Shown here: in pieces, positions 1 to 42,141 of the stretch
Numbering within the stretch: position 1 is the first letter of the stretch
Layout of the letters: each line of letters opens with the position of its first letter
Source of the DNA: Desulfocurvus sp.
GTDB taxonomy: Bacteria > Desulfobacterota > Desulfovibrionia > Desulfovibrionales > Desulfovibrionaceae
Assembly: GCA_020692325.1 (NCBI GenBank)
Contig: JAIMKR010000003.1
Span: forward strand, 282,262 to 324,402
DNA: 42,141 nt
Direction: 5' to 3'
Program-made: the position numbers and the translations under genes
Notes under the pieces: model-generated
What the model was told of the DNA's origin: nothing
Seen by the model: the letters and a program-made list of their open reading frames with translations, nothing else
Database searches by the model: none

Positions 1-4
1 ATAC

Positions 5-33
5 TTGACATTGGAATTCAATTTCAATTAGAC
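5..33 (+). promoter_or_regulatory. Candidate operator/promoter upstream of the DUF2325 gene
   Basis: TTGACA at 5-10 looks like a -35 box. It is followed at 11-27 by TTGGAATTCAATTTCAA, a 17-bp palindrome with only one mismatched pair (positions 4 and 14) and an unpaired centre. The shape and AT-rich core resemble Fur-type boxes. The -10 expected around 28-33 is poor, so the promoter itself is uncertain; the palindrome could also serve a gene left of the window. Confidence 0.4.
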
Positions 34-110
34 ACACGTCAAACGCGGCTGCGCGACCTCCCGGCGCGCCGCGAAACCGCCGGCCCCCCCAGGCCACAAG
101 GAGATGAATC

Positions 111-1310
111 ATGCCCAAACGCGAGCTGTGGGAACTCTCGGACTACGCCTGCCCCATCGTTGGCACCTGCCTCACCTGCGCGGAGCTGCGCAAAATGGCC
201 GGCAGGGTCGGCCTGGAAATTTCCGACAACGCCACCGACTTCGAGCTGCATGGGGCCTTCGTCTCGCTCAGCCGGCAATGCGCGCGCCCGGCCCGGCAGG
301 TGCAGAAGCACCTGGACCGCAAGTTCCGGCGGCAGATCCGGCGCTTCGCCCGCGCGCGCGGCGACGAGGCCGTGTGGAGTCTTTGGACGGAGCTGGCCGA
401 CGCCGGCGACATTCCCGGCGCGTTCTGGGCGGTGATGCGCGTATCCGACGCGAGTACGGGACTGCTCGCCCAAGTCTACGGCGAGGTGCACATGCTCTCG
501 CACCTTGTGGGGGCCAGCACCCGCGCCGACCTGCGCCGGCTGTCCGAGGTGGAGTCGCGCACGCAAAGGCTGGAGGCGGCGCTGGCCGAACGCAAGCTGG
601 TGCTGCGGCAGGCCGTGGCCGTGTGGAAACGCCGCTGCATGGAGCTGGAGCGCGACCTCGCGGGCGAACGCGCCCGGCGCGAACGCGCCGAACACGAACG
701 CGTGAGCCTGCGCGAGCTGGTGGAAAGCCGCAGCCTGGTCGAGATGGAACGCGACCGCGCGGTCCTAGCCGGACAGCTGGAGCGGATGCAGGACCGCGCT
801 GTGGAGGCCGAGGCGCAAAGCCGCCGACAGGCCGCCATCATCGAGGACAGTTACCGCGAGGAGTCCACACTACGCGCGGCCCTGGCCGAACGCGAACGCG
901 AGGTGGCCGCCCTGGAGCTGGCGGCCATGGCCGGTCTGCGGCCGCAGACGCCCTGCGGCGGCGCGTGCGACGATCCCTTGGCGTGCCCCTGTCCGCACCT
1001 GCGCGGCAAGTGCGTGCTCTACGTGGGGGGGCGCAGCGGCCTCAAAAGCGAATACCGCCTCCTGGGCCAGCGCTTCGGTTGCGAACTGCTGCACCACGAC
1101 GGAGGCCTGGAACAGTCGCCCCAGCGCCTGCGTCAGATGCTCGCGCGCGCGGACGCGGTGGTCTGCCCCGTGGACTGCGTGAGCCACGACGCCTGCGCGC
1201 GGGTCAAACGCCTGTGCCGGGGCGCCATGAAGCCCGTGCTTTTCGCCCGCAGCTCCGGGCTGTCCAGCCTGGCGGCCTCCCTGACCGAGCTGGACCGCTC
1301 CTGCCAGTAA
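111..1310 (+). CDS. DUF2325 domain protein with coiled-coil middle
   Basis: A 399-aa soluble protein with three parts. The N-terminal ~130 residues contain a Cys cluster near the start (C14, C20, C23). Residues ~140-270 are a long, charged, Glu/Arg/Leu-rich stretch that should form a coiled coil. The C-terminal ~100 residues match the DUF2325 pattern: a Cys-rich entry (CGGACDDPLACPCPHLRGKC), then a Rossmann-like YVGGRSGLKSEY turn and a DAVVCPVDCVSHDACARVKR segment. The start is supported by AAGGAG at 99-104. DUF2325 has no established biochemical role; the cysteines suggest metal or redox sensing, which is inference. It stands alone, converging on the isochorismatase gene, behind a palindrome that may be an operator. 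Confidence 0.8.
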   Translation: MPKRELWELSDYACPIVGTCLTCAELRKMAGRVGLEISDNATDFELHGAFVSLSRQCARPARQVQKHLDRKFRRQIRRFARARGDEAVWSLWTELADAGDIPGAFWAVMRVSDASTGLLAQVYGEVHMLSHLVGASTRADLRRLSEVESRTQRLEAALAERKLVLRQAVAVWKRRCMELERDLAGERARRERAEHERVSLRELVESRSLVEMERDRAVLAGQLERMQDRAVEAEAQSRRQAAIIEDSYREESTLRAALAEREREVAALELAAMAGLRPQTPCGGACDDPLACPCPHLRGKCVLYVGGRSGLKSEYRLLGQRFGCELLHHDGGLEQSPQRLRQMLARADAVVCPVDCVSHDACARVKRLCRGAMKPVLFARSSGLSSLAASLTELDRSCQ

Positions 1311-1341
1311 CGCGGACGGACGGAGGTTTCCAGCGCGCGGC

Positions 1342-1878
1342 CTACAACTCCGCCGCCGGGGCAACTCGGGCGAAGGCCATGCCCAGCGCGGCCAGAAACA
1401 CGGCCTGCACGTCCACGGCGGCCACACGCCTGCCGCCGAACGAAAGCGCGCGCGTGGCGCAGGCGTCCGCGGCGAGCGAGCAGTCGAAACCACGGTCGAA
1501 GGCGGCGCGAACGCTGGTGTCCACGCACATGTGGGTCATCATGCCGCAGAAGGTCAACCGCCGCGCGCCCAGGTCCTCCAGCCGGTCCGCCAGCCCGGTC
1601 TCGCGGAAGGCGTTGGGGTACAGCTTGGTCAACACGGTCTCGTTCGGCAGAGGCGAGACGAGCGTGCGGATCTGCGCGCCGGACGTGCCGGGCAAAAAGA
1701 ACGTCGCGGCCGCCCCCACGTTCTCGTGCCGCACATGCACCACGGGCCGCCCGGCCCTGCGGAAGCGCCCGACGAGTTCAGAGGCGACGCGTTCGGCCGC
1801 CGTCGCCCCCTCCAGCTCCATGGCTCCGCCGGGGAAGTAGTCGTTTTGAATGTCGATGACGATGAGTGCGTCGTCCAT
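1342..1878 (-). CDS. Isochorismatase-family cysteine hydrolase
   Basis: A 178-aa protein of normal length for the isochorismatase-like superfamily, which hydrolyses vinyl ethers, amides such as nicotinamide, or related small molecules. The catalytic triad is visible: Asp9 in VIDIQNDYF, Lys85 in TKLYPNAF and Cys118 in GMMTHMCVDTS. The THMCVDTS form is typical of the cysteine-hydrolase branch. The real substrate cannot be read from sequence; nicotinamidase is less likely because the usual metal-binding DxHxxxxxxH pattern is not obvious. It lies 12 nt downstream of the DsrE-like gene and probably shares its transcript. A second family member sits at 34827-35414. Confidence 0.85.
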   Translation of the reverse strand: MDDALIVIDIQNDYFPGGAMELEGATAAERVASELVGRFRRAGRPVVHVRHENVGAAATFFLPGTSGAQIRTLVSPLPNETVLTKLYPNAFRETGLADRLEDLGARRLTFCGMMTHMCVDTSVRAAFDRGFDCSLAADACATRALSFGGRRVAAVDVQAVFLAALGMAFARVAPAAEL

Positions 1879-1890
1879 GCGGCCCTCCGG

Positions 1891-2238
1891 TCAGAAAATG
1901 AGCACCTGCCAGCCCTTGAGCTGGTAGGCGGCGATGCCGGGGTGGCCGTTCATGTCGTTTAGCAGCGGCAGACCCGCCGCCTTCACCGCGTCCAATGCCC
2001 CGAGTTTGGTGGAACAGGCCAGACACGCGCCAAACATCAGTCCCCTGGTCCGGCATTTTTCATACAGCGGATGCAGCGGGCTGCCCGGATCCATCAGTTT
2101 GGCCACAAGCGTCGTGGCCCCTCCCTCCAGGACGACGCCGCTCTCGATGCCCTTGTCCGAAAGGTCCAGGGCGTTGAGCAGCACGTGAATGAAGCACATG
2201 GGGTCGTCGCGAAAGGCGAAGAGCACGGTCTTCTGCAT
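1891..2238 (-). CDS. DsrE-like family protein
   Basis: A 115-aa cytoplasmic protein beginning MQKTVLFAFRDDPMCFIHVL. The fold pattern (alternating beta/alpha, a Gly-rich turn, then GACLACSTKLG around residues 70-80) matches DsrE/DsrF-like small proteins, which bind or relay sulfur or act as structural partners in sulfur metabolism. The cysteines at 72 and 75 are candidates for function. A longer reading frame extends to 2586, but the start at 2238 is chosen because AAAGGAG lies about 9 nt upstream and the upstream extension has no family similarity. First gene of a two-gene unit with the isochorismatase-family enzyme. Confidence 0.75.
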   Translation of the reverse strand: MQKTVLFAFRDDPMCFIHVLLNALDLSDKGIESGVVLEGGATTLVAKLMDPGSPLHPLYEKCRTRGLMFGACLACSTKLGALDAVKAAGLPLLNDMNGHPGIAAYQLKGWQVLIF

Positions 2239-2698
2239 GTTGGCTCGGCTCCTTTGCCCACCGGCCGGACGCGGTACGAACCGCCGGGCGGGCTTTTGGC
2301 TGCGGCGAGCATAGCCCGGCGGGCGCGCCGGGGCAAGACGCCGGACGCGGTGGAAAACGCTTGCATCCCCCTTCGCGGCCGGCGATTTCCTGATGCCCCG
2401 CGCCGGAACCTCCCCCTCCCGCGCTGTGGATAGACGCAGGCCAGGGCGACGCGCGCCTCCCAAGCCAAAGGAATCGCACCGCGGCATGGACGACCAACCG
2501 GGGATCAGCACCGGTCGCGACGAATCGGCCGCCAGCGCGCGCGAACCGGCCTGGGTACGGCCAAGTGCGCGATCCGACAGCGACATTTTCGCGCTTCACA
2601 GGCGCGGCGTTTTGAGGTAGTTGGACAGGTTCCGTTGTTTGAGAAATCCGGCCCGGCAGCTCAAGCGACCGCGCGCCGCCAGAGAGAGAGGTTCATCC
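2239..2698. other. 460-bp intergenic region between divergent genes
   Basis: This separates the DsrE-like gene (minus) from ribBA (plus). It is GC-rich like its surroundings. Reading frames of 75 aa (plus) and longer ones (minus) are open here, but none has a ribosome binding site or recognisable sequence. I looked for an FMN riboswitch in front of ribBA and did not find its conserved AGGGG...GAAA blocks. A weak TTGAGG near 2613 could be part of a promoter. No confident element. Confidence 0.4.
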
Positions 2699-3916
<1,218 letters not shown>

Positions 3917-3959
3917 CGCGCGCGGCGCTCCACCCGAAAAACTTCCAGGAGACGCATCC

Positions 3960-4430
3960 ATGCCCCACATCAAAACCATCGAGGGACAGCTCGACGCCAA
4001 GGGCCTCAAGGTCGCCATCGTGGCCAGCCGCTTCAACGACTTCATCGTCGACAAGCTCATCGGCGGCGCGGTGGACGCGCTGACCCGCCACGGGGCCGCC
4101 CGCGAGGATCTGACGCTGGTCAAGATCCCCGGCGCGTTCGAAATGCCGCTCATCGCCAAAAAGCTGGCCCAGAGCGGCAAGTACGACGGCATCGTCTGCG
4201 TGGGCGCGGTCATCCGCGGGGCCACGCCGCACTTCGACTTCGTGGCCGGAGAGTGCGCCAAGGGCCTGGCTCTGGTGAGTCTGGAGTTCGGCATTCCGCT
4301 GGGCTTCGGCGTGCTCACCACCGAGAACATCGAACAGGCCGTGGAACGCGCGGGCAGCAAGGCCGGCAACAAGGGCGTCGACGCCGCAATGGCCATGCTA
4401 GAAACCGCCCGCGTGGCCGCACAGCTTTAG
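3960..4430 (+). CDS. ribH: 6,7-dimethyl-8-ribityllumazine synthase
   Basis: A 156-aa protein of the normal length for lumazine synthase, which condenses the RibA/RibD product with the RibB product and assembles into pentamers or capsids. Key motifs are [12 protein letters not shown] near residues 22-33 (substrate binding), PGAFEMPL, and [17 protein letters not shown] with the catalytic His. It lies 43 nt after ribBA with CAGGAG just ahead of the ATG, so it is very likely in the same operon and uses the RibBA product directly. Confidence 0.96.
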
Positions 4431-4505
4431 GCCCGCAACGCCTGCGGCCAGGGCCGCGGCGCATTTCCCGGCGGAGGGCTCGCTTCCTCCCCGGCAGGAG
4501 CACAC

Positions 4506-5033
4506 GTGAGCGCAACAGACAAGAGCAAAGGTTCGCGCCGTCAGGGGCGCACCCTGGCCTTCCAGGTTCTTTTCGGTCTGGGGTTTGATCCACAACACGA
4601 GCAGGGCGCGCTGCGGCGCGTCTTCGTCAACAATCCCGCCGTGGCCGAGTGCGAGTCGCCGGAGGCCGTGGCCTTCGCCTCGGAACTCTTCATGGGCGCA
4701 TCCGCGTGCATGGATGACACCGACAAGGTCATCGAGCGGCACTCCGACCACTGGAAGCTCGGCCGCATCGGCAAGGTGGAGCTGGCCATTCTGCGCCTGT
4801 CCCTCTACGAGATCCTGCATAGGCAGGACATCCCGCTCAAGGTGGCCATCAACGAGGCCATCGAGCTGGCCAAGGGCTTCGGCGACGAGAACTCGCGGTC
4901 GTTCGTCAACGGCATCCTGGACGCCGTGGCCCGCGCCGTGGATCAGGGCCGCGTGACCGGCGTGGACAAGAAGATCGACAAGAAAAAAGAAAGCAAACCC
5001 GCTGGCGCGAAAACGCCCGGCGCGGCCGAATAG
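4506..5033 (+). CDS. nusB: Transcription antitermination protein NusB
   Basis: A 175-aa all-helical protein that binds boxA RNA with S10 (NusE) in antitermination of rRNA operons. The start is a GTG at 4506, placed by GGCAGGAG directly upstream and by the family-like N-terminal [17 protein letters not shown]. The C-terminal half carries the usual [17 protein letters not shown] and [27 protein letters not shown]. The last ~20 residues are a Lys-rich tail beyond the normal end. The ribH-nusB linkage is common in bacteria and supports both assignments. Confidence 0.94.
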
Positions 5034-5067
5034 CGCGGCATTCAAAGAAGGGGGAGGCGAGCGCACC

Positions 5068-7578
5068 ATGGGTTTCGGCAAGTACGATCCGCAGCAGATT
5101 GAGGGCAAGTGGCAGAAACGGTGGAGCGAATCCCACTGCTTCGAGGTCGAGGCCGACCCGTCCAAGCCCAAGTACTACGTGCTGGAGATGTTCCCCTACC
5201 CTTCCGGCAAGCTGCACATGGGGCATGTGCGCAACTACTCGCTCGCCGACGTGGTGGCGCGCTACAAGCGCATGCGCGGCTTCAACGTGCTGCACCCCAT
5301 CGGCTGGGACGCCTTCGGCCTGCCCGCCGAGAACGCCGCCATCAAGCACAAGACCCACCCTGCCGCCTGGACCTACTCCAACATCGCCGACATGCGCGCG
5401 CAGATGCACCGCCTGGGCTACTCCTACGACTGGCGGCGCGAGCTGGCCACCTGCCGGCCCGAATACTACAAGTGGGAGCAGCGCTTCTTCATCCAGATGC
5501 TGGAGAAGGGGCTGGTGTACCGCAAGAATTCCCCGGTGAACTGGTGCCCCAACTGCAACACCGTGCTCGCCAACGAGCAGGTGGAGGAAGGCCGCTGCTG
5601 GCGCTGCGACGCCGAGGTGGAGCAGAAACAGCTGGAGCAGTGGTTCCTCAAGATCACCGCCTACGCCGAGGAGCTGCTGGACGATTTGGGGCAGCTCAAA
5701 GGCGGCTGGCCCGATCGCGTCATCACCATGCAGGAGAACTGGATCGGCAAGAGCGTGGGCGCGCAGATCAAATTCAAGGTCAAGGACTCCGACGAGATCG
5801 TCGAGGTCTTCACCACCCGGCCGGACACGCTCTGCGGCGCCACGTTCATGAGCCTCGCGGCCGAGCATCCCCTCGTGGAGAAGCTCATCGCCGGCCGGCC
5901 CGAGGCCGCGAAGGTGCGCGCCTTCTGCCGCGAGGTGGCCAACATGGACCGCATCAGGCGCGGGGCCGAGGATCTGGAGAAGGAGGGCGTGTTCACGGGG
6001 GCCTACTGCGTAAACCCCCTCACCGGCCGGGAAATGCCCATCCACGTGGCCAACTTCGTGCTCATGGGCTACGGCACCGGCGCGGTCATGGCCGTGCCCG
6101 CCCACGACCAGCGCGATTTCGATTTCGCCCGCAAGTACCACCTGCCCATGCAGGTGGTCATTCAGCCCAAGGACGGCCAACTCGACCCCGCGACCATGGA
6201 GGCCGCCTACTCCGATCCCGGCGTGCTGGTGCATTCCGGCCAGTTCGACGGCATGAAGAACCAGGACGCCAAGGCCGCCATCATCGAGCATCTGGCGAAG
6301 CACGGCCTGGCCAAACCCACGGTGAACTACCGCCTGCGCGACTGGGGCATTTCGCGGCAGCGCTTCTGGGGCGCGCCCATCCCGGTGGTGCACTGCGAGA
6401 AGTGCGGCATCGTGCCCGTGCCCTTCGACGAGCTGCCCGTGCGCCTGCCCGAAAACGCGCAGGTGCGCGAGGACGGCCGCTCCCCCCTGCCGCTGCTGGA
6501 AAGCTTCGTCAACGCCAAGTGCCCCAAGTGCGGCGGCCCGGCCCGGCGCGAGACCGACACCTTCGACACCTTCATGGAGTCCAGCTGGTATTTCCTGCGC
6601 TACACCAGCGCCCGCAACGAAGAGGCCCCCTTCGACCCCGCCGCGCTGAAATACTGGAGCCCCGTGGACCAGTACATCGGCGGCATCGAGCACGCCATTC
6701 TGCACCTGCTCTACTCCCGCTTCTTCGTGAAGGTCCTGCGCGACCTGGGTTACCTGGAGCACGACGAGCCGTTCAAAAACCTGCTCACCCAGGGCATGGT
6801 GCTGAAGGACGGCGCGAAGATGAGCAAAAGCAAGGGCAACGTGGTCGATCCCCACGCCATGATCGAGAAGTACGGCGCGGACGCCACGCGCCTGTTCATT
6901 CTTTTCGCCAGCCCGCCGGAGAAGGACCTGGAGTGGAGCGACGCCGGCATCGAGGGCGCATACCGCTTCCTGGGCCGTGTGTGGCGTCTGGCCGAGGAGA
7001 TGGACGAGGCGGGGATGCTGAAGCCCATCGGCCCGGCCGCCGCCGTGTCCGAACTCGGTGGCGAGCTGTCCGCCCCCGCGCGCGACCTGCGCCGCAAGGA
7101 GCACGACACCATCCGCAAGGTCACCCGCGACATGGAGAACAAGTTCCAGTTCAACACGGCCATCGCCGCGCTCATGGAACTCGTGAACGAGATCTACGCC
7201 CGGAAGGACGCGCTCAAGGCCGCGCCCGGCGGGGCCGCGTCGTTGTCCTCGGCGCTGTCCACAGTGCTCGTACTGCTTTCGCCCGTGGCCCTGCACGTCT
7301 GCGAGGAGCTGTGGGCACACATGGGCCACGCCGCCTCCCTCACCGGCGTCACCTGGCCCGGCTACGAGGAGGACGCGCTGGTCAAGGATGAGATCGAGCT
7401 GGTGGTGCAGGTGAACGGCAAGGTGCGCGGGCGGCTCATGGTCCCGGCCAACGCCGACCGCGACGCCGTGCGCGACTTCGCCATGACCCACGAGAACGTG
7501 CTGCGCCACCTGGAGGGCAAAACCATCAAAAAGCTCATCGTGGTGCCGGGCAAACTCGTCAACGTGGTGGCCGGGTAA
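5068..7578 (+). CDS. leuS: Leucyl-tRNA synthetase
   Basis: An 836-aa class Ia synthetase that charges tRNA-Leu. The HIGH motif appears as HMGH at residues 50-53 within [15 protein letters not shown]. The CP1 editing domain occupies roughly 230-420, with [16 protein letters not shown] and [15 protein letters not shown]. The KMSKS motif is exact (KMSKSKGN, near residue 585). A zinc-ribbon-like CPNCN...CWRCD pair lies around 160-185 and a second CEKC...CPKC pair in the region 440-490. The C-terminal anticodon-binding part and the short VNGKVRGRL end domain are present. GGGGGAGG precedes the ATG. First of a leuS-lptE-holA-radC run. Confidence 0.97.
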
Positions 7579-7593
7579 CACCAGGAGGAAGCC

Positions 7594-8115
7594 ATGCGCC
7601 GGGCAGCAGTCAACGCCGTTCTCATCGTCGCCGTCGCGCTGCTGTTGTGCGGCTGTGGCTACCACTTCACGGGCATGGGCACCGAGGCCGAACGCGACGC
7701 GGCCACCCGTCTGGCCCCGGACATGCGCAAAATGTACATTCTGCGTGTGGTGAACCCCTCCACCGAGGCTTGGCTGGAGCCACGGTTGCGTTCCCTCGTG
7801 CATGACGAGTTCAACCGTCGCCACCTCGTGGAATGGACGGATAAGGCCAGCGCCACGAGCTTTTTGACGATTACCATCAAGCGTTACTACCGGTCCACGT
7901 ATATCAGCGGCGATCAGAACCAGTCCGTCAAGCTGACGGCGGAGATCACCCTGGGCTTCCGCGTGACCAAGGCGAGCGACGGCACCGTTCTCTACAGCTC
8001 CGGCGAGCAGACCCAGGACGAGGGATACTACCCAGGCGACGCCGACGGCGCGGACATGCGCGTGACCGACCTCATCATACGGCGCATGACCTCGCTCATG
8101 ACCGAGAACTACTAG
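7594..8115 (+). CDS. lptE: LptE-like outer-membrane lipoprotein
   Basis: A 173-aa exported lipoprotein. A hydrophobic signal of ~20 residues ends in LLCGCGYHF, giving a lipobox-like site just before the CGYHF start that is typical of LptE. LptE plugs LptD in the outer membrane and helps deliver lipopolysaccharide. The rest is a small alpha/beta domain with TAEITLGFRVTKASDGTVLY, as expected for the family. The position between leuS and holA is the usual one for lptE in many proteobacteria and strongly supports the call. It starts 15 nt after leuS with AGGAGG in the gap. Confidence 0.8.
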   Translation: MRRAAVNAVLIVAVALLLCGCGYHFTGMGTEAERDAATRLAPDMRKMYILRVVNPSTEAWLEPRLRSLVHDEFNRRHLVEWTDKASATSFLTITIKRYYRSTYISGDQNQSVKLTAEITLGFRVTKASDGTVLYSSGEQTQDEGYYPGDADGADMRVTDLIIRRMTSLMTENY

Positions 8116-8126
8116 GAGCGCGAACG

Positions 8127-9179
8127 ATGCCCCAACAGGCCCGGCCGAATGCGAGCGCAAGGCGCGCCTGGCGCGGGCACCGGGTGCTGATCTGCCCGGA
8201 CGCCGAACTCCTGCGCCGGCGCATCGCCAAGCTGGCGGCGGGCATGGGGCCGGGCGTGGAACGCAAAATTTTCTGGGGCGACGACGAACCCTTTCCGCAG
8301 GCGTTCTGGCCGCAGCTCACCACGCGAAATCTCTTCTCCACGCCCACCGTCGTGGTGCTGCGCCGGGCCGAAAGCCTCAAGGCGGAGGTCTGGGACCGCA
8401 TCGACGAGGGGCTGAAGCTCCAGGCCTCCACGGTGCTCCCCGTCTTCTGCCTGGAAGGCCGTTGGAAGGACGCCAAGCCGCCGGTTCCGGCCTTCCTCAC
8501 CAAACGCGGCCTGTGGACCGCGGCCGAGTCCGGTGGCTGGATCTGGCAGTCGCCGGGGCTCACCGACTCCACCCTGCCCAAGTTCATCGACACCTGGGCC
8601 GCGGAAAAAGGACTGACCCTCGACGCCAGAGCCCAATCAGCCCTGTGCGACGCCCTCCCGCGCGACGCCTTCGCCGTCGGCCTGGAGCTGGGCAAGCTGG
8701 AGCTGGCCGCCGGAGAGACGCGGCGCATCGACGCGACCATGGTCGAACTCATCGCGCCCCACGGCGACATGGAATTCTTCGACTTCATCCGCGCCCTCTC
8801 GGCCGACCCGGCAGCCGAACCGGAGGCGGTGCGCGGCGCGTGGTCCCGCGTGCTGGACGACCGCTTGCGTCCGGCCAACGACAAGATTCTTTTCCAGCTG
8901 CTGGGCTACATGTCCTGGCAGGCCCGGCAGATGTGGCTGCTCAACGAGGGCGAGGAGCACAAGGTGCGCATGAACCCGCGCGACAAGCCGGCGCTCGCGT
9001 GCATAGCCAAACGCCTGGGCCGCGCCGGCATCGCCCGCGTCATCGAGCTGACCCTGGACGCCAACCTCGGCGTCATCAGCGGCCAACGCCGGCCGGACGA
9101 CACGCTGGAGGCCTACGTGGCGCAGCTCTCCGAACTGCTGCGCGGCGGCCCGTCCGCGCCCGCCGGGAACGCGCAATGA
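8127..9179 (+). CDS. holA: DNA polymerase III delta subunit (clamp-loader, HolA-like)
   Basis: A 350-aa protein matching the clamp-loader delta subunit, which opens the sliding clamp during loading. Sequence similarity in this family is low; support comes from length, the N-terminal VLICPDAELLRRRI region, the LFSTPTVVVLRRAESLK strand, a C-terminal helical domain with LLGYMSWQARQMWLL, and the leuS-lptE-holA gene order. The stop codon of the preceding gene (TAG) forms part of the TAGGAG ribosome binding site. Its own stop overlaps the radC start as ATGA, so translation is probably coupled. Confidence 0.8.
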   Translation: MPQQARPNASARRAWRGHRVLICPDAELLRRRIAKLAAGMGPGVERKIFWGDDEPFPQAFWPQLTTRNLFSTPTVVVLRRAESLKAEVWDRIDEGLKLQASTVLPVFCLEGRWKDAKPPVPAFLTKRGLWTAAESGGWIWQSPGLTDSTLPKFIDTWAAEKGLTLDARAQSALCDALPRDAFAVGLELGKLELAAGETRRIDATMVELIAPHGDMEFFDFIRALSADPAAEPEAVRGAWSRVLDDRLRPANDKILFQLLGYMSWQARQMWLLNEGEEHKVRMNPRDKPALACIAKRLGRAGIARVIELTLDANLGVISGQRRPDDTLEAYVAQLSELLRGGPSAPAGNAQ

Positions 9180-9889
9180 GCCCGACGCGCAAGCTGAAAA
9201 CACCTGTCACGGCCGAGACGCCGCCGCACTATCTGGGCCACCGACAGCGCTTGCGCGACAAACTGCTGGCCGAGCCCAAGGCGCTGGCCGATTACGAGCT
9301 GCTGGAGCTTCTGCTGGGGCAGGTGCTGCCCCGGCGCGACACCAAGCCCCTGGCCAAGGAGCTGGCGACGCGCTTCGGCGGGCTGCGTGGAGCGCTCACG
9401 GCCCCGCGCGAGTCGCTGACCGAGGTGAATGGCTTCGGCGAGAGCCTGGCCGCGCACTGGGCGCTGCTGATGGAAATTTTCGCGCGCATGAGTGAGGCTC
9501 CGGTGCGCGAGCGGCAGGTGTTCTCCGGCCCCGAAGTGGTGGTCGAGGCGGCGCGAGCGCGCATGGGGCACCTGGCCGTGGAGGAATTCTGGGTGGCGCT
9601 GGTGGACAACAAGAACCGGCTCATCGCCTGGGAGCGCGTGGGGCGCGGCACGGTGGACGAGATTCCCGTGTACCCGCGCGAGGTGCTGGCGCTGGCCATC
9701 AAGCACCAGGCCTCTGGGGTCATCCTGGCCCACAACCACCCCGGCGGAGACCCCACGCCGTCCGTTCAGGACCGCGAGCTGACGCGGCGCATCGTCCAGC
9801 TTGGGCGCGAACTCGGCCTGCGCGTGCTGGATCACCTCGTAGTGGCCGAGGCCGGACATTTCAGCTTTCAGGACGCCGGGCTGCTTTAG
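9176..9889 (+). CDS. radC: RadC-family JAMM/MPN+ protein
   Basis: A 237-aa RadC-like protein. The N-terminal part (residues ~20-105) has a helix-hairpin-helix-like segment (TEVNGFGESLA). The C-terminal MPN+ metalloprotease-like fold contains VILAHNHPGGDPTPS with the zinc ligands His186, His188 and Asp199. Despite the name, a direct DNA-repair function is not established for the family. The ATG at 9176 overlaps the holA stop by 4 nt. It closes the leuS-lptE-holA-radC run; the next gene follows after 37 nt. Confidence 0.93.
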   Translation: MSPTRKLKTPVTAETPPHYLGHRQRLRDKLLAEPKALADYELLELLLGQVLPRRDTKPLAKELATRFGGLRGALTAPRESLTEVNGFGESLAAHWALLMEIFARMSEAPVRERQVFSGPEVVVEAARARMGHLAVEEFWVALVDNKNRLIAWERVGRGTVDEIPVYPREVLALAIKHQASGVILAHNHPGGDPTPSVQDRELTRRIVQLGRELGLRVLDHLVVAEAGHFSFQDAGLL

Positions 9890-9926
9890 CCCCGGCGGCA
9901 AAACAGAGAGAACGCCGGGAGAGCGC

Positions 9927-10835
9927 ATGTACTCCGCAGCAGACGACCCACGATTCTTCGAGGCACTGGTCCACGGCTATCTGGCCAACCCGCGTCACAA
10001 CAGCATCGAGCCTGGCAGCTCCGAACCCGCCTGGGACACGCCGCTCGTCGGCTTCGCCCGCGGGGACGACCCGGTGTTCGTCGCGCTGCGGGAACGAGAG
10101 CCCGGCCGCTGGACGCCCCTGGACGCCTTCCGGCTGGCTTTTCCCGACACGGACGCCACTGCCGCCGACTTGGCCGTGGCCGCGTGGGCGCTGCCGCAAA
10201 CCCTGGCCACCCGGCAGGAGGCCAGAAAGCGGCGCGAGCTGCCCGGCCGACGGTGGGCCCTGGCACGGCATTTCGGCGGGGAAATCAACGAGGCACTGCG
10301 ACGCCACGCGGTGGAGATGCTGAGGAGCGAGGATATGCAGGCCTGCGCCCCCGCACTTCTCGAACGCGGGAACGCGGACGAGGCTGAAGACGCCGCCCCC
10401 GGGGCTGTGTCCGCCGCCGGACCCGGAGCGCCGTCGCGCTGGTCCGAGCGGGAGGCTGCGTACGCCAGCGGTCTGGGCACATTCGGCCTGTGCGACGCGC
10501 TCATCACACCGTCCGGCAAGGCGGTACGCCTGGGCTCCATCGTGGCGCGCGCCTCCTGGCCGACGACGCCGCGACCGTACAAGGGCCGCCACGACTGGTG
10601 CCTGTTCTTCGCGTTGGGCAAATGCAGCGCCTGCGCCAGGCGCTGCCCCGCCGGAGCCATCACCGACGCCGGCCGCGACAAAAGCAAGTGCCGGGCCTAC
10701 GTGCGCGACGTGACCGCGCCCTTCGTCTCGACGGAGCTGCTTGGATTTCCCGTGGACGCCTGCGGCCTGTGCCAGACGGCCGTTCCTTGCGAAAAAAGCA
10801 TTCCGGCGGCGCTGCGGCCCGGTCGGGGCGTATAA
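9927..10835 (+). CDS. QueG-like iron-sulfur protein (epoxyqueuosine reductase relative)
   Basis: A 302-aa protein with two Fe-S cluster motifs near its C-terminus: C225, C233, C236 and C240-Pro in one group, and C279, C282 and C288 in the second (CGLCQTAVPCEK). This layout and the GLGTFGLCDALITPSGKAVRLGSIV segment are those of the QueG-like family, which includes the cobalamin-dependent enzyme that makes queuosine. The N-terminal half is divergent and the C-terminal HEAT-like part of full QueG is missing, so this is more likely one of the shorter QueG paralogues of unknown substrate common in anaerobes. It ends 4 nt from the convergent DUF2059 gene. Confidence 0.75.
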   Translation: MYSAADDPRFFEALVHGYLANPRHNSIEPGSSEPAWDTPLVGFARGDDPVFVALREREPGRWTPLDAFRLAFPDTDATAADLAVAAWALPQTLATRQEARKRRELPGRRWALARHFGGEINEALRRHAVEMLRSEDMQACAPALLERGNADEAEDAAPGAVSAAGPGAPSRWSEREAAYASGLGTFGLCDALITPSGKAVRLGSIVARASWPTTPRPYKGRHDWCLFFALGKCSACARRCPAGAITDAGRDKSKCRAYVRDVTAPFVSTELLGFPVDACGLCQTAVPCEKSIPAALRPGRGV

Positions 10836-10839
10836 CCGG

Positions 10840-11397
10840 CTACTGCATCGATCTGACGGCGGGCGCGGCGGACGCCTTTGAGGAGACGGCCGTGCCTTTG
10901 GCGGCGGCGCTTCTGGCGGCGGAGGCCTTGAGCACCTCGTTCACCCGCTCGTTGAGTTCGGGGATCATGCCGATGGCCGCTCGCTGCATGACCTCACGGG
11001 CGTCCTTGAAGGCGGAGGGCATGATGACGACGGCCTTCTGCCCGAGCGGGGACTCGTAAAACGCCGTAAGCTGACGCAGCTCCTGCGGAGTGAAGCGCTT
11101 GGCGAACACCGGCAGCAGTTGTTCGGCCAAGCCGCCGGGCGCGACGATCTTTTCAGTGACGAAGGCCGCGATCTCACGCTCCACCAGCGGCAGCTTCTCC
11201 TTGGGAATATCCGGCCGCAACTGACGCACCAGCCCCATATTCTGCCGGACATACTGCAAAATCATGGTCTTGCCACCCATGGCCTCGATGAGGCGCAGGG
11301 CCTGCTGGCGATTCTCAAGGCTCATCTCAGCCGCCATGACGCTGCTGGAGCAGACAAACACGGACACCAGCACGGCGCAACAAATCCTCGCGAACAT
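10840..11397 (-). CDS. DUF2059 secreted protein (first of two)
   Basis: A 185-aa protein with a signal peptide (MFARICCAVLVSVFVCSSSVMAA, cut likely after Ala) and a helical body with the DUF2059-like block: MGGKTMILQYVRQNM, then FTPQELRQLTAFYESPLGQK. In this family, function is unknown and proteins are expected in the periplasm. An AAAGAGGA ribosome binding site supports the start. It follows a second DUF2059 protein of identical predicted length by 39 nt, suggesting an ancient tandem duplication and one transcript. Confidence 0.75.
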   Translation of the reverse strand: MFARICCAVLVSVFVCSSSVMAAEMSLENRQQALRLIEAMGGKTMILQYVRQNMGLVRQLRPDIPKEKLPLVEREIAAFVTEKIVAPGGLAEQLLPVFAKRFTPQELRQLTAFYESPLGQKAVVIMPSAFKDAREVMQRAAIGMIPELNERVNEVLKASAARSAAAKGTAVSSKASAAPAVRSMQ

Positions 11398-11436
11398 CGT
11401 TCGTCCTCTTTCTTTATTTGAAACGAAGCGGGAAAA

Positions 11437-11994
11437 TCAAAGGGGCTGGGCGTCGTCCAACTGCTTCAGGCGCTGCTCGATACGCGGGGCCGCGCGGCGG
11501 GCGACTTCCTCGCCCAGGCGCTCCCCCACGGCCTCCATATCCTCGCCGATCCGGGGTTGCAGGGCCACGACCTTCTGCATGCGCGGATCACGCCCCACGG
11601 TGAGCAGGTAGGCCACGTCGTCGCGGGTGAGATAGCGCTGGAACACCGGCACCATGCCGCGCACGGCGTCGTCCGCCGCAGCCTCCACCTCGCGTTTGAG
11701 CTCCTTGCTGATGAGATCCAACGCGGCCGGATCCGCATCCTTATGGGCCTGACGCACCAGATCCACAACCACGTCCAATTGCCGCTCGGCGCTCACCCGC
11801 ATCATCTGCCGGTAGCCGAACAGCCGGATGTACTCCAGCACGTCGGCCTCCGCAGGGACCTGATCGCCGGGGACCGGAGCCACGGAGGGCAACTCGGCGG
11901 GGGAACCGGCCTCCTGTTGGGACAGGGCCGGTGAAGCGGTCAGAGTGGCCGCCAGAACAGCGCAGCAGGCGACAGCGGCGGAGAGGTGGCGCAT
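11437..11994 (-). CDS. DUF2059-like secreted protein (second of two)
   Basis: A 185-aa exported protein: signal peptide MRHLSAAVACCAVLAATLTA, ending around SPALSQ, then a proline-rich linker and a helical domain with LEYIRLFGYRQMMRVSAERQ and YLTRDDVAYLLTVGRDPRM. The latter corresponds in position to the FTPQELRQLTAFYESPLGQ block of its neighbour, so both belong to the DUF2059 type. The frame is open upstream to 12051, but AAGGAGG directly before 11994 and the clean signal peptide fix the start there. It lies 60 nt after uppS, where many genomes have cdsA. Confidence 0.7.
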   Translation of the reverse strand: MRHLSAAVACCAVLAATLTASPALSQQEAGSPAELPSVAPVPGDQVPAEADVLEYIRLFGYRQMMRVSAERQLDVVVDLVRQAHKDADPAALDLISKELKREVEAAADDAVRGMVPVFQRYLTRDDVAYLLTVGRDPRMQKVVALQPRIGEDMEAVGERLGEEVARRAAPRIEQRLKQLDDAQPL

Positions 11995-12054
11995 ACGGCC
12001 TCCTTGATTGTTGGACACGCTCGCTTTGCCGCGAAAGACGAGAAAAAGCAAGGG

Positions 12055-12771
12055 CTAGGCGGGCAGTTGCTCTCCGGTCCGGCCGAAACGGCGCTGCCGG
12101 CCGGCGTAATCGGCCAGAGCGCGTTCCAGTTCGGCCGCGTCGAAATCCGGCCAGAGGGTGTCCGTGAAGTAGAACTCGGCGTAAGCCGCCTGGAAAAGCA
12201 GATAGTTGGACAGGCGGAGCTCGCCGCTGGTGCGGATGATGAGGTCGGGATCGGGTTGGCCTTTCGTGTACAGCTCGTCGGCGAAGGCGGTCTCGGTGAT
12301 GGCCTCGGGCGGGAGATTCTTCGCCGCCAGGGCCCGGGCGGCCCGCAGAATCTCCTCGCGGCCGGAGTAGTTGAGGGCCAGATTCAGCGTCATTGTGCGG
12401 CAATCGGCCGTCTTCTGCATGACGAGTGAGAGCGCCTGCCGCGCGGCGAAGGGCAGATCGGCCATCTCCCCCAGCACGGCGAGGTGGATGTCCTGCTCCA
12501 CGAGATTTTGCAGTTCGCCGCGCAGATACTGCACGAGCAGGTCGAAGATGAGCCCGATCTCGTCCTTGGGACGCGACCAGTTCTCGCGCGAGAAGGTGTA
12601 CAGGGTGAGGTGCCGCACGCCCAGCTCGCGACAGCGGGTCACGATATCCTTGGCCGTGCGCGTGCCCGCGCAGTGGCCCTCGCTGCGCGAGAGCCCCCGC
12701 TTCTGGGCCCAACGGCCATTGCCATCCATGATGATGGCGATGTGGGCCGGAATCCCTGTCGACCGCGGCAC
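12055..12771 (-). CDS. uppS: Undecaprenyl diphosphate synthase (cis-prenyltransferase)
   Basis: A 238-aa enzyme that extends farnesyl diphosphate to the C55 lipid carrier for peptidoglycan and O-antigen synthesis. All signature motifs are present: HIAIIMDGNGRWA with catalytic Asp16, LTLYTFSRENWSRP, and DPDLIIRTSGELRLSNYLLF followed by EFYFTDTLWPDF. It begins 3 nt after the frr stop, in the conserved pyrH-frr-uppS order, but is followed by DUF2059 genes instead of cdsA. Confidence 0.96.
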   Translation of the reverse strand: MPRSTGIPAHIAIIMDGNGRWAQKRGLSRSEGHCAGTRTAKDIVTRCRELGVRHLTLYTFSRENWSRPKDEIGLIFDLLVQYLRGELQNLVEQDIHLAVLGEMADLPFAARQALSLVMQKTADCRTMTLNLALNYSGREEILRAARALAAKNLPPEAITETAFADELYTKGQPDPDLIIRTSGELRLSNYLLFQAAYAEFYFTDTLWPDFDAAELERALADYAGRQRRFGRTGEQLPA

Positions 12772-12774
12772 GGG

Positions 12775-13329
12775 CTACAGCTCCAGAATCTCCTTCTCCT
12801 TGGAGGAGAAGGCCTGATCGCACTGCTTGATGGTGTCGTCGGTGAGCTTCTGCACCTCGGTCTCGAACTTGCGCAGCTCGTCCTCGGTGATGCTCTTGTC
12901 CTTCAGCAGGCGCTTGAGGTCCTCGTTGAGGTCGCGGCGGACGTTGCGCACGGCCACCTTGGCCTCCTCGTTGAACTTCTTGGCCAGCTTCACCAGCTCC
13001 TTGCGGCGCTCCTCGGTCAGGGGCGGAATGACGATGCGGATGAGCTTGCCGTCGTTGACCGGATTGAGGCCGAGGTCGCTCTTGAGGATGGCCTTTTCGA
13101 CCGCGCTGAAGGCGGACTTGTCCCACGGCTGGATGGTGATGGTGCGGGCGTCCGGCACGGAGAGCGAGGCGATCTGCCCGATGGGGGTGGGCTGGCCGTA
13201 GTAATCGGCCACGAGGGGCTCCACGAGCGCGACGGACGCGCGGCCCGTGCGCAGCCGGGCGAATTCCTTGGCGAGGCTGGCCAGCGCGCCGGCCATGCGT
13301 TTCTTGCCGTCGTCGATGACAGGATGCAT
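12775..13329 (-). CDS. frr: Ribosome recycling factor
   Basis: A 184-aa protein, standard length for RRF, which splits post-termination ribosomes with EF-G. Motifs: the [19 protein letters not shown] region, then [23 protein letters not shown] in the long helices. A longer frame reaches 13368, but GGGAGGA before 13329 and the family start ([12 protein letters not shown]) fix the shorter one. The start lies 1 nt from the pyrH stop, so the two are surely co-transcribed. Confidence 0.96.
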
Positions 13330-13330
13330 G

Positions 13331-14053
13331 TTAGTTTCCTCCCGCAACGATGGTGCCGAGCTTCTCACCCTGGATGACCCGGCGGATGTTGCCTTCCTTG
13401 AACAGGTTGAAGACGATGATGGGCAGGTTGTTGTCCCGGGCCAGCGAGATGGCCGTGGCGTCCATGACGCCCAGGCGCTTCTCCAGCGTCTCCATGTAGG
13501 TCACGGTCTCGTAGCGGCGCGCGTCGGCGAACTTCTTGGGATCCTTGTCGTACACGCCGTCCACCTTGGTGGCCTTGAGGATGGCCTCGCAGTTGAGCTC
13601 GCTGGCGCGCAGGGCCGCGGCTGTGTCGGTGGTGAAGTAGGGATTGCCGGTGCCCGCCGCGCAGATGACCACGCGCCCCTTCTCCAGGTGGCGCTCCGCC
13701 CGGCGGCGGATGTACGGCTCGGCCACCTCCTTCATGGTGAAGGCTGTCATGACGCGCGTGTCGCAGCCGAGCTTTTCCAGCGCATCCTGCACGGCCAGCG
13801 CATTCATGACGGTGGCGAGCATGCCCATGTAGTCGGCCTGGGCGCGCTCCATGCCCTGCTCGCTGGCGGCCATGCCACGGAAGATGTTGCCCCCGCCGAT
13901 GACCAGCGCGATCTGCACGCCCAATCCCGCCACATCGGCTATCTCGCGGCAAAAGGTGCCAATGGCGCGCGGCTCGATGCCGAACTTCTGCTCCCCGGCA
14001 AGCGCCTCGCCGGAAAGTTTGAGGAGCACCCGTGAATATTGCAAACCCTTCAT
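13331..14053 (-). CDS. pyrH: UMP kinase
   Basis: A 240-aa bacterial-type UMP kinase (amino-acid kinase fold), converting UMP to UDP. Visible motifs: [11 protein letters not shown] at the N-terminus, [33 protein letters not shown], and [18 protein letters not shown]. The open frame begins further upstream, but GGAGGAGA before the ATG at 14053 and the family start [15 protein letters not shown] support this one. The terminator after tsf lies just upstream, so pyrH-frr-uppS may have its own promoter in 14054-14125, which I could not identify. Confidence 0.96.
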
Positions 14054-14119
14054 GTGTCTCCTCCGTTTGTTCGCTTGCTCGGGCCGCCGCCGGCGGACGC
14101 CGATATTGTTCCCCACAGA

Positions 14120-14143
14120 AAGGAAACGGGCCTTGCGGCCCGT
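14120..14143 (-). terminator. Rho-independent terminator after rpsB-tsf
   Basis: Immediately after the tsf stop codon, ACGGGCC (14137-14143 on the minus strand) pairs perfectly with GGCCCGT (14126-14132) around the loop GCAA, and the minus strand then reads TTTCCTTTC. On the plus strand the same hairpin is followed by CTTTTTATT, so it could work in both directions. It separates rpsB-tsf from pyrH. Confidence 0.7.
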
Positions 14144-14147
14144 CTTT

Positions 14148-14771
14148 TTATTCCTCGGTGGATTCCGCCTCGGCATCCTCTCCCAGCACGATGCGCTGGA
14201 ATCGGCCTATTTGCATATTCTCGCCGAGCACCGCGATGAGCTCGCTGAGCAGATCCTTTATCTTCTTCTTGTCGTCCTTGATGAAGGGTTGCTCCAGCAG
14301 GCAAACCTCGGAGTAGAACTTCTTCACCCGGCCCTCGACGATCTTCTCGGCGATGGCCTCGGGCTTGCCCTCCTGCATGGCCTGGTGCTTGTAGATCTCG
14401 CGCTCCTTGGCCAGCAGACCGGCAGGCACCTGGTCCGTGCTGACGCACACGGGGTTGACCGCGGCGATCTGCATGGCCAGCTCCTTGGCGAACTCCTTGA
14501 ACTTCTCGTTCTTGGCCACGAAGTCGGTCTCGCACTTGAGCTCGACCATGACGCCAAGCTTGCCGTTGCTGTGGATGTAGGAGCCGATAATGCCCTCGCT
14601 GGTGGCGCGGCCGGCCTTCTTGGCGGCCTTGGCCAAGCCCTTCTCGCGCAGGTAGGCGATGGCCTTCTCCTCGTTGCCGCCGCACTCCACGAGCGCCTTC
14701 TTGCAGTCCATCATGCCCACGCCAGTCTGGTCGCGCAGGAATTTCACCGCGCTCGCGCTGATATCAGCCAT
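14148..14771 (-). CDS. tsf: Elongation factor Ts
   Basis: A 207-aa EF-Ts, the nucleotide exchange factor for EF-Tu. The N-terminal UBA-like part reads [24 protein letters not shown], and the core contains the conserved [14 protein letters not shown]. At about 200 residues it is the short form with one core subdomain, unlike the ~280-aa E. coli type. It starts 5 nt after the rpsB stop and is followed by a terminator. Confidence 0.96.
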
Positions 14772-14776
14772 GATCG

Positions 14777-15553
14777 CTACTCCTTCTCGGCGGCTTTCTC
14801 GGCGGCCGCATCGACTTCGGGTTCATCCTTGGCCGGGGCGGCCTTACCGTCGCCGGGGGTCTTCTCCTCCAGCGCGGCGGCCCCTTCGACACAGGCGTCG
14901 GCGATGTGGGTGGCGAACAGCTTGATGGCGCGAATGGCGTCATCGTTGCCGGGAATGACGTAGTCGATGACGTCGGGATCGCAGTTGGTATCCACCACGG
15001 CCACGACCGGGATGCCCAGCTTGCGGCATTCCTTGACGGCGATGTGCTCGCGATTGGGGTCGATGACGAAGGCCACGGCGGGCGCGCCGCCCATGTCCTT
15101 GATGCCGCCGAGGGCGTCGTTGAGCTTCTCCACCTCGCGCGCCAGCTGCACGACCTCTTTCTTGGGGAACTTGTTGATGGACCCGTCGGCGAACATGGTC
15201 TCCAGGTTCTTCAGGCGGTCGATGCTCTTTTTGATGGTCTGAAAGTTGGTGAGGGTGCCGCCCATCCAGCGCTGGGTCACGCAGTGCATGCCGCAGCGCT
15301 CGGCCTCGGCCTTGATGGCCTCCTGGGCCTGACGCTTGGTGCCGATGAACAGGACCTTGCCGCCGTTGGCGACGCTCTCGACGATGAAGTCGTAGGCTTT
15401 CTGGAACAGCTTCACGGTCTGCTGCAGGTCGATGATGTGGATGCCGTTGCGCGCGCCGAAAATATAGATGCGCATCTTGGGGTTCCAACGGCGGGTCTGG
15501 TGGCCGAAGTGGACGCCGGTCTCCAGCATTTGCTTCATGGTGACGTAAGCCAT
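14777..15553 (-). CDS. rpsB: 30S ribosomal protein S2
   Basis: A 258-aa protein with S2 signatures: [19 protein letters not shown] at the N-terminus, [25 protein letters not shown], and [24 protein letters not shown]...DTNCDPD. The last ~30 residues are an acidic/Ala-rich tail ([20 protein letters not shown]), longer than the minimal S2. The ATG at 15553 is preceded by CCAGGAGGAATT. It heads the rpsB-tsf unit behind a recognisable promoter and a leader hairpin. Confidence 0.97.
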
Positions 15554-15595
15554 AATTCCTCCTGGGTTTTTCCCTCCGCCCCGGACCATGGCCGT

Positions 15596-15612
15596 CCCCG
15601 GAACATCCGGGG
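15596..15612 (-). promoter_or_regulatory. Leader hairpin of the rpsB mRNA
   Basis: CCCCGGA at 15596-15602 and TCCGGGG at 15606-15612 form a perfect 7-bp stem with a 3-nt loop, 43 nt ahead of the rpsB start and inside the predicted leader. Ribosomal protein S2 represses its own mRNA through leader structure in other bacteria, so an autoregulatory role is plausible but unproven. No T-tract follows, so it is not a terminator. Confidence 0.4.
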
Positions 15613-15654
15613 CACCCAGTGATTCGCCGGGGCGTGTGAATTTTGAAACGACTG

Positions 15655-15683
15655 TTTCTACGCCAAACGCGCGCGTTTGGCAA
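15655..15683 (-). promoter_or_regulatory. Predicted sigma-70 type promoter of rpsB-tsf
   Basis: On the minus strand, TTGCCA (15678-15683) and TAGAAA (15655-15660) are spaced by exactly 17 nt. The start of transcription would fall near 15648, giving a leader of about 95 nt. The -35 box and most of the spacer lie within a perfect 20-bp palindrome. Confidence 0.55.
15662..15681. repeat. Perfect 20-bp palindrome over the rpsB promoter
   Basis: GCCAAACGCGCGCGTTTGGC reads the same on both strands without a single mismatch. It covers the -35 region and spacer of the predicted rpsB promoter and lies between the stop of the FAH gene and rpsB. With no unpaired loop and no T-tract it is a poor terminator; a protein-binding site is more likely, but the partner is unknown. 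Confidence 0.6.
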
Positions 15684-15749
15684 GAGGCGAGGTGCCTCCG
15701 CGAACCGGCGGCGTCACGCCACGCGGGGGCGCGACGTGTTTCCGCCGGG

Positions 15750-16526
15750 CTACTGCACCTCGGCCGCGACGGTCGGTCCGCCGGCCACCACGCGGTTGGA
15801 GAGCAGGCCCAGCTGGTCTATCTCGATGCCCACCTCGTCGCCGTCCTTGATGGGGCCGATGCCGGCCGGCGTGCCGGTGAGGATGACGTCGCCGGGCAAA
15901 AGCGTCATGACGCCGGAAATGAAGCTGATGAGCTTGGGCACGGGGAAGATCATGTCGGCCGTCGTGCCGCTCTGGCGCGCCTCGCCGTTGACGATGGCGC
16001 GCACGCCGAGGCTCTGCGGGTCCTCCAGATGCGTCTCGATCCACGGGCCGACGGGGCAGAAGGTGTCGAAGCTCTTGGCGCGCGTCCACTGGCCGTCTTT
16101 CTTCTGCAGGTCGCGGGCGGTGACGTCGTTGGCGCAGGCGTAGCCGAACACGTGGGAAAGGGCGTCCGCCTCCGTGACGCAGCGCGCCGGGTGGCCGATG
16201 ACCACGGCGAGTTCGGCCTCGTAATCCACGCGGCCCGCGCCCGCCGGGGCGACAATGGCCTCCCCCGTGCCGATGACGGCGGTGGGCGGCTTGAGGAAGA
16301 GCACCGGCTCCTCGGGAATGGGCAGGCCCATCTCGCGGGCGTGGTCGTGATAGTTCAACCCCACGCAGACGATTTTGGTGGGCCGCACCAGCGGCAGGAG
16401 CTCCAGCTCCTCCAGCGGGATGTCGTCGGGCAGGTTTTCCTCGGCGTTGAGGCAACGCACGGAGTTCGGACCGGTGATGGCGGCGTAGAACGAGCGTTCG
16501 CCGCGGCGCACGCGGATGATACGCAT
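15750..16526 (-). CDS. Fumarylacetoacetate hydrolase (FAH) family protein
   Basis: A 258-aa FAH-fold enzyme. Members cleave or isomerise beta-diketo acids, e.g. acylpyruvases, oxaloacetate decarboxylases and HHDD isomerases. The metal-binding residues are visible: Glu103 and Glu105 in [12 protein letters not shown] and Asp134 in [14 protein letters not shown]. Other family marks are [30 protein letters not shown] and [13 protein letters not shown]. The exact substrate cannot be assigned. It starts 6 nt after the response-regulator stop and uses AAGGGGG, partly within that gene, as ribosome binding site, so the two are probably co-transcribed. Confidence 0.88.
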
Positions 16527-16532
16527 GATTCG

Positions 16533-16922
16533 CTATTCCCCCTTCGCCGCGCGGCGGCGATCGTAGGCGATGTGGATGATGCCGAGCAGTTCGTCCATGG
16601 CGTAGGGCTTGAGGATGTAGTCCGAACCGCCGTGGGCCATCATCTCGGCGGCGATGTCCACCGAGGCGTGTCCGGTGAGCACGACGACCTCGATGTCCGG
16701 GTCGATTTTCTTGATCTCCGGCAGGGTTTGCTGGCCGGTCATGCCGGGCATCTTCACGTCGAGCAGGACGATGTCGTGCGGATCGCGCCGCAGAATCTCC
16801 AGGGCCTCGGCCCCGCCGCCGGCGGTGGTCACGCTCATGCCCTGGGCGGCGAGCAGTTTGGCCAGCGTAGAGCGGAAGCGCTCCTCGTCATCCACCACGA
16901 GAACCTTGATGATCTCGTCCAT
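16533..16922 (-). CDS. Single-domain response regulator (CheY-like)
   Basis: A 129-aa protein consisting of one receiver domain. The acidic pair is Asp11/Asp12 (VLVVDDEE), the phospho-acceptor Asp55 (IVLLDVKMPG), the switch Thr in VVVLTGHAS, and the conserved Lys in YILKPYAMDEL. There is no output domain, so it must act on a partner protein or as a phosphate relay. GGGGAGGA precedes the chosen ATG; the frame extends upstream to 17033 without family similarity. It lies between a terminator and the FAH gene; no kinase is adjacent. Confidence 0.88.
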   Translation of the reverse strand: MDEIIKVLVVDDEERFRSTLAKLLAAQGMSVTTAGGGAEALEILRRDPHDIVLLDVKMPGMTGQQTLPEIKKIDPDIEVVVLTGHASVDIAAEMMAHGGSDYILKPYAMDELLGIIHIAYDRRRAAKGE

Positions 16923-17024
16923 GCGCCGTCCTCCCCGCGGTTCCTCGCGGAGGCCACGGAAACGCGGCCTCCATCCGCCATCCTTGCCACATCGGACCGG
17001 ATTCGTCGAGGGGCGCGGCGGGGG

Positions 17025-17069
17025 CGAAAACAAGACCCGCGCCGGCCCGGGGTTCGGGCGCGGCGCGGG
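17025..17069 (-). terminator. Strong rho-independent terminator after the TauE/SafE gene
   Basis: Downstream of the TauE stop, the minus strand folds 17055-17069 against 17036-17050: a stem of about 14 GC-rich pairs with a single bulge and a 4-nt loop, followed by TCTTGTTTTCG (17025-17035). It separates the TauE operon from the response regulator and FAH genes. Confidence 0.7.
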
Positions 17070-17096
17070 CCGTGGAGTAAGGGAAGGCGGAGGGGG

Positions 17097-18164
17097 TTAG
17101 GCCTGACCGTAGGCGGTCTGGTCGGCCTGCCGGGCCATGGCCCTGCGGGCCTTGACCATGGCGCCAAGGATGATGACGGCGCCAAGGGCCAGCGCCGCGC
17201 ACATGATGCCGAAGCTCACCGCGTCCATGATGGACACGGCGTCCTTGGAGATGTTCATGAGGCCGAGCTGGGCGAGGTACTTGGGCATGGCCAGCGCGCG
17301 GCTCACGGCCACGATGAGCATGATGGAGCCCATGACGACCTTGATCATGACCTCGCGCACCAGGGTGGTGCCGATGGCGCCCAGCTGCACGCCGAGCAGC
17401 GAGCCGGCCAGGATGATCAGGGTGAGACGGATGTCGACCATGCCCTGCATGGCCCAGTTGACCGTGCCGCACAGACCCATGAGGAAGGCGAGAACCAGCT
17501 CGGAAGCGGAGGCGACCAGGCCGCCGACGCCCATCACATAGATCATGCCGGGCACGCCGATGAAGCCGCCCACGGCGATGGTGGCGGCCAGCATGCCGGT
17601 GGCGAAGCCTACGGGAACGGTGAACCACAGGGAGATGCGCACGTTGGCGGTTTTGAAGTAGACCATGGGCCACAGGTTGATCTTCTGCAGCTTGAGTGCC
17701 AGCGCCGGGGTCTTGTCCTGGCCGGTGCCCTTGCGGGACTTCATGGCGTCGTAGAAGACGTAGCCGCCCACGGTGATCAGCACCGTGACGAAGGACAGAC
17801 TGACGTAGAGGTTGGAGCCGGCCTGCCCCCAGGCCGCCAGGATCATGTTCTGTATTTTGATGCCCACCTGCACGCCGATGCCGGCGCTGGCTGCGGTGAC
17901 GACGCCGAGCTTCACGTCCACCTGACCGTAGCGGAAACGCTTGATCGCGCCCACCAGGGCCTTGGGGAACTTGTGGCACATGTTGCTGGCCACGGCCACG
18001 GTTCCGGGCACGCCCAGGCTCATCATGCCCGGGGTGAGCACGAAGGCCCCGCCGGAGCCGATGAAGCCGCTCACCAGGCCGCCGATGAAGCCGACGATGA
18101 GCAGGAAAATGACGTTGGCCGTGGTCAGGTCGATGAATCTCAGACTATCGAGTGCGACGTCCAT
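17097..18164 (-). CDS. TauE/SafE-family membrane exporter
   Basis: A 355-aa polytopic membrane protein with about eight hydrophobic segments. The N-terminal repeat shows FIGGLVSGFIGSGGAFVLTP and the second half TIAVGGFIGVPGMIYVMGVG, the paired motifs of the TauE/SafE family (sulfite, sulfoacetate or other organosulfur anions). In a sulfate reducer, export or uptake of a sulfur oxyanion is the natural guess, but the substrate is unknown. The segment between the halves is longer than in minimal members. It ends an operon with a 58-aa protein, a universal-stress-like protein and a small membrane protein, and is followed by a terminator. Confidence 0.85.
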   Translation of the reverse strand: MDVALDSLRFIDLTTANVIFLLIVGFIGGLVSGFIGSGGAFVLTPGMMSLGVPGTVAVASNMCHKFPKALVGAIKRFRYGQVDVKLGVVTAASAGIGVQVGIKIQNMILAAWGQAGSNLYVSLSFVTVLITVGGYVFYDAMKSRKGTGQDKTPALALKLQKINLWPMVYFKTANVRISLWFTVPVGFATGMLAATIAVGGFIGVPGMIYVMGVGGLVASASELVLAFLMGLCGTVNWAMQGMVDIRLTLIILAGSLLGVQLGAIGTTLVREVMIKVVMGSIMLIVAVSRALAMPKYLAQLGLMNISKDAVSIMDAVSFGIMCAALALGAVIILGAMVKARRAMARQADQTAYGQA

Positions 18165-18189
18165 GCGATGTTCTCCTTATCTTCCGCGC

Positions 18190-18492
18190 TTAGGCGTTCA
18201 GGGTGGCGCGCGCTTCCGGGCGCTTGGTCTGGGTCTTCACGGCCTGGGCGGTCTTGGCCGGGACCTTGGCGGTGATGCCGAGAGCCGTCCACAGATTGGA
18301 GGCGAAACCGCCATGCACGAAGGAAACCAAAAGCACCGTGGCGATGGGCAGGGCCGTGTAGCCCCCGCCGCGCGAGCACAACTCCACGAAGGCGTTGGGG
18401 TCGTAGAAGGCCCCCGCGTACACCGCCGCGCTGGCGATGCCGAACCCGATCATCCGAATCACGGCCTGCTTCTTCGTCAACTCATGAGCCAT
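18190..18492 (-). CDS. Small two-helix membrane protein, unknown function
   Basis: A 100-aa protein with two hydrophobic stretches (residues ~12-28, VIRMIGFGIASAAVYAGAF, and ~45-65, GYTALPIATVLLVSFVHGGF) and a basic C-terminal tail. I do not recognise a family. It sits 25 nt upstream of the TauE/SafE gene and downstream of the universal-stress-like gene, so it may be an accessory subunit of the exporter. The start at 18492 has GGGAGGAAGCA just upstream. Confidence 0.65.
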   Translation of the reverse strand: MAHELTKKQAVIRMIGFGIASAAVYAGAFYDPNAFVELCSRGGGYTALPIATVLLVSFVHGGFASNLWTALGITAKVPAKTAQAVKTQTKRPEARATLNA

Positions 18493-18572
18493 TGCTTCCT
18501 CCCGATGCGTATTTTCCGACGGCTCAACCGCCGATGCGTTCGTTCGCCCCAGACAGAATCAGACGGATCAGC

Positions 18573-19115
18573 TCAACACTTGAGCGAAAATTCGGGCACC
18601 ATCAGCGCGGCCTGCCGACGCTCGGCCTCGGCGCGGCGGGAAATGACGAACTCCACGCGCCGCAGCTCCATGCTCACGGAGGTGAGCACCTCGTCGCGCT
18701 CGCCCTGGCGGATGATGTGCGCGCAACGCACGCCCCGGCTCTCCGCCTCGGCGAAGAGCCCCTCGGCTCCGGCCTCGGCGCGGACGCGGCAGTCCGCCTC
18801 GCGGCGGCGCGGCGGAAACACGGTGAGCAGCACCAGGTCGAACCCCAGGCGCTCCGCGAGATTCACGCTGTAGGCCACCATGGCCTCGGGCACGCCGTCG
18901 GTTCCCGCCAGCACCAGGATTTTGCGGTGCTCGGCGTGAAACTCGCCAAGGATCTCCCGCGCAAGGCCGCTCTCGCCAGCCTCGGCCATGGAGACGGCCT
19001 CGCCGTAGGTCTCCATGGCTTCACGCCAGCCGCCGCGAAGGCGCAGCGAGAACCCGGCACCGGATTGGGGCTGCCGGGTGGTCTTCTCTGCGGACTTGGG
19101 GGCGCGGCGGGGCAT
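18573..19115 (-). CDS. Universal-stress-protein-like protein
   Basis: A 180-aa protein. Residues ~60-175 have a USP-like alpha/beta pattern: a first strand HRKILVLAGTDGVPEAMVAYSVNLAERLGFDLVLLTVFP, a middle part with RAEAGAEGLFAEAESRGVRCAHIIRQG, and a last strand RVEFVISRR. The ATP-binding GxxGS motif of classical USPs is not visible, so it may not bind nucleotide. The first ~45 residues are a basic, disordered-looking extension. An AAGGAG 9 nt ahead of 19115 favours that ATG over the one 27 nt upstream. It starts 29 nt after the 58-aa gene, in the TauE operon. Confidence 0.65.
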   Translation of the reverse strand: MPRRAPKSAEKTTRQPQSGAGFSLRLRGGWREAMETYGEAVSMAEAGESGLAREILGEFHAEHRKILVLAGTDGVPEAMVAYSVNLAERLGFDLVLLTVFPPRRREADCRVRAEAGAEGLFAEAESRGVRCAHIIRQGERDEVLTSVSMELRRVEFVISRRAEAERRQAALMVPEFSLKC

Positions 19116-19144
19116 GGCGCGGTTCTCCTTTTCTTCCTTCACTC

Positions 19145-19321
19145 TCAGGCCTTCAGGCTGGGACGCGGGCGGTTGCGGCGGGCCTCGGCCGCGCGCGCGG
19201 CGGACTGGGCGCGGGGCTGTGCGCCCTCGCCGAGAAACTCGCGGGCTTCCTGAGGCAGACCGCGCTCGGCGAAGGCCGCGGCGGCGAAGGTGTTCTCGAG
19301 GGTTTCACGCAGGCTGCTCAT
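19145..19321 (-). CDS. 58-aa small protein heading the TauE operon
   Basis: An ATG at 19321 opens a 58-codon frame ending with TGA at 19145-19147. The protein begins MSSLRETLENTFAAAAFAER, then GLPQEAREFLGEGAQPRAQ, and ends in a basic RRNRPRPSLKA. GGAGGATCCT stands directly before the ATG, a near-ideal ribosome binding site, and the next gene follows within 29 nt. It is Ala/Arg-rich with a likely amphipathic first helix. I do not recognise it. Context suggests co-expression with the universal-stress-like protein and the exporter. Confidence 0.65.
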   Translation of the reverse strand: MSSLRETLENTFAAAAFAERGLPQEAREFLGEGAQPRAQSAARAAEARRNRPRPSLKA

Positions 19322-19360
19322 AGGATCCTCCGTGTTGGCGTTGCAGTTGCCCGTACTCTT

Positions 19361-19375
19361 TCAAGCCACGTGCCG
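19361..19375 (-). promoter_or_regulatory. Candidate sigma-54 (-24/-12) promoter of the TauE operon
   Basis: On the minus strand CGGCACGTGGCTTGA matches the -24/-12 consensus TGGCAC-N5-TTGC at all but the first and last bases, with correct spacing. It lies about 40 nt upstream of the 58-aa gene. The missing -12 C weakens it. Support comes from the palindromes 75-185 nt further upstream, the right distance for enhancer-binding proteins, and from a sigma-54 activator encoded in this window. Confidence 0.4.
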
Positions 19376-19450
19376 CGGGGGGCTGTTCGGCGTAACACGC
19401 TTGAATTACATGGATTACCGTTTATGCCGAAATTTCCGCGACGGACGTGG

Positions 19451-19467
19451 TGTTGCAGATCGCAACA
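19451..19467. promoter_or_regulatory. TGTTGC-N5-GCAACA palindrome, site 1
   Basis: TGTTGCAGATCGCAACA is a perfect inverted repeat with 6-bp arms and a 5-bp centre, flanked by G on both sides. It lies in the divergent region between the TauE operon and the Lon-like gene, about 75 nt upstream of the candidate sigma-54 element. Confidence 0.65.
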
Positions 19468-19509
19468 GCGAGGCCAGCGCCTAAAACGCTAACATCTTGA
19501 TTTTACAGA

Positions 19510-19526
19510 CTGTGCGCACTGCAACA
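19510..19526. promoter_or_regulatory. Partial TGTTGC-N5-GCAACA site
   Basis: The right arm GCAACA (19521-19526) is intact, but the left arm reads CTGTGC, keeping only the inner TGC. Its centre is 59 bp from site 1 and 32 bp (about three helical turns) from site 2, so it may be a weak third binding site. Confidence 0.35.
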
Positions 19527-19541
19527 CCCGGAATGGCCAAG

Positions 19542-19558
19542 TGTTGCGTATTGCAACA
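19542..19558. promoter_or_regulatory. TGTTGC-N5-GCAACA palindrome, site 2
   Basis: TGTTGCGTATTGCAACA repeats the same 6-bp arms and 5-bp spacing as the palindrome at 19451. It ends 40 nt upstream of the -35 box of the Lon-like gene, so a bound regulator could affect both divergent units. Confidence 0.65.
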
Positions 19559-19597
19559 TAGGCGATTTCAACAACGCGACAACAATCGCCGGACGCT

Positions 19598-19627
19598 TTG
19601 ACACCGACCGAACGCCATGCGTACATT
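19598..19627 (+). promoter_or_regulatory. Predicted sigma-70 type promoter of the REC-Lon gene
   Basis: A perfect TTGACA (19598-19603) is followed after 18 nt by TACATT (19622-19627, 4 of 6 consensus bases). Transcription would start near 19634, leaving a GC-rich leader of about 60 nt before the ATG at 19697. Confidence 0.55.
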
Positions 19628-19696
19628 GGCCGGGAATCCGGCCGAGCCGGCCCACGGGCAGCCCGACGCCCGCAGGGCGACAGACAAGGAGCGATC

Positions 19697-21727
19697 ATGA
19701 TTTTCTTCCGCAGGACCGAGGAGGAGCCCGCCGCGCCACAGACACCGGCCGACGGCAAGGGACTGGACGATCTGCGCGGGCGGGTGCGCCGGGCAGACCT
19801 GCCCGAGGCCGTGGCCACCATCGCGGCCAAGGAGCTGGACCGGCTGGAGAAGACCGACCCGGCGGTGGCCGAGTATTCCATCGGCCTCAACTATCTGGAC
19901 CTGCTCTGCTCCCTGCCGTGGAACACGGGGACCGAGGATTGCCTCGACTTCGCCAGCGTGGAGCGAACGCTCAGCGCCAGCCATTTCGGGCTGCCCCACG
20001 TGAAGGAGCGTCTGCTGGAGTATCTGGCCGGACGCACGCTCGCCGCCAGCGCGCCGCCGCACGTGCTCGTGGTGGACGACGAGGAGATCGCCCGCGCCAA
20101 TCTGGAGCACGTACTCAAAAAGGAGGGCTACGAGGTGCGCACGGCCGCCAACGGCCTGGAGGCCCTGGAACTGCTGCGCGCCTGGAGCTTCGACCTCATC
20201 GTCACCGACCTCAAGATGGACAAGATGGATGGCATGACGCTGCTGGCCGAGGCGGGCAAGCTCTCGCCCTCCACGCGCATCGTCATCGTCACCGGCTACG
20301 CCACGGTGAACTCGGCCGTGCAGGCCATGCGCACCGGCGCGGCGCAGTATCTCAGCAAACCCATCAGTCTGGACGAGCTGCGCGCGGCCGTGCGCGAGGC
20401 GTTGGCCCACAAGCGGACCCTGGCCCCGGCGCGCGGTCCGGTGCTCTGCTTCACCGGCCCTCCGGGCACGGGGAAAACGAGCATCGGCATGGCCATAGCC
20501 CAGGCACTGGGCCGCAAGTTCCACCGCATGTCCATGGCCGGCATGCGCGACGAGGCCGAGCTGCGCGGCCATCGCCGAACCTACGTGGGGGCCATGCCGG
20601 GCAAGATCATCCAGGCCGTGCGCCGGCTGGGCGTGAACAACCCCGTCATCATGCTCGACGAGATCGACAAGGTGGGACAGGACTTCCGGGGCGATCCCGG
20701 CGCGGTGTTCCTGGAGGTGCTGGACCCGGAACAGAACCGGCAATTCACGGACCTGTACCTGGACGCGCCCTTCGACCTCTCGCGGGTCATGTTCATCGCC
20801 ACGGCCAACGACCTCTCCCGCCTGGACGCGCCCCTGCAGGACCGGCTGGAGGTGGTGCGCTTCCCCGGCTACACCAAGGCGGAGAAGGAGCAGATCGCCC
20901 TGCGGCACATGATTCCCCGGCAGTGCGCCGAGCACGGCCTGACGCACCCCTACCCCGCCTTCGCGCCGGAGGCCGTGCGCACCGTCATCCGCGACTACAC
21001 GCGCGAGGCCGGCGTGCGCAACCTGGACCGCGAGATCGGCTCCGTGTGCCGCAAGCTGGCGCGCCTGGCCCTGCGCGAGGAAAACGGCGGCAAGTACCCG
21101 GCCGCGATCGACGCCGCCCTCGTAGCCGACCTGCTCGGCCCCCGGCGCTTCGTGCACGAGTCCGCCAGACCGGCCCCGCGCCCCGGCGTGGTCAACGGGC
21201 TGGTCTACAGCGACGCCGGCGGCGAGATCGTGCTGGTGGAGGCGGCCAAAATGCGCGGCTCGGGCCAACTCATGCTCACGGGGTCGCTGGGCGAGGTGCT
21301 CAAGGAATCCGCCCGGACCGCCCTGTCATACATTCGCGGCAACGCCGAATCCTTCGGGCTCGATCCCGACTTCTTCGCCGCCCAGGACCTGCACATCCAC
21401 ATCCCGGCGGGCGCCATCCCCAAGGACGGCCCGTCGGCCGGCATGACCATCCTCATGGCCCTGCTCTCCCTTCTGACCGGCCGGCCGTCGAAACCCGGCG
21501 TGGCCATGACCGGCGAGATATCGCTAAGCGGCGTGCTTCTGCCCGTGGCGGGCATCCGCGAGAAGGTGCTGGCGGCCCAGCGCGGCGGCGTCACGCTGGT
21601 GGCCCTGCCTGCGGCCAACCGGCCGGAGGCCGAGCTGCTGGAGCCGGACGTGCGCGCGGCGGTGAAAATCGTGCTGGCCGAGGACGTGCCGGCGTTGGTG
21701 GACGTGGTGCTGGAGGGGAAGGACTAA
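19697..21727 (+). CDS. Lon-type ATP-dependent protease with receiver domain (REC-Lon)
   Basis: A 676-aa serine protease with an unusual layout. Residues ~25-118 are the helical linker of Lon (YLDLLCSLPWN, FGLPHVKERLLEYLAGRTLA). A full response-regulator receiver follows at ~122-240: Asp127/Asp128, phospho-acceptor Asp171, TGYATV, Lys221. The Lon sequence resumes at RTLAPARGPVLCFTGPPGTGK, with Walker A at 254-261, Walker B VIMLDE at 317-322, and the protease domain with Ser580 (PKDGPSAGMT) and Lys623 (IREKVLAA). The ~200-residue N-terminal substrate domain of Lon is absent. ACAAGGAG precedes the ATG; the frame opens upstream at a TTG without support. The 3' end overlaps convergent modB by 4 nt. 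Proteolysis may be controlled by phosphorylation. Confidence 0.92.
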   Translation: MIFFRRTEEEPAAPQTPADGKGLDDLRGRVRRADLPEAVATIAAKELDRLEKTDPAVAEYSIGLNYLDLLCSLPWNTGTEDCLDFASVERTLSASHFGLPHVKERLLEYLAGRTLAASAPPHVLVVDDEEIARANLEHVLKKEGYEVRTAANGLEALELLRAWSFDLIVTDLKMDKMDGMTLLAEAGKLSPSTRIVIVTGYATVNSAVQAMRTGAAQYLSKPISLDELRAAVREALAHKRTLAPARGPVLCFTGPPGTGKTSIGMAIAQALGRKFHRMSMAGMRDEAELRGHRRTYVGAMPGKIIQAVRRLGVNNPVIMLDEIDKVGQDFRGDPGAVFLEVLDPEQNRQFTDLYLDAPFDLSRVMFIATANDLSRLDAPLQDRLEVVRFPGYTKAEKEQIALRHMIPRQCAEHGLTHPYPAFAPEAVRTVIRDYTREAGVRNLDREIGSVCRKLARLALREENGGKYPAAIDAALVADLLGPRRFVHESARPAPRPGVVNGLVYSDAGGEIVLVEAAKMRGSGQLMLTGSLGEVLKESARTALSYIRGNAESFGLDPDFFAAQDLHIHIPAGAIPKDGPSAGMTILMALLSLLTGRPSKPGVAMTGEISLSGVLLPVAGIREKVLAAQRGGVTLVALPAANRPEAELLEPDVRAAVKIVLAEDVPALVDVVLEGKD

Positions 21728-22416
21728 ACGCCCTCGCCGCCCAGGCGCTTGAGGGCGATGGTGAGGGCCACGGCCACCACGGCGAGCAAAAGCGCCAGCA
21801 CGCCGGCCCGGGCCAGGTCGCCCGTGAACACGGCGTTGTAGATCTCCAGCGAGACCGTGTTGGTGCGGCCGATGATGTCGCCGCCGAGCAGCAGGCTCAC
21901 GCCCACCTCGCCCAGCGCCCGGCCCGCGCCCAGGAACAGCCCGGCGGCCACGCTGCGCCGGCAGTGCGGCAGAGCCACGCGCAGAAACGTCACGGGCCAG
22001 GGTTTGCCGAGCATGGTCGAAAGCTCGATGAGCCGGCCGAGGTCGCCGCGCACGGCCGCCTGCACCGGCCGCACCATGAGCGGCATCCCCGCCGTCACCG
22101 CCGCCAACGCCAACCCGCCGAAGCCGAACACCACCTCCGCGTCGAACCAGCGCAGCAGCGGCGCGCCGAGAAATCCCCCGCGACCGAAGAGCAGCAGCAG
22201 CCCGAAGCCCACGGCCATGGGCGGCAGAATCAGCGGCAGCGAGACGAAGGCGTCCAGCACGGCCACGAGCCGGCCGCGCCCGCGTCCCAGCAGGTAACCC
22301 AGCGGGGCCCCCACGAGCAGAAGGATCGGCACGGCCACGGCCATGACCTTGAGCGTGAGCAGAATGCAGAAGCCCACGCCGGGATCCATGGCCGCGGCCA
22401 GCCAGCCGTCGAACAT
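21724..22416 (-). CDS. modB: Molybdate-type ABC transporter permease
   Basis: A 230-aa inner-membrane protein with five to six hydrophobic segments. The EAA-loop region reads FLGAGRALGEVGVSLLLGG followed by IIGRTNTVSLEIYNAVFTGD, which is the ModB pattern. It forms the membrane channel of a molybdate or related oxyanion importer. It starts 4 nt after the binding-protein gene, and its stop overlaps the stop of the convergent REC-Lon gene by 4 nt. Confidence 0.88.
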   Translation of the reverse strand: MFDGWLAAAMDPGVGFCILLTLKVMAVAVPILLLVGAPLGYLLGRGRGRLVAVLDAFVSLPLILPPMAVGFGLLLLFGRGGFLGAPLLRWFDAEVVFGFGGLALAAVTAGMPLMVRPVQAAVRGDLGRLIELSTMLGKPWPVTFLRVALPHCRRSVAAGLFLGAGRALGEVGVSLLLGGDIIGRTNTVSLEIYNAVFTGDLARAGVLALLLAVVAVALTIALKRLGGEGV

Positions 22417-22420
22417 GCGC

Positions 22421-23140
22421 CTACAACCCGTGCCTCTTGGCGATCCCGCGCGCCTGCGGCGACGCCAGGAACCTCACGAAGGCCGCGACCTCCGGGTCGC
22501 TCGCGGCGGGCTTCAACACGCCCGCGCCGATGACGATGGGCGCGTACAGCTTCGGATCGACCCTGAGGTAGCCGCCGATCCTGCCGCCCAGGTCCATGAC
22601 GTCGGTGAGGTTGGTCAGACCGGCGTCCACCTCGCCGAGCGCGAGGTACGTGGTCACCTGTGGCACGGTGGCCACCACCAACAGCTTGCCGCGCACCTTG
22701 TCCATCAGTCCGGAGGCGTTCAGCGCCTCGGTTCCGGCCTTACCGTAAATGGCCTTCTGGGCGTCGGGCATGGCCACGCGCTTCACCTCGGCCCGGGTCA
22801 GGTCGTTCAGACCGGTCATGACGCGGCCCTTGGGCCAGGCCAGCACCAGCACACCACGCCCCAGTTCGTGGAACGAGGCGAAGGACACGCCGCTGCGGTC
22901 GAGGAAGCCCTTCTCACCGATGATGACGCGCACCTTGCCGCTGCCCTTGGCCTGGGCCACCACCTGCCCCATGTTGCCGAAGACCAGCTCCAGCTTGTGC
23001 CCGCTCTGTTTCTCGTAGGTCGCGGCGAGCTCCGTGACGAGCTTCTTGTACCCCGCGCCCGAGGCCACGATGACCGATTCGGCCCGGGCCGTGGCGGCCA
23101 GGGCGAACACGAACAGCAACGCCAGTGCGAATTTCCTCAT
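22421..23140 (-). CDS. modA: Molybdate/tungstate-type periplasmic binding protein (ModA-like)
   Basis: A 239-aa protein with a clean signal peptide (MRKFALALLFVFALAATARA) and a two-lobe binding-protein body. ASGAGYKKLVTELAATYEK, then GNMGQVVAQAKGSGKV, match a divergent ModA-like group; the LVVATVPQVTTYLALGEVDAG segment is the hinge region. Oxyanion specificity (molybdate, tungstate or another anion) cannot be told from sequence. Its ATG overlaps the ATPase gene stop as ATGA. Gene order ATPase-binding protein-permease is not the usual modABC order. Confidence 0.8.
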   Translation of the reverse strand: MRKFALALLFVFALAATARAESVIVASGAGYKKLVTELAATYEKQSGHKLELVFGNMGQVVAQAKGSGKVRVIIGEKGFLDRSGVSFASFHELGRGVLVLAWPKGRVMTGLNDLTRAEVKRVAMPDAQKAIYGKAGTEALNASGLMDKVRGKLLVVATVPQVTTYLALGEVDAGLTNLTDVMDLGGRIGGYLRVDPKLYAPIVIGAGVLKPAASDPEVAAFVRFLASPQARGIAKRHGL

Positions 23141-23943
23141 GCCGATGCTCCTTTTTGCGGGGTGACGGAAAGGGCGGAAAAGGCCACGCCGGACTTTCCC
23201 GATTCGCCGGGGCGCTCCGGTTCCGGCGACGCGGTGGCGACGCGCCCGCGCAGGGCCGCCGCCTCCTCCAGACGCCGGGCCGCCTGCTCGGCGAACCAGC
23301 TCTCGTCGAGGACGCCGTGGTTGACGGACACGACGAGGTCGCCCAACAGCGCCGCCTCGGCCAGGTCGTGAGTCACGTGGATGATGGGCACGCCGAAGTC
23401 GTCGCGCACGCGTAAAAGCGTCTCGCGCAGCTGGGCGCGCGTGGCGGCGTCCAGGGCGGAGAACGGCTCGTCGAGCAACAACGCCCGGGGACGCCGGGCC
23501 AGCGCCTGGCATAGCGCCCCGCGCTGGCGCTCCCCGCCGGACATGGCCGAGGGCAGCGCCCCGGCGAGGTGCGCGATGCCGAAGCGCTCCAGCAGCCGCG
23601 CGGCCGAGGCCGCGTCGCGCGTGGCGTAGGCCACGTTCTGGGCCAGGGTCATGTGTGGAAACAGGGAATATTCCTGAAACACCAGCCCCACCCCGCGCAG
23701 GCGCGGCTTCACGCGCACCCGGGCGGCCGTGTCCAGCCAGACCTCGCCGCCCAGGCTGATGCGCCCCTCGTCCGGGTCGTCGAGGCCGGCGAGCAGGCGC
23801 AAAAGCGTGGTCTTGCCCGCACCCGAGGGACCGGTGAGCACCAGGATGCTCCCGGCCGGGCAGGCGATCTCCACGTCGAGGGTGAAGTGGCGCAGGCGCT
23901 TTTTCAAATGGGCGCGCAGGTCCAGGGGGGCGTCGTCGCGCAT
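23137..23943 (-). CDS. modC: ABC transporter ATPase, molybdate type
   Basis: A 268-aa ATPase that energises the transporter. Walker A is GPSGAGKTTLL (38-48), Q-loop VFQEYSLFPHMT (88-99), signature MSGGERQR (134-141), Walker B ALLLDEPFSALD, and switch His in HVTHD. The C-terminal ~55 residues do not form the TOBE/molybdate-binding domain of E. coli ModC, so this is the short form. The frame is open far upstream, but the ATG at 23943 fits the family; it lies 8 nt after the DUF364 gene. Confidence 0.85.
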   Translation of the reverse strand: MRDDAPLDLRAHLKKRLRHFTLDVEIACPAGSILVLTGPSGAGKTTLLRLLAGLDDPDEGRISLGGEVWLDTAARVRVKPRLRGVGLVFQEYSLFPHMTLAQNVAYATRDAASAARLLERFGIAHLAGALPSAMSGGERQRGALCQALARRPRALLLDEPFSALDAATRAQLRETLLRVRDDFGVPIIHVTHDLAEAALLGDLVVSVNHGVLDESWFAEQAARRLEEAAALRGRVATASPEPERPGESGKSGVAFSALSVTPQKGASA

Positions 23944-23951
23944 GGCCCGTC

Positions 23952-24707
23952 TCACAGCGACTGGGCGCAGAAGCGCGTGAGCCCAAGGAGAATGCAGGCC
24001 GCCGCGCCCGTGACGCCGAAGACCACCAGCCGCGGAACGTGGAGAAAATCGGACAGCGTGCCGTTGGCGCAGGTGGAGCCGGTGACCAGCGCCACGTCGG
24101 CCCAGGTTAGTGCGTCCTTTTGCGCATCCGGTCCCTCGACGAGCGCCCCGCGCAGCGTTTTGCCGATGTTGTCGCGGTCCAGGTCCAACACGCGGTAGTT
24201 CGAAAACTCGCGCGAGAGCGCCTCCACGAACTTCGGCTGAAAGCCCACCTGCAACAACCGCGCGCCGGCGAAACGCTCCAGCATGTAGTTCGTGAGCTCG
24301 CGCGCGCAAAGCGCCGGGCCGTCGTCGCGGCAGTGCACCGTGTGGTCGCACAGGCCAAGGGCGCGCAGACTCGCGTTCATGGCGCTGACGAACACCGCCC
24401 GACGGAAGTTGTTGACCAGGGGCATGGACGCGATTTCGCCCAGCGTGCCGGAGAAGTCGCCGTACATGTCCGTGAAGGCGTGGCCGCGCGCGCCCAGCAC
24501 CTCGGCCTCGATCATGCGCTCCTTGCCCTTTCGCAGCGGGAAGTCGTCGCCCTCGGGATCGCCGATGGCCTCCTGAGTGGACAGCACGCGCGCATGAACG
24601 CCCACGTGCTCGTCCAGCAACCCCTTCTCCTCCCACAGCGCAACGGCCTTGCCGCGCAACAGCTCCAACAAATTTTCCGCCGATGCCGCCGACCGGTTTC
24701 CCGTCAT
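23952..24707 (-). CDS. DUF4213/DUF364 protein (putative heavy-metal chelation family)
   Basis: A 251-aa cytoplasmic protein. The N-terminal half fits DUF4213 (enolase-like fold: TDMYGDFSGTLGEIASM, VFVSAMNASLRALGLCDHTVHCRDDG). The C-terminal half fits DUF364, a Rossmann-like domain: ARLLQVGFQPKFVEAL, YRVLDLDRDNIG, WADVALVTGSTCANGT, ending LVVFGVTGAAACILLG. Members are found next to metal or cofactor transport genes, with no proven activity. Here it is the first gene of the molybdate-type transporter operon, so handling of Mo, W or another metal ligand is a reasonable guess. The start at 24707 has GAAGGG upstream; the frame is open to 24776. Confidence 0.75.
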   Translation of the reverse strand: MTGNRSAASAENLLELLRGKAVALWEEKGLLDEHVGVHARVLSTQEAIGDPEGDDFPLRKGKERMIEAEVLGARGHAFTDMYGDFSGTLGEIASMPLVNNFRRAVFVSAMNASLRALGLCDHTVHCRDDGPALCARELTNYMLERFAGARLLQVGFQPKFVEALSREFSNYRVLDLDRDNIGKTLRGALVEGPDAQKDALTWADVALVTGSTCANGTLSDFLHVPRLVVFGVTGAAACILLGLTRFCAQSL

Positions 24708-24825
24708 GACGCGCCCTTCGCCTTCCGGCGTTTTTTTCTTTTTTGTCCAAAACGCCGCCGCGCGCCATGCGATCACGGATCATATTATTTGGGTGCCCAC
24801 AAGGACGGCATGGACGCCGGGATGG

Positions 24826-24853
24826 TTGACTGCGCTTTCTTCTTGAGGATATT
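24826..24853 (+). promoter_or_regulatory. Predicted sigma-70 type promoter of the kinase/activator operon
   Basis: TTGACT (24826-24831) and GATATT (24848-24853) are spaced by 16 nt. Transcription would start near 24860, about 40 nt before the kinase start codon. The intergenic region is shared with the divergent transporter operon, for which I found no clear promoter. Confidence 0.45.
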
Positions 24854-24898
24854 CAAAGCGGTGCAGGAAAAAGCCCCCCTTATTGTTTCGAGGTGCCA

Positions 24899-26403
24899 GT
24901 GCCATCGTCCAAGCCCTTGCTGCGCATGAACATCCGCCGCCGCGTCTTTCTCGCGATGCTGCTCTCGGTCTTCGCGGTCGGGCTCATCGGCACGGTGTCG
25001 TACCATTCCCTGGCGCAGATCGAGCGCAAGATGGGCTTCATCGAGGTGGTGGACGATCTGGGCAACACCATCCTGGAGATCCGCCGCTACGAGAAGAACT
25101 TCATGCTCTACGGCCACAGCGAGGACTTCGCCGAGAGCCGGGAGTACGCGGACAAGGCGCGCGCCATCCTGTTCAAACTGGAGGGCAACGCGGCCGAATT
25201 CGGCCTGGCCCAGGAATACGCCGCGCTCAAAACCGTGCTGGCCGACTATGAAGCCGTGAGCAAGCGGCTCACGGTGGAACGCATGCGCTCCGGCCCCACG
25301 CTGGAGGCCGACCGCGTCCGCCTGCGCGACACGGGCAAACAGCTGGTCGACCTCTCGCAGCGGCTGGTGGTGCACGAACGCGCGCGCATGTTGACCATCG
25401 TGCAGTCGCTCAAGCGACAGCTGCTGCTCTCGGTCGCGGCGTTCCTGCTGTTGGGCGGCGGATTCCTGTTCCTGCTGGGGCACAAGACATCGACCGCCCT
25501 GCGCAGCATCGAGCAGGCCACGCGAGAGATCGCCCGGGGGCACTTCAAGCCTCTGCCGCCCGCGCCCGGCGGAGCCGACGACGAGGTGCGACGCGTCATC
25601 GGCGCGTTCAACAACATGACCGGCGAGCTGCAGAAGCGCCAGGATCAGCTGGTGCGGGAAAAGAAGCTGGCCTCGCTCGGAGTGCTGACCAGCGGCGTGG
25701 CCCACCAGCTGAACAATCCGCTCAACAACATCTCCACCTCCTGCCAGATCCTCATGGAGGAGGGGGACGAGGCAGACCCCGTCTTCGCCCGCAGGCTGCT
25801 GGGCAACATCGACCAGGAGGTTGCCCGCGCGCGCGACATCGTGAAGGGGCTGCTCGAATTCTCGCGCGCCAAGGACTTCGAGCGCAAGCCGACGGTCCTG
25901 GCCGAGGTGGTGGAGCGCTCGGTGCGGCTCATCTCCAGCCAGGTGCCGGCGGACGTGGAAATCACCCGGGAGGTCCCCGCCGACATCGTTCTGCCCATGG
26001 ACGCCCAGCGGATGCAGGAGGTCTTCCTCAACCTGCTCATCAACGGCCTGCACGCCCTGCAGGCCACGCCGCAACGCGCCGGAACCATCGATATCTCCGC
26101 CGCCCGCGATGACGAGCGCGGGCTGGCCGTCGTCACCGTGGCCGACACCGGCGTGGGCATCGATCCCGAGGATCTCGCCCGCATCTTCGATCCCTTCTTC
26201 ACCACCAAGGAGGTGGGCAAGGGCACCGGCCTGGGCCTGTCCATCGTCTTCGGCATCGTGGAGAAGCATCATGGCGAAATCTCCGTGGAGAGCGAGCCCG
26301 GCCACGGCGCGCGGTTCATTCTGCGCCTGCCGCTTTCCCTGCCAGCCCTGCGCGGGGAGATCCCGGCCGGTTCCGCCGCCGCCCCCAAGGAAGGGGCCAG
26401 GAC

Positions 26404-26407
<4 letters not shown>
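24899..26407 (+). CDS. Membrane sensor histidine kinase (NtrB-like class)
   Basis: A kinase of about 502 aa. TM1 lies near residues 15-35; then ~140 residues, mostly helical, form a periplasmic sensor of four-helix-bundle type (IRRYEKNFMLYG); TM2 lies near 174-194 (LLLSVAAFLLLGGGFLFLL). A HAMP linker (RSIEQATREIARGHFKPL...EVRRVIGAFNNM) leads to the phospho-acceptor in GVAHQLNNPLNNI. The ATPase domain has NLLINGLHAL, DTGVGI and GTGLGLSIV. The start is a GTG at 24899, chosen because GAGG lies 5 nt upstream; a GTG at 24893 and an ATG at 24926 are alternatives. It overlaps the activator gene by 4 nt. Confidence 0.88.
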
Positions 26408-27765
<1,358 letters not shown>

Positions 27766-28172
27766 CGCCCATCACGCCGAGCGCGGCGGCGAACATCCCG
27801 ATTGGCCAGTGCCTTCTGGCCGTGCCAGTTGGGAGGCCTTCGGCGGTCTGTGGTCCTTCGAGGGGCAGTCGCCATTCCACTGCGCGGCGTCTCTTGTCTG
27901 TTCGTGGTTTTGGGGATGCCTCCGGCCGCCAGGGGACTGCGCGTCCCCTGGAACCCCGCGTGAAAGAACGTCCTCTTCGGTATGGACCGTGACCGTAGCC
28001 AATGCCGGCTCGCGCCCAATTCCACGAAATCCCGCCGGAAGCAGAACGGCTCGTCGCGCGGAATACGACCGGGGACCGGCGGGCAGCCAGTCCATGTTGA
28101 TTCGTTCTCGTGAAGGGGGGCCGCCCAAGCCGAATGTCCCGGCAGGCGCGAAAGGGTTCGGAGGCGAAGCCG
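27766..28172. other. 407-bp intergenic region with hairpins and an interspersed repeat
   Basis: This lies between the convergent activator and cbiK genes. GGCCAG (27804-27809) pairs with CTGGCC (27816-27821) soon after the activator stop but lacks a T-tract. A repeat-type hairpin follows at 27929-27951. Open frames on the minus strand here show no ribosome binding site or recognisable protein. Confidence 0.5.
27912..27956. repeat. Interspersed hairpin repeat (copy 1)
   Basis: GGGGATGCCTCCGGCCGCC leads into a perfect stem, CCAGGGGA (27929-27936) against TCCCCTGG (27944-27951), loop CTGCGCG, and then AACCCC. A related composite copy is at 35452-35499. I remember similar GCCTCCGG-hairpin-GGAACCC units as frequent between Desulfovibrio genes, but could not check this. 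Confidence 0.5.
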
Positions 28173-28967
28173 TCAGGCCAGCAGGCGCGCCACGGCCTCG
28201 TCCAGATGTGACAGCCAGATGCCGGCCAGCTCGGGCCGCTCGCCCGCGCCGCGCTCGTGGGTGTGGCAGGCGAAGCCCGCGCGCGTGAGGCCGGCCAACC
28301 AGGACCTGTCGTTGGCCCCGGCCATGTCGCGCTCCACATGCACCCCCCGGGCGAAAAGCAGTGGCATCAGATGCACCGTCTCCGCACCCAGCACGCGCAG
28401 TTCGTCCACCTTGTCGGAGAGCCCGGGCTCGGCCTCCAGCGCGCCGATGAGCACGCCGGGGTCCAGCACGCGCAGCTCCTCGGCCAGATCGCGGTACACG
28501 CCGTTGGCCCGGCCCTTGGTGCCATGGCCCATGAGCAGCACGGCCTCGCCCGCGCCACGCTCGGGCAGGAGATCGAGCAGCGTGCGCGCCACCAGCCGCA
28601 CATCCTCCGCGCAGCCCAGAAGCGGCCGTCCCAGCTCGATGCGCTCGAACACGCGCGCCTCGCGCAGCTCGTTCACCAGCCGCTCCAGGTTGCGGAACTC
28701 GTCGCCGGGAATGACGTGCAGGGACTGCACGGCCAGACGCTTGACGCCCTCTGCGGCCAGACCGCGCAACACGTCCGCCGGTGAGGAGGCGTCGCCGCCG
28801 GTCCTGCCCTTGTGCCGGCGCACCGTGCCGGAGGTGAGCGTGGTCTCCACGCGGAATTCGGGATAGCGCGCGCGGGTGAGGCCGCTCATATGCGTCAGCG
28901 CGGCCTCGGCCCCGGGCAGGCGCGAGCCGAAGGCGGCGAGAAGGATGGCGTTTTCTGGCGTGGACAT
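28173..28967 (-). CDS. cbiK: Sirohydrochlorin cobaltochelatase, CbiK type
   Basis: A 264-aa chelatase that inserts Co2+ into sirohydrochlorin at the start of anaerobic cobamide synthesis. Family marks: ILLAAFGSRLPGAEAAL at the N-terminus, QSLHVIPGDEF with His84, MGHGTKGRANGVY with His148, and GVHVERDMAGAND with His210, the two chelatase histidines. No signal peptide is present, so this is a cytoplasmic form. The usual AGDH before the second site reads ARGVH, a mild deviation. No strong ribosome binding site is visible before the ATG. It stands alone, convergent to the activator gene, 266 nt downstream of polA. Confidence 0.88.
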   Translation of the reverse strand: MSTPENAILLAAFGSRLPGAEAALTHMSGLTRARYPEFRVETTLTSGTVRRHKGRTGGDASSPADVLRGLAAEGVKRLAVQSLHVIPGDEFRNLERLVNELREARVFERIELGRPLLGCAEDVRLVARTLLDLLPERGAGEAVLLMGHGTKGRANGVYRDLAEELRVLDPGVLIGALEAEPGLSDKVDELRVLGAETVHLMPLLFARGVHVERDMAGANDRSWLAGLTRAGFACHTHERGAGERPELAGIWLSHLDEAVARLLA

Positions 28968-29233
28968 GTGAAGGATGTGGTAGCGGAAAAGCCGCGCGTT
29001 CGGAAGGACTTTCTGCGGCGGGGCGAAGCAGCGCCCTCCTCGTCAAGCGGAATTGGCGGGGTGGCCATAGGCATTGGATAAGCCGCGTGTGAAAAGCAGA
29101 CATGGTGGAATCGCCTGAGGAAGAGGAGCGATCGGACGTCGCGTCCAGCGCCGACGGGCAGTTCCCCCCATGGACGCCGCGCCGTCGGCCTCGGCCACGT
29201 TTTTCCCATGAATCCCCGAAGGGGCGAAGGGCC

Positions 29234-32209
29234 TCAGTGCGCCTCGGCCCAGTTGCGGCCCACGCCGGCGTCGACCTTGAGGGGCACGTCGAGCCTAGCC
29301 ACCGTCTGCATGATGCGCGCGAGTTCGTCGGACGCGGCCTTGGCGTTGGCCTCCGGGGCCTCCAGCAGCAGTTCGTCATGCACCTGCAACAGCAGCCGCG
29401 CGCCAAAGCCCGCCAGTTCGGGGCTCTTCTCCACGCGCAGCATGGCCAGCTTGATAACGTCCGCGGCGCTGCCCTGGATGACGGTGTTGATGGCCTGCCG
29501 CCGGGCCTGCGCCTGCACCTGCTGATTGCGCGAGAACAGCTCCGGCAGCAGCCTGCGCCGGCCGGCCAGGGTGGTCACGTACCCGCGCGAGAGCGCCTCG
29601 CGCACCACGTCGTCGTAAAAGGCCTTGAGGCCGCCCAGCTTCTCGAAGTAACGGGCGATGAACTCCTTGGCCTGATTGGTGGTGATGGACAGCTCGCGCG
29701 CCAGCTTCTGCGGACCCATGCCGTAGATGAGCCCGAAATTGATGGTTTTGGCCCCGCGCCGCTCGTCGCCGGTCACCTCCGCCGGAGTCTTGTCGAAAAG
29801 CAACGCGGCCGTGCGGGCGTGGATGTCCTCGTTGTTGCGGAACGAATCGATGAGCGCGGGGTCCTTGGAGAAGTGCGCAAGAACGCGCAGCTCCACCTGA
29901 GAGTAGTCCGCGCCGACGAACAGCATTCCCGGCGAGGCCACGAAACAGGCCCGCATCCGCGCGCCCTGGGGGCCGCGAATGGGGATGTTCTGCAAATTCG
30001 GGCCGGAGCTGGAAAGCCGCCCCGTGGCCGTGGCCAGCTGGTTGAAGCGCGTGTGCAGCCGGCCGTGGGCGTCGGCCAGGCGCGGCATGGGGTCGAGATA
30101 GGTGGAGCGCAGCTTCTCCTGCACGCGAAAGGCCAGAATCTCCTCGATGACGGGATGCTGACCGGCCAGCTTTTCCAAAGCCTCGCTGCCGGTGGAGAGC
30201 GCGCCGCCGGGCGTCTTGCCGGCGGGCTTGAGGCCGAGCTTTTTGAACAGCAGTTCGGAAAGCTGCTTGCTGGAGCGCACGTTCACCGGCTCGCCGGCCA
30301 GCTCCTGAATGCGCTTGGTGTGCGCCTCCACCTCGGCGCTCACCTCGTCGAGAAAGCTGCGGAAGGCCGCGAAGTCGATGCGCACGCCCCGGCGCTCCAT
30401 GGCGGCGAGCACCGGAATGAGCGGAATTTCCAGGTCGCGCATGAGATCGCCCAGTCCCGCGCCGGACAGGCGGCGCAACAGCGCCCTGCGGCAGGCCAGC
30501 GCGGCCAGTCCCTGGGCGTCGGGGTGCGGGGCCGGCTCATCAAGCCCGGGGTCGGCGGGCATGGCCGGCAGCGTGGCCGCCCCGTCATCGCCAGGAGTTT
30601 CGGACGCGGAAGCGCCCGCGCCCGTCGCGTCCATCTCCCTTGACTCGGTGGGCTCGTGCGTCGCCGTCGGCGCGTCCATTCTGTCGGGAGCGCCATCGGC
30701 CGCGAGGAACAGGGCCAGGCGCAGATGCTCGAAGGAATAATTGCGGTCCTCGGGATTGAGCAGATACGCGGCCAGTCCGAGATCGAACCAGCGCGCGAGC
30801 GGCACGGACTCCCACGCGGGGCTGCGGCGCAGCAGGCTCTGCCAGCTCGGCGCCGCCACGACCTCCGCCGAGGCCAGCCGTTTGGCGAGCACCTCGTCCG
30901 GTCCGGTGAAGGCGATCTCGCCCTCCTCGCCCTCGATGCCGATGCGCAGCCCCTGCCCCGCCGCCTCACCCACGGGGACGAGTCCGACCACGCGGCCGGA
31001 AAAATCCGGCAGGGCGTCGGCGTCGGCCACGTGGCGCACGGCCAGCGGCGGGATATCCGACGCCGGGGCGGCGGCAGCGCTCAACCCCACGGGGCCGGCC
31101 GCATCGGCCATGCCTGCGGAATCGCCGGAACCCACGGCGGCCCCGGGAAACAGCGAGGCCTGCGCCGCGCCCCTGGCCTTGGTGGTCCGGGGCGACTTGG
31201 CCGTCTTGGCGGATGGCGTCGCCGCGCCGCCGGGAAACGCGGTCGCGTCCCACGGGGCCGGGCCGGCATAGTCGGCGGAAGTCGGCTGCGACTCCGTCAC
31301 CACCGGACGGGCCAACGCCGCCATTTCGCGCAGCAGGCTCCTGAATTCGTAGACGCGCAGGAACTCCGCCATTCTCTCCGCCTCGGGCGGGCGCACGGCC
31401 AGCGACTCCAGGGGAATCTCATCGCAGGCGTCCGTTTTGAGCCGCGTGAGTTCGCGATACAGAAAGATGTCGTCCATGTGCCCGTCGAGCTTCTTGCGGA
31501 AGCTTTCCGGCAGGCGCTTGTCGCCCTCCGCCTCGCCCGCGCGCAGGACCTCCAGCGTGGGAAAATCGTGCAGTATTTTGAGCGCGGTCTTGGGGCCGAC
31601 GCCGGGCAGGCCGGGGATGTTGTCCGAGCTGTCGCCCATGAGGGCCTGCAAATCCGGCCACTGCCCGGGCTCGATGCCGTACTCGGCCGTGAAGTCCGCC
31701 ACGCCGGTCAGTTTCTCGGCCTTTCCCGCGGGATCCCACAGGTACACGCTGGGCGTGAGGCACTGCTTCAGGTCCTTGTCCGAGGCCACGAGAATGACCG
31801 GACGCTCGGCCTGGTTGGCGGCGGCCAGACTGGCGATGCAGTCGTCGGCCTCGATGCCGTCGGAGACGGTGAGCGACAAACCGAGCAGGCGCACGGCCTC
31901 GCGCAGGGGTTCGATCTGCACGGCCATGTCCTCGGGCATCTTGGGCCGCTGGGCCTTGTAGGGCGCGAACATCTCATTCCGGAAGGTCGGCCCCCGGCCG
32001 TCCATGAAAAAGCCCAGGTACTTGGGCCGCTCCTCGCGCAATATGCGCAGAAGAATGCGCAGGACGATGAAGATGGCGTTGGTGGGCAGCCCGTCGGAAC
32101 GCTTCAGATCCGGGTAGCCGTAGAACCCCCGGTAGAGGAAACTCGTGCCGTCGACCAGGAACAGCGGATCGGCCTGGCCGGAGAGGTTGAGGCGGGCGTG
32201 CAGGGACAT
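29234..32209 (-). CDS. polA: DNA polymerase I
   Basis: A 991-aa enzyme for Okazaki fragment processing and repair. The 5'-3' exonuclease covers ~1-295 (FLVDGTSFLYRGFYG, SDGIEADDCIASLA, GDSSDNIPGLPGVGPKTA). A low-complexity Ala/Pro/Thr stretch follows at ~305-385. The middle 3'-5' exonuclease region (~385-510) lacks the proofreading carboxylates: where E. coli has DTE there is GLVPVGE. A second acidic, disordered insert lies at ~515-575. The polymerase domain is intact: motif A DYSQVELR, motif B RRGAKTINFGLIYG, motif C QVHDE. It starts 6 nt after the DHH gene with a weak ribosome binding site. Confidence 0.96.
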   Translation of the reverse strand: MSLHARLNLSGQADPLFLVDGTSFLYRGFYGYPDLKRSDGLPTNAIFIVLRILLRILREERPKYLGFFMDGRGPTFRNEMFAPYKAQRPKMPEDMAVQIEPLREAVRLLGLSLTVSDGIEADDCIASLAAANQAERPVILVASDKDLKQCLTPSVYLWDPAGKAEKLTGVADFTAEYGIEPGQWPDLQALMGDSSDNIPGLPGVGPKTALKILHDFPTLEVLRAGEAEGDKRLPESFRKKLDGHMDDIFLYRELTRLKTDACDEIPLESLAVRPPEAERMAEFLRVYEFRSLLREMAALARPVVTESQPTSADYAGPAPWDATAFPGGAATPSAKTAKSPRTTKARGAAQASLFPGAAVGSGDSAGMADAAGPVGLSAAAAPASDIPPLAVRHVADADALPDFSGRVVGLVPVGEAAGQGLRIGIEGEEGEIAFTGPDEVLAKRLASAEVVAAPSWQSLLRRSPAWESVPLARWFDLGLAAYLLNPEDRNYSFEHLRLALFLAADGAPDRMDAPTATHEPTESREMDATGAGASASETPGDDGAATLPAMPADPGLDEPAPHPDAQGLAALACRRALLRRLSGAGLGDLMRDLEIPLIPVLAAMERRGVRIDFAAFRSFLDEVSAEVEAHTKRIQELAGEPVNVRSSKQLSELLFKKLGLKPAGKTPGGALSTGSEALEKLAGQHPVIEEILAFRVQEKLRSTYLDPMPRLADAHGRLHTRFNQLATATGRLSSSGPNLQNIPIRGPQGARMRACFVASPGMLFVGADYSQVELRVLAHFSKDPALIDSFRNNEDIHARTAALLFDKTPAEVTGDERRGAKTINFGLIYGMGPQKLARELSITTNQAKEFIARYFEKLGGLKAFYDDVVREALSRGYVTTLAGRRRLLPELFSRNQQVQAQARRQAINTVIQGSAADVIKLAMLRVEKSPELAGFGARLLLQVHDELLLEAPEANAKAASDELARIMQTVARLDVPLKVDAGVGRNWAEAH

Positions 32210-32215
32210 GGCCGG

Positions 32216-33211
32216 TCAAATCCGCTGGAAGCCGGTGGTCTTGCCGCGCGAAAGCTTTTTCAGCACGTAGACCTCGGGGTCCTTGCCATCCAGGGCGGAA
32301 AGGGGAATCTCCGCGCGGGCCGCTCCCTTATGCCCGCCGGCGGAGCCGATCTCGCCGAAGAGCGAGGACGCGAACTTGCCCATGTCCTTGCGAATGCCGT
32401 CACCCCGGAAGATGACCACCAGATTCTCGCCAGCCAAGCCGGACACGGCCACCCAGGAAATGGAGTGCACGCGCATGAAGAAGTCGGCCACGACCACCAG
32501 GATGTCCGGCGAGAGCACCTTGCCCAGGTGCGCGGTGAGCCCGGTGCCGAGACGCCGCAGGTTGTAGAACGCGCGGGAGAAGTAGCGCATCCACTCCAGG
32601 TGGTATTCGCTGCGCACGATGCGCGTGATGAGCTGGTGGTCGGCGTACTTGGAAAGATATTTGAAGGCGTCGATGTCGGCGTCGATGAACTTGCGCTGGA
32701 AGTTCAGCGTGTCGGCCTTGATGCCATAGAGCAGCGCCGAGGCCAGCAGCTTGGGCGGCCGCATTTTGAGGCGTTGCAGATATTCCAGCAGAATGGAGCA
32801 GGTGGAGCCGTACTTGGGGCGGATGTCCACCAGATCGGCCTCCACGGGCTTGTCGGGCAGCAGCGGATGGTGGTCGATGATGACGGAGTATTTGAGCTGG
32901 GCCAGCTCCGGGTGGTGGTGAGGCTGGCTGTCCACCAGGGCGAAGCGGTCGTACTGGGCCACCAGGTTGGGAATGAGCTTGCGCGTGGGCACGCGCAGGT
33001 AGCGGATCATGGCCAGATTGTCCGGCCGGTTGATCTCGTTGATGTGCCCGATGCCGATGTCATGCACGCGGCGGGACAGGATGGCCTTGAGTCCCAGGGC
33101 CGCGCCCATGGAGTCCGGGTCGGCGTTGATGACGATAAGCCAACGCTCGTCCTTGCTCAGCAGGGGCAGCAGCGCCTGGACCTTCTCGTCAGTCAGCTTC
33201 GGTACACCCAT
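32216..33211 (-). CDS. DHH-family phosphoesterase
   Basis: A 331-aa protein of the DHH/DHHA1 superfamily (RecJ, NrnA-like nanoRNases, c-di-AMP phosphodiesterases). Metal-binding motifs: INADPDSMG (29-35), Asp94 in LVDSQPHHH, and IIDHHPL with DHH at 113-115; DHHA1 shows GSAGGHKGAARAEI near 287-300. No CBS, PAS or membrane domains are attached, so oligoribonuclease or a small-nucleotide phosphodiesterase is most likely, though the substrate is open. The start overlaps cobU by 23 nt and the stop is 6 nt from polA, placing it in a cobU-DHH-polA transcript. Confidence 0.85.
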   Translation of the reverse strand: MGVPKLTDEKVQALLPLLSKDERWLIVINADPDSMGAALGLKAILSRRVHDIGIGHINEINRPDNLAMIRYLRVPTRKLIPNLVAQYDRFALVDSQPHHHPELAQLKYSVIIDHHPLLPDKPVEADLVDIRPKYGSTCSILLEYLQRLKMRPPKLLASALLYGIKADTLNFQRKFIDADIDAFKYLSKYADHQLITRIVRSEYHLEWMRYFSRAFYNLRRLGTGLTAHLGKVLSPDILVVVADFFMRVHSISWVAVSGLAGENLVVIFRGDGIRKDMGKFASSLFGEIGSAGGHKGAARAEIPLSALDGKDPEVYVLKKLSRGKTTGFQRI

Positions 33212-33722
33212 GTTCCGCCTTTTTCAGCGTCATCGGCAACCCCGCGACGACGAGGTACGCCTCGTCGGCCAGGGCCGCCACGGCCTGATTGAGCCGTCCA
33301 AGTTGCTTGAGAAACGCCCGCGCCTCGCTCGAGGCGGGCAGCGGCGTGAAGCCGATCTCACAGGAAACCAGCAGGACGTTCCGGTCCCGGCAATGCTCCA
33401 GCGCGGTGAGCAACGCCCCGGTCAGTTCCCGTTCGCGCCCTTCCCGCGTGCATACGTACAGCCAGAAGTCCAGGCTGTCCACAAGCACGGAGCGGTACCC
33501 CTCTCTAGCCTCCAGCAGGGCCCGTGGCAAGTCCCAGCCCACCTCCACCACCGGCAGCGCGGGGTCGCGCCGCTCGCGATGGGCCGCTATCTGCTGATGG
33601 AAGGCCAGGTCCTCCGCCTTGCCCGTGGCCAGGAACAGCGCCGGGCCGGGAGAATTCCGCAACAACCGCATGGCATGGTCCGACTTGCCGGACTTGTTGC
33701 CGCCCAGAATGAACGTGATCAC
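33189..33722 (-). CDS. cobU: Adenosylcobinamide kinase / guanylyltransferase
   Basis: A 177-aa CobU-type enzyme that phosphorylates adenosylcobinamide and attaches GMP, preparing the nucleotide loop of cobamides. The P-loop is GGNKSGKS (7-14); then LFLATGKAED, the RRDPALPVVEV region with the guanylylated-site neighbourhood, LVDSLDFWL, and the C-terminal GRLNQAVAALADEAYLVVAGLP. The start is GTG, overlapping the stop of the CbiR-like gene as GTGA. That coupling ties it to cobamide salvage or remodelling. Confidence 0.9.
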   Translation of the reverse strand: MITFILGGNKSGKSDHAMRLLRNSPGPALFLATGKAEDLAFHQQIAAHRERRDPALPVVEVGWDLPRALLEAREGYRSVLVDSLDFWLYVCTREGRERELTGALLTALEHCRDRNVLLVSCEIGFTPLPASSEARAFLKQLGRLNQAVAALADEAYLVVAGLPMTLKKAEHGCTEAD

Positions 33723-34501
33723 GCGAATCGCTCCTTGCCGGCCGCGCTGGACAACCCGTCGAGAACCCGCCGGGAGCCAGAAAGCGCGGCCTCATTGAAC
33801 AACTCCAGCAGCACCACCCCGCCGGCTGGCAGCAGACCGAGCAGCCGGCGGCACAACGCCAGGCCGCCCGCGTCCAGAATCTCCAGACTGGCGTGGCGCG
33901 AGGGCTTCGCCGGGTCCGGCGCGTTGAGGTGCGCCATTTGCAAATGCGCCGCCAACCCCGGCAGCGCCAGAAAGTCCTCCTGCCCGTGCACGAGCATGTG
34001 CCCCAGGTCCAGGCACACGCCAAGCCGCAGCGCCTCGATGACCGGCCAGTGCTCGGCCAGGTCACGGCCGGCGATGTTCTCCACCAGCACTTGCCGCGGC
34101 GGCAACCCACCGGCGGCCAGCAGCCGCGTCAGCTCCGCCAGGGCGTCCGGCCGCGCGGGCGGATGCAGGACGAAACGCCGGGGCGCGAGGTGCGCCGCCT
34201 TGTGGCGCAGCTCCAGAATCACCCGGGCCACGCGCTCCACGCCGTCGGTCCAGGGCAGGTCCAGCGGCAGGTGCATGTGCCAGCTCACGGGCAGCCGCGC
34301 AAGGCTCTCGGGCAGGTCGCCCTCGCCATAGGCCAGGCAGGCGTCCGTCTGAAAAAACGCCAGAGCGATCTCGTCGTAGTCCGGGGCCAGCCGCGCGCAA
34401 TTCTCGGCCACGCCCGCCGGAAAAACGCACGACGGCGCGGCCAGAACGCGGGCGTTTTTTCCCGCCCCATGCGGACTTGTTCGGGAATCGTCCTCAGGCA
34501 T
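33719..34501 (-). CDS. TIM-barrel (AP-endonuclease-2-like) protein, probable CbiR-type cobamide remodelling enzyme
   Basis: A 260-aa TIM-barrel protein of the xylose-isomerase/AP-endonuclease-2 superfamily. Conserved acidic and His residues of such barrels appear in VSWHMHLPLDLPWTDG, LHPPARPDALAELT, VLVENIAGRD, VCLDLGHMLVHG and LQMAHLNAPDP. CbiR, a member of this superfamily, cuts the nucleotide loop of cobamides so that the lower ligand can be exchanged. The GTGA overlap with cobU, whose product refills the loop, makes that the best guess; a generic sugar isomerase is the alternative. Start at 34501 chosen, with a distant AAAGGA; longer starts at 34555 and 34591 exist. Confidence 0.65.
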   Translation of the reverse strand: MPEDDSRTSPHGAGKNARVLAAPSCVFPAGVAENCARLAPDYDEIALAFFQTDACLAYGEGDLPESLARLPVSWHMHLPLDLPWTDGVERVARVILELRHKAAHLAPRRFVLHPPARPDALAELTRLLAAGGLPPRQVLVENIAGRDLAEHWPVIEALRLGVCLDLGHMLVHGQEDFLALPGLAAHLQMAHLNAPDPAKPSRHASLEILDAGGLALCRRLLGLLPAGGVVLLELFNEAALSGSRRVLDGLSSAAGKERFA

Positions 34502-34553
34502 CGTTCTTGCTATATCCTTTGTGCAACCCGTTTCCCGGCAAGGAGGGAACGTC

Positions 34554-34700
34554 ATGCGCACTCTGCATCGCCACCTGCAGCACCTGCTCAATCCCCTGCA
34601 TCTTTACTGCCGACTCGTGCAGGCCGGACTGGCCCAGCCGGTCGCCCGGCGGCTGTGCCTAGTCTACGAGCGCACCGTGTACCGGCATCTGCTGGCCTAG
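34554..34700 (+). CDS. 48-aa small protein with strong ribosome binding site
   Basis: CAAGGAGGGAACGTC leads directly to an ATG at 34554, opening 48 codons to a TAG at 34698-34700. The protein begins MRTLHRHLQHLLNPLHLYCR and ends ERTVYRHLLA; it is basic with amphipathic helices and no membrane segment. The excellent ribosome binding site and sensible third-position GC argue for a real gene. I do not recognise a family. It is divergent from the CbiR-like gene, whose alternative longer starts would overlap it. Confidence 0.6.
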   Translation: MRTLHRHLQHLLNPLHLYCRLVQAGLAQPVARRLCLVYERTVYRHLLA

Positions 34701-34826
34701 GGCGCGGGCCGACCTCGAATCCTTTCTTACGCCAGCCCGAGGCCGGGCGCAACGCCGCTCCACGCGCTCCCACCTCTTGCCTCCACGCGCGGCGCGGGCT
34801 ACCCTGCCCTGACAGGAGGACTTTAC

Positions 34827-35414
34827 ATGCCCGCCATAGCCCTGGCCATCATCGACATGCAACGCGACTTCGTCGCTCCCGGCGCTCCCGCCCTGGTGGC
34901 CGGGGCCGCCGCCACCATCCCCGCCATCGCCCGGCTGCTGGAGCTGGCCCGCGCCGAGGCCTGGGCCGTCTTCCACGTGACGCGCGCCCACAGACCCGAT
35001 GGCAGCGACGCCGAGCTTTTCCGCCGCGCGGTCTTCCAAAATGGCGGCGGCATCTGCGTACCCGGCACGCCCGGGGCGGAAATCATTCCCGAACTCGCCC
35101 CCCTGCCCGGCGAAACCGTGCTGCACAAGCGTCGCTTCAGCGCCTTTCTGTTCACAGAATTCGACGCGCTGCTGCACCGCGCCGGCGTGCGCACCCTGGT
35201 CCTCGCCGGCACGCAGTATCCCAACTGCGTGCGCGCCACGGCCGTGGACGCCATGTCCCGCGACTACCGCACCGTGGTCGTCACCGACTGCTGCTCCGCA
35301 CAGACGCCCCAGGTGGCCGACGCCAACGTGTTCGACCTGTCCAATATGGGCGTGATCTGCGTGGAGTCCTCCGGCCTGCCGGGCCTGCTCACGCTGCTGG
35401 CCGCCGAGGCCTGA
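34827..35414 (+). CDS. Isochorismatase-family cysteine hydrolase (second copy)
   Basis: A 195-aa cysteine hydrolase with Asp10 (LAIIDMQRDF), Lys101 (LHKRRFSAF) and Cys134 (LAGTQYPNCVRATAVDA) forming the triad. The TQYPNCV context is distinct from the THMCVD of the copy at 1342-1878, so the two are distant relatives, not a recent duplication. Substrate unknown. A clear ACAGGAGGA ribosome binding site precedes the ATG. It appears monocistronic and is followed by an interspersed repeat. Confidence 0.87.
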   Translation: MPAIALAIIDMQRDFVAPGAPALVAGAAATIPAIARLLELARAEAWAVFHVTRAHRPDGSDAELFRRAVFQNGGGICVPGTPGAEIIPELAPLPGETVLHKRRFSAFLFTEFDALLHRAGVRTLVLAGTQYPNCVRATAVDAMSRDYRTVVVTDCCSAQTPQVADANVFDLSNMGVICVESSGLPGLLTLLAAEA

Positions 35415-35736
35415 GCGCCCCCGGCTGGATAGCCACAGGACGGACCCTACCGGGGCGCTGCCCCTGGACCCCGCCAAAGGGCATTCGCCCTTTGGAATCC
35501 CACAACCGCGCGGGCTCACGCCCACGCGGCCAGCGACGGACGGCCCGTATCGGGAAGGCCTTGGTTTTCGACGTGGGAAGTCCGGGCGGACCCGCCGTCC
35601 CGCGAGTTCGCATGCCCCCAATTTCCGCAAAACACCAAAGCACGGTTGATGAGAACGACACAAATGGATCCCCCGCGCCGGACGCACAACGCCGTCGATC
35701 TTGACCGACGCCGTGGCGCGGCTTAGGAAGCCCGGC
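35415..35736. other. 322-bp intergenic region with repeat
   Basis: Between the isochorismatase-family gene and the ABC-F gene. It holds the tandem hairpin repeat at 35452-35499. The rest (about 35500-35736) has no recognisable promoter or ORF with a ribosome binding site except the TTG-led extension of the ABC-F frame. Confidence 0.5.
35452..35499. repeat. Interspersed hairpin repeat (copy 2, tandem hairpins)
   Basis: Two hairpins lie side by side: GGGGC (35452-35456) with GCCCC (35460-35464), then TGGACCCCG, then CCAAAGGG (35474-35481) with CCCTTTGG (35488-35495) and AATCCC. The second arm pair and the GGAA(T/C)CCC tail parallel copy 1 at 27929-27956. No protein-coding potential. Confidence 0.5.
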
Positions 35737-37713
35737 ATGGCACTCATCAGCGTAAACAACTTGTGCATGAGTTTCGGCGGCCCGCTGCTGCTGGACAATG
35801 TGGGCTTCCAGATCGAATCCGGGCAGCGCGTGTGCATCGTGGGCAGAAACGGCGAGGGCAAGAGCACCCTGCTGCGTCTGCTCTCCGGCGACCTCACGCC
35901 GGATTCCGGCGAAATAGCCCGCGCGGTGGGCCTGCGCGTGGCCCGGCTGTCGCAGAAGGTGCCCGAGTCGCTCTCCGGCAGCGTGTACGAGGTGGCGACG
36001 CGCGAGCTGGGCGAGCTGGGCCAGGCCCTTGCCGAGCACCACCGCGCCCAGAAATCCGGCGACGCCGAGGCTCTTTCCCACGCGCAGGAGGCCATAACCG
36101 AACGCGACGGCTGGACCGCTCTGTCCGACGTGGAGACCGCCGTGTCGCGCCTGTCGCTGGACCCGGACGCGCGCTTCGAGACGCTCTCCGGCGGGCTCAA
36201 GCGCCGAGCCCTGCTCGCCCGCGCCCTGGTCTGCCGGCCGAACGTGCTGCTACTGGACGAGCCCACCAACCACCTGGACATCGACTCCATCGCCTGGCTG
36301 GAGGAATTCCTGCTGCGCCACGTGAAGACGCTGGTCTTCATCACCCACGACCGCATGTTCCTCCGGCGCGTGGCCACGCGCATCATCGAGCTGGACCGGG
36401 GCCGGCTTTCCGACTGGACCTGCGACTACGACACCTTTCTTTCCCGCAAGGAGCAACAACTCGCCTCCGAGGAAAAGACCTGGAGCGAATTCGACAAGAA
36501 GCTGGCGCGCGAGGAAGTCTGGGTGCGGCAGGGCATCAAGGCCCGGCGCACCCGCAACGAGGGCCGCGTGCGCGAATTGCTGCAACTCCGCGCCGAACGC
36601 GCCAAGCGCCGCGAACGCACCGGAAACGCCACCATCGTGGTGCAGGAGGCCGAGCGCTCCAGCCGGCTCGTCATCGAGGCGCGCGACCTGACCATGCGTT
36701 GGCCCGGCGCGGCCGAACCCGTGTTCGAGCACTTGAATCTCACCGTCATGCGCGGGGACAAGATCGGACTCATCGGCCCCAACGGCGCGGGCAAAACCAC
36801 CCTCATCCAGATCCTGCTCGGGCGCGTCACGCCCACGGGCGGCGACATCCGCCTGGGCATGAATCTGGAAGTGGCCTATTTCGATCAGCACCGCGAGGAG
36901 CTGGACCCGGACAAGACCGTGCGCGAGAGCGTGGCCGAGGGCTCGGATCAGGTGACCATCGACGGCCGCACCCGGCACGTCATGGGCTACCTGAAGGATT
37001 TTCTCTTCTCCAGCGAGCGCGGCAACAGCAAGGTTCGCCTGCTCTCCGGCGGTGAGCGCAACCGCCTGCTGCTGGCCCGGCTGTTCACCCGGCCGTGCAA
37101 CCTGCTCGTGATGGACGAGCCCACCAACGACCTGGACGCCGAGACCCTGGAACTGCTGGAGGACCGGCTCATGGAGTTCCCGGGCACACTGCTTTTGGTG
37201 AGCCACGACCGCGCTTTCTTGAACAACGTGGTCACCAGCACCCTGGCCTTCGAGGGCCACGGCGTGGTGCATGAGTATGTGGGCGGCTACGACGACTGGC
37301 TGCGCCAGCGTCCGCAGCTCTCGGCCGAGGATAAGGTCCAGGCGGACAAGGCCGCGACGCTGAAACCGAGGCTCCAACCGGCCCCGGCCGCCACGACGGG
37401 CGCGCCGGCCAAGCCCGCGCCCGAGGCGACGCAGGCCAAGCCGCGCAAGCTCGGCTTCAAGGAGCAGCGCGAGCTGGAGGCCCTGCGCGCGGAACTCGCC
37501 GCGTTCCCGGCGGACATCGAGAAGCTGGAGGCGGACGTCGCCGCCGCCACGGAGCGCCTCGCCGCCCCCGAACTATACAAGGGCGCGGCCGAGGACATCG
37601 CCCGGGCCAAGAACGACCTCGCCGCGCTGGAGAGCAAACAGGGGGCCGCGTACGCCCATTGGGAGGCCGCCGAGGCCCGCCTCGCCGAACTCGCCCCGGG
37701 GGAAAAGGCCTGA
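35737..37713 (+). CDS. ABC-F family ATPase (Uup-like)
   Basis: A 658-aa soluble protein with two ABC domains and no membrane segments; ABC-F proteins act on ribosomes. Domain 1: Walker A GRNGEGKST, signature LSGGLKRRALLARAL, Walker B VLLLDEPTNHLD. The linker is basic (VRQGIKARRTRNEGRVRELL). Domain 2: GPNGAGKTTL, LSGGERNRLLLARLF, LLVMDEPTNDLD. The C-terminal ~80 residues form a coiled coil (LEALRAELAAFPADIEKLEA), as in Uup. The frame opens at a TTG 36 nt upstream, but the ATG at 35737 has AGGAAG ahead and gives the family start MALISVNNL. Confidence 0.92.
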   Translation: MALISVNNLCMSFGGPLLLDNVGFQIESGQRVCIVGRNGEGKSTLLRLLSGDLTPDSGEIARAVGLRVARLSQKVPESLSGSVYEVATRELGELGQALAEHHRAQKSGDAEALSHAQEAITERDGWTALSDVETAVSRLSLDPDARFETLSGGLKRRALLARALVCRPNVLLLDEPTNHLDIDSIAWLEEFLLRHVKTLVFITHDRMFLRRVATRIIELDRGRLSDWTCDYDTFLSRKEQQLASEEKTWSEFDKKLAREEVWVRQGIKARRTRNEGRVRELLQLRAERAKRRERTGNATIVVQEAERSSRLVIEARDLTMRWPGAAEPVFEHLNLTVMRGDKIGLIGPNGAGKTTLIQILLGRVTPTGGDIRLGMNLEVAYFDQHREELDPDKTVRESVAEGSDQVTIDGRTRHVMGYLKDFLFSSERGNSKVRLLSGGERNRLLLARLFTRPCNLLVMDEPTNDLDAETLELLEDRLMEFPGTLLLVSHDRAFLNNVVTSTLAFEGHGVVHEYVGGYDDWLRQRPQLSAEDKVQADKAATLKPRLQPAPAATTGAPAKPAPEATQAKPRKLGFKEQRELEALRAELAAFPADIEKLEADVAAATERLAAPELYKGAAEDIARAKNDLAALESKQGAAYAHWEAAEARLAELAPGEKA

Positions 37714-37852
37714 CGCACTGCTCATGCGATCATGCGGATCGACGAACCGGCGGGGCGTGGTCAGCCGTTTCGCAGCCCCCCGGCGCGCGCACTCCGCGAT
37801 GTCGGGGCAACGGGTGAACGCCCCCCAGGAAAAGTCCCGCTGGCGGCCGGTT

Positions 37853-38158
37853 CTAATCCTTGAGATTCTGCTTCATCCGCTCGAAGTCCTCACGGCCGAT
37901 CTCGCCGCGCGCATAGCGCTTCTTCAGGATGTCCAACGCGCTTTCCCCCGGCGCGGAGGCCCCGCCCCGGCCCGAGAACCGGAACATCAGGAAGACGATC
38001 AGAACCAGCAAAACCACCATGAACAGTCCACCGCCAAAGGGCGACATCATGTGCGACCAACCATACTGGCCGTAGCCCGTGCAGTAGCCGGGACCATAGC
38101 CGGGCCCGCCGCCATTCTGGCAAAGCAGGCGTAGAGGCTCCAGGACTTCCGTGACCAT
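37853..38158 (-). CDS. SHOCT-domain small membrane protein
   Basis: A 101-aa protein. The N-terminus is Gly/Tyr-rich (GPGYGPGYCTGYGQYGW), followed by one transmembrane helix (GGLFMVVLLVLIVFLMFRF) and a C-terminal SHOCT motif (ALDILKKRYARGEIGREDFERMKQNL). SHOCT segments are short oligomerisation elements of uncertain role. The ATG at 38158 has AAGGAG 6 nt upstream, better than the ATG at 38191. It stands alone, convergent to the ABC-F gene; the 139-nt gap between them holds nothing I recognise. Confidence 0.8.
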   Translation of the reverse strand: MVTEVLEPLRLLCQNGGGPGYGPGYCTGYGQYGWSHMMSPFGGGLFMVVLLVLIVFLMFRFSGRGGASAPGESALDILKKRYARGEIGREDFERMKQNLKD

Positions 38159-38413
38159 GTGCGACTCCTTCTTGGAGGCATAAGCAGGCATGGAGGGAGA
38201 TCACTACCTTCTCCATACGCCTCTCGCGGAGGAAATCCAGCCCGGACTCCACGCCCTCGTCGTGTCATCGCACCGCCCAAGGAACGAAGAACGGCGGCCC
38301 AGAACTCTCGCCCGGCGGGGAAAAGGCCTGAGCGGCTATGCAAGCCCTGCCCGACTTGATTCTAATTTCATGCAGCTCGAAATGCTTCCAGTGCAAGGCT
38401 CACGCGTAGCATT

Positions 38414-39127
38414 CTATATCGCATCAGCGGCAAGAAATGTGCCCTTTCCCTCCACATACCGATAACTGTACCTCACATGTCCTCGCACTGCGCTAGTTTT
38501 CCCCGTTGGAAGTTCCTTGCTGTTGAGGAGTCCAAGCTCACGCAGTACTCCACCACGGTCAGACGCCTCCAGCTCCGGCGACATTGTGGCAATGAGAATA
38601 ATCATCCCTACAACAATATCCGCACTAGATTTTAATGTTCCATCGCCTGATCCGATAAGCATGACACCAGACGCTTTTTCTCTCCCAAGCGGAACCGCAA
38701 TGATGAGGTTGACATATTTACCAACAGAAACATTTATAGCTGTAGCGACATTCCCTGTCTTAGTTTCTTCAATAACAGCTCTATTCTGATAATTTAAATC
38801 ATGAGCAACGCTATTGAATACTGTAACAATATCTTCTGCTGTATATGGAAAAGCTGGAGATGAATTTACTGCTGCTTGGTTTTCCTCCGCAGTAGGGGCC
38901 GATGGTTGCTTCGTCTCCTTATTCTCCATGCCCGCAACGATTCCTCCAATGGTCAGGAACGATGCCACAACAATGCCTATAAAAAAAATAATGCGCTTTG
39001 TTTGGAGCTTCGATTTTCCCACCTCACGATCATGGTCAGTAATGGGATGACCACATTGGGGGCAGGCTTCAACGGAAGCGGATATTTTTTTATGACATGC
39101 AGGGCAGAGAATCAGGGTTGGTTCCAT
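38414..39127 (-). CDS. Zinc-ribbon membrane protein, unknown function, AT-rich
   Basis: A 237-aa protein. A zinc ribbon opens it: C8 and C11 (LCPACHKK), C22 and C25 (ACPQCGHP). One transmembrane helix follows at ~45-67 (IIFFIGIVVASFLTIGGIVAG), and the rest (~160 residues) should lie outside the membrane, with no family I recognise. Base composition is much more AT-rich than the surrounding genes and the codon use differs, suggesting recent acquisition. AGGAGT, 8 nt ahead of the ATG, supports the start. The region downstream, 38159-38413, holds no clear gene. Confidence 0.7.
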   Translation of the reverse strand: MEPTLILCPACHKKISASVEACPQCGHPITDHDREVGKSKLQTKRIIFFIGIVVASFLTIGGIVAGMENKETKQPSAPTAEENQAAVNSSPAFPYTAEDIVTVFNSVAHDLNYQNRAVIEETKTGNVATAINVSVGKYVNLIIAVPLGREKASGVMLIGSGDGTLKSSADIVVGMIILIATMSPELEASDRGGVLRELGLLNSKELPTGKTSAVRGHVRYSYRYVEGKGTFLAADAI

Positions 39128-39394
39128 ATTCCAATACTCCTAAAAATTTCAGTTCAGGAAAAATGCTGACATTCACATCAAACAGACATACTATCAAGTA
39201 TATGCTGCATTATTTCCCCCGTCAACCAACCCTGGTCTTCCGCTCAATATCTAAACGTCTTTGCCGACCAACCTCAAACAAGTTTCCTCATCCCGCCAAA
39301 TGCAAACAGGCAGGGCCAGACCATTGGAGTCGAGCCCCCCAGGTCGAACCAGATTCCAATTTTTCCAACCAGCAGTCACCACGCCTCACTCCGG
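39128..39394. other. AT-richer intergenic region
   Basis: Between the zinc-ribbon gene and the IclR gene. AT-rich up to about 39260, then returning to the usual composition. A GGTCGAACC block near 39342 resembles a tRNA T-loop read from the minus strand, but no cloverleaf forms. Possibly the edge of an acquired segment. Confidence 0.35.
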
Positions 39395-40183
39395 TCATCT
39401 TCCCGCCGCCGGGGCCAGGCTCTCGTCGCGTTCCTCCATCAATGTCTGAATGACGCGTTGGGCTTGCCCCAGCTCGCGTTCGACGACCGCGATCTTCTCC
39501 TCCGACAGGCGGAACAACGGCACGGAGACCGAAACTGCGGCCACGACGCCGCCCCGAAAGCGCAGGGGCAAAGCGAAGGCCTCGGCCTCGCGCGTTGATT
39601 CACAGCGCGTCCGTGCCACGCCCCCCGCGTGGATCTCCCGCAGCTGACGGAGCAGCACGTCGAAATCGGTGATGCTGCTGGGCGTTATGGTCGGCAGGCT
39701 TTCACCGTACAGGCGGCGCAGCCCCTCCATGCCGGCATCGGCCAGCAGGGCCTTGCCCGAAGCCGTGCAGCAGGCGGGCAGCCGCGTCCCCACCCGCGAG
39801 ACGATGCGGATGGGGTCGGGCGACTCCACCTTGGCCAGATACAACACGTCGCCGCCATCCAGGACCCCCAGCTCACAGATTTCGGAGCAGGCCTCCACCA
39901 CGCGGTGCATTTCGCCGATGACGCAGCGGAACAGCGAATGCGCCGCGATATAACCGGCAGAGACGGCGTAGGCCGCGAAACCAAGGCGGTAGCCCCGGCG
40001 CGGCGCGTCGTATTCCAGAAAATTCTCGCGGCACAGGGTGCGGACGATGCCCGAAACCGTGCTCACCGGCGAGCCTACGCCCCGCGCGATCTCGCTGAGC
40101 CCGCGCCACTCGCCGCCCGCGGCCAGGAACATCAGAATGTCGATGACGCGCTTCGTCGGCGCGTGCTCGAAGGCAGCCGGCAT
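39395..40183 (-). CDS. IclR-family transcriptional regulator
   Basis: A 262-aa regulator. The N-terminal winged helix (residues ~12-65) reads VIDILMFLAAGGEWRGLSEIARGVGSPVSTVSGIVRTL; the C-terminal effector domain has LAKVESPDPIRIVSRVGTRLPACCTASGKALLA and AEAFALPLRFRGGVVAAVSVSVP, typical IclR blocks with the small-ligand pocket. The start at 40183 is fixed by CAGGAGG; the frame extends to 40255. It is divergent from a DMT-family transporter and probably controls it and itself; the ligand is unknown. Confidence 0.92.
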   Translation of the reverse strand: MPAAFEHAPTKRVIDILMFLAAGGEWRGLSEIARGVGSPVSTVSGIVRTLCRENFLEYDAPRRGYRLGFAAYAVSAGYIAAHSLFRCVIGEMHRVVEACSEICELGVLDGGDVLYLAKVESPDPIRIVSRVGTRLPACCTASGKALLADAGMEGLRRLYGESLPTITPSSITDFDVLLRQLREIHAGGVARTRCESTREAEAFALPLRFRGGVVAAVSVSVPLFRLSEEKIAVVERELGQAQRVIQTLMEERDESLAPAAGR

Positions 40184-40254
40184 ATCGCCCCTCCTGTCTG
40201 CAGAGTTGAAAAAGCGTTGACAGCGGCCGGAAATCGGCCTAGCCGAATTCTGCA

Positions 40255-40283
40255 TATATAAACTTCTTTCATATATATGTAAA
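40255..40283 (-). promoter_or_regulatory. Predicted promoter of the IclR gene with AT-rich repeats
   Basis: On the minus strand TTTACA (40278-40283) and TATATA (40255-40260) are spaced by 17 nt, a good sigma-70 promoter. CATATATA occurs twice as a direct repeat (40253-40260 and 40270-40277), and the second is part of the perfect palindrome CATATATATG. These could be operator sites. A TTGACA on the plus strand at 40217 lacks a good -10. Confidence 0.55.
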
Positions 40284-40397
40284 CAGGACCCGCGCGGGAA
40301 TTTCCGCCGGTGGGGCGAGGCCCCGAACGCTCCGGCGGGTCACAAGTCACAAGGAGGGTGCTCCCGCACGGCCGGCGACGGGAACACGAGTCAAGCC

Positions 40398-41393
40398 ATG
40401 AGCAGAGCCTTCGTCTTCGTCATTCTGGCGACAATTTTCTTTTCGACCATGGAGATCACCCTCAAGGGGATGACCGGCTGTTTCAACGCCGTTCAGGTGA
40501 ACGTCACACGATTCATGATCGGCGGCATCGTGCTCATCCCGCTGGCGCTGCGTGGGCTGCGGCGCTGCGGCGAGCGGCTGGACCTCAAGGCGCTGGGGCA
40601 AATGGCCCTGGTGGGGTTCATCGGCACCGTGATCAGCATGACGCTGTTCCAGTTGGCGGTGGAAAACGCGCCAGCCAGCGTGGTGGCGGTCATTTTCTGC
40701 TGCAACGCCGTGTTCGTGCTCATCTTCGCGCACTTTCTCCTGAAGGCGCCCATCCTGCGCAACCAGATCGCCGCGCTCGCGCTCGCCTGCCTGGGCATCG
40801 TCGCCATCGTCGATCCCTTCGACCAGCACCTGTCCGCGGCCGGGCTGATTTTCTCGCTGTCCTCGCCGGTGGTCTTCGCCCTGTACGCCGTGCTGGCCAC
40901 GCCGCTGTGCCGCCGCTACTCCGGGGTGGCCGTGACCTGTGGCACCTTTCTGTTGGGCAGTCTGGAATACCTCATTCTCATCGCCATCGCCTCCCTGCCG
41001 CCACTGAGCGCGTTCCTGACCGCGCATGGCATGGGGCTCTTCTCCAACGTGCCGCTGTTCACCGGCTACACCTGGAGCACCATCGTGAGAATGCTGTACG
41101 TGAGCGTCGGCGTTTCCGGGGCCGGTTTCGCCTGCTATTTCATGGCGGCCGAGGCGGCCTCCCCGTTCACGGCCTCGCTGGTCTTCTTCTTCAAGCCGGC
41201 GCTCGCGCCCCTTCTGGCCTTCCTCTTCCTGGGCGAGCACATTCCGTTGAACATGCTCGCGGGAATCGGCCTCATCCTGCTCGGCTCGCTGCTCTCCATG
41301 CTCTCGCAGCTGCGCAACCTTGCTATCGTCCACGCCCTGAGCTTCCGCAATCTGCATCTCCGCAACCGGCGCGAACGCGAAACGCCCAGGTGA
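40398..41393 (+). CDS. DMT-superfamily (EamA) transporter
   Basis: A 331-aa membrane protein with ten predicted helices arranged as two EamA repeats: FVFVILATIFFSTMEITLKG begins the first, and AAGLIFSLSSPVVFALYAVL the second. The end of the second repeat has ASLVFFFKPALAPLLAFLFLGEHI, the classic family segment with a Pro and Gly-Glu. Such proteins export or import amino acids, sugars or other metabolites; the substrate is unknown. A Shine-Dalgarno-like AAGGAGG lies too far upstream (about 45 nt) and none is close to the ATG. Divergent IclR suggests inducible expression. Confidence 0.88.
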   Translation: MSRAFVFVILATIFFSTMEITLKGMTGCFNAVQVNVTRFMIGGIVLIPLALRGLRRCGERLDLKALGQMALVGFIGTVISMTLFQLAVENAPASVVAVIFCCNAVFVLIFAHFLLKAPILRNQIAALALACLGIVAIVDPFDQHLSAAGLIFSLSSPVVFALYAVLATPLCRRYSGVAVTCGTFLLGSLEYLILIAIASLPPLSAFLTAHGMGLFSNVPLFTGYTWSTIVRMLYVSVGVSGAGFACYFMAAEAASPFTASLVFFFKPALAPLLAFLFLGEHIPLNMLAGIGLILLGSLLSMLSQLRNLAIVHALSFRNLHLRNRRERETPR

Positions 41394-41395
41394 CG

Positions 41396-41482
41396 CGCGG
41401 CCCGGCCTCGGCACCGAGCATCCGCGCCCTCGCCTCGTCCATGCTCACCGCCAGCCTCACCACCGGGGCGAACCTTGGTTAG
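41396..41482 (+). pseudogene. Possible C-terminal fragment of a large surface/toxin protein
   Basis: Right after the transporter stop, the frame ending in TAG at 41480 reads PSIRALASSMLTASLTTGAN. This resembles a short block in hemagglutinin/CdiA-type exoproteins (ALA..MLTAGLT-like). There is no start or ribosome binding site, and the fragment is only about 28 residues, so chance cannot be excluded. Confidence 0.25.
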
Positions 41483-41548
41483 GTGTGTTAAGCAAAGATG
41501 GTGTTGTACGGACCTATTTCAAGCCAGAAAGGGGGAGGGATTACTTCA

Positions 41549-41821
41549 ATGCACAGCAATAGCTACATTTGTCCTGTATGTGGCTACCCGAAACTGGAGG
41601 AACCACCCCATGGTGCGCATAGAGAGCCGTCATATGAGATTTGCCCATGTTGCGGCGTTGAATTTGGTGTACAAGATTTTGAATTTAGCCACTCCGAACT
41701 CAGAGATTGTTGGATTAAACTCGGTATGAAGTGGAGGTTCTTACCCGCGCCAATAAATTGGGATCCTATTAAGCAATTGAAGGCAGCGGGGCTCTGGTCA
41801 CCACTTTTGCCCAAGGAATAA
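41549..41821 (+). CDS. CPCC-type cysteine-rich domain protein
   Basis: A 90-aa small protein, MHSNSYICPVCGYPKLEEPP followed by SYEICPCCGVEFGVQDF: paired CxxC and CPCC motifs that should hold one zinc, as in the Cys-rich CPCC domain family, whose function is not established. The C-terminal half contains two Trp-rich helices. GGGGGAGG stands about 10 nt before the ATG at 41549, favouring it over the ATG at 41498. It is clearly more AT-rich than the core genes, pointing to acquisition. Position between possible exoprotein fragments raises an immunity-protein role, which is inference only. Confidence 0.7.
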   Translation: MHSNSYICPVCGYPKLEEPPHGAHREPSYEICPCCGVEFGVQDFEFSHSELRDCWIKLGMKWRFLPAPINWDPIKQLKAAGLWSPLLPKE

Positions 41822-41874
41822 ACTGGCAAATTTAGCATTTACCTTTTTGCCTATCTCTCCCACCGATCGTTCAG

Positions 41875-42141
41875 GTGAACTGCGCCAGCATCGGCGAGGG
41901 GGCCGCTGCAGGCAAGGTTCTTTACCGCACATATGCAATGTTGATAAAGTCTGGGATGGGAGCGGCTGCGGGGGAGCTGTTGACCGCCCTCGCCGGAAAA
42001 GTCGGCCTCGATGCTTCGCAACTCGCGCGGTTGAACACGGCCGCGGCCAAACTCGAAGCCATTACCGCAAGGCTGGAAACGCGAGGAGGCAGGAGTGCGC
42101 CCGATTCGACGGGGCGATGCCGAGAGGTGCCGGTGTCTGCG
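41875..42141 (+). CDS. Partial open frame running off the window edge, possibly an exoprotein remnant
   Basis: From a GTG at 41875, 89 codons stay open to the last base. The translation includes IGEGAAAGKVLYRTYAMLIK and MGAAAGELLTALAGKVGLDA, then a helical LNTAAAKLEAITARLE stretch. Composition returns to GC-rich here. The frame is open upstream only to a TAG near 41832, and there is no ribosome binding site, so it may be a 5'-truncated gene or begin elsewhere. I do not recognise a family with confidence. Confidence 0.35.
   Translation, partial: MNCASIGEGAAAGKVLYRTYAMLIKSGMGAAAGELLTALAGKVGLDASQLARLNTAAAKLEAITARLETRGGRSAPDSTGRCREVPVSA

Follow-up and report, generated by a model that had tools for sequence, protein, structure and literature searches.

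The window analysed here, a stretch of 42,141 nucleotides from Desulfocurvus sp., carries at 19697..21727 on the forward strand a gene for a protein of 676 amino acid residues in which a response-regulator receiver domain (REC) and a Lon ATPase-protease are joined in one chain. Judged by its sequence, this protein (REC-Lon) is an N-terminally shortened LonA of the DVU3303 type, the likeness to DVU3303 being drawn from its published description. We propose, with a probability of roughly 60%, that one kinase serves two sibling receivers, of which one would drive transcription and the other would gate the protease. Both the protein type and its possible control by phosphorylation have been in print since 2011: Rajeev 2011 (PMC3333781) described DVU3303 of Desulfovibrio vulgaris together with the kinase DVU3304 and the sigma-54 regulator DVU3305, and proposed an activation by phosphorylation. 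The mention of Lon-like genes near kinase/activator pairs of Desulfovibrio in the initial annotation was right. The present analysis adds the exact position of the REC insertion, the finding that the switch residues are invariant, the single group in the Lon tree, the counts for two phyla, the pair of sibling receivers, and the palindromes.

The domains were located on the translated open reading frame with Pfam and NCBIfam. The protein scored 636 bits with TIGR00763 (lon), where the cut-off is 608. The Pfam matches were Response_reg (residues 123-233, E 2.4e-30), AAA (250-388, E 2e-23), Lon_lid (412-463, E 8.4e-19) and Lon_C (471-672, E 5.1e-68), all well over their cut-offs. The Response_reg profile was covered over its whole length (1-111), which confirms the complete receiver noticed in the initial annotation, and the residues named there (D127, D128, D171, K221, S580 and K623) were found on the translation at these positions, as was T199. 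On the forward strand, the chain begins with three helices (residues 21-72; 19757..19912) that are the equivalent of the Lon three-helix bundle and a remnant of the Lon N-terminal region, followed by the first helix of the AAA+ nucleotide-binding domain (100-118; 19994..20050). The receiver occupies residues 122-236 (20060..20404) and includes D127, D128, the phospho-acceptor D171, T199 and K221. It is followed by the remaining nucleotide-binding domain (246-390; 20432..20866) with Walker A at 254-261 and Walker B at D321/E322, the AAA+ lid assigned with Pfam (412-463; 20930..21085) and the protease domain (471-672; 21107..21712) with the S580/K623 dyad. No N-terminal substrate-domain family of Lon was among the nine Pfam families matched at E <=0.001, and the alignment to LonA begins at LonA residue 245, so the usual substrate domain is indeed gone. 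The three-helix bundle of LonA is retained. Upstream of residue 22, counted from the first possible start codon, 63 of 75 family members have 13-29 residues and the others 0 or 35-155.

The position of REC within the Lon chain was determined by an alignment to LonA of Meiothermus taiwanensis. Residues 22-116 of REC-Lon align free of gaps to LonA 245-339, and residues 246-671 align to 347-769. Because the blocks end at 339 and resume at 347, REC replaces a 7-residue stretch (LonA 340-346). In E. coli Lon (EcLon), the helix alpha12 (331-341) is counted as the start of the nucleotide-binding domain (PMC6722904) and, by our own transfer of the numbering, the helix preceding REC corresponds to alpha12. 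As this helix opens the nucleotide-binding domain, REC is nested inside it. A location between the Lon linker and the AAA+ domain, as originally assigned, was rejected, since the LonA alignment, the EcLon helix assignment and the predicted model all place REC inside the nucleotide-binding domain, behind the first AAA+ helix and in front of the Walker A strand. The AlphaFold2 model was computed from 41 sequences, 9 of them REC-Lons, and for one chain, so that it gives no view of the ring. It had a mean pLDDT of 85.0 and a pTM of 0.76, with pLDDT values <50 at residues 1-20, 286-298 and 575-577. In the model, helix 100-118 passes almost straight into REC strand 1 (122-126), and the last REC helix (225-239) is nine residues away from the AAA+ strand 249-253. 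Compared with the PDB, the best 50 matches listed were all Lon chains with about 650 aligned columns, and 4YPL chain F reached a TM of 0.89 by target length. This suggests that the Lon core closes normally round REC.

To determine how widespread the architecture is, an alignment of the REC junction was used to scan 395 genomes of the window's phylum, its own included. Full-length junctions were found in 47 of them, with the starting genome counted, and three further junctions were shortened. Any match at 1e-45 was obtained in 57 genomes, the other seven of which had the REC of a related regulator only. In the phylum of L007, which is titled Nitrospirota, the junction was present in 25 of 198 genomes at 1e-60, the L007 genome included. 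The 75 REC-Lons examined comprise the 47 from the phylum scan, L001-L008 and, from the second phylum, 20 of the 24 besides L007; L007 itself was counted within the first group of 55 loci, and the neighbourhood and later counts omit L116, which duplicates the window. Members in Thioalkalivibrio and Dechloromonas are mentioned by Rajeev 2011 (PMC3333781). No REC-Lon on plasmids was among the matches listed, where the best 10 of 2306 cover 78-81% in two pieces with 48-50% identity, as ordinary Lons would. The 58 genomes of the presumed phylum of L072 and five single genomes gave 0 matches in a search without a positive control, which is therefore uninformative.

The residues of the phosphorylation switch are strongly conserved. 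D127, D171 and K221 are present in all 75 REC-Lons, and D128 and T199 in 73 each, with Glu at D128 and Ser at T199 in L160 and L161. These two are also the one pair that is >95% identical, the overlap among the genome collections having been checked by identity alone. Walker A Lys260, Walker B D321/E322, N371, R441, Ser580 and Lys623 were found in 75/75, and with them the LonA hallmarks Walker A/B, sensor 2 and the Ser-Lys dyad. Together with the Pfam matches, this bears out the earlier reading that the ATPase and the Ser580/Lys623 protease sites are intact. The REC insert has a length of 129 residues in 72 members and of 130 in 3. An assembly or frame artefact in the window was rejected because the insert (residues 117-245) has one of these two lengths in all 75 members and because the identical architecture is present in L001-L003 at 81-84% identity.

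The relationship of the REC-Lons to other Lons was analysed in a tree from which the REC columns were excluded. It was computed with a quick method (LG+G4) from 43 of the 75 REC-Lons and 44 other Lons; the ordinary Lons were picked for their likeness to REC-Lon, plus two from the window's genome. In this unrooted tree the REC-Lons are on one side of a branch with an SH-aLRT support of 100. A phylogeny of receiver-Lon fusions had been suggested as a check in the initial annotation, and it gives one group, which fits a single origin followed by descent. L081 and L082, the two other Lons of the window's genome in the tree, fall among the ordinary Lons across the branch, so REC-Lon is an extra, specialised Lon in this genome, which has a fourth, weak Lon_C match of 30 bits. 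A chance fusion, a misassembly or a dead domain can practically be dismissed: no point was found in favour of it, and against it stand 75 homologues with one pair >95% identical, the retention of all catalytic residues examined and the single group in the Lon tree.

The neighbourhood of the gene was then inspected for partners. A sensor histidine kinase with HAMP, HisKA and HATPase_c domains and the H-box HQLNNP is encoded at 24893..26407 on the forward strand (Pfam), and its HAMP domain and sequence point to a location in the membrane. At 26404..27765 on the same strand follows a sigma-54 response regulator with REC, AAA+ and Fis-type HTH domains and a GAYTGA loop (Pfam and REC searches); its counterpart DVU3305 carries a GAFSGA loop (PMC4641369). 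Between REC-Lon and this pair lie a molybdate-type ABC transporter and a DUF364 gene on the opposite strand. On the other side of REC-Lon, a divergent gene row on the reverse strand begins with an open reading frame of 58 residues (19145..19321) and continues with a protein of 189 residues that is weakly like universal stress proteins (18573..19142), a conserved open reading frame of 100 residues (18190..18492) and a TauE/SafE-family permease (17097..18164). In this row the TauE match is clear (Pfam E 6e-32) and the Usp match is under the Pfam cut-off (E 0.007, 17.4 bits, cut-off 24).

For the comparison of loci, a kinase was counted at >100 bits, a sigma-54 regulator at >300 bits and a TauE permease at >200 bits within the fetched stretch. 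Kinase and regulator were close by in 62 of the 75 loci (46/55 in the first group and 16/20 in the second) and in 41 of the 50 loci that extend for 7 kb or more on each side (35/42 and 6/8). The permease was present in 31/55 and 14/20 loci. Such a regulator was missing from the fetched stretch in 13/75 loci, 9 of which extend for 7 kb or more on each side, so some REC-Lons are served by a distant or a different partner. The count of 62 was made by bit score and includes some regulators that belong to a second type in the REC tree (L180, L186); in L160 and L161 the REC identity to the counted regulator is just 0.30. The phospho-Asp of the regulator is present in 62/62. In 36 of the 62 loci the regulator is encoded on the opposite strand from REC-Lon, which indicates that the association outlasts a split into separate transcription units and is more than one operon.

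The DNA between REC-Lon and the divergent genes contains two palindromes, TGTTGCAGATCGCAACA at 19451..19467 and TGTTGCGTATTGCAACA at 19542..19558, which are 91 bp apart. They were found by a perfect-match genome search and by locus comparison, and are candidate sites of the sigma-54 regulator. Perfect TGTTGC-N5-GCAACA occurs only twice in the window's genome, and both copies are located here, between REC-Lon and the divergent stress-protein/TauE genes. When one mismatch was allowed, the genome had four places, two of them elsewhere, and the backward-read pattern gave three, which leaves the perfect pair as the only one to stand out. In the window alone, two mismatches allowed, the same two palindromes were obtained, a number not above chance (shuffle mean 1.61), and both are perfect. 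Across the loci, sites of this type, with one to two end bases possibly absent, were searched within 500 bp upstream of REC-Lon. Of the testable loci, 27 of 54 in the first group and 2 of 18 in the second carry such sites; L121, L183 and L187 were too short and were set aside. Two palindromes are present in 15 of the 29 site-bearing loci, in 14 cases with a spacing of 85-91 bp and in one of 186. In the 74 loci besides the window, 42 of the 60 distinct sites in 1.27 Mb lie in the 35.5 kb of REC-Lon upstream stretches. The case for these candidate sites thus rests on their perfection, place and conservation. In the scan of the window, no palindrome was found before the kinase gene. The window has one forward sigma-54 match of the TGGC-N7-TTGC type, TGGCGTTGCAGTTGCC at 19336, which is 361 bp upstream of REC-Lon and, seen from there, beyond both palindromes; between the palindromes and the REC-Lon gene no match of this type was found. 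TTGACA-N18-TACATT is present at 19598-19627, and its TTGACAC is common to L002, L003 and L115, not to L001.

That the palindromes adjoin the REC-Lon gene would also be expected if signal input were uncoupled from output, REC-Lon being a stress-induced protease that counts through its level, set by the sigma-54 regulator, while phosphorylation only fine-tuned its stability or assembly. In D. vulgaris, DVU3303-3305 and/or DVU3298-3302 are up at high pH, heat shock and in the stationary phase (PMC3333781), which agrees with this explanation. We consider it quite improbable, since the phosphorylation residues then need not be invariant over 75 proteins of two phyla.

The relation between the two receivers was investigated within the window's genome. 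The search with the Lon REC returned the REC of the neighbouring regulator as the nearest of 59 other matches (97 bits and 48% identity, the next 83 bits), and the reverse search placed the Lon REC first among 17 other matches at 1e-10 (97 bits, the next 68). The two are therefore reciprocal best matches. The main kinase-contact element of a receiver is its first helix, alpha1. In this helix, 8 of 15 residues agree between the Lon REC and the neighbouring regulator, and the best of 19 other RECs reached 5. Over 62 Lon/regulator pairs the mean alpha1 identity was 0.55, compared with 0.24 for 31 other RECs of the same loci; where several regulators were present at a locus the most similar was taken, and the 31 controls exclude sigma-54-type regulators. 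To the locus regulators of other genomes the alpha1 identity of the Lon RECs was 0.52, so the alpha1 likeness is a property of the family and not a fine pairing. The sets of REC distances of Lons and regulators correlate with r 0.64, the highest value in 2000 permutations being 0.21; such a correlation would be expected from shared descent as well. A REC tree (113 rows, 116 columns) included 30 of the 75 Lon RECs and 25 of the 62 partner RECs. One group, with a support of 87 that is below the tool's star level, contained every one of the 30 Lon RECs together with 23 of the 25 partner RECs. The 23 partner RECs form one inner branch (support 90), flanked on both sides by Lon RECs, which do not come out as a single branch (two changes); the remaining two partner RECs group with the second-type regulators. 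On the simplest reading, one of the two receivers arose long ago as a copy of the other, in either direction.

We propose the following mechanism. The neighbouring kinase would phosphorylate the receiver of the sigma-54 regulator as well as the Lon receiver, the latter at Asp171. The phosphorylated regulator would act via the palindromes on the divergent promoter region of REC-Lon and the USP-TauE genes. In receivers, the alpha4-beta5-alpha5 face, including the last helix, usually changes on phosphorylation. In REC-Lon, the rearrangement of this face could be passed on by the last helix, which a link of nine residues connects with the AAA+ strand ahead of Walker A, and would alter the ATPase activity, the ring state or the pore access of Lon. 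Phosphorylation may activate rather than inhibit Lon, and REC is probably the stand-in for the missing substrate domain, in gating or in the choice of the substrate. A gating of the motor is rated as the most likely mode and has somewhat better than even chances, because REC is tied into the ATPase at both ends and its last helix leads to the Walker A strand. The initial annotation had suggested that two-component phosphorylation gates the degradation directly. This is supported in part, by the invariant residues (75/75), the neighbours (62/75) and the common kinase-contact helix; the phosphorylation itself and the change in activity are what we infer. For D. vulgaris, the common regulon and its induction by stress (PMC3333781) and the cofitness of the trio (PMC10102598) also speak for the proposed mechanism.

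Fitness data from D. vulgaris bear on the direction of the effect. According to Trotter 2023 (PMC10102598), all three genes of the trio are detrimental in chlorate with a pairwise cofitness >0.9, which could be a polar effect if the trio is transcribed as a unit that begins with the protease gene. With this caveat, fitness effects of the same sign favour a positive role of REC-Lon beside the regulator over a removal of the regulator. Such a removal would occur if REC were a built-in adaptor that pairs with the receiver of the regulator, or docks on the kinase, and delivers that protein to the Lon pore as a feedback with the ATPase unswitched. A pairing of the two receivers is plausible as they are reciprocal best matches, and REC-Lon is without a substrate domain of its own; moreover, truncation of LonA severely impairs the degradation of thermally unfolded Ig2 (PMC8087443), so the selectivity of REC-Lon must come from elsewhere. 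As removal of the regulator should reverse the sign of the cofitness, unless this is polar, we regard the adaptor, the main rival of gating, as unlikely, though worth considering. It is very improbable that REC is a phosphate sink or competitor that drains phosphoryl groups from the regulator while the Lon part is constitutive. The phosphorylation site is intact and the kinase-contact helix is common to both receivers, as a sink would need, but a sink needs neither the invariant protease dyad nor one fixed insertion place in AAA+, both kept in 75/75, and the cofitness of the same sign opposes a simple competition (PMC10102598).

If the gating of the protease by its own receiver is true, a two-component signal controls degradation directly, with no separate adaptor and parallel to transcription by the same kinase. 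It would also provide a handle on how a domain beside Walker A regulates an AAA+ motor. A more far-reaching view has about even odds in our estimate. In it, aspartyl phosphorylation would switch an ATP-dependent protease in cis through a REC that is spliced into the AAA+ motor in lieu of the substrate domain and has its output helix connected to the Walker A strand, and one kinase, acting on two sibling receivers of common origin, would switch transcription and protein degradation jointly in at least two phyla. The protein, its partners and D. vulgaris Hildenborough with its fitness data exist, so the proposal of 2011 is directly testable. In the literature searched, in which most subscription journals were outside the scope and the best of longer lists were seen, no REC-Lon biochemistry was found.

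The closest known system is the DVU3303 trio. In both, a response regulator with a Lon protease stands beside a kinase and a sigma-54 regulator, and an adjoining operon has Usp-like and transporter genes, although the Usp match of the window is weak (E 0.007). DVU3305 controls its own operon and an upstream one that encodes UspA-type proteins and membrane proteins, a putative anion transporter among them (PMC3333781); Trotter 2023 (PMC10102598) highlights the putative anion transporter DVU3299. The window differs in that the molybdate-type ABC transporter and the DUF364 gene are interposed before the kinase, and no palindrome precedes the latter. With the LonA proteins of M. taiwanensis (4YPL/7FD4) and E. 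coli, REC-Lon has the AAA+ core, the lid and the Ser-Lys protease domain in common, whereas it is without the N-terminal substrate domain and has REC in place of 7 residues of the nucleotide-binding domain. It resembles even more the AAAP construct of M. taiwanensis LonA (1-241 removed), in which casein degradation is slightly reduced and degradation of thermally unfolded Ig2 severely impaired (PMC8087443). AAAP starts at almost the same point and is without a receiver, and REC-Lon is like a natural AAAP. From a natural N-terminal truncation, activity on flexible or delivered substrates would be expected and not that of a general quality-control protease. In Lon of Xanthomonas citri, phosphorylation of Ser654 deactivates proteolysis and stabilises a regulator (PMC5784255), so that phosphorylation was already known to control a Lon. 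There, the target is a Ser on an ordinary Lon, whereas in REC-Lon it would be an Asp of the receiver within the chain, with a two-component kinase as the phosphate donor. In CpdR and RssB, proteolysis is likewise controlled by receiver phosphorylation; their receivers act as separate adaptors of ClpXP, whereas the receiver of REC-Lon is part of the protease chain itself.

In the window, the Lon protease with a built-in receiver (REC-Lon; 19697-21727, plus strand) is separated from its kinase (24893-26407, plus strand) by the stretch 21724-24776, which carries an ABC transporter and a DUF364 gene. The intervening genes all lie on the minus strand: the permease (21724-22416) and the binding protein (within 22424-23140) of a molybdate-type ABC transporter, followed at 23952-24776 by the DUF364 gene, whose product is a putative metal-chelation protein. 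At the equivalent position of L001, a REC-Lon locus of another genome, both the permease and the DUF364 protein were matched; at the loci L002 and L115 neither was found there among the matches listed.

A sigma-70-like element, TTGACA-N18-TACATT, was found 5' of REC-Lon at 19598-19627, and its TTGACAC is common to the window, L002, L003 and L115. This element precedes REC-Lon even though the neighbouring regulator (26404-27765) belongs to the sigma-54 class. At L005 and L008, the region 5' of REC-Lon holds good sigma-54-like elements on the reverse strand, TGGCACAGGAGTTGCT and TGGCACAAGAGTTGCA, which are oriented toward the divergent direction.

Elsewhere in the window, a further single-receiver protein (16533-17033) adjoins the TauE gene. 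When the window's genome was searched with the Lon receiver, the receiver of this protein was the third-nearest other match, and in the receiver tree it falls outside the Lon receiver group. The same genome contains a fourth, weak Lon_C match (L084, G000:C12:117188-117496; 30 bits, positions 108-199), which lies in an open frame of 894 aa.

L160 and L161 encode divergent REC-Lons that are near-identical to each other. Their receivers have Glu instead of Asp as the second acidic residue, and the receiver of the neighbouring regulator is dissimilar (0.30 identity).

The partner proteins were compared at 62 loci, the window included, counting per locus the one kinase nearest to the regulator. The phospho-His box reads HQLNNP in 30 kinases, with the window kinase having the Gln form beside the phospho-His, and HELNNP in 24. 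The sigma-54 contact loop of the 62 regulators is variable (for example at L118, L005 and L006): GAFTGA occurs in 29, EAFTGA in 15, DAFTGA in 6, DAYTDA in 3 and four other forms in the remaining 9. Certain partner regulators may contact sigma-54 poorly or may not use it.
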